A stretch of 64,000 nucleotides of DNA from Gammaproteobacteria bacterium (lineage in GTDB: Bacteria > Pseudomonadota > Gammaproteobacteria > Steroidobacterales > JABDKV01): NCBI GenBank assembly GCA_013003425.1, contig JABDJB010000067.1, positions 1 to 64,000 on the forward strand. The letters run 5' to 3'. Each line of letters opens with the position of its first letter. Within the stretch, counting starts at the first letter, position 1. A program made the position numbers and the translations under genes. Below are positions 1-64,000 of this stretch, one piece after another. The notes below the pieces were generated by a model. The model had not been told where the DNA came from and searched no databases. It saw only the letters and a program-made list of their open reading frames with translations.

Positions 1-2
1 AG

Positions 3-962
3 CACTGCCGCATAGCGGTAATTCAGCAGCCGCCGGTTTTTCTCAATCTCAACGCCAGTGTCGAGCGTGCCTGCGCACTGATTCACGAAGCGTCCGGGCA
101 GGATGCCGATTTCATCGTGTTTCCCGAAACCTGGCTGCCCGGTTACCCGGTGTGGCTCGACATCGCGCCCGGCGCCAGCCTGTGGGACCACCCGCCGGCA
201 AAATCACTGTTTCGCCTGATGCAGGAAAACAGCCCGGCCATAGACGATGCGGCCGTGGTCGCGTTGCGTTCCGCCGCGGTGGAGGCGGGCGCCTATGTCG
301 TGATGGGTATGCAGGAGCGCGATGGTGGCACCTTGTACAACACGATTGTCTATATAGAGCCCGACAAGGGTGCGGTGAGTATTCATCGCAAGCTGATGCC
401 GACCTATACCGAGCGACTGGTATGGGGCCGCGGTGACGGCAGCACGTTGACGGTAGTCGACACCCCCGTCGGTACGCTGGGCGGGCTGATCTGCTGGGAA
501 CACTGGATGCCGCTGGCGCGCGCCGCCATGCATGCCAGAGGCGAGACCGTGCACATCGCGCAATGGCCTTGGGTGAAAGACATGCACCAGGTGGCGTGCC
601 GCCACTACGCGTTTGAAGGGACCTGCTTTGTGGTCGCAGCCGGCGGCATCCTGTCGCGAGGCGAATTGCTCGAAGGGGCAGCGTCGGCAGGGGTCAGTGC
701 CGAGGCAGCCGGACTGCTGGAAGAGATTCCCGGCGACGACGCCAGCCTGTTGCTGGAAGGGGGTAGTGCGGTGATTGGCCCCGACGGACAGTATGTACTG
801 GAGCCGTCATACGGTACCCGGACCACGTTGATTGCCGATATCAAACCGGGCGCCGTGGCCGAGGCGCGGCTGGCGCTCGATACCGATGGCCACTACTCGC
901 GGCCCGACGTTTTCGAGTTGTCCGTCGACACCCGCGCCCGTCGTAACGTCAAATTCACCTGA
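3..962 (+). CDS. Nitrilase / carbon-nitrogen hydrolase (5' end outside window)
   Basis: C-N hydrolase of the nitrilase branch, converting nitriles to carboxylates and ammonia through a Cys-Glu-Lys triad in the cytoplasm. The frame is open from the first bases, and codons before the GTG at 117 read [13 protein letters not shown], the normal N-terminus of the family, so the true start lies at or just before the window edge. The triad is visible: Glu in [10 protein letters not shown], Lys in [12 protein letters not shown], and Cys in GGLICWEHW. The rest of the fold follows ([11 protein letters not shown], then [11 protein letters not shown]). About 319 codons are seen, close to the usual full length. 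It is followed by an array of palindromic repeats and a convergent gene. Substrate (aliphatic or aryl nitrile, or cyanide) cannot be told from sequence. Confidence 0.9.
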
Positions 963-973
963 ATCGGTGCGGC

Positions 974-1164
974 TGTGGGAGCGGCTTCAGCCGCGACTGC
1001 CTGCGACCATGTCTCGTGGGAGCGGCTTCAGCCGCGACTACTTGCGACAGGTTCCTGTGGGAGCGGCTTCCAGCCGCGACAACTAGCGACAAGCTCTCGT
1101 GGGAGCGGCTTCCAGCCGCGACGACTTGCGACAGGTTCCTGTGAGAGCGGCTTCCAGCCGCGAC
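974..1164 (+). repeat. Five-unit REP-like palindrome array, ~42-bp period
   Basis: Five copies of a GTGGGAGCGGCTT(C)CAGCCGCGAC-type element start at 974, 1016, 1057, 1099 and 1141, so the period is 41-42 bp. Each contains a hairpin with stem GCGGCT/AGCCGC and a 2-3 nt loop. The ~18-nt spacers are also related: the second and fourth share CTTGCGACAGGTTCCT and the others are diverged versions. The array fills the space between the convergent nitrilase and membrane-protein genes, which is typical of REP elements. Together with about 24 flanking bases it accounts for the whole 963-1188 interval. Confidence 0.9.
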
Positions 1165-1188
1165 TGCCCGCGCGGTTCGACTACATGT

Positions 1189-1752
1189 TCAGGCAGCGGG
1201 CCATAGCCAGGCGAAGGTGCCGGCTGTCAGCGAGCCATAGATTAATGCGTCCAGCAGAAAACGTCCGGCATTCGACCACGGGTGGCCGTACCAGATGCTG
1301 TAAGGCAGGTGAGCAAAGCCGTGAGTAAGGAACGCGACAGTACCGACAAAGCGGAAAACCTCCATGTACTGGGCGCCAGGCACCAGGGCCAGCTTTGCGC
1401 AGTAGGCAATTGCTGTTGAGGCCAGCACGAAGTAGACAAACTGCAGCGGCAGCATAACGCCCATGTTTGGCATGCCGTTTGGCATCACTGTGAGCATTGC
1501 CACCGGACCGTCGGCGAATTTTTTCTGCATGGCCTCGTCGTTCATTGCCGACATGTCCTTGCAGTGCGGCATCGTGTAGATGCCGGTGGCTGGCGAGCCG
1601 TTGCGTATAGCCGAGCTCACTTCGTCTTCGTTGGGTAATTCCTTGTAATCGGCGTTGTGATACTTCAGCACCATGTGGATGAGGCTGCTGGCAACAAACA
1701 TCAGCACAGCCGACAGCAGTATCGGCAGCCATAGTTGTGTTAATGCGATCAT
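1189..1752 (-). CDS. Conserved membrane protein of unknown function
   Basis: A 187-residue protein I do not recognise by name. It starts with a hydrophobic helix (about residues 5-27, LPILLSAVLMFVASS). A polar periplasmic or cytoplasmic segment follows, carrying HNADYKELPNEDEV and IYTMPHCKDM. Three more hydrophobic stretches lie near 97-118, 128-148 and 164-185. The middle is rich in Met and Pro (VMPNGMPNMGVML), and the last segments hold conserved-looking aromatic and His residues (THGFAHLPYSIWYGHPW). The gene lies 15 bp downstream of the start side of the S46 peptidase gene's stop and on the same strand, so the two are probably co-transcribed. No catalytic motif is evident. Confidence 0.75.
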   Translation of the reverse strand: MIALTQLWLPILLSAVLMFVASSLIHMVLKYHNADYKELPNEDEVSSAIRNGSPATGIYTMPHCKDMSAMNDEAMQKKFADGPVAMLTVMPNGMPNMGVMLPLQFVYFVLASTAIAYCAKLALVPGAQYMEVFRFVGTVAFLTHGFAHLPYSIWYGHPWSNAGRFLLDALIYGSLTAGTFAWLWPAA

Positions 1753-1767
1753 GATTTTTCCCCTTGG

Positions 1768-3840
1768 TTACTTGACCGTCTTTAGCTCTTCAATCAGATG
1801 ATCTGCGCTATAAACTTTCTTTAGCGCCTCGAGCATGATGGCCGTGTTTACACCCACCGTGCGGTTGATGTTGTCATCGAACCAGTAGTTTCCGGCAATC
1901 GAATGAATATTGCCGTCAAAGGCAAGCCCTACCAGGGTGCCATCGGCAGCGACTATCGGGCTACCGGAATTGCCACCGGTGATATCGGTGGTGGCAACAA
2001 AGTTGAATGGCGTGGCCGGGTCGAGGCTGCTTTGTGCATCTACCCATGACTGCGGCAGTTTGAACGGCCGCTCACCGGTTGCGCGCTCGTACAGTCGGGC
2101 AGTGCGTGTTAATGGATCAACCATTTCGCCTTTTTCTTTCCAGCCCTCGACGGCGCCGTAAGTGACGCGCAGCGTGAAGGTGGCATCCGGGTAGGTGTCT
2201 TTGCCGTACACGGCAAAACGCGCGTCGGCAATCATCTCTTCGCCGCGACTACGGGGCGCCTCCACCTCGTCCTCGTAACGCTTGCGCAGTTTGCGCGCTG
2301 CCGGGTCGACGCTCAGGGCAAGCTGTATCAACGGGTCATCGCTGGCGGCGAGTGCTGCAAAATCACCTTCCCACAGCTGCTTGCGGTAGGACGCATCGTC
2401 CAGCCGTGTGCCGTTGATAAGTTCAGCGGCCAGGGATTTTGGCGACTGCCGGTCCAGCACCAGTTTCACGTACGGACTGTCCGGGCCGAGCCACTCGACC
2501 AGTTTTTCCAGTGAAAAAGTCAGACGCAGCTTCTCGTACTCCTTGTCGACCGGCGTTGCGGCGAACAGCCACTGCTCGAGCTGCGGCAGCGCGGCTTCGG
2601 TGTAGTCGCGGATGCGGTCTTCGTTGGGTTTCGCACGCTCGGCGGTGCCGCGCACGATAGCCTGTGCGTAGTTGTAAAGATCGCTGTAGAAGGCTGCCGC
2701 GTCCTCAATAAACAAGTGCTCGTAGTAGAAATTACGATAGGTTTCCATTGCCTGGTCGATAAGTTTCCAGCCTTCGCCGTACTTGTTGCGCAGCTTGCGC
2801 TTGCGCATGACAGTTTTTTTAAGTGCCGCTTCTTCGGCCGCCTTCATCGCCATCATTTCGTCGTTTTGCAGCGCCTTGAGCTGGTTGCGCCGTACCTTGA
2901 TGCCGTTTTCCAGGCTGAGGATTCGCTGCTGGACCGTGCGTGCCGCCTCAGGGCTGGTGTCCTGCCATGCCAGCATGCGGCCGCGCATTTCCGAATAGCG
3001 GTACAGCCACAGCGGATAGCTGATGTCGCGCAGGAAACGCAGCTGCGACATGGTCAACGAGCGATCAGTGGAGCCGGGGTGACCGGTGACAAAGACCGGG
3101 TCGCCAGGGGCCGGGCCACCCTGTTTCCAGCGCAGGAAATTCGGCGTGCTGGCAGGCTGGCCGTCTTCATAGACACGCAGGAACGACATGTCGAGGCACC
3201 AGCGCGGAAAATTGAAGTTATCCGGGTCGCCACCAAACGCCGCTATGTCGAGCTCGGGTGCAAACACCAGGCGCACATCGTTATAGCGCTTGTACTGGTA
3301 AATGAAATATTGCCCGCCGTTGTACAACGTAACGGCCTCGCAGTTGAGCTTTCCGCCTGACGCGTCTTCGCATTCCGATTCCAGCCTGGTCAGCGCCGCC
3401 TTGCGGGCCTTGTTGGCTTCGGCATCGCTCATGCCGCGTGTTGCCGCGGCAATCTTGTCGGTGACGTCATCAAAATCCTGCAGCACAGAGATCTGCTGGC
3501 CCGGACATACCAGCTCGTCGGCGCGACTGCCGGCATTGAAACCTTCATCGGACAGGTTGCGCTCGGCGGTGCTCAGGTTGCGCACGCAGCTCCAAATGCA
3601 GTGATTGTTTGTCAGTACCAGGCCGTCGTCCGAGGCGAATGACCCGGTGCAGCCGTTTTCCAGCCGCGTCGTTGCAAGCTGGGCGGCACGCAGCCAATCA
3701 GCGTCGACATCCACCCCGTACTTCTTCGTAACGGTCCCGGCCGGGAAATTATCAATCGTCCACATGCCCTCATCGGCAGCTGCGATCGACGGCAGGCACA
3801 GGGCAAACAAGGCAATGGCTGGCGCAAGTTTCATCGGCAT
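1768..3840 (-). CDS. S46-family dipeptidyl-peptidase (DPP7-like), exported
   Basis: Serine exopeptidase that releases dipeptides from the N-terminus of oligopeptides in the periplasm; S46 enzymes let non-sugar-using bacteria feed on peptides. With the start at 3840 it has 690 residues, normal for the family. A signal peptide (MKLAPAIALFALCLPSIAAA) precedes DEGMWTIDNFP. The catalytic His lies in VLTNNHC (about residue 80) and the Ser in GGNSGSP (about 625). The position that is Arg in Asp/Glu-specific DPP11 reads Gly here (AFDGN), which favours DPP7-type hydrophobic P1 specificity. An in-frame ATG at 3867 falls inside a likely -10 box and is rejected as the start; ATG 3834 is a further alternative. 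Confidence 0.93.
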   Translation of the reverse strand: MPMKLAPAIALFALCLPSIAAADEGMWTIDNFPAGTVTKKYGVDVDADWLRAAQLATTRLENGCTGSFASDDGLVLTNNHCIWSCVRNLSTAERNLSDEGFNAGSRADELVCPGQQISVLQDFDDVTDKIAAATRGMSDAEANKARKAALTRLESECEDASGGKLNCEAVTLYNGGQYFIYQYKRYNDVRLVFAPELDIAAFGGDPDNFNFPRWCLDMSFLRVYEDGQPASTPNFLRWKQGGPAPGDPVFVTGHPGSTDRSLTMSQLRFLRDISYPLWLYRYSEMRGRMLAWQDTSPEAARTVQQRILSLENGIKVRRNQLKALQNDEMMAMKAAEEAALKKTVMRKRKLRNKYGEGWKLIDQAMETYRNFYYEHLFIEDAAAFYSDLYNYAQAIVRGTAERAKPNEDRIRDYTEAALPQLEQWLFAATPVDKEYEKLRLTFSLEKLVEWLGPDSPYVKLVLDRQSPKSLAAELINGTRLDDASYRKQLWEGDFAALAASDDPLIQLALSVDPAARKLRKRYEDEVEAPRSRGEEMIADARFAVYGKDTYPDATFTLRVTYGAVEGWKEKGEMVDPLTRTARLYERATGERPFKLPQSWVDAQSSLDPATPFNFVATTDITGGNSGSPIVAADGTLVGLAFDGNIHSIAGNYWFDDNINRTVGVNTAIMLEALKKVYSADHLIEELKTVK

Positions 3841-3865
3841 TCTCTGGCTGGTCGGAAAGTTGCAC

Positions 3866-3871
3866 ATTCTA
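3866..3871 (-). promoter_or_regulatory. Candidate -10 box (TAGAAT) for the S46 peptidase
   Basis: On the minus strand GGGATAGAATGTGC places a TAGAAT hexamer 25 nt before the ATG at 3840, so a transcript would begin near 3859. No good -35 is visible at 16-18 bp. It is useful mainly because it excludes the upstream ATG at 3867 as the translation start. Confidence 0.4.
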
Positions 3872-4007
3872 TCCCAGTTCGCTGGTCTGGCGGGCCGGGA
3901 TCAGGGCGCTGCACTGCGCCATATCAACACTGCAGGTTAAGGACCGCCCGATTTACGCCCATCAGCAATGTCGCCGTCCGGAGAGCGAGCCAGAACCAGA
4001 TACCAGA

Positions 4008-5045
4008 TCAGCCCAGGCAGCTTGTGACGATCCGGTTGGCGGCCTGTTTCTTCTGCATGACGTCGATGTAAAGGGCCGCCATTGCGCGGCCGCGGGCGAG
4101 ATTGTGTTCACCGCAGGTAGCGTAAGTTTCGGCATCCCAGCCAAAGTAGCACTCGCGCAGCGCATCGGTAAGAAATCGGGCTGACAACTCCAGGCAGATG
4201 CGCGCCAGTCCGCTGACCAGTGCGTTCTTCTCGGCATCTGTCAGCCACTCGGGCGCTGCGCCGGCATAGCCGCTCATTACCGCCTCGAGAATGCCAAGAT
4301 CCAGTCTGGCGGCAAGCTGGTCCTCGGTGCGCGGGTTGCACCACGAGCGCAGCGCATCGCCCATTTCCAGTGGCCAGGCCATGCGATTGACGGTATCGAG
4401 GTCTACCAGACAGATGGCATGCCAGTCATTGTCGAAAAGCACGTTGGAAACTTTTAGATCGCCATGGCAATGGCGCAGCGGCAGCTTGTCGATATCGGTA
4501 AACCGTTCAGTGGTTTGCAGTACGTTTTCTGCCAGCGGCGCAACTTCAGCGTGCAGCCGGTGATCGCTATGCGATTTGAGTGTTGCACGCAGTTTTTCCA
4601 GGTGCGCCGGCGTGTCGTGAACGTGCCCGCGGCTATAGCGATATTCATAGTCGAAATCGCTCAGCGCGGTGTGATACTGCGCTGCCATACGGCCGGCTTC
4701 ACTGGCCATCTTTTTGCCGCTGATAGCGTGCGCCGTCTGTCCGCGGATGTAATCGAGCAGGCGCCAAACGCCGTCCGCCGCTTCGCACGACAGGGCTTCG
4801 TCATCACAGCGAATCAGCTTTGGTGTAACCAGGCCCTTCGTCTGCAGGTGTCGGGTAACGGCGTCGATATCGCGATTCACGGTGCTTTCAAACACCGGGT
4901 GCAGCCGCTGCAGGATGTAGCGTTGCTTGCCCGTATCGAGCAGGTAAGTGCGGTTGATCAGGCCCGACTCGATGGGTGTCACGGTGGCACCGTCGAGCCG
5001 GTGCCAGCGGCGCAGTACCTGCGCTGGGATTTGCGCTGCACTCAC
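4008..5045 (-). CDS. APH-fold small-molecule kinase
   Basis: Protein of the aminoglycoside-phosphotransferase/choline-kinase superfamily, 345 residues, closest in style to the N-acetylhexosamine-1-kinase/homoserine-kinase-like branch. It shows the nucleotide-binding N-lobe (ESGLINRTYLL, YILQRLHP), the catalytic loop CHGDLKVSN (about 194-201) and the metal-binding Asp in LVDLDT (about 215), so it should be an active ATP-dependent kinase. The GTG start overlaps the stop of the HMG-CoA synthase gene by 4 nt (GTGA), implying translational coupling. Its substrate is unknown; the coupling suggests a metabolite related to HMG-CoA or its products, which is inference only. An intergenic stretch of about 140 bp downstream holds nothing I can name. 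Confidence 0.85.
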   Translation of the reverse strand: MSAAQIPAQVLRRWHRLDGATVTPIESGLINRTYLLDTGKQRYILQRLHPVFESTVNRDIDAVTRHLQTKGLVTPKLIRCDDEALSCEAADGVWRLLDYIRGQTAHAISGKKMASEAGRMAAQYHTALSDFDYEYRYSRGHVHDTPAHLEKLRATLKSHSDHRLHAEVAPLAENVLQTTERFTDIDKLPLRHCHGDLKVSNVLFDNDWHAICLVDLDTVNRMAWPLEMGDALRSWCNPRTEDQLAARLDLGILEAVMSGYAGAAPEWLTDAEKNALVSGLARICLELSARFLTDALRECYFGWDAETYATCGEHNLARGRAMAALYIDVMQKKQAANRIVTSCLG

Positions 5046-6301
5046 GGGGTTGCCGCCGCGCTCCCGGTGTACTGGCGAATATGGTCGCGGGTGCCTACGT
5101 AATAAAGCCCTTCCTGCAGCCCCCAGTCGGCCGGGTCGGGGTAGGGCGCTTCGTTATGATCGGCGGTCTCGCACGCCCTGATTAATTGTTCATAGCGATC
5201 GATATCGAGGCGGGTGCGCTGTGCCAGGTGATCAGCCGGGTCGAGTCTGCCGGCCAGCTGCGCAGCACGATCGGTTACCAGGCCGGTGCCGAAGGCAGCA
5301 CCGCAGCCGCTGCCGTAGGAAAACAGGCTGATGCGCTGGCCGCCGGACGGGTGCGCCTTGCGCAGGTAGTCCATCAGTGCCAGGAACAGCGAGCCGGTGT
5401 AGATATTGCCGACAATGCTGTTGAGATAAAGCCACGGCGCCACCTGGCGTTCGTACGATTCGCGGATACGCGCTATTTGTTGCGTGTCTTCCCGGGCGAC
5501 GCTGGTGCCCCACTCAGTTTCGCAGTGCCTGTGATGTGCCTTGCGCGCCATCTTTGTAAACGGGACGTGGTAGAAGCAGGCGTCTGTTTTTTCGAGCCGC
5601 AACGGCTCCCAGGAGCCGGCATTTTCGCAGGCATCGCGCCAGGCACCGGTAAACGCGTCGAGGTAGCAATCGATCGAGTAGTGACCGTCGGCAAACGCAT
5701 ACTTGGAATACAGCGGGCGCCAGAAATCCATCACCTGGCGCGTGTAGTCGCCAAACGAACTCGGATCGAGTTCGAGCAGACGCGGATTTTCGCTGACCAC
5801 CATAGCCACCGCGCCGGCCCCCTGGGTTGGTTCGCCGGCGGTGTTCAGTCCGTAGCGGGCGATATCGGAAGCGACAATCAACGCTTTGCGGCCGCGTGCC
5901 CGTCCGGCGCTGATCCAGTCCATCGCGGAAGTGAGACCCGCCATGGCGCCATAGCAGGCGTGCTTGGTCTCAAAAGTACGACAGTTCGGCGCCAGCCCGA
6001 GCTTGTCGTGCACATACACTGCAACGGGCTTGCTGTGATCGACCCCCGTCTCGGTGCCGACGATCAGCGTGCCGATCTCGCCCGGGTCGATGTCGAAATT
6101 CGCCAGCGCCCGGTGCGCCGCGACGGTTGCCATGGTCACCGTGTCCTCGCAGGGCGTGGCGACAGCCATCTGCCGCTGGCCCAGGCCGAGTATGTACTTG
6201 TCGGGGTCCACTCCGCGTGCTTCGGCAAGGTCGGCCATCTCCAGGTAGCACTGGGTGCCGTGAAAGGCCATCGCGTCGATGCCGGTAACCCTGGGGCTCA
6301 T
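5042..6301 (-). CDS. mvaS: Hydroxymethylglutaryl-CoA synthase
   Basis: Condenses acetyl-CoA with acetoacetyl-CoA to HMG-CoA, the first committed step of the mevalonate pathway; related enzymes also do beta-branching in polyketide synthesis. The 419 residues carry the catalytic Glu in VGTETGVDHSK (about 84), the nucleophilic Cys in ETKHACYGAMAGL (about 116) and the His in FYHVPFTKMARKAH (about 245). The C-terminal region has the family's YLNSIVGNIYTGSLFLALMD and LFSYGSGCGAAFG stretches. It precedes an overlapping APH-fold kinase gene and diverges from a MATE exporter. No other mevalonate gene and no PKS gene is near. Members of the thiolase superfamily such as FabH/KAS III are excluded by the His/Cys context. 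Confidence 0.93.
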   Translation of the reverse strand: MSPRVTGIDAMAFHGTQCYLEMADLAEARGVDPDKYILGLGQRQMAVATPCEDTVTMATVAAHRALANFDIDPGEIGTLIVGTETGVDHSKPVAVYVHDKLGLAPNCRTFETKHACYGAMAGLTSAMDWISAGRARGRKALIVASDIARYGLNTAGEPTQGAGAVAMVVSENPRLLELDPSSFGDYTRQVMDFWRPLYSKYAFADGHYSIDCYLDAFTGAWRDACENAGSWEPLRLEKTDACFYHVPFTKMARKAHHRHCETEWGTSVAREDTQQIARIRESYERQVAPWLYLNSIVGNIYTGSLFLALMDYLRKAHPSGGQRISLFSYGSGCGAAFGTGLVTDRAAQLAGRLDPADHLAQRTRLDIDRYEQLIRACETADHNEAPYPDPADWGLQEGLYYVGTRDHIRQYTGSAAATP

Positions 6302-6377
6302 CTGCAGGCTCTCATATTCGTAAAATTCAGCGGCGCCTAGAGTACCCGTTCTGGCGCCCGGACACTATGCTCAGGCA

Positions 6378-7766
6378 ATGAGTGGAAGTGGCTTGACAGG
6401 GCTTTTACGCGACGCGCTGCGTGGCACCGACGAGGATCATACGCGCGGGCTGGTCCGGCGCAGCATCATCCTGCTGGCGGTGCCGATGATGCTGGAGATG
6501 GCAATGGAAGCCGTGTTTGCCGTCACCGACATATTTTTTGTGGCAAAACTCGGCTCTGCGGCAGTTGCCGCCGTCGGCATGACCGAGGCCGTGCTGACGC
6601 TGGTTTATGCCGTTGCGATTGGTCTTTCGGCGGCCACGACGGCCATGGTGGCGCGACGCATAGGCGAAGGCGATGAGCATGGCGCAGCGATTGCCTCGGC
6701 GCAGGCGTTGTGGATCGGTGCATTTGTCTCGGGCGTAATCGGCATTGTCGGCGTTACCCTGGCAGAACAGATTCTCGCCTGGCTGGGAGCGGACGATGAA
6801 GTAATAAAAAGCGCCAGCTATACAAAGATCCTGTTAGGTGGTTCAGCCAGCATCACGTACATATTCCTGATCAACGCGATTTTTCGCGGTGCCGGCGATG
6901 CCAGTATCGCGATGCGCTCGCTGATGCTGGCTAATGGCATCAATATTGTGCTCGATCCGCTACTTATTTTTGGTATTGGTCCGTTTCCCGAGCTTGGCGT
7001 TACGGGCGCCGCCGTAGCAACCACCACCGGGCGCAGCATCGGCGTGCTCTACCAGCTGTTGTTGCTGGGCGGTGGCAACCAGCGCGTTACGCTGCGCTGG
7101 CGTGACCTGGGGATTGTGCCGCAGGTGATGCGCAGGTTACTGGTGCTGTCGGCCAATGGCATTCTGCAGTTCTTCTTTGCCACTTCGGCCTGGATCGTGC
7201 TGATGGCCCTGGTTGCCCGCTCCGGAACTGCTGCGGTAGCCGGCTATACCATTGCCATGCGCATTGTCGAGTTTGTCATTCTGCCTGCATGGGGTCTGGG
7301 TAACGCAGCAGCCACTCTGGTCGGCCAGTCGCTGGGTGCGGGCAAACCCAGCCGGGCAAAACTCGCAGTAGGCATCACGGCGCGTTACAACTTTTATTTC
7401 ATGGCGTCTATCGGCGTCGTGTTCATAATCATTCCGCATTTGTTTGTTCGTATATTCACTGACGAACCGCTGGTTATCGAATACGGTGCCGCGTGTCTGC
7501 GTTTTCTCGCTTACGGTTATGGTTTTTATGCCCTGGGCATGGTGATGGTGCAGGCACTGAACGGTGCCGGAGACACCTTCACGCCAATGCTGATAAACCT
7601 GGTGTGTTTCTGGCTGATCCAGCTGCCTCTGGCCTGGTACCTGGCTGAAACAGCCGGTTTTGGCGCGCGCGGTGCATTTGCTGCAATTACGATTGCAGAA
7701 TCACTGATTGCCTTGCTGGCGTGGTGGGCGTTTCGCGCGGGGCGCTGGCAGCGGCTGCAGGTTTAG
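6378..7766 (+). CDS. MATE family efflux transporter
   Basis: Multidrug and toxic-compound extrusion protein in the inner membrane, exporting cationic or organic compounds with Na+ or H+ import. 462 residues with about 12 hydrophobic segments in two homologous halves. Family landmarks are present: an N-terminal SIILLAVPMMLEMAMEAVF, GAGDAS at the end of the first half, and NGAGDTFTPM in the second. A TATGCT hexamer lies only 6 nt before the ATG, so the message may be leaderless. Its stop codon shares bases with that of the convergent cyclic-nucleotide-binding gene (TTAG, 7763-7766). It diverges from mvaS across 76 bp. Substrate unknown. Confidence 0.93.
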   Translation: MSGSGLTGLLRDALRGTDEDHTRGLVRRSIILLAVPMMLEMAMEAVFAVTDIFFVAKLGSAAVAAVGMTEAVLTLVYAVAIGLSAATTAMVARRIGEGDEHGAAIASAQALWIGAFVSGVIGIVGVTLAEQILAWLGADDEVIKSASYTKILLGGSASITYIFLINAIFRGAGDASIAMRSLMLANGINIVLDPLLIFGIGPFPELGVTGAAVATTTGRSIGVLYQLLLLGGGNQRVTLRWRDLGIVPQVMRRLLVLSANGILQFFFATSAWIVLMALVARSGTAAVAGYTIAMRIVEFVILPAWGLGNAAATLVGQSLGAGKPSRAKLAVGITARYNFYFMASIGVVFIIIPHLFVRIFTDEPLVIEYGAACLRFLAYGYGFYALGMVMVQALNGAGDTFTPMLINLVCFWLIQLPLAWYLAETAGFGARGAFAAITIAESLIALLAWWAFRAGRWQRLQV

Positions 7767-8233
7767 GCGAATCCGACGGGGTTCCAGGCGTCCATCATGC
7801 GGCGTCGAGCCGATTCCAGCCGGTCGCCCATCAGCGTGGCGAAGCGCTTCAGCAACTGATAGCCGAAGGCCGGGTCTTTCTCTGCAATTTCAAGCAGCCG
7901 TGTTCCGTCAAACTCGACCACGGTCGAGTCAACATCGGCGCGTGCCTGGAAGTGCCAGCGATACGGCGGGATCATCCACGACCATCCGAGAATGCGGCCT
8001 TTGCCCAGTTCCTGCAGTTGCAGCGTAGGGCCGGAAATCGCCGGGGTCTCCACGATCACCTTGCCCTCGATGATCATATAAAAGGTGTTGGCCGGCTGGC
8101 CCTGGGTAAAGATATTCTGGCCCGCCGGTATTGCACGCTCGTCAGAGAACTCTGCCAGCGTGTGTATGTGCTGCGGGTCAAGGTCCGCAAACAGCGCGTG
8201 GCCGGAAATCAGTTTCTTGGTCGCTTCGCTCAC
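7763..8233 (-). CDS. Orphan cyclic-nucleotide-binding (CRP-fold) domain protein
   Basis: 156 residues made of a single cNMP-binding domain (LFADLDPQHIHTLAEFS, then FTQGQPANTFYMIIEGKV, then GRILGWSWMIPPYRWHFQARA) and a short helical end. No helix-turn-helix follows, so it is not a complete CRP/FNR regulator. Such proteins may act by protein contacts. The start chosen is GTG 8233 because GGAGAG lies 6-7 nt upstream; the frame stays open for another 100 codons but they look non-coding. It is divergent from moaA with 144 bp between. Whether it binds cAMP, cGMP or nothing is not determinable here. Confidence 0.85.
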   Translation of the reverse strand: MSEATKKLISGHALFADLDPQHIHTLAEFSDERAIPAGQNIFTQGQPANTFYMIIEGKVIVETPAISGPTLQLQELGKGRILGWSWMIPPYRWHFQARADVDSTVVEFDGTRLLEIAEKDPAFGYQLLKRFATLMGDRLESARRRMMDAWNPVGFA

Positions 8234-8377
8234 AGAGTCTCTCCAATCGGATGCCGCAATCGGCGGGCGGCAGCAGATTCTAGCCGTCGTCACTGCGGAA
8301 CCCAAGCCGGGAATGCCCGCCCGTTGCTGTGAAAGTACGTAAATGCCGGCCAGTGCTGGTATTCTTGTGTCTTCCCA

Positions 8378-9442
8378 ATGATAGACAAAAACGACAAAAC
8401 AGCCCGCATCGTTCCGTTGCGCAGTGCAGCGCAGCCCCGCGACGCGCTCGGCCGGCCACTGCACGACCTGCGTATTTCCGTCATGGACCGCTGCAATTTT
8501 CGCTGTCCCTACTGCATGCCGGAGGACAAGTACCATCCGCGGTTCAAATTTCTCGATCGCAGCGAGCGGCTGACGTTCGATGAGATCAGCCGGCTGACCC
8601 GACTGTTTGTGCAGCTCGGTGCGCGCAAGCTGCGAATTACCGGTGGCGAACCGCTACTGCGTACGGGGCTGGCCGACCTCGTCGCAGACCTGTCGCAGAT
8701 CGACGAAGTTAACGACATAGCAATGACTACCAACGGCGTGCTGCTGGCAGCGCGCGCGGCCGGGCTGGCCGGTGCTGGTTTGTCGCGCGTTACCGTCAGT
8801 CTCGATGCGCTCGACGAAGATGTATTTGCCCGCATGAGCGGCGGTCGTGGCGGCGTGGCTCGTGTGCTCGATGGTATCGATGCTGCTCTCGAGGCGGGCC
8901 TGACACCGGTAAAGGTCAATGCCGTGGTCGAGCGAGGCGTCAACGATCATTGTGTTATCGACATGGTGGAGCGATTTCGTGGCACCGGGGTTATCGTGCG
9001 CTTTATTGAATACATGGATGTCGGCAACATCAATCACTGGCGGCGCAGCGACATGGTGCCATCCGCCGAACTGTTGGAGCAGGTCTCTGCTCGCTGGCCG
9101 CTGACCGCCGTAAGTCCTGGCTATCACGGCGAAGTGGCCAGCCGCTATCGGTTCGATGACGGGGCGGGTGAAATCGGTTTTATTTCTTCAGTTACGGCAC
9201 CATTTTGCGGTGCGTGCACGCGGGCCAGATTGTCGTCTGACGGGCGTCTGTACACCTGCCTTTTTGCGGGTACCGGCCTGGATTTGCGTACACCACTGCG
9301 CGACGGCGCAGGCGACGACGAGCTGGTTGCGCTGGTTACCGGCGCCTGGCAGCGCCGCCGTGACCGGTACAGCGAGCAGCGCGCAGAACTGCGCACCGAT
9401 GCGGAGCAGAAAAAAGTGGAGATGTATTACATCGGTGGCTGA
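8378..9442 (+). CDS. moaA: GTP 3',8-cyclase MoaA
   Basis: Radical-SAM enzyme that, with MoaC, converts GTP to cyclic pyranopterin monophosphate, the first step of molybdenum-cofactor synthesis. The 354 residues carry the N-terminal [4Fe-4S] cluster CNFRCPYC (Cys 39, 43, 46), the SAM-binding ITGGEPLLR, and the C-terminal cluster cysteines in [19 protein letters not shown]. The chain ends with the Gly-Gly pair (YYIGG) needed for activity. No strong ribosome site precedes the ATG. It heads an operon moaA-moaC-mobA-moaD-moaE in which every junction overlaps. moeA, moaB/mog and moeB are not in the window. Confidence 0.97.
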
Positions 9443-9926
9443 CAAGTTATCGCATATAGACGAAGCCGGGCGCCCAACGATGGTGGATGTCAGCGGCAAA
9501 GACGCCACCCGCCGCACTGCCGTTGCGGAGTGTCGTGTTGTACTGCCGGCAGCCGCGGCTGCGGCCCTGCGTGACAGCGGCGCGCGAACGCGCAAAGGGC
9601 CGGTGTTCGACACTGCCGTGGTGGCGGGTGTAATGGCGGTCAAGCGCACTCATGAGCTGATACCGTTCTGCCACCCAATGACGATTGACGATTGTCGTAT
9701 TCATATTGACCTGGAGGGCGACGAGGTCGTCATCCTGTGCCAGGTATCGGTAGAGCATCGCACCGGGGTGGAAATGGAAGCGCTGACCGGTGCCAGCGTT
9801 GCTGCGCTGACGATCTACGATATGTGCAAAGCACTGTCGCACGAAATCAGCATCGGCCCGACGCGCCTGCTGATGAAGCGTGGTGGGAAGAGTGACTACA
9901 ACGCACTGGCTGGCGACGATGAGTGA
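9435..9926 (+). CDS. moaC: Cyclic pyranopterin monophosphate synthase MoaC
   Basis: Completes formation of cyclic pyranopterin monophosphate from the MoaA product. The 163 residues begin at a GTG ([19 protein letters not shown]) that overlaps the end of moaA by 8 nt. Conserved stretches include GNP-type [19 protein letters not shown], the ELIPFCHPM active-site loop, [25 protein letters not shown] and the C-terminal MKRGGKSD. Length and motifs match the family. The start cannot lie much further upstream because the reading frame there runs inside moaA. Confidence 0.96.
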
Positions 9927-10506
9927 GACACTCTTTGGCCTTGTGCTCGCCGGCGGCGACAGTACCCGCATGCAGCGCGACAAGGCATTGCTCGCTTATC
10001 ATGACCAGCCGCAGCTGAGCTGGGCGTACCAGTTGATCGCGCCGTTTTGCGAAGAAACTTTTATCTCGGTACGCAATCGCCAGCATGATGAAGTGCGTGA
10101 TTCGCTGCCGCGAATCGAGGATGAACTGTCCGATTCCGGCCCGGCCGCGGGTCTGCTGGCTGCCGCGGCAAGTGCCCCCGAACAGGCATGGCTGGTCGTT
10201 GCCTGTGACCTGCCTTTTTTGAATGAGAAAACGCTCGATCACCTGGTGAAGCATCGCGACCCCGAATCCATGGCTACTGCTTTTCGCAGCGTGAATAATC
10301 GATTGCCCGAGCCGCTGTGCGCGATCTGGGAACCGGCTGGTCTTCAGCTGCTGCGCGAACAGGTCGAAGGCGGGTTGCTGTGTCCGCGCAAGGCGCTGGT
10401 CCGCGCTGATACGAGGCTACTGGATCCGGTATCAGCCACCGCGCTGGACAATATCAACACGCCTGACGAGCACAAGGATGCTGCCAGGATCATTGACTCA
10501 CGCTGA
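9919..10506 (+). CDS. mobA: Molybdenum cofactor guanylyltransferase MobA
   Basis: Transfers GMP to molybdopterin to give the bis-MGD form used by DMSO-reductase-family enzymes. The 195 residues start with [25 protein letters not shown], the nucleotide-binding LAGGxSxRMxxDK signature, and carry [12 protein letters not shown] with the metal-binding Asp. The ATG at 9919 overlaps moaC by 8 nt. It ends at 10506, sharing one base with the moaD start. Its presence suggests the cell uses at least one bis-MGD enzyme, not encoded in this window. Confidence 0.93.
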
Positions 10507-10745
10507 TGCGAATCACGGTTGACTATTTCGCGATACTGCGCGAGCAGGCCGGACGCGACCGTGAGGTGATCGAAACCGCAGTCGCAACGCCGCGGCAGCT
10601 GTACGCCGAGCTTGTCGACCGCTACGGATTCGAGCTGCCGGCGGCACGTCTGCGGGTGGCGATAAACGATACCTTTGCCGACTGGTCGCAGGCGCTGGCT
10701 GACGGCGACCGGCTGGTATTTATTCCCCCGGTAGCGGGTGGCTGA
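10506..10745 (+). CDS. moaD: Molybdopterin synthase sulfur-carrier subunit MoaD
   Basis: Ubiquitin-like sulfur carrier, 79 residues, which donates thiocarboxylate sulfur to the pterin within the MoaD-MoaE synthase. The C-terminus is the required Gly-Gly (FIPPVAGG). The N-terminal strand ITVDYFAILREQAGRD is typical. TGATG junctions couple it to mobA before and moaE after. Confidence 0.95.
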   Translation: MRITVDYFAILREQAGRDREVIETAVATPRQLYAELVDRYGFELPAARLRVAINDTFADWSQALADGDRLVFIPPVAGG

Positions 10746-11164
10746 TGTCTTTCAGTTTGTATAAAGAGCCCTTTGATACAGCTGCACTGAGGGGCGCGCT
10801 GGCCGATGGGGGCTGCGGCGGCTACGCCAGCTTCGAGGGCTGGGTGCGTGATCACAATGAAGGCCAGCAGGTTTTGCGGCTGGAGTACGAGGCCTATGCG
10901 CCGCTGGCGCTGACCGAGGGTGAGCGGGTACTTGCCGAGGCGCTGGATAAATTCGAAATATCCGGTGCCGGGTGCGCACACCGGACTGGTAACCTGGGCA
11001 TCGGTGAACTGGCGGTGTGGGTCGGTGTGTGTGCGCCGCATCGCGACGCGGCGTTTCGCGGCTGTCGTTACATTATCGACGAGATCAAACAGCGCCTGCC
11101 GGTCTGGAAAAAAGAATATTACGCTGACGGCAGCGCCGAGTGGGTCAACTGCGCCGGCGATTAA
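10745..11164 (+). CDS. moaE: Molybdopterin synthase catalytic subunit MoaE
   Basis: Large subunit of molybdopterin synthase, 139 residues. It shows GGYASFEGWVRDHNEGQQV, LEYEAYAPLAL, the HRTGNLGIGELAVWVGVCAPHRDAAF stretch with the conserved active-site region, and the Lys motif PVWKKEYYADG close to the C-terminus. It is the last gene of the moa operon. Transcription would run into the long inverted repeat at 11184-11280, a plausible terminator. Confidence 0.96.
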   Translation: MSFSLYKEPFDTAALRGALADGGCGGYASFEGWVRDHNEGQQVLRLEYEAYAPLALTEGERVLAEALDKFEISGAGCAHRTGNLGIGELAVWVGVCAPHRDAAFRGCRYIIDEIKQRLPVWKKEYYADGSAEWVNCAGD

Positions 11165-11183
11165 TTGTCTAATTGGCGTAATT

Positions 11184-11280
11184 GGGGTCAGACCGAGATT
11201 GTTTGCCACAATTGACTGGCAAGGTCCCGCAAATTGCTTTTTATCAAGGCAATTGTGGCAAACAATCTCGGTCTGACCCC
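11184..11280. repeat. Perfect 31-bp inverted repeat (REP/MITE-like pair) with 35-bp centre
   Basis: The left arm 11184-11214 begins GGGGTCAGACCGAG and ends CACAATTG. The right arm 11250-11280 is its exact reverse complement over all 31 positions. The centre is 11215-11249. The GGGGTCAGACC end motif, preceded by TAATTGG-type sequence, resembles repeats found beside REP-associated transposases in many Gammaproteobacteria (recollection, not searched). As RNA it would form a very stable hairpin. It sits between the convergent moaE and alkB-family genes and could terminate both. The right arm is translated as the end of the AlkB-family protein. Confidence 0.92.
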
Positions 11281-11912
11281 TGTACGAAGCGAAAACTGAG
11301 GTTGATACGTGCTTCGGTCACGCGCCGTTGCTTTGGTACCCGATGTTGCCAGTGTCGTTGCGTGTCGCCGCGCATCACCACCAGGTCGCCCGACTGCAGC
11401 TCGAGCCGCTGCACAGCGATACCGCTTTCGCGATAGTCGCGGTGGCGCAGGTCGAAAAACCTTGTGGCTCCGAGGCTCAATGATGCGATGACCGGCTGCA
11501 TGCCCAGCTCACGTTCATCGTCACGGTGCCAACCCATGTAGTCATTGCCGTCACTGTACAAATTGATCAATACGCTGTTGAAAGCCGCACCGGCGGCCTG
11601 TTCGACCGCTTGCCGGATACGGCTGACCACCTGCGTCCACGGTGCAGCGGCCAGCCGCAATCCGGAATAGCCATACTCGACGCCGGTATCGGCCATCCAG
11701 GCAGTCATTCGCGGCTGTTTTACCAGCCGGCCGAACATCTTTATCGGGTCGCTGTGCCAGCTGATTCCCGCATCATTCCTGACTGCTGCAAACAGTTCTC
11801 GTGCCTGCTCTGCGGAATATAGAGTCGGGACATAGTCTATTTTTGCGCCTGCCAGTGCTATGTGTCTGGCAGAGCGTGGAAACAGGTCAGGTTGTTGCGC
11901 AGCGGCGGGCAT
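11244..11912 (-). CDS. AlkB-family 2-oxoglutarate/Fe(II) DNA demethylase
   Basis: Oxidative repair dioxygenase of the ALKBH2/3-like branch, removing methyl lesions from DNA bases. Starting at ATG 11912 (MPAAAQQPDLFP) it has 222 residues. The iron ligands are in GWHRDDE (HxD) and in HWQHRVPK, and the 2-oxoglutarate Arg pair is in EARINLSFR. The substrate-side stretch SVLINLYSDGNDYMGWH is typical. The last 11 residues (GSDRDCLPQLP) are encoded by the right arm and centre of an inverted repeat, so the native end has probably been replaced or extended. A longer frame upstream to 11978 overlaps the VOC gene and is not used. Confidence 0.9.
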   Translation of the reverse strand: MPAAAQQPDLFPRSARHIALAGAKIDYVPTLYSAEQARELFAAVRNDAGISWHSDPIKMFGRLVKQPRMTAWMADTGVEYGYSGLRLAAAPWTQVVSRIRQAVEQAAGAAFNSVLINLYSDGNDYMGWHRDDERELGMQPVIASLSLGATRFFDLRHRDYRESGIAVQRLELQSGDLVVMRGDTQRHWQHRVPKQRRVTEARINLSFRFVQGSDRDCLPQLP

Positions 11913-11965
11913 GTTGGGGCCTGGTTTGCTAGCGTGTCCTGCAAATGAACTGCCGGGGAATCGGT

Positions 11966-12745
11966 ATGGACATTCCACTTGGTCGCATCGTCTGGTACCA
12001 GCTCAATGCGACGGATATGGATGCCGCAGTTGAATTCTACTGTGCTATCAACGGATGGAAAAGCGCGGAATGGCCGGCGAGTGACGACCCCTACGTACTG
12101 TTGTCGACTGACAGCGGTACTGTTGGTGGCGTAATGGCAATACCGGCTGAAGCGCAGGCGGGCGGCGCGCCACAGCATTGGCTGATGTACATTGCGACTC
12201 CTGATGTCGAGCGTTCGGCAGCCCAGGCTGTCGATAACGGTGCGAGCGTTTACGTTCCACCTGCCGATCTGCCGGATGTTGGTCGTTTTGCCGTCCTGGC
12301 CGACCCGCAGGGAGCTGCATTCGCCCTTTACGCGCCAACCGAACCGCCGCAGGACAAGCCGTTCGCGCCCGGGCTCGGCGACGTGTCGTGGCATGAGCTG
12401 GTGACTACCAACTACGCCGCAGCAATGAACTTCTATGGTGAGCAGTTTGGCTGGGTGATGACCGAGGCCATGGATATGGGCGATATGGGCGCCTACCAGA
12501 TGTTTGGTCGCCACGGCGTTTCACTGGGCGGAATGTACAACAAGACGCCGGATATGCCGGCGCCGCCGCGCTGGTTGCTGTACTTCAAGGTTCGTGATGT
12601 GCAGGCGAGCGCGCAACAGGTTGCAGGGCTTGGTGGCAAGGTGCTGAACGGACCGATGGAGGTCCCGGGGGGAGATTTCATCGTCCAGTGCCTCGATCCG
12701 CAGGGTGGTGCTTTCGCACTGCACTCAGCGCGGCCTGCCGCCTAG
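11966..12745 (+). CDS. Two-domain VOC (glyoxalase/bleomycin-resistance-like) protein
   Basis: 259 residues with two tandem vicinal-oxygen-chelate domains: first GRIVWYQLNATDMDAAVEFYCAINGW, then GDVSWHELVTTNYAAAMNFYGEQFGW. Each ends in the DPQGA(A/G)FALY/H signature (ADPQGAAFALYAP and LDPQGGAFALHSA). Such proteins are metal enzymes or binding proteins of unknown substrate; this arrangement is often annotated as a putative hydroxylase or glyoxalase. ATG 11966 is preferred over 11945 because GGGGAA lies just upstream. It diverges from the AlkB-family gene. Confidence 0.88.
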   Translation: MDIPLGRIVWYQLNATDMDAAVEFYCAINGWKSAEWPASDDPYVLLSTDSGTVGGVMAIPAEAQAGGAPQHWLMYIATPDVERSAAQAVDNGASVYVPPADLPDVGRFAVLADPQGAAFALYAPTEPPQDKPFAPGLGDVSWHELVTTNYAAAMNFYGEQFGWVMTEAMDMGDMGAYQMFGRHGVSLGGMYNKTPDMPAPPRWLLYFKVRDVQASAQQVAGLGGKVLNGPMEVPGGDFIVQCLDPQGGAFALHSARPAA

Positions 12746-12809
12746 CAGCGAAGCGGCAAGAACCTGTCTTTTTTGCATGCTGCGCGACTGCAGCGCTAGT
12801 CTGTGCCCT

Positions 12810-13511
12810 ATGGATATCCACGCCGGCACCAGCGGCTACAGCTACAAGGAATGGCTGGGCGTGTTCTACCCGGACAAGCTGGCCGCAGCGAAAATGCTCG
12901 GTTTTTATGCCGGGCAGCTGCCGGCAGTCGAGATCAACAATACGTTTTATCGAATGCCAAAACCCAATGTACTGGAGAACTGGCGCGCACAGGTGCCTGA
13001 ATCCTTCCGTTTTGCCATCAAGGCATCGCGGCGCATCACGCATAACAAGAAACTGGCAGACGCCGATGGCGAGGTAGAGTTTCTCACCGGCAACCTGGAG
13101 TCGCTTGGCGACACGTTTGGTGCGCTGCTGTTTCAACTACCCCCGTTTCTGCGCAAGGGCGCCGAGCGGCTGCAAAAGTTTATAGACATCCTGCCTGATG
13201 GGCTGCCTGCCGCATTCGAATTTCGGCATGCCTCATGGTTTGATGATGAGATCGGCGACATGCTGGCAGAACGCAATTTTGCGTGGGTCATATCGGAAAA
13301 TGCCGATGGCGAAACTCCGGAGCGGATTTCCACTGCAGACTGGGGCTACCTGCGCCTGCGTCGCGAGGATTACGACTCAGCCATGTTGCGCGGCTGGCAC
13401 GATCGAATAGCTGGCCAGGACTGGTCACGCGTTTTTGTTTTCTTCAAGCATGAGGATGACGGTGCCGGTCCCGCGCTGGCGCGGCGTTTTCTCGATCTCG
13501 AACAGGGGTAA
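12810..13511 (+). CDS. DUF72 family protein
   Basis: 233 residues of the DUF72 TIM-barrel family (YecE-like), whose biochemical role is not established. The start MDIHAGTSGYSYKEWLGVFYP carries the family's GTSGYSY...W...FYP opening. Later blocks are VEINNTFYRMPKP, FRFAIKASRRITH, FGALLFQLPPFLRK, FEFRHASW and, near the end, RVFVFFKHEDDGAGPALARRF. A TAGTCT hexamer lies 7 nt before the ATG and there is no ribosome-binding site, so the transcript may be leaderless. The stop is followed directly by a truncated REP-like element. Confidence 0.92.
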   Translation: MDIHAGTSGYSYKEWLGVFYPDKLAAAKMLGFYAGQLPAVEINNTFYRMPKPNVLENWRAQVPESFRFAIKASRRITHNKKLADADGEVEFLTGNLESLGDTFGALLFQLPPFLRKGAERLQKFIDILPDGLPAAFEFRHASWFDDEIGDMLAERNFAWVISENADGETPERISTADWGYLRLRREDYDSAMLRGWHDRIAGQDWSRVFVFFKHEDDGAGPALARRFLDLEQG

Positions 13512-13605
13512 CTTCAGCCGCGACAGCGTGCAATGGGCTTGCGGGAGCGGTTCTGTGGGAGCGGTTCTGTGGGAGCGGCTTCCAGCCGCGATTACTTGCG
13601 ACAGG
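13512..13605 (+). repeat. REP-like cluster: one full and several partial units
   Basis: Directly after the DUF72 stop lies a right half-unit (CTTCAGCCGCGAC, 13512-13524). Two left-half units (GCGGGAGCGGTTCT and GTGGGAGCGGTTCT, 13541-13568) come next, then a complete hairpin unit at 13569-13591. That unit is followed by ACTTGCGACAGG, the same spacer text as in the 974-1164 array. The remaining part of the 301-bp gap, 13606-13781, shows nothing I can identify apart from the terminator hairpin that follows. Confidence 0.85.
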
Positions 13606-13781
13606 GGTTTACGGCGGTCCTGCAAGACTGTATTCACCGGCGCCTCCGACAAGTCGGCGCCGGCAAACACCGTCTTCTTTCCCGCCGCACTCATACCGTC
13701 CTGAAGTGTTAGCTGCGGTATCTGGCTGGTGCTGTGTGGCAACCAACGTCACGGCTGGTGGTGGGTAGCAGGGTAAAAGGT

Positions 13782-13806
13782 GTCGAACCGGCAAGGCCGG
13801 TTCGAC
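13782..13806. terminator. Bidirectional intrinsic terminator for ligD and the rightward gene
   Basis: An 11-bp perfect stem, GTCGAACCGGC at 13782-13792 pairing with 13796-13806, closes a 3-nt loop. It is followed on the plus strand by GATCTTTTATT and on the minus strand by ACCTTTTACC. It sits 6 bp after the ligD stop, so it most likely ends the ligD transcript. Confidence 0.8.
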
Positions 13807-13812
13807 GATCTT

Positions 13813-16302
13813 TTATTGCTGCAATTCCTGTAGTCGTGCCAGTGCGGCAACGAGGTCGGGCCGGGTGTCGATAATCTCGATCATCGGTTCGGTCCTGAGC
13901 CGTTGCAGCCGCCGTTTGGCGTTCATGATGTGATACTTCGAGTTATCGTGCGCTGTCCTGACTTCATTCCAGCGCAGCGGCATCGAGACCGGCGCGCCCG
14001 GCCGGGGCCTGACGCTGAAAGGCGAAACGAGCGTGCGGCCGTGGCCATTCTGGACGAAATCGACATATACCTTCCCGCCGCGTTTGGCAGGATTGCGCGT
14101 CACCGTTGCAATATCGGGAAGCTGCCGCGTGATCAGTATTGCTATCAGCTCGGCCAGCGACTTCGATTGCTCGTAAGTACATTGACCACCGAGCGGGATC
14201 AGCACATGCAGGCCGGTCGAGCCGCTGGTTTTTGCAAATGTCGGCAGCCCGATCTGGTCGCAAAGTTTCTTTATCGCCCTGGCAATCCTGACGACATCGG
14301 CAAACGGGGCTTCCTTGGGATCCAGATCGAGAATGGACCAGTCCGGCTTTTCCAGCGTCGCGACGCGGCTTGACCAGATATGCAGCGGGATCGTGCCCAT
14401 GTTGATGACATACAGCAACGTCTCCAGGTCGTCGATGACGAAGTAATTCAGCTCGCGCTGAGCGTGTTCGCTCCACATGACCTCGCGGCGAATCCAGTCA
14501 GGCACGAACGTCGGTGCATCTTTCTGGAAAAAAGACTTGCCCTCGATACCATCGGGATAACGCGTCAGTACCACCGGGCGGTCAGCGAGATACGGCAGCA
14601 GCCACGGTGCTATGTCACGGTAGTAACCGATGAGGTCACCCTTCGTATAGCCCTCTTCAGGCCAGAAGATCTTGTCGAGGTTGCTCAGCGGGACCTCGCG
14701 GTCAGGTGAATCACCGCCAGGGTTCGGTGCCGGCGGGTCGGCGTCACGCAGCAGGCAGTCCGCCGGCTTCTTGTCATCGCGCAGGCGCTCGAATACCGGC
14801 TGGCGCAGCTGGCGGTCGGCTGTGATCTCCTTGAAGCGCACTTCGGCCACCAGCTCAGGCGTCACGTAGTGATAGCCGGCTGTGTCCGGCGCATCGGCTG
14901 GCGGCGTGGCTGCCGGCAGGCTGCGCAACAATTCGCCCAGTTGCTCCAGCTGTTCGTGGTTAAACCCGGTTCCGACCCGCCCCATGTAGTGAAAACCGCT
15001 GCCGTCCGACTGTGCCAGTAACAGCGCGCCGAAACCCTTGTTGCCGCGCTTCGGGTCGGTGAATCCGGCTACCGCGAAATCATCGTGGCGGGCGGCCACA
15101 ATCTTGACCCAGTCGGCCGAGCGTCGCCCGGCATACTTCGAGTCGGCCTTCTTGGCAACCACGCCTTCCAGGCCGAGCTCGCGCATCTGTTCGTACATTG
15201 CCTCGCCCTGTTCGGCAATGTGATCGGAGTATTTCAGCGGCCCGACGCTGGGCAGCAGTTCGCGCAGCAGTTCCTTGCGCGTGCTCAGCGGCAGCTGGCG
15301 CAGGTCGTAACCGTCAAACGCCAGCAGGTCGAACACATACAGCGAGGCAGGCAGACGCACCGAAGCGCGTGCGACATCGTGGCGGTTGCTCAGCCGGCCG
15401 CGTTTTTGCAGCAGGGAAAAGGAAGGCAGGCCCTTCTCATCATGCACGACAACTTCGCCATCCATGATGAAATTGTCGTAGGGCAGGGCGGCGATCACAT
15501 CGGCTATTTCAGGAAAGGTAGCGGTCAAATCATTGCCATTACGCGAAAGCAGAGTTGCCTCGTCCTGCTCGTGCGCCACGATCAGTCGGTAACCGTCGTA
15601 TTTGATTTCGAACAGCCAGCCCTTGCGGGTAAATGGCTCCGCCGTCTCGGCGAGCATTGGTTTTATCTGCCTGGATTCGAGTTTTTTCCTGGGAGCCTTG
15701 AATTTCCTGAGTTTCTCTTTTACGGCGGTCTCGACGCTGTCGCCGCCAGCCACCTGCTCCACGGTGCGGCCGGACAGAATCGAATCCTGCGGGTAGCCCG
15801 CCGTGCCTGCGTCAGACACGTATCCGTCAAGTTCCTTTATCAGCAGCCAGTCCTTGGCACCCTTGCGGGTTTTTATCAGCGCCCACTTGCCACGCAGCTT
15901 GTAGCCGTGCAGCTCGAAAGCGAGCTTGCCCTTTTTCAGTTCGGTTTCCGGATCGCCGTCGGGCCGCCACTCGCCGCGATCCCATACGATCACCGCACCG
16001 GCGCCGTAGTTGCCGGCCGGAATGTTGCCCTCGAAGCCGGCATATTCCATCGGGTGGTCCTCGGTCAGGACGGCGAAGCGCTTGTCGGCGGGATCGGGCG
16101 ACGGCCCCTTGGGTACCGCCCAGCTGCGCAGGGTGCCGTCAATCTCCAGGCGGAAGTCGTAATGATTGGCGCGAGCCGCATGATGTTGCACCACAAACAG
16201 CCCGCCGCCCCCAGATGTAGTGCCGCCGAACGGCTCCGGAGTTGAGTCGGCTTTTCGCTTTTGGCGATAAGCCTCTAATTTATCTGTATTTCTTGCGGGC
16301 AT
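13813..16302 (-). CDS. ligD: DNA ligase D (multidomain NHEJ enzyme)
   Basis: 829-residue end-joining enzyme that works with Ku to trim, fill and seal double-strand breaks. Domains in order: an N-terminal 3'-phosphoesterase (about 30-180: LFVVQHHAARANHYDFRLE, SWAVPKGPS); an ATP-dependent ligase (about 210-520) with the adenylation motif FEIKYDGYRLI, EVVVHDE and KKADSKYAGRRSADWVKI; and a C-terminal primase-polymerase (about 545-829) with SNLDKIFWPEEGYTKGDL, WSILDLDPK carrying the catalytic Asp pair, SGSTGLHVLIPL and KRGGKVYVDFVQN. All three activities look intact. It is divergent from ku with 27 bp between start codons. Confidence 0.97.
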   Translation of the reverse strand: MPARNTDKLEAYRQKRKADSTPEPFGGTTSGGGGLFVVQHHAARANHYDFRLEIDGTLRSWAVPKGPSPDPADKRFAVLTEDHPMEYAGFEGNIPAGNYGAGAVIVWDRGEWRPDGDPETELKKGKLAFELHGYKLRGKWALIKTRKGAKDWLLIKELDGYVSDAGTAGYPQDSILSGRTVEQVAGGDSVETAVKEKLRKFKAPRKKLESRQIKPMLAETAEPFTRKGWLFEIKYDGYRLIVAHEQDEATLLSRNGNDLTATFPEIADVIAALPYDNFIMDGEVVVHDEKGLPSFSLLQKRGRLSNRHDVARASVRLPASLYVFDLLAFDGYDLRQLPLSTRKELLRELLPSVGPLKYSDHIAEQGEAMYEQMRELGLEGVVAKKADSKYAGRRSADWVKIVAARHDDFAVAGFTDPKRGNKGFGALLLAQSDGSGFHYMGRVGTGFNHEQLEQLGELLRSLPAATPPADAPDTAGYHYVTPELVAEVRFKEITADRQLRQPVFERLRDDKKPADCLLRDADPPAPNPGGDSPDREVPLSNLDKIFWPEEGYTKGDLIGYYRDIAPWLLPYLADRPVVLTRYPDGIEGKSFFQKDAPTFVPDWIRREVMWSEHAQRELNYFVIDDLETLLYVINMGTIPLHIWSSRVATLEKPDWSILDLDPKEAPFADVVRIARAIKKLCDQIGLPTFAKTSGSTGLHVLIPLGGQCTYEQSKSLAELIAILITRQLPDIATVTRNPAKRGGKVYVDFVQNGHGRTLVSPFSVRPRPGAPVSMPLRWNEVRTAHDNSKYHIMNAKRRLQRLRTEPMIEIIDTRPDLVAALARLQELQQ

Positions 16303-16329
16303 AGCTGGCTGCCTATAGTATACGTGCCT
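16303..16329. promoter_or_regulatory. Overlapping divergent -10 boxes between ligD and ku
   Basis: The 27 bp between the two start codons contain TATAGT (16314-16319, plus strand, toward ku) and TATACT (16317-16322, minus strand, toward ligD). The two share three bases in the near-palindrome CTATAGTATAC. RNA polymerase could then occupy only one direction at a time. Any -35 elements would lie inside the opposite gene. No operator is obvious. Confidence 0.5.
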
Positions 16330-17166
16330 ATGCGCGCTATATCTTCAGCAACTATTTCATTTGGCCTGGTCTCCATCCCGGTCAAGCTGTACTCGGCCTA
16401 CGACAGTGGCAGCCAGGTGCGCTTCAACCAGATCGACAAGCGCGACGGTGCGCGCGTAAAGCAGCAGCTGATTTCCTCGAAGTCAGGCGAGCCGGTCCCG
16501 CGCGAGGAGATCGTCAAGGGCTACGAGTTTGCCAAGGGCCAATATGTGCTGTTCACGAAGGAAGAGCTGAAGGCCATTGAAAGCGTGTCGACGCACACCA
16601 TCGATATCGTGGAGTTCGTCAAGGCCGAGGACGTGGCCCGCAAATATCTCGACAGGGTTTATTTCCTCGGCGCCGAGAAGGGCGGGGCACGCGCATACAA
16701 GTTACTGGCCGAGGGGCTGCGCAAGACCGGGCGCGCGGCGATAGCCAAGTATTCTTCACGCGGCAAGGAACACCTGGTCATGCTGCGGCCCGAAGAGGAT
16801 GGCCTTGCCATGGAGCAGCTGCACTATCATGACGAGTTGCGCAGTATCGCGGACGTGCCGATGGATGATGCACAGGTCAAAAAAGAAGAGCTGCAGCTTG
16901 CACTGCAGCTGATCGACCAGGCTGCCAGCGACAACTTCGACGCGACAAAATACAAGGACGAAGTGCGCGGCCGCGTCATGGAGATGATCGACCGCAAGGT
17001 CGAGGGTGAAGATATAAGCGTTGCGCCAACAGAGCAGGCCGAGACCAAGATCATCGATATCATGGAAGCGCTGAAGGCCAGCCTGGCCGACGGCAAAAAA
17101 CCCGCAAAGCGCGCTGCGGCAAAGAAAACGGCCCGAAAAAAGACCAGCCGCAAGAAATCCTCCTGA
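16330..17166 (+). CDS. ku: Ku homodimer, NHEJ end-binding protein
   Basis: 278-residue bacterial Ku that encircles broken DNA ends and recruits LigD. It starts MRAISSATISFGLVSIPVKLYSAYD, the standard opening, and continues with VRFNQIDKRDGARVKQQ, TIDIVEFVKAEDVARKYLDRVYFLGAEKG and the minimal core LVMLRPEEDGLAMEQLHYHDELR. The C-terminus is a Lys/Ala/Arg tail (KKPAKRAAAKKTARKKTSRKK), a form often seen in Ku that adds non-specific DNA binding. A GTG at 16324 is in frame, but ATG 16330 gives the usual N-terminus. Confidence 0.97.
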   Translation: MRAISSATISFGLVSIPVKLYSAYDSGSQVRFNQIDKRDGARVKQQLISSKSGEPVPREEIVKGYEFAKGQYVLFTKEELKAIESVSTHTIDIVEFVKAEDVARKYLDRVYFLGAEKGGARAYKLLAEGLRKTGRAAIAKYSSRGKEHLVMLRPEEDGLAMEQLHYHDELRSIADVPMDDAQVKKEELQLALQLIDQAASDNFDATKYKDEVRGRVMEMIDRKVEGEDISVAPTEQAETKIIDIMEALKASLADGKKPAKRAAAKKTARKKTSRKKSS

Positions 17167-17218
17167 AAGATTCCCGCGACTTGGCCGCAGCCGCCGGCCA
17201 GTTGGTATCCTGTAGGGG

Positions 17219-18064
17219 ATGAAAGGCTATTCCACCCGTGAGGTTGCCGAGCTGCTGCACATGCCCGAGGGGCGCGTGCGTTCTTTCGCGCGTGCCGGCA
17301 TCCTGCAACCGGATCGTGGACGACGCAGCGAATACCGCTTCAGTTTCCAGGACATAGTTCTGCTACGCGCCGCCAAGGCGCTGGACGATGCCCGGGTGCC
17401 GTCGAAAAAGGTGTGGAAGGCGCTGCGGTCCCTGCAGGAGCAGCTGCCGGCAGGCCGCTCGCTGGCGACGGTGCGTATCAGCGCGGCCGGCGACGATGTG
17501 GTGGTGCGCGATTCCAGTCATGCATGGGAGCCTTACACCGGCCAGGCTGTGATGGAATTTGATGTGGCTGACCTGGCCCAGGAAGCCGAGCCCATGGTGC
17601 GCCATGCTGCACGCGAGGCACGCGATAACGCTGAGCCAAAAGACGATGCCGATGACTGGTACCAGATGGGTGTCGATCTGGAGACAGTCGGCGCATTCGG
17701 CCGTGCCGCGGATGCCTACAGCCGGGCGCTGCAAATCGACGCCAGCCACGCAGAGGCAATGATCAACCTCGGACGCCTGCAGCACGATAAAGGGGAGCTG
17801 CCGGAGGCGGAAAAGCTGTATCGCAGCGTGTTGCAGTCAGATCCGAAAAATGTGCTCGCCTTGTTCAACCTTGGAGTTGTGCTGGATGACCAGGGGCTGG
17901 GTCAACAGGCACGGGAAGCGTATGAACAGGCGCTCGAGGTGGAGCCTGATTTTGCAGACGCGCATTTCAACCTGGCCCGGCTGCACGAGCGCGATGGCCA
18001 TTCCGCTCATGCCCTGCGGCACCTCGCCCGTTACCGGGCTCTGAAAAAACAGGGCACGCAATAG
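17219..18064 (+). CDS. MerR-type HTH plus TPR protein
   Basis: 281 residues. The N-terminal ~70 are a MerR-like winged HTH (YSTREVAELLHMPEGRVRSFARAGILQPDRG, then FSFQDIVLLRAAKAL). A linker follows, and from about residue 150 there are three to four tetratricopeptide repeats (DDWYQMGVDLETVGAFGRAADAYSRALQI; AEAMINLGRLQHDKGELPEAEKLYRSVLQ; VLALFNLGVVLDDQG; ADAHFNLARLHERDG). It lies 52 bp after ku on the same strand. I recall similar proteins beside ligD/ku in other genomes, which would suggest a regulator or scaffold for NHEJ; that is inference. TATCCT ends 7 nt before the ATG, so the mRNA may be leaderless. Confidence 0.88.
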   Translation: MKGYSTREVAELLHMPEGRVRSFARAGILQPDRGRRSEYRFSFQDIVLLRAAKALDDARVPSKKVWKALRSLQEQLPAGRSLATVRISAAGDDVVVRDSSHAWEPYTGQAVMEFDVADLAQEAEPMVRHAAREARDNAEPKDDADDWYQMGVDLETVGAFGRAADAYSRALQIDASHAEAMINLGRLQHDKGELPEAEKLYRSVLQSDPKNVLALFNLGVVLDDQGLGQQAREAYEQALEVEPDFADAHFNLARLHERDGHSAHALRHLARYRALKKQGTQ

Positions 18065-18117
18065 CTTAACGCCCGGCGCGTGATAAAATTCCGCCATCAC
18101 ACCACCGGGAGCGCGTG

Positions 18118-18648
18118 ATGAATGGTTACATCGTCGCCCTGATAGGCCTGCCCGGGGCCGGCAAGTCGACTGTGGCCCGCTCGTTGTTGCAGCGGTTCGA
18201 CCTGAACGAAGTCAATCGTGACAACATTCGCGCCGCCATGTTTCCCGATTGCGATTACAGCGATCAGGAAAAGTTGGCTGCCGAGGACGCGGTAATGTCG
18301 GCGGTGCAGGCCAACTGCGCGTCAGGCAGGAATTCCATTGTCGATGGTATGACTTTTTCCAATCGTGCTTCTCTCGACCGCCTGCGGCGTTGTGGTGAGC
18401 AATACGGTTTTCGCACGATGCCGGTCTGGCTGGATTGCCCGGTTCCTGTGGCAAGACGCCGGGTAACCGGTGACCGGCAACATCCCGCCACTGATCGCAG
18501 TGCGGAGTTGGTCAGCAAGGTTGCCGAGCGGTTTCAGCAGCCACCCGATGACGCTATCCGGCTAGATGCCACGCAGCCAATTTCGGCGGTCTGTGCGGCC
18601 ACCGCAGAAGCGCTGCGGGCATCTGCAATTCCCGACCGTACGCACTGA
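18118..18648 (+). CDS. P-loop NTPase / small kinase
   Basis: 176-residue ATPase with a Walker A motif IGLPGAGKSTVARSLL at the N-terminus and a shikimate/APS-kinase-like layout: EVNRDNIRAAMFPDCDYS, then SIVDGMTFSNRASLDRLR, then WLDCPVPVARRRVTGDRQHPATD as a lid. It probably phosphorylates a small molecule or nucleic-acid end; the substrate is unknown. ATG 18118 is chosen because GGGAG lies 6 nt upstream; GTG 18115 is in frame. TGATAAAAT at 18081-18089 could be an extended -10. It lies 53 bp after the MerR/TPR gene and could belong to the same NHEJ neighbourhood. Confidence 0.8.
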   Translation: MNGYIVALIGLPGAGKSTVARSLLQRFDLNEVNRDNIRAAMFPDCDYSDQEKLAAEDAVMSAVQANCASGRNSIVDGMTFSNRASLDRLRRCGEQYGFRTMPVWLDCPVPVARRRVTGDRQHPATDRSAELVSKVAERFQQPPDDAIRLDATQPISAVCAATAEALRASAIPDRTH

Positions 18649-18686
18649 CCTGTTTCGCCGTTCAGGTAAAGGCGGCAGGCCTTGTT

Positions 18687-18692
18687 TATAAT
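18687..18692 (+). promoter_or_regulatory. -10 box (TATAAT) before the large membrane protein gene
   Basis: TTTATAATGCAGG gives a consensus TATAAT 31 nt before the ATG at 18724, with AGAGGAAG as ribosome site between. No matching -35 is seen at 17 bp, so it may be a weak or activator-dependent promoter. Confidence 0.5.
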
Positions 18693-18723
18693 GCAGGCAC
18701 GCAGCCATGCAAGAGGAAGCTGA

Positions 18724-20328
18724 ATGACCGCCATGGAACTTGCAGACCTTGCCGTTCGCCTGGTGCTGGTGGCGATGATTGCCTGGCTGGCCTACCGTTC
18801 GTTTGAGCGCCGCTCGATCCAGCTTGGTGACGAGCCAACCCTGCCGCAGTACTTCGTGCGTCGCGCCGTCTATCGCAGCGGGCTCGCGGCCTACATAGTC
18901 ATTGTGGCGCTGGTCTATTTTCTGACGGTCACCTTCTGGCTGCCGACGCTGCCGCTGGTCGAGGCCAGCGCGGCACTTGGACGCGGCTCGTTTGCCGCCT
19001 GGCTGGTGAACCTCGACGAAAGCCATGTGCTGCCGGTCATAGCTACCGGCGTTTTTGTAACCTTGCTGCTGTGGGAAAGCCGGGTCAATCCGCTGCCGGC
19101 CGTGCGCGACGCAATTTACGATGTATCGGCTATTCCACGGCGAGCGGTAGAGGTATACGAGGTGCTGCGTCGCTCGCGACTGGCAGCAATCACCGGAGGC
19201 GAACGCGAAAAAATAATGTCGCGGCTGCTCATCCCGACGCTGGATCTTGGCGATTTTGACAAGGCCGGTGCGTCTGTCGAGTATCGCTGGGCGCGTAACT
19301 GCGTGTTGTTCGACAAGATACGTTCCTATGCCGACCAGGCGTCATATGCTCGCCTGTTTGCCGAGCCGTCGTTGAAGTGGGGCGATATCTGTATCTCATT
19401 CAACCGTATGTCCGAGCGAGTGGCGGTGTGGAAGCGCGGGCCGACTCACTACACAAAGACGATCAGCCTGTTGCAGGATCTGGACGAACTGAACCGCTGG
19501 TTGTGCCGGTTGCTTGCCGGTCTGGTGATATTCGGGGCCGGCAGCGAAAAAGACCTGTGGACCACGGTTGCCCGGCTGGGCGGTGCGCCGCACCAGGCAG
19601 TGCTGAAGCACTCGTGGAAGTACATTATGACCTTCGCCACCGCCCTGGCTGTAGGGGTAATGGCCGGGCGCGAGTTGTCGGTGTTTATCTACGCCGGGCT
19701 GGTCGATCCGGCGGCAGAGTTGCGTCATTTCAGTATCGAGACCTCACGCTGGATCATCTACTCCGCCAGCATCTACCTGTTGCCCATCGTGCTGGTTTTC
19801 GCAGCCCGCATAACCTCGTACAGAATTCGGCCCGATGTCGATGAACGGTTTTACGGTTTTTATGCGCTCATGGCAGTAATGGGTTTCCTGGTCAGCACGT
19901 CTTCGTCAGCACTTATTCTCGGTCTCAGCTCCGATGCCGAAAATTTTGTGTTTAGCGACAGCTTTGCCGCGTCGATGCGATGGGGAATTCTGCCAGCCAT
20001 GTTGTGCAGTTTTATTGCTTACCAGATGGACAGCTTTATTGCCGACGATGAGCCAAAAACCGAAATGATCTGGCGCGCCGCGGCTCGCTTTGTAATCTGG
20101 GCGCTGATCGGCATGGTGATAATGTTGTATGCGACAGATGATTTGCGCCTGATCGATTCGGAGTTGCGTTTTACGGTTGTGATGACAACGCTGGTGCTGG
20201 TTGGCAGTCTTGCTGCCGTGGCGCGATTCAAGACGGTGCAGTCGTATATCGAGGAATGGGAAGAGCCGCACAGCGAGGAAGAGCTGGCCGCACGGGTTAC
20301 AAAATTTCCCGCCGGAAACCAGCGCTGA
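18724..20328 (+). CDS. Large multi-pass membrane protein, function unknown
   Basis: 534 residues that I cannot assign to a named family. Hydrophobic helices lie near residues 5-22, 55-78 and 98-118. A soluble central region of about 130-265 follows (RRAVEVYEVLRRSRLAAI, DKIRSYADQASYARLFAEPSLKWGD). Further helices lie near 300-320, 340-362, 375-398, 420-440, 455-472 and 482-500. The charged C-terminus (YIEEWEEPHSEEELAARV) is cytoplasmic if the positive-inside rule holds. No transporter or enzyme signature is clear. Start supported by AGAGGAAG seven nt upstream. It ends 1 bp from the stop of the convergent MFS gene. Confidence 0.8.
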   Translation: MTAMELADLAVRLVLVAMIAWLAYRSFERRSIQLGDEPTLPQYFVRRAVYRSGLAAYIVIVALVYFLTVTFWLPTLPLVEASAALGRGSFAAWLVNLDESHVLPVIATGVFVTLLLWESRVNPLPAVRDAIYDVSAIPRRAVEVYEVLRRSRLAAITGGEREKIMSRLLIPTLDLGDFDKAGASVEYRWARNCVLFDKIRSYADQASYARLFAEPSLKWGDICISFNRMSERVAVWKRGPTHYTKTISLLQDLDELNRWLCRLLAGLVIFGAGSEKDLWTTVARLGGAPHQAVLKHSWKYIMTFATALAVGVMAGRELSVFIYAGLVDPAAELRHFSIETSRWIIYSASIYLLPIVLVFAARITSYRIRPDVDERFYGFYALMAVMGFLVSTSSSALILGLSSDAENFVFSDSFAASMRWGILPAMLCSFIAYQMDSFIADDEPKTEMIWRAAARFVIWALIGMVIMLYATDDLRLIDSELRFTVVMTTLVLVGSLAAVARFKTVQSYIEEWEEPHSEEELAARVTKFPAGNQR

Positions 20329-20329
20329 A

Positions 20330-21517
20330 TCAGCTGACGGGAACAGCCACGCGCTGATTTCGCACCCACAGCAGCGCCAGCAGCATCAGGAACAATGGCG
20401 CTGTCACCAGCAACAGCAGCGTGGTCCAGCCCAGGTAGTGAATTACCGTGCCGGCCATCAGTGAACCGGTTGCCGACATGGTGAAGATCGAGAAATCGTT
20501 GATCGCCTGCGATTTGAAGCGTTCATTGGTGCGATAGGTACGGGTCAGCAGCGTCGTGCCGCCGATATAGAGAAAGTTCCAGCCGACGCCGAGCAGCACC
20601 AGCGCCAGCCAGTAGTGCAGCACCTGGTGGCCGCGCAATCCCACAACTACAGTCGCAAGCATGATTACAGCCCCAATGGCCATCATGCGCCGCGTCCCCA
20701 GTCTCTCAATCAGGAAACCTGATACCAGCGACGGTGCGTACATGGCGATGACATGACTGCGAATGACGCCGGCGGTGTGCTCAACCGAATGGCCATCGAT
20801 TACATGCATGCTTACCGGCGTGGCAGTCATGATGAAATTCATCACGCTGTAACCGACCAGTCCGCCCATCAGCGCAACGATATACAGCGGTTGGCTGATG
20901 ACCTGGCGCAACGACCGCGGCGGTAGCAGCTGTTGCGGTCCACTGTCGTGTGGTTGCACATCACGAAGGAACAGGAGCAGGCTGGCCGAAGCCAGCAGCA
21001 AGGCCGTGACGGCGGCGGTACAACCGGCATAGCGACCGGCCGCAATCCAGTCCTGACCGTGCGTTGCGATCGCCGGCCCGACAATGGCACCGCCAATGGA
21101 GCCGAGCAACACCAGGGAAATGGCCCGGCCAACCCGCTGTGCCGGAACACTTTCCGCAGCGGCAAAGCGATACTGCTGGACAAAACCCAGGTTAACGCCC
21201 AGCAGCAGGGTTGCCGCGCAAAACAGGGCGAAACTGCTCTCGATCAGTGCCAGAGTGCCCAGCGCAGCGCCTGCTGCACCAAGCAGGGCGGCCAGCGTGA
21301 ACCCACGCCGGCGACCGATTGCTTTCATCAGCATCGCAGCCGGTATCGCTGTGAGCGCGATACCGACAATCATCAGCGACACGGGAAGTGTTGCCAGTGC
21401 CGGTGTGGTTGAAAGCTCGGAGCCGATTATCCCGCCGAGGGTAACCGTCACGGTGGTAGAACTTACCGCGATTAGCTGACAGGAAAACAGTATCCACAGG
21501 TTGCGGTTCAGAATCAT
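20330..21517 (-). CDS. Major facilitator superfamily transporter
   Basis: 395 residues with about 12 transmembrane segments. The loop-2/3 motif appears as MLMKAIGRRRGFTLAALLGAAG, and the second-half counterpart as LIERLGTRRMMAIGAVIML. It is a proton-coupled or facilitated transporter of unknown substrate in the inner membrane. It is the last gene of a leftward operon PAP2 phosphatase, DUF2891, glutaredoxin, MFS, with 12 bp separating it from the glutaredoxin gene. Confidence 0.9.
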   Translation of the reverse strand: MILNRNLWILFSCQLIAVSSTTVTVTLGGIIGSELSTTPALATLPVSLMIVGIALTAIPAAMLMKAIGRRRGFTLAALLGAAGAALGTLALIESSFALFCAATLLLGVNLGFVQQYRFAAAESVPAQRVGRAISLVLLGSIGGAIVGPAIATHGQDWIAAGRYAGCTAAVTALLLASASLLLFLRDVQPHDSGPQQLLPPRSLRQVISQPLYIVALMGGLVGYSVMNFIMTATPVSMHVIDGHSVEHTAGVIRSHVIAMYAPSLVSGFLIERLGTRRMMAIGAVIMLATVVVGLRGHQVLHYWLALVLLGVGWNFLYIGGTTLLTRTYRTNERFKSQAINDFSIFTMSATGSLMAGTVIHYLGWTTLLLLVTAPLFLMLLALLWVRNQRVAVPVS

Positions 21518-21529
21518 TAAGCGTGCCGC

Positions 21530-21865
21530 TTATTCCGAGTCGAGCGCGGCAAGAATGGCGTTGGGTCGATAGCCCTTGATGACCGTATCGCCGACAACGA
21601 TAACCGGTACGCCATAAGCACTCATGGTCATCATCTGCTGCGCAGCATCGGACGATTGTTCTACATCATATTCCGTAAACGGGATGTTGTGTTTGTTCAG
21701 TAATGTGCGGGTTTTGGCGCAATAGCCACACCATCGTGTTGCATACAGGGTTACCGGTCCGGCGACGGCCGGGTCGTAGTCGACGCTGGCAAAACGCAGC
21801 GCCAGCAGGTCGGGCAGCTGCATTGCAAGCAGCATCAGGGCGACGACTATCAGGGCCTGCTTCAT
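21530..21865 (-). CDS. Membrane-anchored glutaredoxin-like protein
   Basis: 111 residues: a hydrophobic N-terminal anchor or signal (MKQALIVVALMLLAMQLPDLLA) followed by a glutaredoxin fold, VTLYATRWCGYCAKTRTLLNKHNIPFTEYDVEQ. The active site is CGYC, and GVPVIVVGDTVIKGYRP is the cis-Pro and glutathione-side region. It probably faces the periplasm. The ATG shares one base with the upstream DUF2891 stop (TGATG), implying coupled translation. Longer in-frame starts would lie inside that gene and are rejected. Confidence 0.88.
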   Translation of the reverse strand: MKQALIVVALMLLAMQLPDLLALRFASVDYDPAVAGPVTLYATRWCGYCAKTRTLLNKHNIPFTEYDVEQSSDAAQQMMTMSAYGVPVIVVGDTVIKGYRPNAILAALDSE

Positions 21866-22962
21866 CAGTTGGTTTGGTTGCTGCAGGAAGCAGAAGTTTC
21901 GTGCAGACCGCGACCGGTAACCAGGTACGTGGCAAAACTGCCCAGCCAGTGGCTGCCTTCGTAATGCGCTGACGATACTGCCGGCAGTGCCGCCAGACGA
22001 TGCTGCGCGGCGGCGGTGAGCAGGGCAGCGCAACGCTTGTCGGTACCGGCCAGCCCGCTGGCTATGCCCTCCAGCATCCATGCCCTGCTGAGGTTGAGAC
22101 CATCCAGATGTGCAAGCTTGCCGTCGCTGCGGTCGCTTACTTTGGCAACCGGCAGCCAGTTGCTGACAAATGAACCAGGGATTTGCGGCAGGAAATTTTC
22201 CAGCCAGGCGGAAAAATGCGCTGCGTCCATCACCCGGCGCATCAGGTCCGCCTCGGCCAGGCAGGGTGACAGGAAATCCTGCCCGGACGGCTCGTACTGC
22301 AACGGGCAGCGCCGGTCAGCGCCGTACAGTTCGACAATGCGCGCCTGCAGCAGGTTTTCCAGCGCCGTATTTCCTGCAGTGCGCGCCCAGTCGATCGCCA
22401 GCCCGAATGCGAAGGCCGTCTGCGAGTGTTCACCGGTGCGGATCGGGTAGTCGAGTTTCGGCACCCAGTCGCTGAACCGGGCAGCGGCTGCCTGCTCCAG
22501 CGGCATGAGCAGTTCGGCCCAGCGTTGTGCCCGCGGGTCGTTCCATTCGCGCAGCTCGGCGCCGAGCTGCAGCAGCCAGGCCAGGCCGTATGGACGCTCG
22601 AACGAGGCCCTGCCACGACCATTCAGGTAGCTCAGTTCTGCCGCAACGGCTTCGGCGTTAAAGCTCTGCGCCAGCGCAGCCATGGCCTCGTCAGCGAATG
22701 CGGCGTCGGGAAACTGCCGGGCGAGGCGTGCCAGCAGCCAGTGACCGTGTACTGCTGAGTGCCAGTCGAAGCAGCCATAGAAAATCGGCGTCAGTTCGCG
22801 CGGGGGCGCAACGTCGTCATCGCTTTGCATGACGTGCGCAATCTTGTTGGGGTATTCAAGGTGAACGCAATCAAGCGCCAGACCCGCAAAGCGACCGGCC
22901 TCGGAGGCGTCGAGCGCATGCGCGCTCGTGCTTGCCAGCAGCATCAGCAGTAGCAGTCTCAT
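21865..22962 (-). CDS. DUF2891 family protein, exported
   Basis: 365 residues with a signal peptide (MRLLLLMLLASTSAHA) and the DUF2891 hallmark PIFYGCFDWHSAVHGHW at about 58-75. Further blocks are RASFERPYGLAWLLQLGAEL, DYPIRTGEHSQTAFAFGLAIDWA, QYEPSGQDFLSPCLAEADLM and, near the end, AHYEGSHWLGSFATYLVTGRG. The fold is probably an all-alpha barrel of the glycosyl-hydrolase type, and the conserved His, Trp and Glu residues suggest an enzyme, but its reaction is unknown. The protein contains several cysteines, which fits the coupled periplasmic glutaredoxin gene. Confidence 0.88.
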   Translation of the reverse strand: MRLLLLMLLASTSAHALDASEAGRFAGLALDCVHLEYPNKIAHVMQSDDDVAPPRELTPIFYGCFDWHSAVHGHWLLARLARQFPDAAFADEAMAALAQSFNAEAVAAELSYLNGRGRASFERPYGLAWLLQLGAELREWNDPRAQRWAELLMPLEQAAAARFSDWVPKLDYPIRTGEHSQTAFAFGLAIDWARTAGNTALENLLQARIVELYGADRRCPLQYEPSGQDFLSPCLAEADLMRRVMDAAHFSAWLENFLPQIPGSFVSNWLPVAKVSDRSDGKLAHLDGLNLSRAWMLEGIASGLAGTDKRCAALLTAAAQHRLAALPAVSSAHYEGSHWLGSFATYLVTGRGLHETSASCSNQTN

Positions 22963-22977
22963 CCTGATCGCAGAGAT

Positions 22978-23541
22978 TCAGCAGCCCGTGAGGGTGCAGT
23001 TGCCAAAAGCGTAAAGGCTCAGTCGCGCCATGACAAAGCCGAGCGTGCCGCCAGCCAGTACGTCAGTAGGGTAATGAAGGCCCAGTATCATGCGCGAGAA
23101 GGCGACCAGCACGGCGAATGGCAGTAGCAGCCAGACCGACTCCGGGAAGTACGGAAACATCATCGTGGTGAAACAGACGGCGTGAAGTGTATGTCCGGAG
23201 GGGAAACTGTATTGATCCAGGATGGGTGCGGCCGCATGTATGTCGGTGCGCCGGTTGAACGGTCGGTGCCGCACCAGGCGTTCCTTGAGGTACTTGTACA
23301 GCGCCACGTTGACCAGCGCCGTCAGGCCTACATGCAGGCTGATCACGGCACCCTGGTGTCCGAACAGCAACGGTAGCGCGAGGATCAGGCCATACCAGAA
23401 CCAGCCGTCACCCAGCAGGCTGACCAGGCGAAAAAACCGGGCGGCGGTGACGTAGTGAGTCAGCCGGTTGACCTGCGCCAGCAACGCCAGTTCGATCGCG
23501 TCGATGCGACGCAGCGTTCTCGATGAATCGGACCAGGCCAT
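22978..23541 (-). CDS. PAP2-family membrane phosphatase
   Basis: 187-residue inner-membrane phosphatase of the PAP2 family, acting on phosphatidate, undecaprenyl-pyrophosphate or similar lipids. The three phosphatase motifs are present: KERLVRHRPF (KxxxxxxRP), SFPSGHT, and SRMILGLHYPTDVLAG (SRxxxxxHxxxD). Four to five hydrophobic helices surround them. ATG 23541 (MAWSDSSRT) is preferred; a codon at 23553 is an in-frame alternative. It is first in the operon leading to DUF2891, glutaredoxin and MFS genes. Confidence 0.9.
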   Translation of the reverse strand: MAWSDSSRTLRRIDAIELALLAQVNRLTHYVTAARFFRLVSLLGDGWFWYGLILALPLLFGHQGAVISLHVGLTALVNVALYKYLKERLVRHRPFNRRTDIHAAAPILDQYSFPSGHTLHAVCFTTMMFPYFPESVWLLLPFAVLVAFSRMILGLHYPTDVLAGGTLGFVMARLSLYAFGNCTLTGC

Positions 23542-23639
23542 GCATACCCCCAAAGACCTCCCTGATAGTGCCTTATTAAGACTTCAAGATGAAGAACGCG
23601 TTCCCTCGCAAAGGCCTGCGCCGGCCACGCCCGGCGCCA

Positions 23640-23645
23640 TATAAT
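23640..23645 (+). promoter_or_regulatory. -10 box (TATAAT) upstream of the AidB-like gene
   Basis: GCCATATAATCTCC contains a consensus TATAAT 77 nt before the ATG at 23723. No clear -35 hexamer is seen 16-18 bp upstream. Confidence 0.4.
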
Positions 23646-23722
23646 CTCCTTTTAAATCATACACCTGAAGCAGGCAGCCAGGACGGTTTTGCAGCCCGGG
23701 CTGCTGCGGGCAGAATCGCCCC

Positions 23723-25348
23723 ATGAGCTTTATCCAGGATGCCCCGCGGCTGGGCAATCAGTTTACCGGCGATCCATTGCTGCAGCGCTGGCTGCGCTGG
23801 CGCCTGCCCGACCACGCTTTTGGCGAAATCGTTGAGGGGTTGCATGCGCTTGGCGGCAGGGTAGTTGGTGATATCGCGCAGTATGCCGCCGACGCCGAGG
23901 CAAACCCACCACAGTTACGGCATTTCGATGCCTGGGGAAACCGCGCCGACACCATTGTGATGGCAGACGGCTGGCAAAAACTGCACGCGGCCGCTGCAAC
24001 CGAGGGAATTATTGCAACGGCCTACGAGCAGAGCCAGGGCGAATATTCACGCGCCCATCAGTTTGCCCGCCTGTACCTGTTTCATCCGTCCTCGGCATTG
24101 TATTCGTGCCCGCTGGCAATGACTGACGGGGCTGCCAGCGTTTTGCTGCAACTTGGCAGCAGGCAGCTGGCACAACGCGTAGTGCGTCGCCTGACCAGCC
24201 GGGTCCCGGAAGAATTCTGGACTTCGGGCCAGTGGATGACCGAGACGGCTGGCGGGTCGGATGTCAGCAATACCGGCACCGTAGCGCACCCTGATGGTGA
24301 CGGTTACCGGCTGGCCGGTCACAAGTGGTTCAGTTCCGCAGCAACCTCCGAGATTGCGCTGACGCTGGCGCAGCTTGACGGTAGGCTGAGCCTGTTCTAC
24401 CTGGAGACTCGCAACAAGGATGGTTCGCTCAATGGCATAACAATCGAGCGCCTGAAGGACAAGCTTGGCACGCGGGCAATGCCGACTGCCGAACTTGCGC
24501 TGCAAGGCACGCGCGCCCGGTTACTGGGTGAGCCTGGTCATGGCGTGCGCAATATAGCTGGCATGCTCAATATCACGCGTCTATATAATTCGGTCTGTGC
24601 GGTAGCCAGCATGCGTCGCGGGCTTGCCCTGGCACGTGACTATGCTCACCGGCGTACGGCTTTTGGTCGACCATTGATCGGGCACGTACTTCATCGCGAG
24701 ACCCTTGCCAACCTGGAGGCGCATTACCAGTCGGCATTTCACCTGGTGTTCCATCTCGGCTTGCTGCTTGGTAAAGCAGAGGCGGGTGTGGCCAGCGATG
24801 CCGAGCAGCTGCTGCTGCGGCTGATGACACCGGTAACAAAGCTTTATACCGCCCGGCTGGCCGTGGCATCAGCCAGTGAAGTGCTGGAGTGCTTTGGCGG
24901 CGCGGGCTACATCGAAGATACCGGGCTGCCAAAGTTGCTGCGTGATGCACAGGTGTTGCCGATCTGGGAAGGCACGACAAACGTGCTCAGCCTGGACGCA
25001 AGCCGTGTGTTGCAGCGACAGCCGGCCGCGATGGAGGCTTTTGTCAGTGACGTTTACGGTCGTCTTGCCGGCGATGACAGGGAACTGGCGCCGGCGCGTC
25101 GCCATATCAATGACGGTATGGGTCGCCTGCGTGTATTACCCGCAGACAGCGAAGCTGACGCTCGCGAACTGGCGTTCGGCCTGGCCCGGGTATATGCCGC
25201 TTCGTTGATGTACGAATGCGTCGCGGCCCACCCGGCCTGGCAGGTATCTCGAGCGGCGCTTGAATGGACTGTTCAGCGCACGCTTGTTGGACCCTGGGCC
25301 CAGCCTGGCACCCTCGCTGCTGCCGATATTCTGGCCCGCCAGCGATAG
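23723..25348 (+). CDS. aidB: AidB-like acyl-CoA dehydrogenase family flavoprotein
   Basis: 541 residues, the same length as E. coli AidB, an FAD protein of the acyl-CoA dehydrogenase superfamily induced by alkylation and thought to protect DNA. It shows WMTETAGGSDVSNTGTVAHPDGDGYRLAGHKWFSSA for flavin binding, IERLKDKLGTRAMPTAEL, LARDYAHRRTAFGRPL, and GGAGYIEDTGLPKLLRDAQVLPIWEGTTNVLSLD at the end of the core. A C-terminal domain follows from about 440. No ada gene is adjacent, although an AlkB-family gene lies 12 kb away. An ordinary acyl-CoA dehydrogenase role cannot be excluded. Confidence 0.85.
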   Translation: MSFIQDAPRLGNQFTGDPLLQRWLRWRLPDHAFGEIVEGLHALGGRVVGDIAQYAADAEANPPQLRHFDAWGNRADTIVMADGWQKLHAAAATEGIIATAYEQSQGEYSRAHQFARLYLFHPSSALYSCPLAMTDGAASVLLQLGSRQLAQRVVRRLTSRVPEEFWTSGQWMTETAGGSDVSNTGTVAHPDGDGYRLAGHKWFSSAATSEIALTLAQLDGRLSLFYLETRNKDGSLNGITIERLKDKLGTRAMPTAELALQGTRARLLGEPGHGVRNIAGMLNITRLYNSVCAVASMRRGLALARDYAHRRTAFGRPLIGHVLHRETLANLEAHYQSAFHLVFHLGLLLGKAEAGVASDAEQLLLRLMTPVTKLYTARLAVASASEVLECFGGAGYIEDTGLPKLLRDAQVLPIWEGTTNVLSLDASRVLQRQPAAMEAFVSDVYGRLAGDDRELAPARRHINDGMGRLRVLPADSEADARELAFGLARVYAASLMYECVAAHPAWQVSRAALEWTVQRTLVGPWAQPGTLAAADILARQR

Positions 25349-25481
25349 ACAGTGCGTGACAGGCCCCGGTGCCTTTGACAAAGTTTTACCTTTTGCAGCA
25401 TGCATCTGCTGCACAGGTGGCAACACCTGCCGTTAAAGGGATAGCAGCGGTCACTGCATAACGCAGGATGCGCCTTTCTGC

Positions 25482-25508
25482 TAAAGATCAAGCCCGACCG
25501 GCCGATAC
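25482..25508 (+). promoter_or_regulatory. FliA (sigma-28) flagellar promoter
   Basis: TAAA at 25482-25485, a 15-bp spacer, then GCCGATAC at 25501-25508. This matches the sigma-28 consensus TAAA-N15-GCCGATAA at 11 of 12 specified positions. Transcription would begin near 25515, about 40 nt before the ATG at 25556. It would drive the HD-GYP/EAL pair together with late flagellar and chemotaxis genes. Confidence 0.8.
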
Positions 25509-25555
25509 CCTTTTGTGACGCCTTGCGCCCCGAGCCCACAAGGATTGACTCACGG

Positions 25556-26863
25556 ATGATGGCAGGTCTGAAAATTCCGGTACACGAGCTGCGCGAAGGC
25601 ATGTACGTTGCCCGGCTGGACCGCCCGTGGCTGGACACCCCGTTTCTGTTCCAGGGGTTTACCATTCGCAGCCAGCAGGAAATAGACGAACTGTGCCGCT
25701 ATTGCGCCTGGGTCATGGTCGACCGCGAGCGCTCCGAGGTAGAGTTGGAAGCAGCATCAACCGAAAGCGGTCACCCGGGCCAACGACCGTCGTTGTCAAA
25801 ACGGGTCGGCGGCCTGCTGCGACGCCTGCGCGGCGGTGGCCGCCAGGCAAATCCGATCCAGCCGCTTACGTCGCTTGCCGGCCTGCCGCGCACTTCTTAC
25901 AAAGATCAGGAAACCACCATTTCCGACGAGATCCCGCGCGCCAACGAGTCCGTGATGCGTGCCCAGGAGATGGTGCGCCAGGCAACCCAGCAGTTGAAAG
26001 TCAGCGAGACTATCGAATTTTCCCTGGTTAGCCAGGCGGTCGACCCGATCATCGACAGCGTGCTGCGCAACAAGGATGCGATGATCTGGCTGCAGAGCAT
26101 GCGTGGCAAAGACGAGTATGTCTTTTCCCGTTCTGTGGCGTGCAGCGTTTGGAGCGTGATTTTCGGCCGTCACCTCGGCCTCGACCGGGACACGCTCACA
26201 CACCTTGCAACCGGTGCGCTGTTGCTTGACCTGGGCAAGGTAAAGGTTCCGGATGAGTTGCTGATGCGAGACGGGCCGCTTGGCGATGAAGAAATGGAGA
26301 TGGTGCGGCAGCATGTCGAGTATGGCGTGAAGATGCTGGCTCGCAGCGGTGACTTTGATGACTGTGTCATCGAAATGGTGCGTACCCACCACGAGCGGTT
26401 CAACGGTACCGGTTATCCGGAAGGGCTGAAGGGAACCGAGATCCCGCCACTGGGAAAGATCGCCGGCATCCTCGATACCTTCGTCGCGATGACCAGCCAG
26501 CGCCCGCATGCTGATGCGATGGCGAGCTACGACGTCATGCGTCACCTGCACCAGCTGGCGGATGTCGAGTTCCAGGCTGAACTGGTGGAGCAGTTCGTGC
26601 AGGCAATCGGCATGTTTCCCACTGGTTCGCTGGTCGAGCTGAGCACCGGCGAAGTTGCGATCGTTACCGAACAGAACCGGATTCGACGCCTGCGGCCAAG
26701 AGTTATGGTTGTACTAGGCGCGGAAAAAGTGATGTTACGCGAGTTTCGAAAAGTCGACCTGCGCGAGCAGATAACCAGCGACAGTGGCGAAGCCTCCTTG
26801 TGGATCACGCGTGGCCTGCCGCCCGGTTCGTACGGCATCGACCCCGGAGAATTTTTCCTGTGA
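25556..26863 (+). CDS. DUF3391 plus degenerate HD-GYP protein
   Basis: 435 residues. An N-terminal DUF3391 (KIPVHELREGMYVARLDRPWL) is followed by a basic linker and an HD-GYP domain (about 160-345), normally a c-di-GMP phosphodiesterase. The GYP region HHERFNGTGYPEGLKG is intact, as are QHVEYG and ILDTF. Two metal-ligand histidines are gone: the HD motif reads LDLGK (Leu224-Asp225) and the earlier HS motif reads RS (Arg192). A C-terminal ~80-residue domain follows. Hydrolysis is probably impaired and the protein may sense c-di-GMP instead. ATG 25556 is preferred over the TTG at 25523 because AAGGA lies upstream and DUF3391 starts there. Transcribed from the FliA-type promoter. Confidence 0.88.
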   Translation: MMAGLKIPVHELREGMYVARLDRPWLDTPFLFQGFTIRSQQEIDELCRYCAWVMVDRERSEVELEAASTESGHPGQRPSLSKRVGGLLRRLRGGGRQANPIQPLTSLAGLPRTSYKDQETTISDEIPRANESVMRAQEMVRQATQQLKVSETIEFSLVSQAVDPIIDSVLRNKDAMIWLQSMRGKDEYVFSRSVACSVWSVIFGRHLGLDRDTLTHLATGALLLDLGKVKVPDELLMRDGPLGDEEMEMVRQHVEYGVKMLARSGDFDDCVIEMVRTHHERFNGTGYPEGLKGTEIPPLGKIAGILDTFVAMTSQRPHADAMASYDVMRHLHQLADVEFQAELVEQFVQAIGMFPTGSLVELSTGEVAIVTEQNRIRRLRPRVMVVLGAEKVMLREFRKVDLREQITSDSGEASLWITRGLPPGSYGIDPGEFFL

Positions 26864-28170
26864 TCGATGCCATACCGACAACCAGCAAGACCGGTTTCAC
26901 CGCCTACATGGAGGTGCTGGAGCACTACCTTGAGGAATCCCGCGCCAAGGGCGAGCACCTTGCACTGCTGCTGGTTGAACTCGATAACCTGCGCCAGGTA
27001 AACACCACCATGGGTTACGAATCCGGCCGACAGATGTTGTCGCTGGCCGCCGAGCGGCTGCAGAGTGTCTGTCGCACCCGCGACCGTGTAATCCAGTACT
27101 CCGACCAGGGATTTGCGCTGTTGCTGGCCGGCGTGCGTAACGAAGGTCACGCGGAACTGGCGGCGAACAAGGTCTGGCGCATGTTCGAGAACCATGTCGA
27201 AATCGTGGGCCGCCGGGTGGTAATAGAGATTTCAATGGGTATAGCGATGTACCCCGGCCACGGTAACAGTGCGCAAAAGCTGATGCAGGCCGCCGAAGCA
27301 GCGCAATCAGCCGCGACTGCCACCTCGCACTGGTGCCTGTTCACACCGGCTGTTACGGCCGAGGCGACCGGTATGGTGGGCATAGCAGCAGAGCTCGATC
27401 GTGCCCTGGCCGAGGGCGAGCTCGAGATGCATTACCAGCCCAAGCTGTGCCTGGAGACCGGCAAGCCATCCGGGGTTGAGGCCCTGATGCGCTGGTTTCA
27501 TCCGGAACGCGGGCCGATACGACCCGACATCTTTATCGGCATGGCCGAACGCATTGGCAAGATCGAGGACCTTACCTGGTTTGCGCTCAATACCGGCCTG
27601 CGTCAGAAGCGCGAATGGCCTCGGGCAGAAGCACCATTCAACGTCTCGATAAACGTTACCCCGCAAATCGTGCAGAAATTTGAATTTGCCCAACTGGTGC
27701 TCAACGCGCTGCAGGTGTGGGACGTGCGCCCGAACGAACTGACGATCGAGGTGACTGAAACTGCGTTGATGACAAATCCCGAGGAAAGCTTCCGCACTTT
27801 GACCGCCCTCAAAGATGCTGGCGTGCGGATATCCATTGACGATTTTGGTACTGGCTACAGTTCGCTGGCGTACTTCAAAAATATACCGGCCACCGAGCTT
27901 AAGATCGATCGCAGTTTCGTTTTCAAGATGCTGGAGAATCCCGGCGACCGGCGCATCGTGCAGACCGTTATCGACCTGGCGCATAATTTCGGGCTGAAGG
28001 TCGTCGCCGAGGGCATTGAAAATGAAGATACGCATGCGGCGCTGGTGACGATGGGTTGTGACGGTGCCCAGGGCTATCACTACGCGAAGCCGCTCAGTCA
28101 TGCTGACCTGTGTCGCTGGTTGGGACACCAGGCCACGCAGCGCCAGCCAGCCGATCTCGCCGAGGCCTGA
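26860..28170 (+). CDS. Degenerate GGDEF plus intact EAL c-di-GMP phosphodiesterase
   Basis: 436 residues. The N-terminal ~165 are a GGDEF domain whose signature reads SDQGF (VIQYSDQGFALLL), so no cyclase activity is expected. The EAL domain (about 180-425) keeps its catalytic set: GVEALMRW, the Asn of SINVTPQ, the Glu of EVTET, DDFGTGYSSL, LKIDRSFV, VAEGIENE and QGYHYAKPL. It should linearise c-di-GMP to pGpG. The GTG start overlaps the HD-GYP stop by 4 nt (GTGA), so the two are translationally coupled and share the FliA-type promoter, pointing to a role in motility. Confidence 0.93.
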   Translation: MIDAIPTTSKTGFTAYMEVLEHYLEESRAKGEHLALLLVELDNLRQVNTTMGYESGRQMLSLAAERLQSVCRTRDRVIQYSDQGFALLLAGVRNEGHAELAANKVWRMFENHVEIVGRRVVIEISMGIAMYPGHGNSAQKLMQAAEAAQSAATATSHWCLFTPAVTAEATGMVGIAAELDRALAEGELEMHYQPKLCLETGKPSGVEALMRWFHPERGPIRPDIFIGMAERIGKIEDLTWFALNTGLRQKREWPRAEAPFNVSINVTPQIVQKFEFAQLVLNALQVWDVRPNELTIEVTETALMTNPEESFRTLTALKDAGVRISIDDFGTGYSSLAYFKNIPATELKIDRSFVFKMLENPGDRRIVQTVIDLAHNFGLKVVAEGIENEDTHAALVTMGCDGAQGYHYAKPLSHADLCRWLGHQATQRQPADLAEA

Positions 28171-28190
28171 TCCCGCGCGCAGCGGCGCTC

Positions 28191-28216
28191 GTGGGAGGGC
28201 ATCTTGCCGCGACTGT
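28191..28216 (+). repeat. Single diverged REP-like element
   Basis: GTGGGAGGGCATCTTGCCGCGA resembles the units at 974-1164 in its left end and its CCGCGAC end, but the hairpin core is different. It lies 20 bp after the EAL gene stop. Confidence 0.45.
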
Positions 28217-28306
28217 TGCGAGTGTGGCCATCAGCGCGACTCTTGTCCGGCTTAATCTCGCGCGGCGTTGTGCCTCGCTGCAGCAGTTTCACGCTAGAAT
28301 GATCCG

Positions 28307-28621
28307 ATGAAACAGCGCGAGGAACGTTTCCGGGATTTTCAGTCGTTTTACCCGTTCTACTTGTCGGAGCATGCCAACCGCACGTCCCGCCGACTGCATT
28401 TTTTTGGTACCGGGCTGGTGATTGCGACCGCGATCGTCGCCGTGGTGCTGCAGCAGTGGTGGTTGCTGTGGCTGCTGCCGCTGTTCGGTTACGGTTTCGC
28501 CTGGACCGGGCATTTCTTCTTCGAAAAAAACCGTCCGGCAACTTTCAGGTATCCGCTGTTCAGCCTGGCGGCTGATTTTGTGATGTTTCGCGACATCCTG
28601 ACCGGCAGGATCCGCTTCTAA
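28307..28621 (+). CDS. DUF962 / Mpo1-like membrane protein
   Basis: 104 residues of the DUF962 family, whose yeast member Mpo1 is an iron-dependent dioxygenase acting on 2-hydroxy fatty acids. The family landmarks are FQSFYPFYLSEHANRTSRRLHFFGTG and GHFFFEKNRPATFRYPLFSLAADFVMF, with conserved histidines around two to three hydrophobic helices. TAGAAT lies 6 nt before the ATG and no ribosome site is present, so the message may be leaderless. Its stop overlaps that of padR by 4 nt (CTAA). Confidence 0.88.
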   Translation: MKQREERFRDFQSFYPFYLSEHANRTSRRLHFFGTGLVIATAIVAVVLQQWWLLWLLPLFGYGFAWTGHFFFEKNRPATFRYPLFSLAADFVMFRDILTGRIRF

Positions 28622-29169
28622 CTGCGTCGGTCCAGCCGGACTATGCTCTGTTCGCACCAATGCAGCGATGCGGCAAGACGCTCGAGCCCAAGCTGTAGCG
28701 TGAGCTGGGGAAAAAAATCCTCGTCGGGGAGTTCGTCGGGATATCGCGGGTCATTCTCGCGCCAGTGACGCTCGACGTCGCGTAGCTCGCCCAGCTGTTC
28801 GGCAATGCGATCACGCAGCTCGACCAGAAATTCGCGCTGGTCGGAGCGATCGTCAAGCTCGTGCAGGAAATAGACCTGTGCAAGATAGCTGATGCGATCA
28901 CGACGAAACTCGGGTCCCTGCGCCAGCCACTGGCGCACCTGCTTTGAGCCAGGTTTTCGGCGCCGGTAGACTTTTCGCTCGGGTCCCTGCGGCGATGGCT
29001 CAACGGAAACCTCCAGCAGGCCGTCGCGTTCGAGTCGCTGCAGCGTGGGATAGATCTGCGCAAGTTCCGCAGCCCAGAAATGCCGCAGGCTCTGGTTGAA
29101 CTGGCGCTTCAGGTCATAACCGCTGGCCGGCCTGGCCAGCATGCCAAGCAGAATGTCACGCAACGCCAT
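28618..29169 (-). CDS. PadR-family transcriptional regulator
   Basis: 183 residues. The N-terminal winged helix is PadR-like (RDILLGMLARPASGYDLKRQFNQSLRHFWAAELAQIYPTLQRLERDGL). The C-terminal alpha-helical dimerisation domain (about 100-180) places it in the PadR-s2/Vir-like group. PadR proteins usually repress a nearby effector gene and their own. It follows the membrane-protein gene directly, and a palindrome at 29917-29934 before that gene is the likely operator. Confidence 0.9.
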   Translation of the reverse strand: MALRDILLGMLARPASGYDLKRQFNQSLRHFWAAELAQIYPTLQRLERDGLLEVSVEPSPQGPERKVYRRRKPGSKQVRQWLAQGPEFRRDRISYLAQVYFLHELDDRSDQREFLVELRDRIAEQLGELRDVERHWRENDPRYPDELPDEDFFPQLTLQLGLERLAASLHWCEQSIVRLDRRS

Positions 29170-29895
29170 TCAGGCGAGCTCGCCAAACTTGCGCCGGTAA
29201 TGGCGGGTCCACAGGATCGTCCCGGGGATGCCGATGGCAGCGGGTGCAATCCAGGGGATGACTCCGATCCATCCGTCCAGCCCGATATCGAACAGGCGTG
29301 TAGAACCGAAGACCGCAAAAGCAGTGTGAAACGCGATGCCGCCGCCAATCATTGAACCCAGGTGTTCATACATCCAGGCACGTGGCGTCTGTGGCGGCTT
29401 GCTGATGTAACGCAGGATGCCGATGCCGGTCAGCATGCCGATCGGACTCAGAGCGTACAGGATGATTTTGTTAGTCGGCGATACGAGCACGGCGTAGGCA
29501 ACAACAACTGCCGAGGCGGCGATGGCCGAGCGTGCCAGCCACGTCGACAACGGCGTGCCGAGCTCACGCGGGTCCTGTTTGTGTTGCAGGACCAGGACCC
29601 CATGACGAACGACGACAAAAGTCACCAGTGCCAGGTAGCCCAGGAATAACAGGAAGCCAAACGCTTCCGGCCGTGTGGCCAGGGTATGCCCTTCCGCCAG
29701 GTACCAGCCCGCCCGCAGGAGCACGGCCAGGCCGGCAGTGGCAAAAACGGTATAGGCGCAGGCCTTGTAGACTTTGCCAAACAAGCGGTGTGCGGGTCCG
29801 CCCTTGCGGCTGAAAATGGGCACCCAGAAAGCGACCAGGCCAACGCCGCCTAATACTACGTGTATTATCAACAGGATACGCATGATCATCGGCAT
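29170..29895 (-). CDS. DUF2306-like membrane protein
   Basis: 241 residues with seven or so hydrophobic segments. It begins MRILLIIHVVLGGVGLVAFWVPIFSRKGGPAHRLFGKVY, which resembles DUF2306-type predicted membrane proteins with an intramembrane HxxLG and HRxxG pattern. Function unknown. Start at 29895, 29889 or 29883 cannot be separated; upstream extension to 29988 would run through the palindromic operator and is rejected. It precedes padR with no gap, so the pair probably form a self-regulated unit. Confidence 0.75.
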   Translation of the reverse strand: MPMIMRILLIIHVVLGGVGLVAFWVPIFSRKGGPAHRLFGKVYKACAYTVFATAGLAVLLRAGWYLAEGHTLATRPEAFGFLLFLGYLALVTFVVVRHGVLVLQHKQDPRELGTPLSTWLARSAIAASAVVVAYAVLVSPTNKIILYALSPIGMLTGIGILRYISKPPQTPRAWMYEHLGSMIGGGIAFHTAFAVFGSTRLFDIGLDGWIGVIPWIAPAAIGIPGTILWTRHYRRKFGELA

Positions 29896-29914
29896 GGGAT
29901 CGTTCTTGAGAATC

Positions 29915-29934
29915 AGTATATAAAAACTTATATA
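29915..29934 (-). promoter_or_regulatory. Candidate PadR operator overlapping a -10 box
   Basis: TATATAA (29917-29923) and TTATATA (29928-29934) form a perfect 7-bp inverted repeat with a 4-bp centre. A minus-strand TATACT (29915-29920) overlaps one arm, and the ATG of the membrane protein is about 20 nt further on. AT-rich dyads of this form are typical PadR sites, and padR is in the same transcript. Confidence 0.6.
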
Positions 29935-30035
29935 GCAAGTGCCGGTAAAAATCAATGGGCAGGATGTGTCCTGCGTCGCGACCGGCACTGCCGTGCTGGG
30001 CTAGGATTGGCGCCGGGTATAGCAGGGGGAACGCG

Positions 30036-30629
30036 ATGGATCACGACCCGTGGCTGATAAACGAAGTGCGGCGCATCACCGCTGACCTGGCCGGTCTGCA
30101 GACCAGCCTCGACCTGGTGCCGCGCAAGTTCCGGTTAGGCTATACCGACAGCGATGCGACAGTCGTTGTTGGTGATGGCGAATGGCGCACGCTGCTCAGC
30201 CGGGTAACCGACGCGCGCGAGGAAATTGTCGCCCAGCTCAACGATTTCATTGAAAACGAGTATGACCGCCAGCTGCACTGGTCAGCGCTGCGCATGTTGA
30301 CCGCATCAGGTGTGCTGTCGACAGAGCTTGCGACTTTTCAGGGCAAGCTGACCTTTATTGACGCACGACCCGGCGAACGCTCCAATGATGTCGGGCGATT
30401 GATCGACTGGTTCGATGGCCAGTTGCTGCCGGTGAGCAATCGGCTGTCCACCCGGTTGCTGCAGTTTATTTCGCGTGTGATGGATCCCGAGTCATGGACC
30501 GTCAGTGGTCCTCTTACCGGTGGTGAAGGTCCATTGCAGCTGACGATGAGTTTCCAGCCAGCCACCGAGACACGCGCGCGCGAACAGCGCAAGAAAGAGC
30601 AGCGGCTGCAACGAATTCGTATCGACTAA
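30036..30629 (+). CDS. Uncharacterised soluble protein
   Basis: 197 residues with no family I can name. It is mostly helical, with GDGEWRTLLSRVTDAREEIVAQLNDFIENEYDRQLHW near the middle and a basic, Gln-rich C-terminus (REQRKKEQRLQRIRID). There is no signal peptide, membrane segment or catalytic motif. The start is firm: AGGGGGA lies 7 nt upstream of ATG 30036, and codon usage matches neighbours. The stop overlaps that of the convergent kinase gene by 4 nt (CTAA). Confidence 0.72.
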   Translation: MDHDPWLINEVRRITADLAGLQTSLDLVPRKFRLGYTDSDATVVVGDGEWRTLLSRVTDAREEIVAQLNDFIENEYDRQLHWSALRMLTASGVLSTELATFQGKLTFIDARPGERSNDVGRLIDWFDGQLLPVSNRLSTRLLQFISRVMDPESWTVSGPLTGGEGPLQLTMSFQPATETRAREQRKKEQRLQRIRID

Positions 30630-31675
30630 ATCACGTCGCGCTGTGCGAGCTGCGCGCAAATCTTGACGATTTCGATCAGGCCGGCGAAGCGTTTGTCGGC
30701 AGTGTGGCCGGCTGCATAGCGGGCATAGATCTGCTGCAGGATCACGGCCAGCTTGTAGCAGCCGTAGCGATAATAAAACAGCGCATCATCGACTGACCGG
30801 CCCGAAGCATCGGAGTAAGCTGAGACAACTTCCGCGCGGCTGAAGTTTCCCGGCAGCCAGGTCAGGCCGAACTGGCGCAGCGGTGCAGGGTCATCGGGCT
30901 GCGCCCAATAGGCCAGCGAGGAGCCCAGGTCCATCAGCGGGTCACCGATGGTCGTCATTTCCCAGTCGAGCACCCCAATAATTTTCGTCAGGTCAGCCGG
31001 ATCCAGAACCAGGTTGTCGTATTTGTAGTCGTTGTGTATCAGCGATGCGCCCGACTCGGTGGGTTGGTTATCGCTGAGCCAGCGGCCGGTTGCGTCCATG
31101 TCGGGAATTACTTCGGTTGCCGCCTTTTCGTAGCGGGCAATCCAGCCGCTGACCTGGCGTACGATATATCCAGCCGGCTTGCCAAGATCACCCAGGCTGG
31201 CCTGTTGCGGGTCGATGGCGTGCAGCTCAGCCAGGCTGGTAACGAACGATTGTGACAGCCCGCGCATGACCTCCGGGTCAGGTGCGACGCCTGCGGGAGG
31301 TTTACCACCACGCAGGATGACTCCGCACAGCCGCTCCATGAGGTAGAACGGCGCGCCGATCACTGTCGCGTCCTCGCAATAGTGCAACGGGGCAGGGGCG
31401 CGGTCGAAATGACCCTGCAGACCGCTGATTACGCGAAATTCGCGGCTCATGTCATGCCCACCGGCGATATTGGCACCGTGCGGCGCCCGGCGCAGCACCA
31501 GCTCACGCTGCCCGATCCGCAGCAGGTAGGTGAGATTGGAATAACCCCCGGGAAATTGCTCTATTGTCACATCCGCGCCGATATCGGGTACAACCTCGCG
31601 CAGGTATTCACCCAAGGCGACAGTGTCCAGCTCCTCGCCGCGACGCACCGCGGCCGGCTGGTCGATCGGGTTCAC
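30626..31675 (-). CDS. ACAD-associated APH-fold kinase
   Basis: 349 residues of the phosphotransferase family that accompanies acyl-CoA dehydrogenases (ACAD10/11 N-terminal-like, FadE36-like). Landmarks: FPGGYSNLTYLLRIGQRELVLRRAP, the catalytic loop SLIHNDYKYDNLVLDP and the metal Asp in GVLDWEMTTIGDPLMDLG. Family knowledge: ACAD11 fuses such a kinase to a dehydrogenase, and in Pseudomonas the LvaA kinase with LvaC dehydrogenase processes 4-hydroxyacyl-CoA through a phosphorylated intermediate. Here kinase and dehydrogenase are separate genes overlapping by 4 nt, so a 4-hydroxyacyl-CoA substrate is a reasonable inference. Confidence 0.9.
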   Translation of the reverse strand: MNPIDQPAAVRRGEELDTVALGEYLREVVPDIGADVTIEQFPGGYSNLTYLLRIGQRELVLRRAPHGANIAGGHDMSREFRVISGLQGHFDRAPAPLHYCEDATVIGAPFYLMERLCGVILRGGKPPAGVAPDPEVMRGLSQSFVTSLAELHAIDPQQASLGDLGKPAGYIVRQVSGWIARYEKAATEVIPDMDATGRWLSDNQPTESGASLIHNDYKYDNLVLDPADLTKIIGVLDWEMTTIGDPLMDLGSSLAYWAQPDDPAPLRQFGLTWLPGNFSRAEVVSAYSDASGRSVDDALFYYRYGCYKLAVILQQIYARYAAGHTADKRFAGLIEIVKICAQLAQRDVI

Positions 31676-32871
31676 GCGTAATCGCCCAGGGCTGCGCGGG
31701 CAACGACCGACTTGTGTACCTCGTCCGGGCCGTCGTAGATACGGGCGGCACGCTCGTGCCGGTACCAGAATGCGAGCAGGCTGTCGTCACAGAGGCCGGC
31801 TGCACCGTGCACCTGTATCGCCCGGTCCAGAACATTCTGCAGGACCGCGGCAACATGAAACTTTATTTGTGAGATCTGACGTCGTGCCGCCCGCGCCCCT
31901 TCGGCATCGATGCGTCGTGCCGCATCCAGCGTAAGCAACCGGGCGGCATCGATCTCTGCACGACATTCTGCAATCCAGTTCTGTACTGTCTGTCGGCTGG
32001 ACAGCATCTTGCCGGGAGACAATTCACGGCTGGCCGCCCGCCGGCACATCAGTTCGAAGGCGCGCTCGCAGATTCCGATCCACCGCATGCAGTGATGTAT
32101 GCGTCCCGGTCCGAGCCGTTCCTGTGCGAGGCGGAAGCCTGCGCCCTGTGCGCCGATACGGTTGGCCCGCGGCACACGGCAGTCTGTAAAGCGCAGCTCG
32201 GAGTGGGAAAACGGTCCGGCACCTTTTTCGCCCATGATGGCAATGCGACGTACGTGTTCGTAACCGGGCGTACCATCCGGCACGATCAGGAGACTGGCGC
32301 GCTCGTGGGGTTTTTCTGCAGCTACGTCGGTGATTGCCATCACGATAGTGAACGCCGACTGGTGTGCACCCGTGGTAAACCACTTGTGGCCATTGATGAT
32401 GTAATCGTCGCCATCGCGGCTGGCGGTGGTTGCCATGTGCACCGGGTTAGACCCGGCAAATTCCGGTTCGGTCATGGCGAAGCTGCCGCGTGTCTCGCCA
32501 CGCATCAGCGGCCCGAGATACTCCTGATGCTGCCGGGCATCACCATGGGACGCCAGCAGTTCCATGTTCCCGGCATCAGGCGCCTGGCATTGCATGGCAT
32601 AATGACCGAGCGGGCTGGCGCCAAGTGCCGCACTGATTGGCGCGAAGTGACGCAGCGCCAGGCCCATGCCGCCGTGCTCTACCGGCATGAATGGTGCCCA
32701 TAACCCCTGCGACTGGGCGCTGCGACGCACCGTGTGCAGTTGCTCCGCTACCGCACTGTAGCCGCCGGCAAGAAACGCTGGTTCAAGCGGGATTACTTCT
32801 TTGTCAACAAACTCGGCGACCTCGCGAAGAATCGAGGCAGCCGTCATCGTCTCGGAATGTGCGGGCATCAA
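31672..32871 (-). CDS. Acyl-CoA dehydrogenase (ACAD10/11-like)
   Basis: 399 residues with the complete acyl-CoA dehydrogenase fold: FAMTEPEFAGSNPVHMATTA for FAD and substrate, DYIINGHKWFTTGAH, IRIAxMGEKGAG-type middle region, GPGRIHHCMRWIGICERAFELM, and at the C-terminus VHGAAGLCDDSLLAFWYRHERA followed by IYDGPDEVHKSVVAR. The last motif is that of the ACAD10/11 group. It oxidises an acyl-CoA and passes electrons to ETF, whose genes are in this window at 55.7-59 kb. It is upstream of, and overlaps by 4 nt, the kinase gene. ATG 32868 is an alternative start. Confidence 0.92.
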   Translation of the reverse strand: MMPAHSETMTAASILREVAEFVDKEVIPLEPAFLAGGYSAVAEQLHTVRRSAQSQGLWAPFMPVEHGGMGLALRHFAPISAALGASPLGHYAMQCQAPDAGNMELLASHGDARQHQEYLGPLMRGETRGSFAMTEPEFAGSNPVHMATTASRDGDDYIINGHKWFTTGAHQSAFTIVMAITDVAAEKPHERASLLIVPDGTPGYEHVRRIAIMGEKGAGPFSHSELRFTDCRVPRANRIGAQGAGFRLAQERLGPGRIHHCMRWIGICERAFELMCRRAASRELSPGKMLSSRQTVQNWIAECRAEIDAARLLTLDAARRIDAEGARAARRQISQIKFHVAAVLQNVLDRAIQVHGAAGLCDDSLLAFWYRHERAARIYDGPDEVHKSVVARAALGDYA

Positions 32872-32982
32872 CTTCCCCCGTTTAATGCACTCGCGGACGA
32901 CCAGTGTGCCAGATTCGCAGCAGTGCCGCGATCAGCGTGTTGCCGTAGTACCATATCCATTCTTTTTTTACAGGAAGCGGCC

Positions 32983-33774
32983 ATGACAGAGCGAGTCAGG
33001 ATCGAAATCGCCGACGGGATTGCAGATGTTCGTCTCGAGCGGGCTGACAAGCACAACGCAATTGATCGCGAGATGTTTGATGCGATCGAAGCGGCAATCG
33101 CTGCTGTTGCTGCGGACAGCAGTATTCGTGTCGTCGTGCTCAGTGGCAGCGGCAGCAGCTTTTGTGCAGGCCTGGACGTGCAGAGTTTCGCCGCCGGGCC
33201 GGAGGCCATTACCGAGCTGCTGGAGCGCGGCGCTGATGGCCTCAACCTGGTGCAGCGCGTATGCGTCGGCTGGCAGCGACTGCCGGTTCCGGTCATTGCG
33301 GCGCTGCATGGAAAAACATATGGCGGCGGCCTGCAGATCGCGCTGGGCGCCGATATCCGGGTGCTGGCACCGGACACTGAGTTATCGGTCATGGAGATTC
33401 GCTGGGGCATTATCCCGGACATGGGAATCACCCAGACACTGCGCAACCTGGTGTCATTGGATGTTGCCAAGGAGCTTACCTTTACCGGCCGCACCATCGA
33501 TGCCGGCGAAGCAGTTCGAGTTGGTCTTGGCGCAGGGATTGCAGAAGACCCGCACGCGGCGGCGCTGGAGCTGGCACGCGAAATTTGCGGTCGTTCACCT
33601 GAGGCCGTGCGGGCGGCGAAGCGTCTTTTCAACGAGGCGTGGCATGCCGATCCGCAGTCAGGGCTCGAGCTCGAAGAAGCATTGCAGCGTGAGCTGTTGT
33701 TCAGCCCGAACCAGATCGAGGCGGTTCAGGCAAACTTCGAGAAACGCCCGCCGGTGTGGAAGGACAACGGCTAG
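32983..33774 (+). CDS. Crotonase-family enoyl-CoA hydratase
   Basis: 263 residues of the crotonase superfamily. The CoA/oxyanion segment reads LSGSGSSFCAGLDVQSF, and ALHGKTYGGGLQIALGADIRVL forms the second oxyanion element. One classical catalytic Glu (in GGGxEL) is replaced by Gln (GGGLQI), while the other is kept in SVMEIRWGIIPDMG; this could mean a reaction other than simple hydration. Start at ATG 32983 with AGGAAG upstream. It diverges from the ACAD/kinase pair over 111 bp and may belong to the same pathway. Its stop overlaps that of the MAPEG gene (CTAG). Confidence 0.9.
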   Translation: MTERVRIEIADGIADVRLERADKHNAIDREMFDAIEAAIAAVAADSSIRVVVLSGSGSSFCAGLDVQSFAAGPEAITELLERGADGLNLVQRVCVGWQRLPVPVIAALHGKTYGGGLQIALGADIRVLAPDTELSVMEIRWGIIPDMGITQTLRNLVSLDVAKELTFTGRTIDAGEAVRVGLGAGIAEDPHAAALELAREICGRSPEAVRAAKRLFNEAWHADPQSGLELEEALQRELLFSPNQIEAVQANFEKRPPVWKDNG

Positions 33775-34193
33775 AGCTGCGCCAGCGCCACGCGCACGAC
33801 CATAATCCACAGCGCAACGGCGGCCGCGGCGTAGCTGATGAAACGCAGCACAACCCGGTTGATAGTGCAGTGTATTGCGCTGTGAATCACGCGGAATGCC
33901 AGGAACACCCAGGCGCTTGCCAGGTGTACGGGGTCAACCTGCCCGGTGACAAAAAGGTACAGGCACAGCGCATAAAACAGTATCGGCAGCTCGAGCAGGT
34001 TCTGCAGGTTGTCGGCTGGCTTGTGTATCGGCGCAGGTCCCGCTGCTGCAACCTGCGCCCGGGTAGCGAAGTCTTGTGGATCGACCCGGTTGACGTAAAA
34101 GAAGTGCAGCCGGCGTACGTACATGTACATCCAGACTATGAAACTGAGCAACAGCATACCGACAAACGGCAAAAAAATATCATTCTGCTGCAT
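33771..34193 (-). CDS. MAPEG family membrane protein
   Basis: 140 residues with four hydrophobic helices typical of MAPEG (membrane-associated eicosanoid/glutathione metabolism) proteins. The signature region is HKPADNLQNLLELPILFYALCLYLF, followed by ASAWVFLAFRVIHSAIHCTINRVVLRF. Bacterial members often have glutathione-transferase or peroxidase activity, unproven here. It stands alone between convergent and same-strand genes. Confidence 0.9.
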   Translation of the reverse strand: MQQNDIFLPFVGMLLLSFIVWMYMYVRRLHFFYVNRVDPQDFATRAQVAAAGPAPIHKPADNLQNLLELPILFYALCLYLFVTGQVDPVHLASAWVFLAFRVIHSAIHCTINRVVLRFISYAAAAVALWIMVVRVALAQL

Positions 34194-34258
34194 TGCATTC
34201 CTCCTGGCGGTGTAGCTGTCGACGGCGCAGAAGGCAAGCGTAGTGGTCTCGATCGCTG

Positions 34259-35011
34259 CTAGAGCGCCCGCACCTTGTAGTTGCCGCGCCGTTCGTCGTA
34301 GTCCAGTTCGATCAACTTGTTTTTCGCCGCATCCTCCAGCAGGTCATTGAAGGTGCGATAGCCGTAGTAGGTCTCGTTGAAGCCGGGGTGCACGCGTCGC
34401 AGGGTCTGCTTGATCTGCGAGCCCCACACCGGGTCGTAATCGCCCTCCAGGCCCTGCACGGTTTCTGCCACCAGCTCGACGGCATCTGTTTTCTTGTCCT
34501 TGGTAGAGGTTTTTTTCTTATTGCTTGCGCGCTTTTTCTTCCGCGCATGCCGCTCCAGATCATCGTAGTAGATAAATTCGTCACAATTGGCGATCAGCAG
34601 ATCGGAAGTCGATTTTTTTACGCCACAGCCAATTACCCGTTTGTAGTTCTCCTTGAGCTTGGAAACCAGCGGCGAAAAATCGCTGTCACCGGAAATCAGG
34701 GCAAACGTGTCGATATGATCCTTTGAATAGCACAGGTCGAGCGCATCGACGACCATGCGTATGTCAGCGCTGTTTTTACCGCTCAGCTTGCTACGGGGAA
34801 TATCCATCAGCTCGATGCCGAGTACGTGCATTTCCCGTTCGGCGCCACGGTAGTGACTCCAGTCACAGTACGCGCGCTTGTAGACGACGCGCCCCTTTTC
34901 CAGCAGGCGTTTCATGATCAGGTCGATCTGGAATTTTGCCTTCATATCACGCACACCGAGCGCGAGATTCTCGTAATCGATGAATACGGCGATCAACGCT
35001 TCGTCGGACAT
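34259..35011 (-). CDS. NYN-domain nuclease-like protein with C-terminal LOTUS/OST-HTH domain
   Basis: 250 residues. An N-terminal NYN (PIN-like, LabA-type) domain of about 1-150 carries the acidic residues of a metal-dependent RNase: IAVFIDYENLA, then NSADIRMVVDALDLCY, then FALISGDSDFSPLVSKLKE. A Lys-rich linker (RKKKRASNKKKTSTKDKKT) leads to a LOTUS/OST-HTH-like domain (QIKQTLRRVHPGFNETYYGYRTFNDLLEDA), a fold that binds G-rich RNA in other proteins. RNA turnover is the likely role. ATG 35011 is chosen with AGGAG upstream; an in-frame codon at 35035 touches the gdhB stop. It follows NAD-GDH by 24 bp. Confidence 0.9.
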   Translation of the reverse strand: MSDEALIAVFIDYENLALGVRDMKAKFQIDLIMKRLLEKGRVVYKRAYCDWSHYRGAEREMHVLGIELMDIPRSKLSGKNSADIRMVVDALDLCYSKDHIDTFALISGDSDFSPLVSKLKENYKRVIGCGVKKSTSDLLIANCDEFIYYDDLERHARKKKRASNKKKTSTKDKKTDAVELVAETVQGLEGDYDPVWGSQIKQTLRRVHPGFNETYYGYRTFNDLLEDAAKNKLIELDYDERRGNYKVRAL

Positions 35012-35035
35012 GGATAGGTTCTCCTGCGGGCCCAA

Positions 35036-38000
35036 TCAGGCGGAGTGGGTGAGTTTGCGAAATTCCTGGATGGCGACTGACAGCGTGGCGAAGTCGAGGT
35101 TGCCCCCGACTTTCATGTCGACCAGCATGGATTGGGTGCGCTGGATGCGGCTGACGTGCTGCTCCAGCCAGCTACTGACTGACTCACCCGCCGTTTTTTG
35201 CGGGTACTCAGCAATAATTTCAGCTGTCAGCGTGCGGACCAGCTCGTAGAGGTTTTCGCGCAGCGTGTGACGCGCCATGGCCTGCCAGCGGCCATCCACT
35301 TTCAGGTGTTCGATCTGTTCGCGCAGCCAGTCGAGCTTGAGACCTGCGGCCAGGCGAAAATAAATTGTTGCAACGTGGCCTGCTTCGGTATCTGCTGCTT
35401 TGGCAACATCGATAATGTCCAGTGCAGAATAAAGCGACGTCAGCCCGGCCATGCGATTGGCCAGCCGGTGTGGCATGCCAATGTCCGTGTAAGCCTGGTA
35501 GGACTCTTTGAAGCCACGCAGGTCGGGGTTGACCAGCAGCGACGACAGGTTGTCGCCGATTGCGGTCACTCCGGGATGGTAGCGGGCAACAGAATCGGCG
35601 ATGTGCAGGCCTTGCGGCCGGCGATTGAGCAGCCAGAGAGTGACCCGACGCAGCAGTCTGCTGGTCTGGTTCATCATTGCATACTGCGCCGTGGCGGGAA
35701 TCTCGTTGTCGAGCGCTTCGATATCGGCCCATACCAGGCGCATGTCGAAACACTCGCGGGCAATGGCATACGCGCGCGACAGCGTGCCCGCATCAACACC
35801 GGCTTCCTCCATGGTGCGATTCGTAAACGCCGGCCCCATGCGATTGATGATGCTGTTGGTGATCTGGGTAGTGATTATTTCTTTCGCCAGGCGGTGGTCA
35901 CCGGTCAGGGCTTCATACTGCTCGCGCATCAGCGACGGGAAGTAACGTGACAGCTCCTCGCGCAGGTGCGGGTCGGTGGCAATGTCGGATTTGCTCAATT
36001 GCCCGTTAAAGCTGATTTTTGAGTACGACAATATCGTTGACAGCTCCGGGCGCGTGAAACCGAGCCCGGACTTGAGGCGGTCGCGGATGCTTTCCTCGTC
36101 GGGCAGGAATTCGATCTCGCGATTGAGTTCGTCGCGCTCCTCCAGTCGCCGCAACAGGTGTGCATATTCATTAAGCCGTTCGACAGCTGTGGATTCGATG
36201 ACGCTGATAGCCTGAGTCTGCAGGTAGTTATTGCGCAGCACCAGCCGTTCAACCTCGTCGGTCATTTGAACCAGCATTTCGTTACGCCGCGTCCGGTTGA
36301 GGCCGCTGTGCTGCATGGCAAGATTGAGCAGAATCTTGATATTGACTTCGTGGTCGGAGCAGTCGACGCCGGCGGAGTTATCAATAAAGTCGGTATTGAG
36401 GCGGCCACCGGTCAGCGCGTATTCGATGCGTCCCAGCTGGGTCAGGCCGAGGTTGCCGCCTTCGCCAACGACTTTCGCACGCAGCTCGTTGCCGTTTACC
36501 CGCACTGCATCGTTGGCCCGGTCGCCGACGTCGTTGTTGGTTTCGTGGCTTGCCTTGACGTATGTGCCGATACCGCCGTTCCACAGCAGGTCTACCGGGG
36601 CGCGCAGGATGGCTGCGATCAGTTCCTGGGGCGTTAGCCGCTGATCGCTGATTGCCAGCATCTCCTGTACCTGCGGACTCAGCTCTATCGACTTCTCCTG
36701 TCGCGAATAAACGCCGCCACCGGCCGAAATGAGACTGGTGTCGTAGTCGGTCCAGCCCGATCGCGGCAATTCGAACAGCCTCTGGCGTTCGGCATAGCTG
36801 GCTGACGGATCCGGATCCGGGTCGAGAAAAATATGCAGGTGATTGAAAGCCGCCTGCAGCCGGATGCAGGGTGACAGCAGCATGCCATTACCAAAGACAT
36901 CGCCCGACATGTCGCCGATACCGGCAACCGTGAACGGCTGGACCTGGGTATCGTGGCCGAATTCGCGAAAATGCCGCTTGACCGCTTCCCACGCGCCCTT
37001 CGCAGTGATGCCCATGCCCTTGTGGTCATAGCCTACCGAACCACCGGAGGCAAAAGCGTCGCCCATCCAGAAATCGTATTCGTGCGCCAGCTCATTGGCG
37101 ATATCGGAGAAAGTTGCCGTGCCTTTGTCAGCAGCCACTACCAGGTACGGATCGTCTTCGTCTAGCCGGATTACCTGCTCCGGCGCCACGATGTCGCCGC
37201 CAACAAAATTGTCGGTGATGTCGAGCAGTCCACGCAGGAAGTCGCGGTAGGCAGCAACGACTTTCTGGCGGACCTCGTCCGGGGCACCGGTCGGAGCTGG
37301 TTTCAGTACGAAGCCGCCCTTGGCCCCGGTCGGTACTATCAGCGTGTTCTTGACGGTCTGTGCCTTCATCAGCCCGAGGACTTCAGTGCGGAAATCCTCG
37401 CGCCGGTCTGACCAGCGAAGTCCGCCGCGGGCGATCTTGCCAGCACGCAAATGGACACCTTCGACCCAGGGCGCGTAAACAAATATTTCGTAGCGCGGCC
37501 GTGGCAGCGGCAATTCAGGAATCCTGTTCGATTCGAGTTTCAGGGAAATATAAGCCTTGGGCTGTCCGTCGGCGTCGACCTGGTAATAGTTGGTGCGCAA
37601 TGTTGCGCGGATGACGCTGAGATAGGCGCGCAGAATGCGATCGCCGTCCTGCGTTTTAACCTGTTCAAGCATGTTGTCCAGCGCCTGCGCAGCATTGAGG
37701 GCGCGTCGCTGGCGGGTGCGCGCGCCGCAGTGCGGATCGAAGCGGCCCTCAAATGCCCGTACCAGCTGCGTGGCAATGGCCGAATGGCGGCAAAGTATTT
37801 CCTCGATATAGCTCTGGCTGAAGGGTATGCCGGTCTGCAGCAGGTACTTGCAGATCGTGCGTAACAGCGTCGTCTGCCGGCAGGTCAGGCGCTCCAGCAA
37901 AACCAGGCGATTGAAACTGTCGTTTTCTGCCAGCCCGCGCCAGACCTGTGAAAACGTATCCTGGAATACCGCGTTCACTTTCTTCGGCTCCAGCGGAATG

Positions 38001-39895
38001 GATTCGAAGAATTCCATGGTGAAATCCTGCATCCAGATATCGCCATCACCGAAATCGATCTGGTGTGGCCGCTCACTGATTACCCGCAGGCCCATGTTTT
38101 CCAGCATCGGCAGCGCGTCGGACAGCGGGATCGGGTTGTTGCGACAAAACAGCTTAAGTTCGAGAGAGTTGTCCGCTTCGTTTTTTGGCCGGTACAGGCT
38201 GATCTGCAGCGCGTCGTCGGGCTCGTCCAGATCCAGCATCGACTGTATATCGTACGAAGCGGCGCGCGGCGAAATCGCTTCCTGGTACGACACCGGAAAA
38301 CTTTCTTCTGCGCGATGAAACAACCTCAGTCCCTGCTCATCGCCAAAGCGCGTCACCATTACGTCACGCAGCCGGTCGCGCCAGGTGCGCACGACATCCG
38401 CTATGCGCCGCTCGATTGTGCGCACCTCAGCTGCGGGCTTGCTGTCGGGCGGTGTCCGGACGATAACGTGAAGGCGTGCCAGGTTGGACTCCGACATGAA
38501 TACCGATGATTCCACTGATACGCCGCCAAAGCCGTTTTGCAGCAGGTCCTGGATGCGCTCCCGCACCATCGTGTTGTATTTGTCACGTGGCACGAAGACG
38601 AGGCAGGACACAAATCGCTGGAACGCATCGCGTCGTACAAAAAGCTTGACCCGCTGACGCTCCTGCAGACCGAGTATGCCCCTGCTGATACGCGCCAGAT
38701 CATCGATGCTGGCCTGGAACAGCTCGTCGCGCGGGAAGTTTTCCAGGATGTGCATCAGCGCTTTGCCAGCGTGGCTCCGTTGCGATAACCGCGAGCGCTC
38801 CGCAACCTGTTCGATCTTGTGGCGCAGTATTGGGATATCACGCGGGCTGCGGCTGTAGGCGCCGGAGGTAAACAAGCCAAGGAAGCGCTTTTCGCCATCG
38901 ACCTGCCCATCGCTGTCAAAGGTCTTGATGCCGACATAGTCCAGGTAGGTGGGGCGGTGAACCGTCGAAAGCGAGTTGGCCTTGGTAATTACAAGCAGGT
39001 CTGGCGAGCTGGCCATGCGCTGTATCGCGCGTCGCAGGCCGCGATTGGGCTGGCGCTCGATGGTGGGCCGGTCGGCGCGCAGTATGCCCAGACCACTGCC
39101 GGGAATTGAGCGCAGCACATCATCGCCATCATCACGCTGCAACTTGTATTCGCGGTAGCCAAGGAAAGTGAAATTGTTGGCAACCATCCAGTCCATCATC
39201 GCCAGGCTTTCTTCGACGACCGGTTGTTTCAGAGGAATGGCCTGATGCTGAACTTCTTCACGAATCTGCAGCATTTTGCTGCGCATTGCCTGCCAGTCGC
39301 CGGTAGCGGCACGAACGTCATGCATTGACTCGCGGATCATGTTCATCAATGCATCGAGTATGCCGCTGTCAGTTTCGCGATCTACCTCCATCTGAACAAA
39401 CGATTCGGTTTTGCCCTGTTCGATGCTGGTCAGCTCACCTTTTGCATCGCGTGTCAGTTGCAATACCGGGTGAATGGTCAGGTGCATTGTCAGTTTCTGC
39501 CGCGCGAGGACCAGCGCCACAGAATCGACAATGAAAGGCATGTCATCGTTGACGATTTGTATGATCGTGTTGCGCGATTGCCAGCCGTCTTTTTCGATGT
39601 TGGGATTAAAAACGCGCACCAGCGTCGCGCCAGGTTTTCGCTGCCGGGCAAAAGTCAGGTGTGACAGTGCCATGCCGGCGAGGTCGGCCGGCTTGCGGTC
39701 GCGCAGGTCTTCTCCGGACACATCGGAGTAGTAGCTGCGCAGGAATGCGGCGATGTCTACGCCATATCGTTCTTGCGGGAATATTGCTGATGCCGCGATG
39801 ACCTTGTCGATCTGTCGATCAGTGGCATCGGTAATTCGACGCATAAAACCGGTCGGCCTGGGTTTCTTGCGCGCATCCGCTGGAGTGCTGCTCAT
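35036..39895 (-). CDS. gdhB: Large NAD-dependent glutamate dehydrogenase
   Basis: 1619 residues, the normal size of the ~180-kDa NAD-GDH class (P. aeruginosa GdhB type). It deaminates glutamate to 2-oxoglutarate with NAD+ in the cytoplasm, a catabolic direction. N-terminal ACT-like regulatory domains (about 1-700) precede the catalytic part, marked by KIARGGLRWSDRREDFRTEVLGLMKAQTVKNTLIVPTGAKGGFV, then DKGTATFSDIANELA, and AGIGDMSGDVFGNGMLLS with the nucleotide-binding region. The long C-terminal helical domain is present. A minus-strand TATACT at 39932-39937 and AAGG before the ATG fit its own promoter and start. The downstream NYN-LOTUS gene may be co-transcribed. Confidence 0.97.
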   Translation of the reverse strand: MSSTPADARKKPRPTGFMRRITDATDRQIDKVIAASAIFPQERYGVDIAAFLRSYYSDVSGEDLRDRKPADLAGMALSHLTFARQRKPGATLVRVFNPNIEKDGWQSRNTIIQIVNDDMPFIVDSVALVLARQKLTMHLTIHPVLQLTRDAKGELTSIEQGKTESFVQMEVDRETDSGILDALMNMIRESMHDVRAATGDWQAMRSKMLQIREEVQHQAIPLKQPVVEESLAMMDWMVANNFTFLGYREYKLQRDDGDDVLRSIPGSGLGILRADRPTIERQPNRGLRRAIQRMASSPDLLVITKANSLSTVHRPTYLDYVGIKTFDSDGQVDGEKRFLGLFTSGAYSRSPRDIPILRHKIEQVAERSRLSQRSHAGKALMHILENFPRDELFQASIDDLARISRGILGLQERQRVKLFVRRDAFQRFVSCLVFVPRDKYNTMVRERIQDLLQNGFGGVSVESSVFMSESNLARLHVIVRTPPDSKPAAEVRTIERRIADVVRTWRDRLRDVMVTRFGDEQGLRLFHRAEESFPVSYQEAISPRAASYDIQSMLDLDEPDDALQISLYRPKNEADNSLELKLFCRNNPIPLSDALPMLENMGLRVISERPHQIDFGDGDIWMQDFTMEFFESIPLEPKKVNAVFQDTFSQVWRGLAENDSFNRLVLLERLTCRQTTLLRTICKYLLQTGIPFSQSYIEEILCRHSAIATQLVRAFEGRFDPHCGARTRQRRALNAAQALDNMLEQVKTQDGDRILRAYLSVIRATLRTNYYQVDADGQPKAYISLKLESNRIPELPLPRPRYEIFVYAPWVEGVHLRAGKIARGGLRWSDRREDFRTEVLGLMKAQTVKNTLIVPTGAKGGFVLKPAPTGAPDEVRQKVVAAYRDFLRGLLDITDNFVGGDIVAPEQVIRLDEDDPYLVVAADKGTATFSDIANELAHEYDFWMGDAFASGGSVGYDHKGMGITAKGAWEAVKRHFREFGHDTQVQPFTVAGIGDMSGDVFGNGMLLSPCIRLQAAFNHLHIFLDPDPDPSASYAERQRLFELPRSGWTDYDTSLISAGGGVYSRQEKSIELSPQVQEMLAISDQRLTPQELIAAILRAPVDLLWNGGIGTYVKASHETNNDVGDRANDAVRVNGNELRAKVVGEGGNLGLTQLGRIEYALTGGRLNTDFIDNSAGVDCSDHEVNIKILLNLAMQHSGLNRTRRNEMLVQMTDEVERLVLRNNYLQTQAISVIESTAVERLNEYAHLLRRLEERDELNREIEFLPDEESIRDRLKSGLGFTRPELSTILSYSKISFNGQLSKSDIATDPHLREELSRYFPSLMREQYEALTGDHRLAKEIITTQITNSIINRMGPAFTNRTMEEAGVDAGTLSRAYAIARECFDMRLVWADIEALDNEIPATAQYAMMNQTSRLLRRVTLWLLNRRPQGLHIADSVARYHPGVTAIGDNLSSLLVNPDLRGFKESYQAYTDIGMPHRLANRMAGLTSLYSALDIIDVAKAADTEAGHVATIYFRLAAGLKLDWLREQIEHLKVDGRWQAMARHTLRENLYELVRTLTAEIIAEYPQKTAGESVSSWLEQHVSRIQRTQSMLVDMKVGGNLDFATLSVAIQEFRKLTHSA

Positions 39896-39931
39896 CCGGC
39901 TGCCTTAAATACTGTTGATCTCCACCGGCGC

Positions 39932-39937
39932 AGTATA
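39932..39937 (-). promoter_or_regulatory. -10 box (TATACT) for the NAD-GDH gene
   Basis: On the minus strand TTTCGCTATACTGCGCC gives TATACT 36 nt before the ATG at 39895, with TTTAAGGCAGCCG between as ribosome site. No consensus -35. Confidence 0.4.
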
Positions 39938-40054
39938 GCGAAAGCAGCTGTGGGCCACTGCCCGCAGGCGCGGAATTGTGACGCAGACACCCCCCCGGCC
40001 GGAGCGGCGGCGGAGCCGAATAAAGCGACCGTCCGGCACCGCAGCATATTTGAG

Positions 40055-40060
40055 TACAAT
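40055..40060 (+). promoter_or_regulatory. -10 box (TACAAT) abutting the glcB start
   Basis: TTGAGTACAATGCCGCCCC places TACAAT 8 nt before the ATG at 40069 with no ribosome-binding site, consistent with a leaderless message beginning within a base or two of the start codon. Confidence 0.4.
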
Positions 40061-40068
40061 GCCGCCCC

Positions 40069-42228
40069 ATGAAACAAAATGACCTGACCGCGGCGCCGGT
40101 ATTTCGCGCCTTTATCGAGTCCGAATTGCTGCCGGAGCTGGAGATCGAAGCGACGGATTTCTGGCGTGGGCTGGGCGCTGTCGTCGCAGAATTGACGCCC
40201 CGGAACCGGCAGTTGCTGCAGACCCGGGACGAGCTGCAGGCCCGTATTGACGCCTGGCACGCTGAAAACAACGCCGCCAGCCGGGATGCCGGTCGTTACC
40301 GCAGTTTTCTCGAGGAGATCGGCTATCTGGCCGCGGATCCCGGCGAGGTGACGATAGCGACAGAAAATGTCGATCCGGAGATCGCGACTGTCGCCGGACC
40401 GCAGCTGGTAGTGCCGGTAAGCAACGCGCGTTTTGCCCTCAATGCCGCCAATGCCCGCTGGGGTAGCCTGTATGACGCCCTTTACGGCACCGACGTCATA
40501 CCTGCCAGCGAAGGTCGCGAGCCGGGCAGTTCGTACAACCCAAAACGCGGCGCCGCGGTTATCGCTTATGCCGCCGGATTTCTGGACCGTGTCGTGCCAT
40601 TGGCGCGCGGCAGCCATGCTGATGCCACGGGTTATGACATCGTCGACACAGCGCTGCAGGTGCGACTTGCTGATGGCGCGGTAACAGGCCTGGCTGCGCC
40701 GTCGCAGTTTGCCGGTTTCAGCGAAGAAGCAGATCAACGTCGCGTGTTGTTACGCAACAATGGGCTGCACATCGAATTGCTGCTCGACCCCGGCCACGTG
40801 ATTGGCCGTGATTCTGCGTCTGATCTGGCTGACGTGATCATGGAGTCGGCGGTGACGACGATCCAGGACTGCGAGGACTCGGTTGCCGCAGTCGATGCCG
40901 GGGACAAGGTCGGTGTTTACCGCAACTGGCTGGGGCTGATGCGTGGCACGCTGGCGGCGACTTTCAGGAAGGGTGGCCGCGAGATGACGCGCACGCTGGA
41001 AGCTGACCGGCAGTACACGGCATGCGACGGCGGGCAACTGACCCTGCATGGCCGCAGCCTGATGCTGGTGCGCAATGTCGGCCACCTGATGCAGACCGAT
41101 GCGGTAATCGACGCAAACGGCGATGAAATTTTTGAGGGAATTCTGGATGCCGTGGTCACGGTTGGTTGTGCCATGCACGACTTGCGCCAGCTCGGCGAAC
41201 ATCGCAACAGCCGCAGCGGCAGCGTCTACATCGTCAAGCCGAAGATGCACGGGCCGGAGGAGGCTGCATTTACCAATCGGCTGTTTGCTGCGGTAGAAGA
41301 CATGTACGGGTTAGCGCGCAACACAATCAAGGTGGGCGTGATGGACGAGGAGCGCCGCACAACGGTCAACCTTGCCGCCTGCATCAATGCCGTGCGTGAA
41401 CGGCTGGTGTTTATCAACACGGGGTTTCTCGACCGTACGGGTGATGAGATCCACACCAGCATGGAAGCCGGCCCGATGCTGCCAAAAGAGATCATCAAGA
41501 CGCAGCCGTGGATCAATGCCTACGAGGACTGGAATGTCGATATCGGTATCCGCTGCGGGCTGCCCGGTCGGGCGCAGATCGGTAAGGGTATGTGGCCGAA
41601 ACCGGATGAGATGAAGCAGATGGTGGAGACTAAAATCGGTCATCTCGAGGCCGGCGCGAACTGCGCCTGGGTACCGTCACCGACTGCGGCAACCCTGCAT
41701 GCCATGCACTATCATCAGGTTAACGTTTTTGCACGGCAGCGTGAGCTGGCAAAGCGCTCGCTGGCGAGCCTGGAGGATATCCTGACCCCACCGTTCTGCG
41801 ACCCGGCTTCGCTGGATGCCACCACCATAGATATGGAGCTGAAGAACAATGCCCAGGGGATTCTGGGCTACGTGGTGCGCTGGATCGACCAGGGCGTCGG
41901 TTGTTCCAAGGTGCCCGACATCAACAACGTCGGGCTGATGGAGGACCGTGCAACGCTGCGTATCTCCAGCCAGCACATGGCCAACTGGTTGCGGCACGGC
42001 ATCTGCAGCGAAGAGCAGGTAATCGCCGCGTTTCGCAGCATGGCCGAAGTGGTAGACGGGCAGAATGCCGGCGACCCGGCCTACGTAAACATGGCGCCGG
42101 ATCTTGACAGCAGTACTGCGTTCCGCGCCGCCTGTGACCTGGTTTTCAAAGGTTGCGAGCAGCCCAGCGGCTACACCGAACCATTACTGCACGCCTACCG
42201 CCGCCAGCACAAAGCAGGTACGCGTTGA
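40069..42228 (+). CDS. glcB: Malate synthase G
   Basis: 719 residues, as expected for the monomeric G form. It condenses glyoxylate with acetyl-CoA to malate, serving growth on acetate, glycolate or ketogenic substrates. Typical segments: [37 protein letters not shown]-type active-site region (here [20 protein letters not shown]), [27 protein letters not shown], and [17 protein letters not shown]. The gene is divergent from NAD-GDH across 173 bp. No isocitrate lyase or glycolate oxidase gene is in the window. Confidence 0.97.
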
Positions 42229-42385
42229 GATAGTTATCTGCAGCGCCCTGCGGCAGGAAGCATTGAGCCTGATTACAGGTATCGGCGACAGAACCCGTGG
42301 TCTGTCCCTGATTATTGGTCTAGGCTGCAGGTATAAGTCCAACAAGCAAACCTGCCCGCCGCACATGGGCGAAAGGGAGAGAGCC

Positions 42386-43303
42386 ATGCTAATGCCAGCC
42401 CGTCTTTTGGCCGCATTGATTTTTGGTGCGGTGCTGAGCCATTCCGCTGCCGCCGACGAGGAAACGCTGCAAAACGATGGTTTTGCAGACGGCGCGCCGG
42501 TCAATTTTCAGGCAGGGTTTATCGCCGGCGAGATTGCAGCCGCCCGCTTCGAACCTAAGATAGCCTGCCCCTGTGTTTTGAGCAGTATTACGCTGCTGTT
42601 TGGCGGGGCCGCAGTAAGCAGGGAAATGGGGATTTCTGTCTGGGACGACGCGGGCGGTGGATCTGAGCCTGGCTCGCTACTGTTCACAGGCGACGTGACG
42701 CTGACCGGTTCAAACGTTTTCCTGCAGCAAATCGATCTCACTCTGACACCGATCATTATCAATGGGCCATTTCGGGTCGGGCTGCAATTCGGACACAACG
42801 GGCTGCCGAGCATTGCAACCGACCTGGACGGTACGATCAATGCCGGTGCCAACTACATCCTGGCCGATATCGGGGCCGGACTTCTGTTCTGGTTTCCGGC
42901 AAGCCAACTAGGCGTTGGCGGCGACTTTGTGATGCGAGCCACAATCGACAACCTGGTGGAGCCCGACCTGGATGCAGACGGTATTCCAGATAGCACCGAT
43001 AACTGTATCGAGGTCATTAACGCCGACCAGCGTGACACCGATGCTGACAACATCGGCAATGCCTGCGATCCTGACCTCAACAATGACTGTCAGGTTGATC
43101 TGGTGGATCTGGCCCTGTTTCGCCTGGTATTCCTGACTGCCGACCCGGACGCCGATTACAACGGTGACGACAGAGTTGATCTTGTGGATCTGGCTTTGAT
43201 GAGAACGCTGTTCCTGCAGCCGCCCGGGCCCAGTGCGACCGGGTGCGTCGTCACAAGCGGGGTCGGACCAACTATCAGGCAGCAAAAGACAATCCAGGAG
43301 TGA
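42386..43303 (+). CDS. Secreted protein with thrombospondin-3 and dockerin-like calcium loops
   Basis: 305 residues. A signal peptide (MPARLLAALIFGAVLSHSAAA) is followed by a ~170-residue beta-rich domain of unknown family, with paired cysteines in KIACPCVLSS. Then come TSP3-like loops (DLDADGIPDSTDNCI, DTDADNIGNACDPDLNNDC) and two EF-hand-like dockerin-type repeats (NDCQVDLVDLALFRLVF and NGDDRVDLVDLALMRTLF). It is probably exported and calcium-stabilised. ATG 42386 is supported by AGGGAG upstream; ATG 42365 and 42392 are in frame. The upstream 42229-42385 gap shows no clear promoter, and the 43304-43411 gap after it shows only weak stem-loops. Confidence 0.8.
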   Translation: MLMPARLLAALIFGAVLSHSAAADEETLQNDGFADGAPVNFQAGFIAGEIAAARFEPKIACPCVLSSITLLFGGAAVSREMGISVWDDAGGGSEPGSLLFTGDVTLTGSNVFLQQIDLTLTPIIINGPFRVGLQFGHNGLPSIATDLDGTINAGANYILADIGAGLLFWFPASQLGVGGDFVMRATIDNLVEPDLDADGIPDSTDNCIEVINADQRDTDADNIGNACDPDLNNDCQVDLVDLALFRLVFLTADPDADYNGDDRVDLVDLALMRTLFLQPPGPSATGCVVTSGVGPTIRQQKTIQE

Positions 43304-43411
43304 CCCTGCTTTTAATGCGGCCGGCTTGAATCGCATTGTCGGGTTTGAAATCGCGATTGAAGCTGTCGATGCGGCCGGTTAAAGAGAGCAGGTGCTGTAG
43401 TCCGGCCTCGA

Positions 43412-44608
43412 TCAGTCAGCTTTGGCAAGGTCGGCGATCATTGCAGCGAGGAAGCGGCAGGCTTCGCCGCCCGTTATACAGCGGTGATCGAAGGTGAGCG
43501 ACAGCGGGATGCGGCGATGCACTTCGATGCCACCCATCACCGCGACGACGTCGTGGCGAATGCCGCCGGTGCCGACGATGGTGACCATAGGCGGGACTAT
43601 TACCGGTGTGGCGTAGCGACCGGCCATCATGCCGAAGTTTGACAACGTAATAGTCGGATCTTTCATGTCGGCTGGTGCAACCGCGCGGTTGCGGGTTGCG
43701 ACTTTGACGTCATTGATCGCTGCGCGCAGCTGGTTGCTGTCGCGGCTGCCGATATCACGCAGTACCGGGACAATCAGCCCGTCCGGTGTATCGACCGCCA
43801 TTGCAAGGTCTATATGCTGATGCATCGTGCGGCTGTTCGATTCCGGGTCGTACCAGGCGTTCAGCGCCGGTTCCGCGCGACAACCGGCGACGATACTGCG
43901 CAGTACTCGCGTAGTGATGTCCTGGCCACGTGCCCATTCGTGGATATCGGCGTCGTCGAACAAGGTGCACGCGGTAACCTGGTCGCGCGACTGGCTCATG
44001 CTGTGCGACATTGCGCGACGCGGGCCGCGCAGGGGTTCTGCTGCGCCGTAATTGATATCGGTGCGCGGTGCGGGCGGCGGCATTGCCGGTCCGATGGTGC
44101 TGCTGGTTTGTGCAAAGGCACGAACGTCATTGGCAGTGACCAGGCCGTTTTTGCCACTGGGCGTGACATCGCGCAGATCGACATGCATCTTTTTGGCCAG
44201 CGCACGTACCGCCGGGGCAGCCTTGACGCGGCCCTTGCGCCGCCGGCCACGGCCGCCAATGATAGCGGTTTCAACCATTACTTCATCGCTGGTCGGCATG
44301 CTGCCAACCACGGTGCCGCTGTCACCGGCGTCGGCTTTTTCCGCAGCAGGCGCGGCCGCTGCCACCACGCCATCGTCGCCGGCAAATTCCACCAGCGGCT
44401 TCCCTGTTTCGACGATATCGCCCTCACCAGCGTGCAGTCTGGCAATAACACCGGACTGTGGCGCGGGTACCTCTACTACTGCCTTCGCGGTTTCCACCGA
44501 TACCATCGGCTGGTCGACTTTGACCTCATCGCCTTCCTTGACGTGCCAGGTGACAATTTCAGCTTCGGGCAGACCTTCACCAAGGTCGGGCAGGTTGAAC
44601 GTGCTCAT
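43412..44608 (-). CDS. 2-oxoacid dehydrogenase E2 (dihydrolipoamide acyltransferase)
   Basis: 398 residues, the acyl-transfer core of a branched-chain 2-oxoacid or pyruvate dehydrogenase complex. Domains: one lipoyl domain (about 1-80: FNLPDLGEGLPEAEIVTWHV, lipoyl Lys in VETAKAVVEV); an E1/E3-binding domain (about 130-170: APAVRALAKKMHVDLRDVTPSGKNGLVTANDV); and the catalytic domain ending LTFDHRCITGGEACRFLAAM with the active His. ATG 44608 is the start that gives a normal lipoyl N-terminus. It lies 13 bp after the E1-beta stop and completes an operon E1a-E1b-E2. No E3 gene is adjacent. Confidence 0.93.
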   Translation of the reverse strand: MSTFNLPDLGEGLPEAEIVTWHVKEGDEVKVDQPMVSVETAKAVVEVPAPQSGVIARLHAGEGDIVETGKPLVEFAGDDGVVAAAAPAAEKADAGDSGTVVGSMPTSDEVMVETAIIGGRGRRRKGRVKAAPAVRALAKKMHVDLRDVTPSGKNGLVTANDVRAFAQTSSTIGPAMPPPAPRTDINYGAAEPLRGPRRAMSHSMSQSRDQVTACTLFDDADIHEWARGQDITTRVLRSIVAGCRAEPALNAWYDPESNSRTMHQHIDLAMAVDTPDGLIVPVLRDIGSRDSNQLRAAINDVKVATRNRAVAPADMKDPTITLSNFGMMAGRYATPVIVPPMVTIVGTGGIRHDVVAVMGGIEVHRRIPLSLTFDHRCITGGEACRFLAAMIADLAKAD

Positions 44609-44621
44609 GTAATAGTCCCCG

Positions 44622-45599
44622 TCAGGCTTCCAGCGTTTCAGTGATCGCATCTTTGATGCGGGCGACGCTGGGCAGATATTCCATCTCCAGCCGGAACAGC
44701 GGCATCACCGTATCGTAACCGCTGACACGCCGGATCGGCGCCTGCAGGTCATAGATGCCTTTCTCCGCGACCTGCGCGGCGATTTCAGCGCCCACGCCGC
44801 AGGTCTGGACAGCTTCGTGAACGATAACGAGTCGACCGGTCTTCTCCACCGATTCAAGAATAGTCTCGATGTCCAGCGGGCTGATCGTCGCCAGGTCGAT
44901 TACTTCACAACTGACGCCTTCATTGGCCAGTTCTGCCGCGGCCTTTGTCGTCTCATGGGTCATGGCGCCCCATGTCACAACGGTGATGTCATCACCCTCG
45001 CGCAGGATGTAACAAACATCCAGCGGCAGCGCCTCGCCGTTGTCCTCGACTTCCTGCTTGGCCAGGCGATAGATCCGTTTGGGTTCGAGGAACACAACCG
45101 GGTCAGGGTCGCGGATTGCCGCCAGCAGCAGGCCGTAAGCGCGCGCCGGCGAGGAGGGGATAACCACGCGCACGCCAGGTATGTGCGCAAAAAGCGCTTC
45201 GGTGCTTTCCGAGTGATGCTCCGGCGCATGAATGCCGCCGCCATACGGTGCGCGCAATACCATCGGGCAGGTCAGTCGTCCGCGGGTGCGGTGTCGCAGC
45301 CGGCCGGCATGGCTGATCATCTGGTCAAAAGCCGGATAGATAAAGCCCATGAACTGGATTTCGGCAATCGGCAGCATGCCCTGCGCGGCCATGCCCACCG
45401 ACATGCCGGCAATCATGTTTTCCGCCAGTGGCGTGTCCATCACCCGTTCCTTGCCGAACTGCTGCTGTAGACCGGCCGTGGCACGAAATACACCGCCGTT
45501 TACGCCAACGTCTTCTCCCAGCACCACGACGCGCTCGTCATTACCCAGTTCATGCGCCAGCGCCATCGTAACGCCCTCAATCAGTGCAATGCGGGGCAT
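44622..45599 (-). CDS. 2-oxoacid dehydrogenase E1 beta subunit
   Basis: 325 residues, the transketolase-C type half of the thiamine-diphosphate E1 enzyme. It shows VVLGEDVGVNGGVFRATAGLQ, DTPLAENMIAGMSVGMAAQGM, GLRPIAE-type PIAEIQFMGFIYPAFDQ, RAPYGGGIHAPEHHSES, and near the end EAVQTCGVGAEIAAQVAE. The ATG shares a base with the E1-alpha stop (TGATG). Works with the neighbouring alpha subunit to decarboxylate a 2-oxoacid and load the lipoyl group on E2. Confidence 0.95.
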   Translation of the reverse strand: MPRIALIEGVTMALAHELGNDERVVVLGEDVGVNGGVFRATAGLQQQFGKERVMDTPLAENMIAGMSVGMAAQGMLPIAEIQFMGFIYPAFDQMISHAGRLRHRTRGRLTCPMVLRAPYGGGIHAPEHHSESTEALFAHIPGVRVVIPSSPARAYGLLLAAIRDPDPVVFLEPKRIYRLAKQEVEDNGEALPLDVCYILREGDDITVVTWGAMTHETTKAAAELANEGVSCEVIDLATISPLDIETILESVEKTGRLVIVHEAVQTCGVGAEIAAQVAEKGIYDLQAPIRRVSGYDTVMPLFRLEMEYLPSVARIKDAITETLEA

Positions 45600-46687
45600 C
45601 AGTGGCCACTCCCGTTGGTGCCTTCGTAACGGACAGCAGTTTCCAGTTGCTCCTGCATTGCTTCGGGCAGCGTGGCGTACATATGTTCAAACATCGCGCT
45701 CACCGGCATACGCGGGGTTGCGAGATACTCATCAACTGCCGCATCGACTTCCCGGGCACATTCTTCAAGCATTTGCTGCTCGCGTTGCTCATCCCACAGA
45801 CCCTCGTTCATCAGGTACCGCCGAATTCTTATCAGCGGCTCGAAGCCCCACGCTTCTTCCACTTCTTCCTTCGGGCGATAGCGGGTGGCGTCGTCTGCGG
45901 TGGTGTGGTCTGACAGCCGATACGTCATGGCCTCGATAAGAGCCGGCCCGCCGCCGCTGCGGGCGCGCTCCAGCGCGGCACTGACCGCAGCCCGGACAGC
46001 AATGACATCGTTGCCATCCACCTGGATACCGGGCATGCCTGCCGCAATGGCTTTCTGCGCCAGCGTCTCGGCCGCCGTCTGCAAATGCAGCGGTACGGAT
46101 ATCGCCCATTTGTTGTTAACCACCATGAATACGGCCGGCAATTGCTGCGCGCCGGCCAGGTTGAGGGCCTCGTAAAATGCGCCTTCGGATGTGCCGCCGT
46201 CGCCGATCGACGAGACCGCACAGCGCTTTTCGCCGCGCAGCTTGAACGCCATTGCTGCACCGGCGGCATGCAGGCACTGCGTTGCAATGGGCACGCACCA
46301 GGGAAAATCATGTTTTGGTCCGGCAAAATTATTGCCGCGCTCGTCGCCGCCCCAGTAAAGCAGAATTTCCGACATTTTTACGCCGCGCCACATCTGCGCG
46401 CCATATTCCCGATACATCGGCGCAAATACGTCTTCGGGCGCCATTGCGGCACCTACACCTACATGCGTCGCTTCATGCCCCAGGCATGAGGCGTATGTGC
46501 CAAGTTTGCCGGTGCGCTGCAGGTTGATGGCCTTGGTATCGAACGTTCGAACCAGAGACATGCTGCGATACATCGTGAGCAGTTCATCCGTATCGCGTGC
46601 GAAGGCCGGAAGTTCGCTGACCACTTTTCCTTCCGGGTCGAGGATCTGCAGGTGATCGACACGGTATTCAGCGACTGTTTTCTTCAA
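45599..46687 (-). CDS. 2-oxoacid dehydrogenase E1 alpha subunit (BCKDH-like)
   Basis: 362 residues from a TTG at 46687 that has AAGAGG 7 nt upstream; a GTG at 46768 is in frame but has no ribosome site. The ThDP motif is present (SSIGDGGTSEGAFYEALNLAGAQQLPAVFMVVNNKWAIS). The loop TYRLSDHTTADDATRYR matches the branched-chain E1-alpha pattern (SxxDD before a Tyr-Arg) better than that of pyruvate E1-alpha, so a branched-chain keto-acid substrate is preferred; pyruvate dehydrogenase is the alternative annotation. It heads the E1a-E1b-E2 operon and diverges from tryptophan dioxygenase. Confidence 0.9.
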   Translation of the reverse strand: MKKTVAEYRVDHLQILDPEGKVVSELPAFARDTDELLTMYRSMSLVRTFDTKAINLQRTGKLGTYASCLGHEATHVGVGAAMAPEDVFAPMYREYGAQMWRGVKMSEILLYWGGDERGNNFAGPKHDFPWCVPIATQCLHAAGAAMAFKLRGEKRCAVSSIGDGGTSEGAFYEALNLAGAQQLPAVFMVVNNKWAISVPLHLQTAAETLAQKAIAAGMPGIQVDGNDVIAVRAAVSAALERARSGGGPALIEAMTYRLSDHTTADDATRYRPKEEVEEAWGFEPLIRIRRYLMNEGLWDEQREQQMLEECAREVDAAVDEYLATPRMPVSAMFEHMYATLPEAMQEQLETAVRYEGTNGSGH

Positions 46688-46785
46688 GACGTAACCTCTT
46701 GCCGGCCAATGTGGCCGCTTGCTTAATGTCTGGCTGGCGCCGGTAAAATCAGCCGGGTGCGAGTGCACCGCCGGCAGCGCGCGGC

Positions 46786-46833
46786 ATTATAACCCAAGAT
46801 ATTTTGTGCGCTGCCACAACCGGCGTATATACT
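46786..46833. promoter_or_regulatory. Divergent promoters: E1 alpha (minus) and tryptophan dioxygenase (plus)
   Basis: The minus-strand box TATAAT occupies 46786-46791 (GGTTATAATGCC). The plus-strand box TATACT occupies 46828-46833, with TTGTGC at 46804-46809 giving an 18-bp spacer. Both lie in the 176 bp between the two start codons. Confidence 0.5.
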
Positions 46834-46863
46834 GCTGATTCGCCTGACCACACGGATTTGACG

Positions 46864-47706
46864 ATGCCGGACAAGCCAATCGAAAGCGGCCTGGCCAAGG
46901 TCGAAAACCAGTCACTGACCTACAGCGAGTATCTGGGCCTGGATGCCATACTCAGTGCGCAGCACCCGTTGGCAGATCCGCCGCACCACGACGAGATGTT
47001 GTTCATCGTTCAGCACCAGATTGCCGAGTTGTGGTTCAAGCTGAGCCTGCACGAACTGCGTGCCGCAATCGACATGATCCGAAACGATCATCTGGAGCCC
47101 TGCACCAAGATCATCGCGCGAATCAAAATAGTGCAGCAGCAGCTGTTCAGCCAGTGGGCGGTGCTCGAGACGCTGACGCCGATCGAATACGTACAGATGC
47201 GCGACGTGCTTGGAACCGCTTCGGGGTTCCAGTCGCTGCAGTATCGCCAGTTCGAGTTCGCGCTTGGCAACAAGAACCGGGCGATGCTCGATATTCACGG
47301 TGTCGGGACGCCGGCCGGGGAAATTCTCAACGAGTGGCTCAACCGGCCGAGTATTTATGACGAATTCCTTCGCCACCTGCACCGCAAAGGCCACAATGTG
47401 CCAGCCGAGCGCGTTAACCGCGACTGGGGCGAGCCGTATGTCTCCCATCCCGGTGTCGTGGAGGTATTCAAACGCATTTACGAGAACCCGCAGCGTTACT
47501 GGGATGCCTACGATGTCAGCGAAAAACTGGTGGACCTGGAGGAGAACTTCCAGCTGTGGCGCTTTCGGCACATGAAAACCGTCGAGCGCATTATTGGCTA
47601 CAAGAAAGGCACCGGAGGCTCATCCGGCGTGCCATTTCTGCGCCGGGCGCTGGAAATGCGCTTCTTCCCGGAGCTGCTCGAGGTGCGCACCGAAATCGAA
47701 GCCTGA
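46864..47706 (+). CDS. kynA: Tryptophan 2,3-dioxygenase
   Basis: 280-residue heme enzyme that opens the indole ring of tryptophan to N-formylkynurenine. Family segments: LTYSEYLGLDAILSAQHPL, HHDEMLFIVQHQIAELWFKL, FGSQSLQYR-like GFQSLQYRQFEF, and WRFRHMKTVERIIGYKKGTGGSSGVPFL, which holds the heme-ligand His and substrate loop. The start MPDKPIESGL at 46864 is preferred; an in-frame codon at 46804 would overlap the promoter. kynB/kynU are not adjacent. It opens an aromatic amino-acid catabolic operon. Confidence 0.97.
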   Translation: MPDKPIESGLAKVENQSLTYSEYLGLDAILSAQHPLADPPHHDEMLFIVQHQIAELWFKLSLHELRAAIDMIRNDHLEPCTKIIARIKIVQQQLFSQWAVLETLTPIEYVQMRDVLGTASGFQSLQYRQFEFALGNKNRAMLDIHGVGTPAGEILNEWLNRPSIYDEFLRHLHRKGHNVPAERVNRDWGEPYVSHPGVVEVFKRIYENPQRYWDAYDVSEKLVDLEENFQLWRFRHMKTVERIIGYKKGTGGSSGVPFLRRALEMRFFPELLEVRTEIEA

Positions 47707-47707
47707 C

Positions 47708-47716
47708 TGCTATAAT
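47708..47716 (+). promoter_or_regulatory. Extended -10 promoter for hppD
   Basis: TGCTATAAT, a full extended -10 (TGn-TATAAT), overlaps the kynA stop region. It would give a 5' leader of about 73 nt to hppD, containing a GC-rich imperfect stem-loop at 47741-47777 before the AGGAG ribosome site. Confidence 0.6.
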
Positions 47717-47795
47717 AGCCGTATTATTGCGCATCAACGCCGTGGCGCCCGCGAGCTATGCTTGGCGGGCGTCGCCGGTTTACAGGAGCTTCGTA

Positions 47796-48848
47796 ATGCC
47801 TGAAATTCGTGAAAATCCCACCGGCATTCACGGGTTCGAATTTGTCGAATTTGCCGCCCCCGACCCGGCGCAGCTGATCGACCTGTTCAGCCGGCTGGGC
47901 TTTACCCGTGTTGCCCGTCATCACCAGCGACCGATCACCCTGTGGCGACAGAATGCGGTCAACTTTCTGATCAACGAGGACCCGGACAGTTTCGCGGCTG
48001 AATTCGCTGCCGTGCACGGCCCATGTGCCTGCGGCTTTGCAGTGCGTTTTGCCGATCCTGTCAAAGCCCAGGGTATCGCACTCGAGCGTGGCGGCAGGGA
48101 ATTCACCACACGGCCCGAGACACTGGCGCTGCAGGCGCCGGTAATTGAGGGGATTGGCGGTGCAGCCCTGTATTTTGTCCCGGATGACGACGCGCAGATC
48201 TATTCCGGGGAGTTTGTCGAGTTTCCACAGGTTGACCAGCAGCCGCGCGGGCTCGGGCTCTCATTCATCGACCATCTGACTCACAACGTGTACCAGGGCA
48301 ACATGGACAAGTGGGCAGACTTTTACGAAAACCTGTTCAACTTTGAAGAGATTCGCTACTTCGACATCAAGGGTGTCAAGACCGGGCTGCAATCGCGCGC
48401 CATGACGGCCCCGGATGGCAAGGTGCGTATCCCGATCAACGAATCGGCTGATGACAAATCACAGATTGCCGAGTATCTCGAGGAGTACAAGGGTGAGGGC
48501 ATCCAGCATATCGCGCTGTTTACCAACAACATCTACGAAACAGTGGAGCGCCTGCGGGAGAACGGAATCGAATTTCTTGACGTGCCTGACACCTATTACG
48601 AGATAGTCCCCGAGCGTATCCCTGAGCACGGCGAAGACCTGCAGCGCATGCATCGCAACTACATCCTCATAGATGCAGACCAGAAAGATAAAAAACAAAT
48701 GCTGCTGCAGATATTCACCCAGACCTGCATCGGTCCGATCTTTTTCGAGATCATCCAGCGCAAGGGCAACGAGGGTTTCGGTGAGGGCAACTTCCAGGCG
48801 TTGTTCGACTCGATCGAACGCGACCAGCAAAAGCGTGGTGTGCTCTAG
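47796..48848 (+). CDS. hppD: 4-Hydroxyphenylpyruvate dioxygenase
   Basis: 350-residue non-heme iron enzyme that makes homogentisate in tyrosine and phenylalanine breakdown. The iron ligands are visible: His in FIDHLTHNVYQG, His in GIQHIALFTNN and Glu in GPIFFEIIQRKGNEGFGEGNFQALF. The N-terminal vestigial VOC domain begins GIHGFEFVEFAAPDP. Start at ATG 47796 with CAGGAG upstream. Followed 6 bp later by the maleylacetoacetate isomerase gene; homogentisate dioxygenase and fumarylacetoacetase are not in the window. Confidence 0.97.
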   Translation: MPEIRENPTGIHGFEFVEFAAPDPAQLIDLFSRLGFTRVARHHQRPITLWRQNAVNFLINEDPDSFAAEFAAVHGPCACGFAVRFADPVKAQGIALERGGREFTTRPETLALQAPVIEGIGGAALYFVPDDDAQIYSGEFVEFPQVDQQPRGLGLSFIDHLTHNVYQGNMDKWADFYENLFNFEEIRYFDIKGVKTGLQSRAMTAPDGKVRIPINESADDKSQIAEYLEEYKGEGIQHIALFTNNIYETVERLRENGIEFLDVPDTYYEIVPERIPEHGEDLQRMHRNYILIDADQKDKKQMLLQIFTQTCIGPIFFEIIQRKGNEGFGEGNFQALFDSIERDQQKRGVL

Positions 48849-48854
48849 CAGTTA

Positions 48855-49496
48855 ATGTCTTTGCGACTCTATACGTACTGGCGCAGCAGCTCGTCCTATC
48901 GTGTGCGCATTGCGCTCAACCTGAAAGGGCTGGAGTACGAGCAGGTGCCAGTGCACCTGGCCCGCGGCGAGCAGCATGGTGTTTACCGGCAGCTCAATCC
49001 GCAGGGAATGGTGCCGGCGCTTGCGCATGACGGCATGCTGCTGATCCAGTCGCTGGCCATAATCGACTACCTCGAGCACGCATTTCCGCAGCCAGCGTTG
49101 TTACCGGAGGATGCGGCTGACCGTGCACGCGTTATTGCGCTGGCGCAGATAGTGGTGGCCGAGACTCAGCCGCTGAACAATTTTGGCGTGCTCAAATACC
49201 TGGCCGGTGAAGTCGGGATAAGCGAGGAACAGCGCCAGGGCTGGTATGAACACTGGGTGGCGCGCGGCTTTGCGGCCTTTGAGGCGTTGCTGGCCGATCC
49301 ACGCAGCGGCGAATTCTGCCATGGTGACAAGCCGACGCTTGCGGACATTTGCCTGGTGCCACAGGTCTATAACGCGCGTCGTTTTAACTGCGACCTGGAG
49401 CCCTACCCGGGCATCCGCCGGATTGAGGAAAGATGCCTGCAGCTGCCGGCGTTCGATGACGCGGTCCCCGAACGGCAACCTGACTGCGACCAGTGA
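48855..49496 (+). CDS. maiA: Maleylacetoacetate isomerase
   Basis: 213-residue zeta-class glutathione transferase converting maleylacetoacetate to fumarylacetoacetate. The N-terminus LRLYTYWRSSSSYRVRIALNLKGLEYE contains the SSS(S)YRVRIAL active-site motif. NPQGMVPALAHDG, LIQSLAIIDYLEHAFPQPALLP and FCHGDKPTLADICLVPQVYNARRF complete the fold. The final bases overlap the GTG of the next gene by 4 nt. Confidence 0.95.
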   Translation: MSLRLYTYWRSSSSYRVRIALNLKGLEYEQVPVHLARGEQHGVYRQLNPQGMVPALAHDGMLLIQSLAIIDYLEHAFPQPALLPEDAADRARVIALAQIVVAETQPLNNFGVLKYLAGEVGISEEQRQGWYEHWVARGFAAFEALLADPRSGEFCHGDKPTLADICLVPQVYNARRFNCDLEPYPGIRRIEERCLQLPAFDDAVPERQPDCDQ

Positions 49497-49909
49497 ACGA
49501 TGCTGCCAAGCCCGACCTCGTGCTGGTTTATGACGAGCAGTGCCCCTTCTGCGATGCCTACGTCCGGATGGTGCGGGTGCGCGCGGCAGCCGGAACGCTG
49601 AAGCTGCTGAGTGCGCGTGAGGGCGGGCCGGAAATGGATCGGATTACCGCGCTGGGGCTGGATGTTGATGAAGGCATGGTGCTTATCGCCGGCGATGAGC
49701 TTTACTACGGTAGCGACGCAATTCACGCCCTGTCGCTGCTGAGCAGTCGCTCCGGCCTGTTCAACCGCCTCAATTTCCTGGTGTTTCGCTCAAAGGCGCT
49801 GTCCAGGGTGATTTACCCGGTGCTGCGGGCAGGCCGCAACCTGGCGCTGAAGCTGCTCCGCCGCAGCCGCATAAACAATCTCGAGCTGCCGGAAAACGAC
49901 CGCTTCTGA
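49493..49909 (+). CDS. DCC-family (DUF393) thiol-disulfide oxidoreductase-like protein
   Basis: 138 residues of the DUF393/DCC family, a thioredoxin-like fold named for its DxxCxxC motif, here LVYDEQCPFCDAYVRMVRVR. Near the middle is YYGSDAIHALSLLSSRSG, and the C-terminal half is basic and hydrophobic (VIYPVLRAGRNLALKLLRR), suggesting membrane association. Function unclear. GTG 49493 overlaps the maiA stop. Its stop abuts that of the convergent DUF4870 gene with no gap. Confidence 0.9.
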   Translation: MNDAAKPDLVLVYDEQCPFCDAYVRMVRVRAAAGTLKLLSAREGGPEMDRITALGLDVDEGMVLIAGDELYYGSDAIHALSLLSSRSGLFNRLNFLVFRSKALSRVIYPVLRAGRNLALKLLRRSRINNLELPENDRF

Positions 49910-50260
49910 CTATTTCAGGAACCGGATGGTGAGCGGGTAGCGGAACTGCTCCCCGTCATTTGCCTTCACCGCGGCGATAATCACCATCACCAGGTCGAAA
50001 ATTCCCACCACCACCAGCATCAGGAAACCTATCAGCACCAGCACCAGGACCGCCGAAACGATTGTGGCAATCAGCATGGTGATCTGGAAATTGAGCGCCT
50101 CTTTGCCCTGATCGTCGACAAACGGCATTTCGTCTTTTTTGATCAGCCAGACCACCAGCGGGCCGATAATCGCGCCAAAACCGCCGGTAAAAAAGGCAGT
50201 TAGCGCGCTCAGGTGTGTGAGCATGGCCCAGGTGCGCTCGTCTTTGCTGATTTCGCTCAC
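49910..50260 (-). CDS. DUF4870 small membrane protein
   Basis: 116 residues of the DUF4870 (Tic20-like) family with three hydrophobic segments. Landmarks are DERTWAMLTHLSALTAFFTGGFGAIIGPLVVWLIKKDEMPFVDDQGKEALNFQITM split over the first two helices, then a long hydrophobic pair ending VMVIIAAVKANDGEQFRYPLTIRFLK. Start at GTG 50260, with GGGAG 7 nt upstream; ATG 50287 is an alternative. Function unknown. Confidence 0.88.
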   Translation of the reverse strand: MSEISKDERTWAMLTHLSALTAFFTGGFGAIIGPLVVWLIKKDEMPFVDDQGKEALNFQITMLIATIVSAVLVLVLIGFLMLVVVGIFDLVMVIIAAVKANDGEQFRYPLTIRFLK

Positions 50261-50329
50261 AGCGATCTCCCGGTAGCCGTGTTTCATCAGAAATGTAGTC
50301 GGGCTGGCGGCCACCGTCAACACGATTGC

Positions 50330-52582
50330 TCAGGGCAGCCAGGCATAACCGATTTTCGCGAACCAGGTCTTGTTGATTGCGGTGAAACCGGTGAGCAAGT
50401 CGCCGTCTTCGGCTGCATCAGAGTAGCCCAAAAACAGCACGGTTTGCGGGTTGACCTTGTAGGAGTACAGCAGCTGCGTGGAAAGCGATCGTGAGCGTCC
50501 CTCTGTTTCCTCCAGGTAAAGGGAAGGGTCGCGTTCTATATCCTGATGCTGCACCACCAGGCGGACAAAGCTGCGGACATCGAACTGCCAGGTGAGTCGG
50601 GCATCGCTCAGGTTTGCGGTGAATATGTTGGCGCCGCTGTCGAGCATATCCAGCGCCTGGAAAGCGTGACGCAGCCTGAGCTGCAGGTGCTTGCCGAGAT
50701 TCAGGTTGAGGTATGGGCGCACGAACAGGTTGTCGGCCAGCCGGCTGTTTGAAAAATCGATGGACTCCCCGGTGCGCACAAGCAGGCCGAGTTCCTTGCC
50801 TGCGAAGGGTACAAATTCGCCATAGAAGAAGGCGAAATTTTCATCGTACTGGCGGCCATCGAACAGACGGTCGCGCTGGCCGAGGCCGGTTTCCAGGAAC
50901 GATTGCAGTGGGCCTTCTACTTCGATGCTGCCTTCGATTTCGCGTTCCAGCACCTGGCCGTCTGCGGTGTAGGCGATATCCCAGTCGCCGCCGATCTCTA
51001 CCGTCGACCAGCGTTCGCCCGGATAGAAATAGCGTCGTCCGCCAAGAATCCACTGGCTGAATCCAACCTTCGGCTCAAAACCGAGGTCGGCGCGGAAATT
51101 TTCACCATAGTCGCGGTAACGAGTGTACTGGCGCCAGTTTCGTGAGACATGGTCATAGCCGATGCTCACTGCCTTGTCGCTTGCCGACCGGCGCTGGTCA
51201 TAGTCTCGTGCCACCTGCTCCGGGTATTCGGTATCTGAAGCCAGGTACTGGAAGGACAGAGAATCGCTTTCGGTGAAACGAAATCTGCCGTCGATGCCGC
51301 CGACATAATTGGAATAGCCGCTGCCATCACGCGCGGTGAGCAAGGCGCCGATGGTCGAGTTGTCACCCAGGTCGCGGCGATAGCGGGCGACCAATGCGTT
51401 GTTACCCCGGTCCAGGGTTGCGGTGTCTGAGCCTTCGGCCGCGGGAAACAGGAGGTTCGTCTTGGTGTCCCGCGCGCCAAACACGCCAAAATTGTGTTTG
51501 CCCAGTTTGCCTACAAGCTTCGCACCGGCGTCGGGATCGGCGATGGTACGCGTGAACACGGCATCGATACGGGTGTTGAAAAAATCCGCACCATCAAGAA
51601 AAAATGGGCGTTTTTCCGGAAAGAAAAGCTCAAACTGCTCATTCACGGATAGCTGGGCGACATCGGCTTCGACCTGGGAAAAATCCGGGTTAAGCGTGGC
51701 GGCAAGCGTCAGATCGGGCGTAATGCCCCAGCGAATATCCAGGCCGGGTTCGAAATCCGCATCCCCCGCAATCAGTTGCTCGGAAGGTTCGGCGCGTGTG
51801 TCAGACCGGTTGACGGTAAGCGTCGGGGCGAGAACCAGGTTTCGGCCGGGTTGGGCGCACGCGAAACCACGAACCTTTTCCAGCTGACACAGGTAACAGT
51901 GGCGCCCACGATCCTGCGGGTTGTTGGATATGCGATGACGCTGCGAGCGCGGATAAAAGCGCAGGACATCAATCCCCCAGGTCTGGAGTTGTGCCGTCTT
52001 CGGAAACCGCAGCTGTTGCAGCGGAATCGACATTTCCACTTCAAATCCTTCGTCGGTTATGCGACCGGCAGAATCCCAGATAGCATCCCACGAGTCATCC
52101 TCGTCGCGATTGACGTCATCATTCGTCAGGTCCATCTGAACGCCATAAGGGTTGGCGAAGAATTCGAATGCAAAGCGCTCATCATTGAAGGTGTCGACAA
52201 CCACGCCGACCATGTCATCTTTCCAGGCGCTGTCGCGGTCGCGCAAATAGGCGCGTATCTTTTCCGGCTCGGGGTCGTAGGCGCGAAAGGCCAACAGCAG
52301 GTCGGAACCGGTCTCGCCCAACAGGACTTCGGTGCGTACCGGCGGCCTGATATTTTCGCCGGGACGGGTTTCCACGTCGAGTTCCATCAGCAGGGCACCG
52401 TTCCAGGCGCTCTCGTCGATGACGCCATCCACCCTGATGCCGTCAGGCAGCCGGGGAATACTGCGCAAACCGTCCGCGTCCTCCGGCATATGATCCGGCA
52501 CGTTGCAGGACGGCTCCGCATGAGCGCTGACCGCTACGAGGAGGGCGATCAGCAGCAGGCCAGGTAAGCGAGCCAATGTCAT
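50330..52582 (-). CDS. DUF5916 outer-membrane protein with CBM9-like N-terminal domain
   Basis: 750 residues with a signal peptide (LLLIALLVAVSAHA). A carbohydrate-binding-family-9-like domain (about 45-215: IRVDGVIDESAWNGA, DDMVGVVVDTFNDERFAFEFFANPYGVQMD) is followed by a DUF5916 beta-barrel with VNEQFELFFPEKRPFFLDGADFF and a C-terminal strand ending in aromatic residues (WFAKIGYAWLP), as in outer-membrane barrels. Three cysteines (229, 232, 242) form a CxxC plus Cys cluster that may bind metal. The ligand is unknown; similar proteins are linked to polysaccharide or peptide use. Confidence 0.88.
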   Translation of the reverse strand: MTLARLPGLLLIALLVAVSAHAEPSCNVPDHMPEDADGLRSIPRLPDGIRVDGVIDESAWNGALLMELDVETRPGENIRPPVRTEVLLGETGSDLLLAFRAYDPEPEKIRAYLRDRDSAWKDDMVGVVVDTFNDERFAFEFFANPYGVQMDLTNDDVNRDEDDSWDAIWDSAGRITDEGFEVEMSIPLQQLRFPKTAQLQTWGIDVLRFYPRSQRHRISNNPQDRGRHCYLCQLEKVRGFACAQPGRNLVLAPTLTVNRSDTRAEPSEQLIAGDADFEPGLDIRWGITPDLTLAATLNPDFSQVEADVAQLSVNEQFELFFPEKRPFFLDGADFFNTRIDAVFTRTIADPDAGAKLVGKLGKHNFGVFGARDTKTNLLFPAAEGSDTATLDRGNNALVARYRRDLGDNSTIGALLTARDGSGYSNYVGGIDGRFRFTESDSLSFQYLASDTEYPEQVARDYDQRRSASDKAVSIGYDHVSRNWRQYTRYRDYGENFRADLGFEPKVGFSQWILGGRRYFYPGERWSTVEIGGDWDIAYTADGQVLEREIEGSIEVEGPLQSFLETGLGQRDRLFDGRQYDENFAFFYGEFVPFAGKELGLLVRTGESIDFSNSRLADNLFVRPYLNLNLGKHLQLRLRHAFQALDMLDSGANIFTANLSDARLTWQFDVRSFVRLVVQHQDIERDPSLYLEETEGRSRSLSTQLLYSYKVNPQTVLFLGYSDAAEDGDLLTGFTAINKTWFAKIGYAWLP

Positions 52583-52647
52583 TGGTATGGTTTGTCTCCG
52601 ATGTAGCCTGGAGCTGTCAGCGGGCAGAAAGGTTTAAACCGACAGGA

Positions 52648-53745
52648 TTACGGCAGATGCGGCAGTGCCAGATAGTCCGTAGTCTGCATCTCGGTCAGCC
52701 TGCTGCGTGTACGGCGGCATTCAAATGCCAGCCGCTCGCCGACATACAACTGATCCGGCGGCGCTGCAGCAGAGAGTATCAGCTTGACCCGGTGGTCGTA
52801 AAAGACATCTACCAGCCCGATAAAACGGCGCATGTCGTCGTCGCGGCTCTCGTCGAGTATCGGGATGTCCGACAGCAGCACGGTATGGAACAGGCGAGCT
52901 ATTTCGAGGTAATCGGCTGCGCTGCGTGGCGCCGTGCAAATTGCGTCGAAGTCGAACCATGCCACGCCGTCAGCACGTTGCCGGGTCGCGATGTCGCGCC
53001 CGTTTATTTCGATCACGGCTTCGGTTCGCGGCTGGTCCGGCGCGAGGGCTGTCATGTAATGCTGCAGGTTGGCTGCTGCCTGCCGGTCCAGAGGAGAATG
53101 GTAAATCTCGGCAGACTGCAGCACACGCAGCCGGTAGTCGGCGCCATCGCCGATTTCCATCACCTGGGTATGTTTTTGCAGTAGCTCGATTGCGGGCATA
53201 AAGCGCTGCCGCTGCAGCCCGTCATGGTAGAGGTCATGCGGGGCGACGTTTGAAGTGGCAACCAGCGTGACGCCGTTGTCAAACAGGGCTGCCAGCAGAT
53301 TGCCCAGGATCATCGCATCGCCTATGTCGGCAACATAGAACTCGTCAAAACAAAGAATACGGGTTTTCGCTGCGATGCCCGCGGCAATTTGCGGCAGCGG
53401 ATCGCGGGTCTCGCCCAGTGCGCCGAGTTGCGCATGTATGTCCTGCATGAAACGGTGAAAGTGGCTGCGGCGTTTCGCCGCGAACGGCAATAACTCGTAG
53501 AAGAGGTCCATCAGGTAGGTCTTGCCGCGCCCGACACCGCCCCACAGGTAAAGGCCCCTTTCCGGGGCTGCCGGGCCGGACAGGCGGCGCCGGATATTTT
53601 CCAGCAAGCTGGTCGGCTGATGCTGCGCCAGCCGCGCACCGAGCTCATCCAGTGTGGCGATCGCGCCCAGCTGCCCGCTATCTTCGGTGAAGTGCCGTTC
53701 ATCGAGATCACGCTGGTAGCGCGCGACCAGCCCGATACCACGCAT
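52648..53745 (-). CDS. zapE: Cell-division ATPase ZapE (AFG1/YhcM)
   Basis: 365-residue AFG1-like ATPase that associates with the Z ring during late division and stress in E. coli. Walker A is GLYLWGGVGRGKTYLMDLFYE, Walker B is RILCFDEFYVADIGDAMIL, and sensor 1 is VTLVATSNVAPHDLYHDGLQRQRF. The C-terminal DVFYDHRVKLILSAA and CRRTRSRLTEMQT are also standard. It lies 3 bp after the acetoacetate-CoA ligase stop and so is probably carried on the catabolic transcript, an unrelated partner. Confidence 0.96.
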   Translation of the reverse strand: MRGIGLVARYQRDLDERHFTEDSGQLGAIATLDELGARLAQHQPTSLLENIRRRLSGPAAPERGLYLWGGVGRGKTYLMDLFYELLPFAAKRRSHFHRFMQDIHAQLGALGETRDPLPQIAAGIAAKTRILCFDEFYVADIGDAMILGNLLAALFDNGVTLVATSNVAPHDLYHDGLQRQRFMPAIELLQKHTQVMEIGDGADYRLRVLQSAEIYHSPLDRQAAANLQHYMTALAPDQPRTEAVIEINGRDIATRQRADGVAWFDFDAICTAPRSAADYLEIARLFHTVLLSDIPILDESRDDDMRRFIGLVDVFYDHRVKLILSAAAPPDQLYVGERLAFECRRTRSRLTEMQTTDYLALPHLP

Positions 53746-53748
53746 GGT

Positions 53749-55698
<1,950 letters not shown>

Positions 55699-55701
55699 GG
55701 G

Positions 55702-56640
55702 TCAGCCGAGCTTCTGTTCCAGCTCCGGCACGATAGAGAACAGGTCGCCGACCAGGCCTATGTCGGCAACCTCGAATATTGCCGCCTCAGCATCCTTGTT
55801 GATTGCCACTATGGTGCCGGCATCCTTGATGCCAGTCAGGTGCTGGATTGCGCCGGAGATACCGATGGCAAAGTACAGGTCCGGCGCAATGATCTTGCCG
55901 GTCTGGCCAACCTGCATATCGTTTGGCACATAGCCGGCGTCAACGGCGGCACGCGAGGCGCCGACCGCGGCGCCGAGTTTGTCCGCCAGTTTGTAAATGA
56001 CCTCGAAATTTTCGGCGCTGCCGACCCCACGCCCGCCGGAAACCACCCGTGCCGCGGACTGCAGGTCGGGCCGTTCGCTGGCCTGCGCTTCCAGCTTTAT
56101 ATAGCGGGTATGCGTGGGCAGGTCGGCGTCGGTTGTTGCGGCTTCGACGCTGGCGTTACCACCTGCATCTGCCGCCTTGAAAGAAGCCGTGCGTACCGTG
56201 CCGACCACCAGGCAACCTGCCGGAACCTCGGTCTCAACAATAACGTTGCCGGCGTAAATCGGCCGCCTGAATTTTCGCTCGCCCAGTACTTCCATGATAT
56301 CGCTGACCTGCGGCACACCGAGCAGGGCCGCGGCGCGCGGCAATACGTCCTTGCCGAAAGTGGTCGACGGTGCCAGCAGGTGACTGAAGTCACCGGCCAG
56401 CGCGGCGATCTGTGGTGCCAGCACTGCAGCCAGCGGGCTGGCGTTCTCGGCGCGCGAGACCTGCAGGACCTTTTGCACGCCGGCCAGTGCAGCAGCCTGG
56501 CTGGCAACCGCATCGGCGCCATCGCCCAACACCGCGATTTCGGTCGGGCCGATCGCAGCGGCACAGGTCAGCGCCTTGGCAGTTGAGGGATTGAGTGTTT
56601 TGCCGTCATGTTCGGCAATCAGCAGGACCTTTGTCATCAC
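55702..56640 (-). CDS. etfA: Electron-transfer flavoprotein alpha subunit
   Basis: 312 residues. The C-terminal FAD domain is complete: [76 protein letters not shown] spans about residues 195-270 (signature in pieces [27 protein letters not shown]). With EtfB it collects electrons from acyl-CoA dehydrogenases. It overlaps etfB by 4 nt and lies 3 bp before the ligase gene. Confidence 0.96.
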
Positions 56641-57383
56641 AGTACTCCCTGGTCGCGCAGCGCGGCGATAAGTTCATCGACGCTTTCGACCCGGACACCG
56701 GCTTGGCGCTGTGGCGGTGGCGTGAAGTTTGACATTGTCAGCTGCGGCGGCAGTTCTACACCCGTGTCCGCCAGTGGAATCGTCTCCAGCGGTTTGCGCT
56801 TTGCCTTCATAATGTCAGGCATCTTGACGAAGCGTGGTTCGTTCAGGCGCAGGTCGGTGGTGACTACAGCAGGCAACTCCACGGCTATAGTCTCGAGCCC
56901 GGCATCGACCTCGCGGGTTGCGGTTGCCGTCCCGTCGCTGATTTCCAGCTGCGAGACAAAGGTTGCCTGGGGTCGTTGCCACAGCGCCGCCAGCATCTGC
57001 CCGGTCTGGTTTGAATCGTCATCGATTGCCTGCTTGCCAAGCAGGATTAAACCGGGTTGCTCCTTTTCTGCCAGCTGGTGGAATACGCGGGCAGCCGTCA
57101 AAGGCTGAATTTCATCGTCGGTTTCGACCAGCACGGCGCGGTCTGCACCCATTGCCAGGGCGGTGCGCAACTGCTGCTGCGATGCCTGACTGCCTATGCT
57201 TACCGCAATTACCTCTTCGGCAGCGCCACTCTCGCGCAGCTGCAGCGCCTGCTCGATGGCGATTTCGTCAAAGGGATTGACCGACATCTTGACGCCGTCG
57301 GTTACTACGCCATTGCCATCACGGTCGATCTGTACGCGCACGTTGTAATCAATTACGCGTTTCACGCAAACAAGTATCTTCAT
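56637..57383 (-). CDS. etfB: Electron-transfer flavoprotein beta subunit
   Basis: 248 residues, AMP-binding subunit of ETF. Signature segments: KILVCVKRVIDYNVRVQ, MSVNPFDEIAIEQALQLRE, LILLGKQAIDDDSNQTGQMLAALW and, for the ETF-beta pattern, VTTDLRLNEPRFVKMPDIMKAKRKPL. Part of the ETF-QO, EtfB, EtfA run. Confidence 0.97.
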   Translation of the reverse strand: MKILVCVKRVIDYNVRVQIDRDGNGVVTDGVKMSVNPFDEIAIEQALQLRESGAAEEVIAVSIGSQASQQQLRTALAMGADRAVLVETDDEIQPLTAARVFHQLAEKEQPGLILLGKQAIDDDSNQTGQMLAALWQRPQATFVSQLEISDGTATATREVDAGLETIAVELPAVVTTDLRLNEPRFVKMPDIMKAKRKPLETIPLADTGVELPPQLTMSNFTPPPQRQAGVRVESVDELIAALRDQGVL

Positions 57384-57401
57384 TAATAATTCTTTCTGTT
57401 G

Positions 57402-59003
57402 CTACAGGTTCTGGTAGTTGGGCCCCGAGCCGCCCTCCGGCGGCACCCAGTCTATGATCTCGTAGGGGTCCTTGATGTCGCAAACTTTGCAATGCAGGCA
57501 GTTGGCCGCATTGATCTGCAGCTGCTTGCCGCCGCTGCCATCGTCGACCATTTCGTAGACACCGGCCGGGCAGAAGCGGGTGCATGGGTTGGCGTATTCC
57601 TCGGCGCAGGTCGTGGCGCAGATCGAGGTGTCGCGCACCTTCAGATGCACCGGCTGGTCCTCATCATGAGCAATGGCCGAGTAGTAGACCGAAGCCAGCC
57701 GGTCGCGTGGCGGCAGGTCCCGATCGACATACGCCTTATCGCTGCTGCCAGCCTCACCGACTTTCTGCAGGCTCGACCAGTCCGCATGATTCTGCAGCGT
57801 CCACGGCAGCTTGCCGAAGGTGACGGTTTCCAGCGCCGCGTTCATCAGGCCCGGCCAGAACCCGCCGTTGAAGCCCGGGCGAATGTTGCGCACTTTGCGC
57901 AATTCCTGGCCCCAGCGACTGTCGCGAAAGGCCTTGTCGAACCCTGCCGCCGAGTCCTTTGCTGCAAGATGGTCTGCCGCGAGCATGCCGCCGCCCAGCG
58001 CCATATGTACACCCTTGATCTTCGGGACGTTGAGCGTGCCGCCGGCATCGCCTATGAGCAGCGCGCCGGGCATTTCAAGCTTTGGCAATGACTGGTAACC
58101 GCCTTCGACCAGTGAGCGCGTACCTGCCGACAGGATCTCGCCGTCCTCGAGCAGGCCGCGCACAGAGGGGTGGTGCTTGTATTGCTGGAAGGCCTCGAAC
58201 GGACTGAACATCGGGTCCTGGTAGTCCAGCCCGGTGACAAAGCCGATGTAAACACGGTCGTTGTCCAGGTGATACAGGAAGCTGCCGCCATAGACACTGC
58301 GCTCCAGCGGCCAGCCGATGGTGTGTCGTATCAGGCCCGGCGTTACCCTGCCAGGAGGCAGTTGCCACAGTTCCTTGAAACCAATGCCGTAGGTTTGCGG
58401 CGATTTTCCGGCGTCGAGCTGATAGTGGTCAATCAGCTGTTTGGACAGACTCCCGCGGCAGCCTTCTGCCAGCACCGTATGGCGCGCATGGATGTCAACG
58501 CCGGGGGCAAAATTTGGCCCGGGCTGGCCGTCCTGGCCGACGCCCATATCGCCACAGCGCACGCCGATGACGGTGTTGTCGTCGTCAAACAGCACTGCGG
58601 CGCCGGCAAAGCCCGGAAAAATATCGATACCAAGCGTTTCGGCATGTTCGGCCAGCCGCCGGCACAGCCCGCCCAGCGACATGATGAAGTTGCCTTTGTT
58701 ATGCATCTGCGGCGGGTTCATGAAGCGCAATGCACGCTTGCTGGTCAGCATCACGAACTCGTCCTTGCTTGCCGGTACACATATTTCCGGCGGATTGTCG
58801 CGCCATCCGGGTAGCAGTTCATCCAGTGCAAACGGTTCGACCACTGCACCGGAAAGCGCATGCTGTCCAACTTCGGAGGCCTTCTCGAGTATGCAGACAT
58901 TCAGCGCGTCATTGCGCTGCTTTAGTCGTATTGCGCAGGCCAGCCCGGCCGGGCCGGCGCCGACAATGACGACGTCATACTCCATTACATCTCTTTCAGT
59001 CAT
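57402..59003 (-). CDS. ETF-ubiquinone oxidoreductase
   Basis: 533-residue membrane-associated flavo-iron-sulfur protein that passes electrons from ETF to ubiquinone. The N-terminal FAD site is YDVVIVGAGPAGLACAIRLKQ. The middle holds GIGFKELWQLPPGR and the ubiquinone-side HTIGWPL. The C-terminal [4Fe-4S] ferredoxin-like domain holds CTRFCPAGVYE and AANCLHCKVCDIKDPYEIIDWVPPEGGSGPNY. ATG 59003 (MTERDVMEYD) matches the family's usual lead; ATG 58985 is an alternative. Its presence beside etfBA makes a complete relay for isovaleryl-CoA and other dehydrogenases. Confidence 0.97.
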   Translation of the reverse strand: MTERDVMEYDVVIVGAGPAGLACAIRLKQRNDALNVCILEKASEVGQHALSGAVVEPFALDELLPGWRDNPPEICVPASKDEFVMLTSKRALRFMNPPQMHNKGNFIMSLGGLCRRLAEHAETLGIDIFPGFAGAAVLFDDDNTVIGVRCGDMGVGQDGQPGPNFAPGVDIHARHTVLAEGCRGSLSKQLIDHYQLDAGKSPQTYGIGFKELWQLPPGRVTPGLIRHTIGWPLERSVYGGSFLYHLDNDRVYIGFVTGLDYQDPMFSPFEAFQQYKHHPSVRGLLEDGEILSAGTRSLVEGGYQSLPKLEMPGALLIGDAGGTLNVPKIKGVHMALGGGMLAADHLAAKDSAAGFDKAFRDSRWGQELRKVRNIRPGFNGGFWPGLMNAALETVTFGKLPWTLQNHADWSSLQKVGEAGSSDKAYVDRDLPPRDRLASVYYSAIAHDEDQPVHLKVRDTSICATTCAEEYANPCTRFCPAGVYEMVDDGSGGKQLQINAANCLHCKVCDIKDPYEIIDWVPPEGGSGPNYQNL

Positions 59004-59062
59004 GTCACTGTCTCAGCTCGCCCGACAAACGCCTGCGCTGTTTTCGTCGCAGAACACGTGTT

Positions 59063-59830
59063 TCATTTCGGCTGCATGCGGATGGCGCCATCGAGGCGAA
59101 TCGTCGTGCCGTTGAGCATCGGGTTGGCATAAACCGATGCGACCATGCGGGCAAATTCTTCCGGTTTGCCGAGGCGTGAAGGGAAGGGCACCTGGGCGCC
59201 CAGTGATTCGCGCACGTGTTCTGGCATACCGTCCATCATCGGCGTGTGAAAAATTCCCGGTGCAATGGTCATCACGCGGATGCCAAGGCGGGCAAATTCG
59301 CGAGCCAGCGGCAAGGTCATCCCGACAACACCACCTTTCGATGCCGAGTAGGCAGCCTGACCGATTTGTCCTTCGTAAGCAGCAACGGATGCTGTATTAA
59401 TAATGACGCCACGCTCGCCCTCGGCATTTTCCGGATTCTCAGCCATGACCTGCGCTGCTGCTCGCGCGAGGAGGAAGGTGCCAATCAGGTTCACATGAAT
59501 GACCTTGGTGAACAGTTCGGCAGGCATCGGTCCGTCACGGCCGAGCACGCGTGCAGCACCGAGGATGCCGGCGCAGCTGACGGCGAGGGTTACGCCGTCG
59601 AAACGCTCGGCCGCCGCAACAACGGCGCCGCTCACCTCTGTCTCGCTGCTGACATCGGTACGCAGGAATACGGCGCGCTCGCCGAGCATCTCTGCTGCAG
59701 ACTCGCCGTGAGCCTCGTTGACGTCCAGCAGCGCTACCTGGCCGCCGGTATCGATGATGCGCCTGGCCACGGCAAGGCCCAGGCCAGAGGCGCCGCCGGT
59801 CACGACGGCCTTTGCGCTTTCGAGAATCAT
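59063..59830 (-). CDS. SDR oxidoreductase, HSD10/3-hydroxyacyl-CoA dehydrogenase-like
   Basis: 255-residue classical short-chain dehydrogenase. NAD(P)-binding TGGASGLGLAVARRI is followed by Asp in VALLDVN, favouring NAD. SCAGIL, INTASVAAYEGQIGQAAYSASKGGV (catalytic Tyr and Lys) and IAPGIFHTPMM complete the fold. The whole sequence resembles HSD17B10, the 2-methyl-3-hydroxybutyryl-CoA dehydrogenase of isoleucine breakdown, which fits the branched-chain amino-acid context. Confidence 0.88.
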   Translation of the reverse strand: MILESAKAVVTGGASGLGLAVARRIIDTGGQVALLDVNEAHGESAAEMLGERAVFLRTDVSSETEVSGAVVAAAERFDGVTLAVSCAGILGAARVLGRDGPMPAELFTKVIHVNLIGTFLLARAAAQVMAENPENAEGERGVIINTASVAAYEGQIGQAAYSASKGGVVGMTLPLAREFARLGIRVMTIAPGIFHTPMMDGMPEHVRESLGAQVPFPSRLGKPEEFARMVASVYANPMLNGTTIRLDGAIRMQPK

Positions 59831-59891
59831 GCTGGCTCCTGGCTAAAACACACCATTTTAGCCGTAAAGGGGGGTTGGTGCCGAGGCGCGC

Positions 59892-60812
59892 TCAGGTGCT
59901 GTAGCGCGGATCGCGCCGTTTCTCCGGCAGACGGCCCAGCCGGCTGGCCGGATTGCGCCCCATTGCCTCGGTTATAAAGCGACCCGCGCCGATCAGCGCT
60001 TCCAGATCGATGCCGGTTTCGATGTCCATGCCGTGCAGCATGTAAACCAGGTCCTCGGTGGCGAGATTGCCGCTTGCGCCCTCGGCATAGGGGCAGCCGC
60101 CGAGGCCGGCAACCGAGGCATCGATCGTTGCTGCACCGAGTTCCAGGCATGCCAGCACATTGGCCAGTGCCTGGCCGCGCGTGTCATGGAAATGCACCGC
60201 CAGCTTGTCGATATCGATTTGCGTCGCCACCGCAGCCAGCATTTCCTGCGCCTTCTTTGGCGTGCCAATACCGATCGTGTCGCCGAGAGAGATTTCGTAG
60301 CAGCCCAGTTCATACATCTGCCGGGCAACCCGGCTTACCTGCGACGGACTGATCGTCCCCTGGTACGGGCAGCCGAGTACGCAGGAAACATAGCCGCGCA
60401 TCGCTACGTTTTCACGCCTGGCAACTGCAGCGACGATTTCGAGGCGCTTGAATGCCTCGTCGATCGAGGCATTGATGTTCCTGCGATTGAATGCGTCGGA
60501 TGCGGCGTTGAAGATTGCGATAGTTGTTGCACCGGCTTTCAGCGCCCGCTCCATGCCACGTTCGTTTGGCACCAGCACCGGATAGGTGACGCCGGGACGA
60601 CGATCGATCGCGGTGAAGACATCGCTGGCATCCGCAAGTTGCGGAATCCAGCGCGGGCTGACAAAACTGGTGGCCTCTATACAGCTCAGCCCGGTTGCCG
60701 ACAGCCGGTTGATGAGTTCAACCTTTGTCGGGGTCGGAACCGGGTCGGCTTCGTTCTGCAATCCGTCGCGTGCGCCGACTTCGACAATTTTCACCCGACG
60801 CGGCAGGTTCAT
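59892..60812 (-). CDS. liuE: Hydroxymethylglutaryl-CoA lyase
   Basis: 306-residue enzyme cleaving HMG-CoA to acetyl-CoA and acetoacetate, the last step of leucine degradation. Motifs: VKIVEVGARDGLQNE with catalytic Arg/Asp, SFVSPRWIPQLAD, EISLGDTIGIGTP, VHFHDTRGQALANVLACLE with metal-binding His, and the flexible catalytic loop GLGGCPYAEGASGNLATEDLVYML containing the active Cys. Its ATG overlaps the MCC-alpha stop by 4 nt. Confidence 0.97.
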   Translation of the reverse strand: MNLPRRVKIVEVGARDGLQNEADPVPTPTKVELINRLSATGLSCIEATSFVSPRWIPQLADASDVFTAIDRRPGVTYPVLVPNERGMERALKAGATTIAIFNAASDAFNRRNINASIDEAFKRLEIVAAVARRENVAMRGYVSCVLGCPYQGTISPSQVSRVARQMYELGCYEISLGDTIGIGTPKKAQEMLAAVATQIDIDKLAVHFHDTRGQALANVLACLELGAATIDASVAGLGGCPYAEGASGNLATEDLVYMLHGMDIETGIDLEALIGAGRFITEAMGRNPASRLGRLPEKRRDPRYST

Positions 60813-62800
60813 GCAACGGCCTCCTGGTCAGGAGCTATATCGACCAGCGGTACCTCGGCATCGACCATCTCGCCTTCAGCGAACAGTACTTTCTCGACCG
60901 TGCCGGCAGTGCGTGCCTGCACCGTGAACTCCATTTTCATTCCCTCGAGCACAACCAGCGGTTGTCCTTTCTCAACGCGGTCACCCGCGGCGACCCTGAT
61001 CGCAACGATGCGGCCCGGCATCGGCGAACCCGGATGGGCTGCGTCGTCGACATCCCCATCGCCTGCCGGGTAAGGATCTGTCAGCCGGAAACGCATGGCA
61101 GTTTCGCCGCTGCTTATCAACAGCTGACTGGCGTGACGCAGGATTCCAAATACCGCGCTGCGCGTATCAGCTTCGATGGTAAGCCGTTCGGCGCCGGCCG
61201 CGGCCGCGGTGACTGTCAGGTCGACATCATCGTACTGCACGCGGTAGCGATTACGGCCAGCCATCGACACGTCAACCGTTGCGGCAAACTGTCCGGGTGC
61301 TTCAAGTCGCAGCCGGGTGCGGCCACGCCCATTGGCCTGCCAGCCATCGGCGATATCCCATGGCGATCCGGCATAGGCTGATTTCAACTCACGTGCCCGC
61401 ACTTCGGCAACCGCTGCTACAGCCGGGTACAGGGGATCCGGCGCGGGCGCGGCGAGGAGGTCCGCGAGGTTGGCATCGATATAACCGGTATCCGCTTCGC
61501 CGGCGAGATAAACCGCGTCAGCAGCAATACGTCGCAGCAAATCGAGGTTTGTTGCTGGTCCGAACACAGCGGTGTTGGCCAGCGTATGACGCATTCTGGT
61601 TAGTGCGGCCTGGCGGTCAGCGCCGGCGCAAATCAGCTTGGCAATCATCGGGTCGTAATGGATGCTGACGAAATCGCCATCTTCGAAACCGGTGTCCAGC
61701 CTGGTTCCGTCGCCTGCCGGGCAGCAAAAACGATCGATGCGGCCGGTCGATGGCAGAAAATCCTGCGCCGGGTCCTCGGCGTAGATGCGTACTTCGATGG
61801 CGTGACCGTTGCTGCTCACCTGCTCCTGCGTCAATGGCAGTGGCTCGCCGCATGCCACCCGTAACTGCCACTCGACCAGGTCCTGGCCCGAGGTCAGCTC
61901 GGTAACCGGGTGCTCCACCTGCAGCCGGGTATTCATTTCCAGGAAGTAGAAGTTGCGCTCGCGGTCGACAATAAATTCGACCGTGCCCGCGTTACAGTAA
62001 TTTACAGCCCGTGCGGCCGCGACGGCCGCCTGGCCCATGCGTTCGCGCAACGGCGCGTCGAGAAAAGGCGACGGGCTCTCCTCTATGATCTTTTGGTAAC
62101 GGCGCTGGATTGAGCACTCACGTTCGTTGAGGTGCACGATGTTGCCGTGCGTGTCACCGAAAACCTGGAACTCGATATGCCGCGGCGACTGCAGATATTT
62201 TTCCAGCAGAAGCTGGTCGTCGCCGAACGCGCTGCGTGCTTCGCGTTGCGCACTTTCGATTGCCTGCGCCAGCTCACCGGGTTCGTGCACGATACGCATA
62301 CCCTTGCCGCCACCGCCGGCGCTGGCCTTGACCAGCAGCGGAAAGCCGACCTGCTGTGCATGCCGCTGCAGTGTCGCCAGTGACTGGTCCTCGCCATGGT
62401 AGCCCGGGATTGTCGGTACACCCGCTGTGTCCATCAGCGCCTTCGCTGCAGCTTTTGAGCCCATCTGTGCAATGGTCTGCGGTGCCGGTCCGATGAACGC
62501 AAGCCCGGCCGCGGCACAGCGCTCTGCAAACCGGGAACTTTCGGACAGGAAGCCGTAGCCGGGGTGAACAGCGTGCGCACCCGTTGCATGCGCAGCAGCC
62601 AGCAGCGCATCGACAGACAGGTACGAACGGGATGCTTCTGCCGGGCCGATATGAATTGCTTCATCGGCCAGGCGCACGTGGCGCGCACGAACATCGGCGT
62701 CGGAATACACGGCCACCGTCGCAACACCGAGGTGGCGGCATGTATCAATTATGCGGCAGGCGATTTCGCCGCGGTTGGCAATCAGTATTTTGTCGAACAT
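60809..62800 (-). CDS. liuD: Methylcrotonyl-CoA carboxylase biotin subunit (alpha)
   Basis: 663 residues. A biotin-carboxylase domain (about 1-445) shows FDKILIANRGEIACRII, the ATP-grasp VKASAGGGGKGMRIV and EMNTRLQVEHPVTE. A middle BT domain follows, and a C-terminal biotin-carrier domain has the biotinyl Lys in LEGMKMEFTV (about residue 629). It carboxylates methylcrotonyl-CoA together with the beta subunit at the right edge. Other acyl-CoA carboxylases share this layout; the flanking hydratase and HMG-CoA lyase settle the assignment. Confidence 0.95.
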   Translation of the reverse strand: MFDKILIANRGEIACRIIDTCRHLGVATVAVYSDADVRARHVRLADEAIHIGPAEASRSYLSVDALLAAAHATGAHAVHPGYGFLSESSRFAERCAAAGLAFIGPAPQTIAQMGSKAAAKALMDTAGVPTIPGYHGEDQSLATLQRHAQQVGFPLLVKASAGGGGKGMRIVHEPGELAQAIESAQREARSAFGDDQLLLEKYLQSPRHIEFQVFGDTHGNIVHLNERECSIQRRYQKIIEESPSPFLDAPLRERMGQAAVAAARAVNYCNAGTVEFIVDRERNFYFLEMNTRLQVEHPVTELTSGQDLVEWQLRVACGEPLPLTQEQVSSNGHAIEVRIYAEDPAQDFLPSTGRIDRFCCPAGDGTRLDTGFEDGDFVSIHYDPMIAKLICAGADRQAALTRMRHTLANTAVFGPATNLDLLRRIAADAVYLAGEADTGYIDANLADLLAAPAPDPLYPAVAAVAEVRARELKSAYAGSPWDIADGWQANGRGRTRLRLEAPGQFAATVDVSMAGRNRYRVQYDDVDLTVTAAAAGAERLTIEADTRSAVFGILRHASQLLISSGETAMRFRLTDPYPAGDGDVDDAAHPGSPMPGRIVAIRVAAGDRVEKGQPLVVLEGMKMEFTVQARTAGTVEKVLFAEGEMVDAEVPLVDIAPDQEAVA

Positions 62801-62863
62801 CGGTTTGATCCGGGCTGGACGCCCGGCCCCTCGCGCTTAGGGTCTACGGATCGCCACCCGGGG

Positions 62864-63655
62864 TCAATGCTGCCAGCTTGGCTTGCGTTTTTCGAGGAAG
62901 GCGCCGAGCCCCTCCTGGCCCTCCGGCGAGACGCGTATCTGGGCGATGATCTCGGCCGTGCGCCTTGAAATAGTCTGGTTCGATGAGCGATCAGTATGGC
63001 TGACCATGCCGATCAGTTCCTTGCTCTCACGGATAGCCATCGGACCGCCTTTCAGCAACAGCGTGGCCAGGTGTTCGACATGCGGGTTGAGCGCCTCCGG
63101 CGCAACTGTCTCGTGCAGCAGGCCGAGCCGCTCGGCGTGGGCCGCATCGAAGGCCTCGCCGGTCAGCATGTAGCGGCGTGACTGGCGCACGCCCAGGGCG
63201 GCTATGACGTACGGCGATATCACCGCGGGCGCCAGCCCGAGCCGCACTTCGCTCAGTGCGAATCGCGCATCGTTGCTGGCGACGGCAATATCGCAACAGG
63301 CAATCAGCCCGACGCCGCCGCCGTAGGCCGGACCGTTCACCTTGGCGATGGTTGGCTTGCCGATGGAATTGAGTACTGACATGAGTTCGGCCAGGCGCAG
63401 TGCGTCTTCGTAGTTTTGCCCCATGTCCAGGCTGGCGGTTTTTTTCATCCAGCTGATATCGCCGCCGGCACAGAAAGTATCGCCGCTGCCAGTAAGGATG
63501 ATTACGCGTACTTTGGTGTCGCGATCGGCATTGAGCAGCAGACCGGTCAGTAACGCAATCTGCGTGTCGTCGAAGGCGTTGTGCACCTCCGGACGGTTCA
63601 GGACCAGAGTGAGCACACCGTGCTCGTCCAGATTTTGCAGTACTGATTCCGCCAT
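62864..63655 (-). CDS. liuC: Methylglutaconyl-CoA hydratase
   Basis: 263-residue crotonase-family enzyme between the two MCC subunits, the standard position of the AUH-type hydratase that turns 3-methylglutaconyl-CoA into HMG-CoA. Segments: LNRPEVHNAFDDTQIALLTG, LTGSGDTFCAGGDISWMKK, NGPAYGGGVGLIACCDIAVA and RFALSEVRLGLAPAVISPYV. The pattern FALSEVRLGLxPAVISPYV is typical of the LiuC/AUH group. Confidence 0.94.
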   Translation of the reverse strand: MAESVLQNLDEHGVLTLVLNRPEVHNAFDDTQIALLTGLLLNADRDTKVRVIILTGSGDTFCAGGDISWMKKTASLDMGQNYEDALRLAELMSVLNSIGKPTIAKVNGPAYGGGVGLIACCDIAVASNDARFALSEVRLGLAPAVISPYVIAALGVRQSRRYMLTGEAFDAAHAERLGLLHETVAPEALNPHVEHLATLLLKGGPMAIRESKELIGMVSHTDRSSNQTISRRTAEIIAQIRVSPEGQEGLGAFLEKRKPSWQH

Positions 63656-63703
63656 ATACCGGCTAAAAATTGGAGTTACTTAAGAGTATAGACGGCTTTC
63701 GCG

Positions 63704-64000
63704 CTACATGCGGAAGACGCCGTAACCACGCGGCCCGACGTCGGCGGCGTTTGCCGCTGCGGCGATTGCGCAACCCAGAACGCGCCGGGTATCCAGCGGA
63801 TCTATCAGTCCGTCATCCCATAACCGGGCTGTCGCGTAGTAGGGGTGTCCCTGCTGTTCGTAGCGACCGCGTATGCTGTCGCGGTAGGCCTGCTCATCAG
63901 ACTCGGACCACGTCTCGTTGCGGGCCTGCGCGTTGTCCCGCTTGACAGTTGCCAGCACCGAAGCGGCCTGCTCTCCGCCCATTACCGAGATTCTCGCGTT
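63704..64000 (-). CDS. liuB: Methylcrotonyl-CoA carboxylase beta subunit, C-terminal part
   Basis: Only the last ~99 codons are in the window. Reading leftwards from the edge they give NARISVMGGEQAASVLATVK, and the chain ends RRVLGCAIAAAANAADVGPRGYGVFRM, the expected C-terminus of the carboxyltransferase subunit. RLWDDGLIDPLDTR is the conserved block before it. The gene continues beyond position 64000, where isovaleryl-CoA dehydrogenase (liuA) would be expected upstream. Confidence 0.93.
   Translation of the reverse strand, partial: NARISVMGGEQAASVLATVKRDNAQARNETWSESDEQAYRDSIRGRYEQQGHPYYATARLWDDGLIDPLDTRRVLGCAIAAAANAADVGPRGYGVFRM

Follow-up and report, generated by a model that had tools for sequence, protein, structure and literature searches.

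A perfect 31-bp inverted repeat between moaE and alkB as a probable non-autonomous relative of a TIRYT-type transposase unit

The perfect inverted repeat between moaE and alkB is one member of a small family of ~100-bp hairpin-forming mobile elements. Our reading, to which we give a probability of roughly 0.8 from sequence comparison, is that it is a 97-bp non-autonomous element, i.e., an inverted pair of terminal inverted repeats (TIRs) of a TIRYT-type unit (RAYT-like, HUH/Y1) that lacks the transposase gene, with the cognate unit located on contig C64. The observed support consists of a multi-copy family, a transposase gene flanked by family arms, a deletion derivative, a centre shared by two loci, empty sites in relatives and covariation of the arms. 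The repeat is real and probably mobile, a new member of a kind of element already known. The window, i.e., the whole stretch of 64,000 nt analysed here, lies on contig C67 of a draft genome that totals 3.26 Mb in 115 contigs and is 95.5% complete.

The left arm (11184-11214, forward strand) and the right arm (11250-11280, reverse strand) pair at 31 of 31 positions around an unpaired centre of 35 nt (11215-11249), as the earlier note had described in both coordinates and geometry; the repeat finder lengthens this pairing to 34 nt at 97%. A simple calculation indicates that 64 kb of sequence would not be expected to contain a repeat like this by chance. Folded as single-stranded DNA, it reaches −44.8 kcal/mol (z −12.2; equalled by 0 of 200 shuffles) and, folded as RNA, −67.4 kcal/mol (z −11.2). 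The first 8 nt of the left arm, GGGGTCAG, match the TIRtron motif GGGGWSAS given in the available part of PMC3733652. An RNA-family search with the repeat returned only sub-threshold microRNA hairpin models, which we take as chance matches to the long stem. We also considered an assembly artefact and rejected it for the window copy because its flanks are non-palindromic and belong to two different genes, unlike those of the copies on C8 and C85.

The genome-wide search for the arm sequence, suggested by the earlier note, revealed a multi-copy family: the 11-nt arm core GGGGTCAGACC is found 24 times in the genome vs. once for a reversed control, and the arm is not confined to the window. A similarity search with the element gave 33 alignments in its own genome, and the family comprises about 12-13 loci. 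Eight are short paired elements of 65-105 nt (C67, C8, C85, C106, C17, C94, C92 and C55b), and others are single arms (e.g., on C5, C31 and C109), some of them truncated by the end of a contig, and a degenerate palindrome at C8:637. Contigs C27 and C48 share an overlap of 127 identical bases and, therefore, one of the two is a duplicate. Centres included, the elements on C8 and C85, which lie at different loci, differ at 1 of 102 nt. The window copy, on the other hand, has a centre dissimilar to those of four other short elements (fractions 0.06 to 0.81) and, since it resembles no other tested copy, the window element is not a fresh duplicate of any element seen. The starts of contigs C8 (L004 1-260) and C85 (L016 1-400) form near-perfect palindromes centred on the element, the two flank copies showing a few mismatches. 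They could reflect a fold-back or library chimera, a strain mixture or a real inverted duplication, and are possibly an assembly artefact; as they may be strain or library chimeras, we draw no inference from these outer flanks.

Seven matches to Y1_Tnp (PF01797) exist in the genome, six of them above the curated cut-off and none on C67, which bears out the earlier observation that no such transposase is in the window. The transposase gene on C64 (4298-4999, reverse strand) sits between family arms at 4280 (forward) and at 5101 and 5138 (both reverse), with a flanking inverted repeat score of 25. Its product scores 49 bits against Pfam Y1_Tnp (cut-off 23) and 78.2 bits against NCBIfam REP_Tyr_transpos, below the cut-off of 80; the paralogue on C63 (66% to the C64 protein) is above it with 83.1 bits. 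The motifs HTH, within NHTHLL, and YIELNP fit HUH and Y---NP, the alignment with the solved E. coli TnpAREP (4er8) being weak (E 0.26), and Y---NP is the class 2 signature in the text of PMC6006769 that was available. As to the HTH-like C-terminal extension that characterizes subclass 2.1, the protein extends ~90 residues beyond its core domain, with no match to a Pfam HTH family at E 1e-3. On C55, there is a 119-bp relic of the 3′ end of the C64 unit (92% identity) that comprises the TIR, and the end of contig C27 carries a 5′ remnant covering the first ~32 residues; the full unit has, therefore, left relics elsewhere. No close relative of the transposase was found in plasmids (26 records, all below 60% identity) or phages (one record, 27.6% identity), and a pattern scan of viral contigs for the repeat gave no match. 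Together with the relatives, the genome offers a traceable series, from a full unit to deletion relics, short paired elements and empty sites, and the hairpin can be linked to one particular family of transposases, the mobility of which has so far been inferred and little tested.

The association of Y1 transposases with flanking inverted repeats is not limited to this unit. A flanking inverted repeat scoring at least 14 was found at 29 of 33 transposase homologue loci (three from this genome and 30 from the homologue search, C64 among these; three weaker own Y1 loci and homologue matches without a locus were left out) vs. 0 of 29 moaE control loci. Three of the four loci without it are near contig ends, and the other (L027) has a 30-nt pair beyond the searched range. 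TIR starts vary about GG[GT][GA]NC (GGGGTC, GGGGAC, GGTGTC, GGTGCC and GGTACC). Another TIR family, GGTGTCAGGTTTATTTTTC, occurs as dispersed copies (up to 16) in 5 of 97 genomes, and inverted pairs are common. A second TIR family of the window's own genome, GGGGTCGAACCG, has five copies vs. one for the control and adjoins the C63 transposase (L025 and L146-L150; C63, C43, C56 and C78); its core is also found on the flanks of a 64%-identical transposase in genome G048 (L087).

The earlier note saw in the repeat a resemblance to those mobilised by REP-associated (RAYT/IS200-like) transposases. This is supported insofar as multi-copy arms flank a REP-type Y1 transposase on C64, but the type is TIR/TIRYT and not GTAG REP. 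A classical GTAG-type REPIN or BIME, mobilised by an ordinary RAYT, would account for a RAYT-like gene, inverted doublets and an extragenic position at gene 3′ ends; however, it is improbable, since the GT[AG]G head is missing: the arms start with GGGGTCAG, are flanked by TAATT and are ~31 bp long. Membership among GTAG REPs fails because of this arm head and, as far as the published classification was available to us, no REPs adjoin the class with GGGGWSAS repeats (PMC6006769). Several features of TIRtrons, on the other hand, are present: a RAYT-like Y1 gene between long non-GTAG TIRs, GGGGWSAS at both arm starts, repeated dimers and the HUH and Y---NP motifs. We therefore file the element among TIRtron-derived repeats, REPIN- or MITE-like in function. 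Around another Y1 gene, on C43 (L029 1100-1970), there are several copies of a GTAG-type repeat, CGTAGGAGCGGCTTCCAGCCGCGATA; REP-type and TIR-type systems seem to coexist in this genome.

The repeat is absent between moaE and alkB in all three relatives with that gene pair (G002, G003 and G004), which are the only ones with alkB alongside among 29 moaE loci fetched; MoaE itself is present in 48 of 59 genomes, own genome included. The two genes abut or overlap in G002 and G004, and ~590 bp of other DNA lies between them in G003. The element on C106 also has an empty site, in G003, the single relative seen with both neighbours (the second neighbour judged by eye). The empty site observed thus supports an arrival of the window element between moaE and alkB once its lineage had separated from the relatives sampled. 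Neither an arm confined to the window nor a mutated repeat at this site in a relative, both of which the earlier note had held to speak against a recent mobile element, was found. The full arm pattern (GGGGTCAGACCGARATTNTTNG) occurs in 1 of 97 genomes, the element's own; the 11-nt core alone occurs in 56 of 97, own genome included, with 4, 5 and 3 copies in three congeners. The core is, therefore, older than the arm. A few core copies in relatives form pairs that have different inner stems, as does one pair in G001. Genome G015 (L183-L212) carries 44 copies of the GGGGTCAGACC core, which in the ten loci read belong to the self-complementary 13-mer GGGGTCAGACCCC, often preceded by TTACG; no long arms surround the core in those ten loci.

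moaE (10745-11164, forward strand) ends ~20 bp ahead of the element, and the convergent alkB ORF (2OG-FeII oxygenase; 11244-11978, reverse strand) has its 3′ end inside it. The right arm and adjoining bases (11244-11280) encode the last 11 residues of alkB (GSDRDCLPQLP) and its stop codon. At least one gene 3′ end is located within ~80 bp of the element in 9 of 9 elements examined, considering ORFs only. The gene next to the C106 element, which we take to be VWA-like by resemblance, ends in LGSDRDYL, and its counterpart in the congener G002 ends in LQLN. There, the left arm (L022 1501-1525) codes for a new tail, GSDRDYL, and a stop codon for this upstream gene, in parallel to the alkB tail. 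These elements rewrite protein C-termini, as seen in alkB and in the C106 neighbour.

Such a position also raises the idea, put forward in the earlier note, of a selected two-way transcription terminator. The repeat does sit between convergent genes, its RNA hairpin is very stable, and other copies are close to gene 3′ ends too, some with T-rich flanks. Nevertheless, neither arm is followed by a T-run and no terminator-like match is present at the repeat, the single match of the terminator scan being inside moaE (shuffles mean 1.4); moreover, relatives with the moaE/alkB pair have no hairpin there. We regard termination as improbable, slightly more so than a GTAG-type REPIN, and the proposal found no support. 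As a secondary effect, the repeat may act on RNA.

Perfect arms had been read as a sign of recent arrival or strong selection. In the 27-nt arms of seven elements, own pairing leaves 8 mismatches vs. a mean of 24.0 upon re-pairing (fraction 0.0001 of 20,000 shuffles), with C85 left out as a near copy and C55b contributing five of the eight mismatches. Arms covary within elements and differ between elements. Since arms are matched within most elements and different between them, perfect arms indicate that they are kept matched, not that they are young. Recency thus stands as a post-split insertion, from the empty site, but the perfection of the arms cannot serve as a clock. An analogous test on a different TIR family, covering the 5 of 11 dimers of sufficient length, was not significant (52/90 vs. 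47.2, fraction 0.22). A local origin of the perfect arms, in which a hairpin undergoes inverted duplication or is corrected by template switching instead of the whole unit being transposed, would fit arms matched within and different between elements, the matched unique inner sequence that 2 of 11 dimers show in a different TIR family and the near-palindromic flanks of C8 and C85, but it is the least probable alternative, as these two copies share centre and arms at different loci and the empty sites imply gain of a whole element. Local correction of arms may operate together with transposition.

Returning to a TIRYT-type unit as the source, we infer the C64 enzyme as the mover, along with a chemistry on single strands and the precise positions of cleavage. 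Most likely, the transposase would recognize the element when single-stranded DNA folds into the hairpin; the conserved outer core GGGGTCAGACC would provide a sequence signal and the inner stem a structural one. The unit would be copied or moved in trans into A/T-rich spots near gene ends.

The ends of these elements are often stuttered: outside the TIRs, there are partial copies in tandem that combine local flanking sequence with the first ~6 nt of the TIR. In the window, the left flank (11161-11183) shows TTAATTG / TAATTGG / TAATT ahead of the GGGG of the arm (p = 0.032; 0.70 for the right end), and further loci with such ends are L001, L008, L096, L098 and L116-L145. Compared with shuffled flanks, 41 of 111 ends reach p ≤ 0.01 (7 of 20 in the own family, 28 of 47 in the GGTGTCAGG family and 6 of 44 in other transposase-flanking TIRs), counts that overstate independence because ends from the same array were counted separately, the contig-start ends of C8 and C85 were included and the class of TIRs is A/T-rich outside. 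The stutter is not just a product of assembly, since it is also present in G032 and G087, whose genomes are single contigs. We tentatively hypothesize, though we consider it doubtful, that it is a footprint of TIRYT: repeated nicks ~6 nt inside the TIR (e.g., GGTGTC|, GGTGCC| and GGTACC|) and 5-11 nt outside would, upon repair of these staggered nicks or abortive transposition, leave tandem copies of flank plus 6 nt. In a thin search of the literature, no description of the stutter was found in the available parts of PMC3733652, PMC6006769 and PMC2817692 and, if our hypothesis is right, this type of scar is one not ascribed to HUH transposases in those texts. Stuttered ends could then show where the enzymes of this class of transposases, which is poorly understood, cleave DNA.

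Finally, the element can be placed among known systems; a search for a literature match to the repeat sequence, judged by title, found none. The closest are the TIRtrons and their TIRYT transposases, so named in PMC3733652, whose accessible text describes RAYT-like Y1 genes between long GGGGWSAS TIRs, moderately abundant and occurring in dimers or clusters, and which are mostly assigned to subclass 2.1 in what was available of PMC6006769. Our case differs in that the arm GGGGTCAGACCGARATTNTTNG is seen in no other of the 97 genomes and that the dimers can be seen here to be inserted units, with empty sites, one deletion derivative and covarying arms. With the REPINs and REPs of RAYTs it shares non-autonomous hairpin doublets and a dedicated Y1 transposase gene (PMC2817692, as far as available), but there is no GTAG head here, the perfect arms are longer and the copy number is low. 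According to the portion of PMC6006769 at hand, REPtrons do not seem to undergo transposition as a unit, whereas the C64 transposase unit left relics at other sites. Like bacterial MITEs, defined in the accessible text of PMC3733652 as non-coding, 70-300 bp long and with TIRs common to an autonomous unit, the element is short, non-coding and shares its TIRs with an autonomous unit in the genome. It departs from them in its presumed partner, an HUH/Y1 enzyme, and in the absence of a clean target-site duplication: by eye, no matching direct repeat spans the element, and one-sided stutters are present. MITE partners are usually DDE transposases. The catalytic domain of the C64 protein, PF01797, is related to that of IS200/IS605, a family described in the available text of PMC2817692 as devoid of terminal inverted repeats; the C64 unit, unlike that family, has them.

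Follow-up and report, generated by a model that had tools for sequence, protein, structure and literature searches.

A probable FliA promoter in front of an EAL phosphodiesterase gene and its predicted pseudo-HD-GYP partner in uncultured gammaproteobacteria

Gene pair and upstream motif

The window analyzed here, a stretch of 64,000 nucleotides from a gammaproteobacterial genome, carries two overlapping genes on its + strand. The first (positions 25556 to 26863) encodes a protein of 435 amino acids with a DUF3391 domain and a degenerate HD-GYP domain (Pfam PF11871 and PF13487), likely a pseudo-enzyme, and the second (26860 to 28170) encodes a protein with a degenerate GGDEF domain and an intact EAL domain (PF00990 and PF00563). 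The GTG start of the EAL gene overlaps the stop of the HD-GYP gene by 4 nt (GTGA, 26860 to 26863), an overlap also found in the related genomes G003 and G004 and present as TTGA in G002. The ATG at 25556 lies in a GATGAT start context that is conserved across the genus, and AAGGA at 25540 to 25544 (+ strand) is the likely ribosome binding site, judged by its sequence. Outside the unit, the upstream neighbor is a co-directional acyl-CoA dehydrogenase gene (23723 to 25348, + strand, called from its open reading frame and Pfam match), which ends 133 nt before the motif described below.

Upstream of the pair, on the + strand, TAAA (25482 to 25485) is followed by a 15-nt spacer and GCCGATAC (25501 to 25508). 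Read as FliA (sigma-28) promoter elements, this gives a −35 element TAAAG (25482 to 25486) and, 14 nt past it, the −10 element GCCGATAC. The site matches the E. coli consensus, TAAA-N15-GCCGATAA, at 11 of 12 bases, and its −10 element lies 47 nt from the ATG; a preliminary description of this DNA, which had proposed a FliA motif one base off consensus and at the right distance from the start codon, was correct on both counts. Going by the usual spacing after a −10 element, transcription is predicted to start at 25513 to 25517 (+ strand), and the pair would have a 5′ leader of about 40 nt. It was also noted that, where transcription would be expected to begin, a GTGA(G) stretch just past the −10 element (25513 to 25526 in the window, and in the orthologues) is seen repeatedly in the genus. 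The possibility that this stretch is one half of a CRP site was dismissed, since the second half is absent.

Predicted activities of the two proteins

Alignment of the second protein to 5M3C, 4RNH, and 55 relatives showed that its EAL catalytic set (E-A-L, N, E, DD, K, E, and Q) is complete. Across the 56 EAL partners surveyed, E2, DD, K, E3, and Q were kept in every protein and N in 55. The GGDEF loop reads SDQGF and does not conform to GG[DE]EF, and GGDEF was not among the commonest loop sequences of the 56 partners. It could be argued that FliA transcribes the pair while bulk c-di-GMP stays unchanged, with the EAL protein acting locally or as a c-di-GMP-responsive scaffold that has little effect on motility. 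The degenerate GGDEF and HD-GYP domains do suggest regulation rather than turnover, and some GGDEF-EAL proteins are known to act as triggers or scaffolds. However, the EAL catalytic residues are all intact and nearly invariant, which argues for selection on catalysis, and we regard a purely local or scaffolding role as unlikely, although it deserves to be kept in mind.

The residues of the HD-GYP domain were assigned by alignment to PmGH (4MCW) and to 79 relatives. Two metal-ligand histidines are replaced, with R192 at the position of PmGH H189 and L224 at that of H221, the histidine of the HD dyad, so that PmGH H221-D222 corresponds to L224-D225. In addition, Y188 takes the place of E185 and V310 that of the structural D308. 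D225, K228, H253, H278, H279, D307, and the GYP motif are retained, including the equivalents of the PmGH ligands H250, H276, H277, and D305; the GYP motif reads HHERFNGTGYP, with N replacing the usual D. In PmGH, activity is abolished by alanine at every metal ligand other than E185 and D305, H189 and H221 included (PMC4159591). Because both of these ligands are lost, the first protein is predicted to be without phosphodiesterase activity and is probably a pseudo-enzyme. RpfG is active although it lacks the H189 equivalent and, in all, two of the eight PmGH ligands (PMC4159591), and our prediction of inactivity therefore leans mainly on the change of H221 to L.

The retained residues, and the fact that RpfG functions with an incomplete ligand set, would be in line with a working FliA promoter in front of two active enzymes, in which the HD-GYP protein is a phosphodiesterase with a reduced metal site and both products lower c-di-GMP. 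Yet the histidine of the HD dyad, essential in PmGH, is lost in every EAL-paired relative, and the equivalents of H189 and D308 are also lost in the window's family, which makes an active HD-GYP enzyme distinctly improbable. Since the HD-GYP protein lacks metal ligands, any lowering of c-di-GMP would come from the EAL protein and not from both products. The c-di-GMP gene pair of the preliminary description accordingly holds as far as the overlapping genes and the complete EAL site are concerned, but not for the HD-GYP protein, without two of its metal-ligand histidines; the GGDEF domain is degenerate.

Loss of the HD histidine went together with EAL pairing. Among 76 HD-GYP loci with a judgeable downstream region, the histidine was lost in 56 loci with an EAL partner and in 8 without one, and it was kept in 12 loci without a partner and in none with one (Fisher P of 4e-9; because the loci are related, this value makes them look more independent than they are, yet they divide cleanly). 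The residues replacing the histidine in the HD-GYP relatives (L075 to L154, 79 relatives) were L, M, C, or F. The simplest reading of this pattern is that, with an EAL phosphodiesterase next door, the HD-GYP domain may have given up catalysis and become a partner. Nothing matching such pseudo-HD-GYP/EAL pairs was found in the open-access literature.

The FliA motif in the genome and in relatives

As checks on the promoter assignment, the preliminary description had asked that the genome contain fliA and flagellar genes and that orthologous loci retain the motif. A full-length fliA is present in the genome (256 bits, against a cut-off of 189.6), along with flagellar clusters in which open reading frames were read as flg rod and hook genes and Pfam matches identified flagellin, fliD, motAB, and PilZ. 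The gene flgM, a standard FliA target, encodes an anti-sigma factor, and its promoter in this genome, TAAAG-N14-GCCGATAC, does not differ from the pair's site at any of the 13 specified bases. The genome's own fliC (flagellin) promoter reads TCAAG-N14-GTCGATAC, and C is the last base in all four flagellin promoters of the genus, which lie at a nearly constant distance from the gene. As the flgM and fliC promoters of the genome itself also end in C, the single deviation of the pair's site from the E. coli consensus follows a local rule, and what had been counted as a mismatch is the norm at the flagellar promoters of this genus.

To score the site, a matrix was built from eight sites at flgM and fliC in the family, with the pair's site left out, and was run on the window and the flagellar loci. 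The pair's site ranked first of 127,946 window positions with 22.8 bits, a score equal to that of the genome's own flgM site, and the runner-up reached 15.9 bits. The exact pattern TAAA-N15-GCCGATA occurs five times in the 3.26-Mb genome, and a reversed control pattern is equally frequent, with five copies; the bare consensus pattern is thus little proof, and genome-wide enrichment was dropped as an argument in favor of conservation. Two of the five copies lie in the correct orientation directly 5′ of a gene, and these are the copies at flgM and at the HD-GYP/EAL pair.

T(A/C)AAG-N14-GCCGATA lies 70 to 84 nt upstream of the orthologous gene in four further genomes, three from the genus itself and one from a sister genus. 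The upstream DNA of the family is otherwise diverged, and the site is kept at the same place in all five members. A rival view would make the site a fortuitous resemblance, with expression of the pair driven by some other promoter or by transcription running on from the acyl-CoA dehydrogenase gene. This would agree with the equal count of the reversed control and with the co-directional position of that gene, between which and the pair no co-directional terminator was found on that strand. It is very hard to reconcile, however, with one position conserved in five of five members amid diverged DNA, with the absence of any 12/12 site from 2000 shuffle sets of the five upstream regions, and with a search around and upstream of the pair that found no sigma-70-like promoter. 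Some read-through from the dehydrogenase gene may nonetheless occur.

For a wider survey, in which all genomes compared were uncultured assemblies, named genome contigs were scanned and yielded 80 loci, 79 of which were scored together with the window. Motif matches at 10 or more of 12 positions were found in 19 of the 80 scored loci, where dinucleotide shuffling predicted 0.56 (at most 3 in any of 300 rounds), and six loci had a 12/12 motif (expected, 0). The motif clustered on the maximum-likelihood tree, with 8 changes compared to a mean of 17.2 after shuffling and no shuffled set as low in 500. It was present in all five loci of the window's family, in both members of a related locus pair, in seven of nine loci of a Woeseiaceae-like clade, and in four of six loci of a more distant clade. 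A gene for FliA was found in 37 of 50 genomes, including the majority both of genomes with the motif and of those without it, and absence of the motif elsewhere is therefore not simply absence of FliA; for the same reason, an association between fliA presence and motif was uninformative and was set aside. A full FliA was not found in G001, whose assembly is 70% complete, nor was FliA found in G066, although an 11/12 site is present there; both cases possibly reflect incomplete assembly. Separately, L153, a distant HD-GYP relative with an intact HD dyad and no EAL partner, has an 11/12 FliA-like site at −104.

Other candidate FliA targets were seen in these genomes. The gene order flgM-flgN-motA-motB-PilZ-HDOD/GGDEF lies 3′ of a FliA promoter in G000 (C49; L168, 3073 to 7808) and also in G003. 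As the PilZ gene follows flgM-flgN-motA-motB in the genus, a c-di-GMP receptor may share FliA control. TAAAG-N14-GCCGATA also lies upstream of an SprA-related gene (PF12118) in three genus members (L045, L047, and L060), a candidate FliA target, and perfect FliA motifs were seen near the start of genes for a dockerin/EF-hand protein in G002 and for a protein without a Pfam match in G003 (L040 and L054). No convincing fliD or flgL promoter with the same motif was found in G000.

A different promoter type was seen in a clade whose 24 loci lack the FliA motif; TGTGA-N6-(T/C)CAC(A/G) lies upstream in 16 of them. In 12 of these 16 (L085, L087, L089, L090, L091, L094, L097, L103, L104, L110, L126, and L142), a TATNAT box begins 36 or 37 nt from the start of the CRP-like site, an arrangement which we take to fit a class II CRP-dependent promoter. 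The sites in these 12 loci lie about 84 to 101 nt upstream of the HD-GYP match, and CRP scored above its curated cut-off in all six CRP-site genomes checked. Judging by these motifs, it seems that some lineages place the pair under flagellar control, whereas another places it under CRP. One could go further and suppose that the pair is a single device, with the dead HD-GYP domain as obligate regulator or sensor of the EAL protein and with a promoter swapped between FliA (in several clades) and a CRP-type promoter responding to cAMP (in the sister clade); this idea is tentative, and we would not yet favor it.

Proposed role of the pair

Taken as a whole, the explanation that we hold with good confidence is that 25482 to 25508 is a genuine FliA promoter of a two-gene unit encoding an EAL phosphodiesterase and a pseudo-HD-GYP partner. 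Since the FliA switch is conserved in relatives, these uncultured bacteria probably make the pair at the time of flagellar construction. In the mechanism we propose, flagellar assembly would export FlgM and free FliA, and FliA-RNA polymerase would then transcribe the pair along with the rest of the late genes, flgM and flagellin among them. The EAL protein would degrade c-di-GMP while flagella are under construction, and with c-di-GMP lowered, neither PilZ-type receptors nor the biofilm program would brake swimming. The pseudo-HD-GYP protein would most likely bind the translationally coupled EAL partner and control or tune it, which is the least certain step. FliA binding, the start site, and the direction of the effect on c-di-GMP are likewise what we infer from the DNA.

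The principle itself is established from FliA-dependent phosphodiesterases, namely, E. coli yhjH and, in part, P. putida bifA. YhjH (PdeH) of E. coli and Salmonella resembles the pair in being an EAL phosphodiesterase whose gene is under FliA, as predicted here from the promoter motif. Together with the PilZ receptor YcgR, which like YhjH is under FliA in E. coli (PMC4866697), it serves a system in which c-di-GMP is lowered as flagella are completed, and a PilZ gene also lies behind a FliA promoter here. YhjH, however, is a lone EAL protein, whereas the EAL protein of the pair also has a degenerate GGDEF domain and is coupled to a pseudo-HD-GYP partner. The pair is thus best read as similar in function to YhjH/PdeH but, given its different domain make-up, not as a member of that group. 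BifA of P. putida is likewise an EAL-type phosphodiesterase with a sigma-28 site, but its expression falls only about twofold when FliA is lost, and P. aeruginosa bifA showed no canonical FliA site (PMC5300878). Control of bifA by FliA is hence partial, while the site at the pair is canonical and conserved in relatives. Like the first protein, V. cholerae VC2497 combines DUF3391 and HD-GYP domains (PMC4212101); the clade studied here differs from proteins of that type in that the HD histidine is lost and an EAL gene is paired. Bd1817 (3TM8), an unconventional protein of HD-GYP fold reported to be without catalytic activity (PMC4159591), also bears a likeness to the first protein, although the sequence match is weak (E of 1.6e-10).

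The novelty appears to lie in the lineages, which are uncultured, in a pseudo-HD-GYP/EAL unit serving as a FliA target, and in promoters that differ between clades. Regulation of c-di-GMP breakdown by FliA, known from Pseudomonas and enteric bacteria, would thereby reach uncultured gammaproteobacteria as well, on promoter evidence cleaner than that at bifA, and the FliA and CRP-type promoters of one pair would offer a natural case of regulatory rewiring. That members of this HD-GYP family lose the HD histidine when paired with EAL is a testable rule and, if it is true, a number of proteins annotated as HD-GYP phosphodiesterases would in fact regulate a neighbor.
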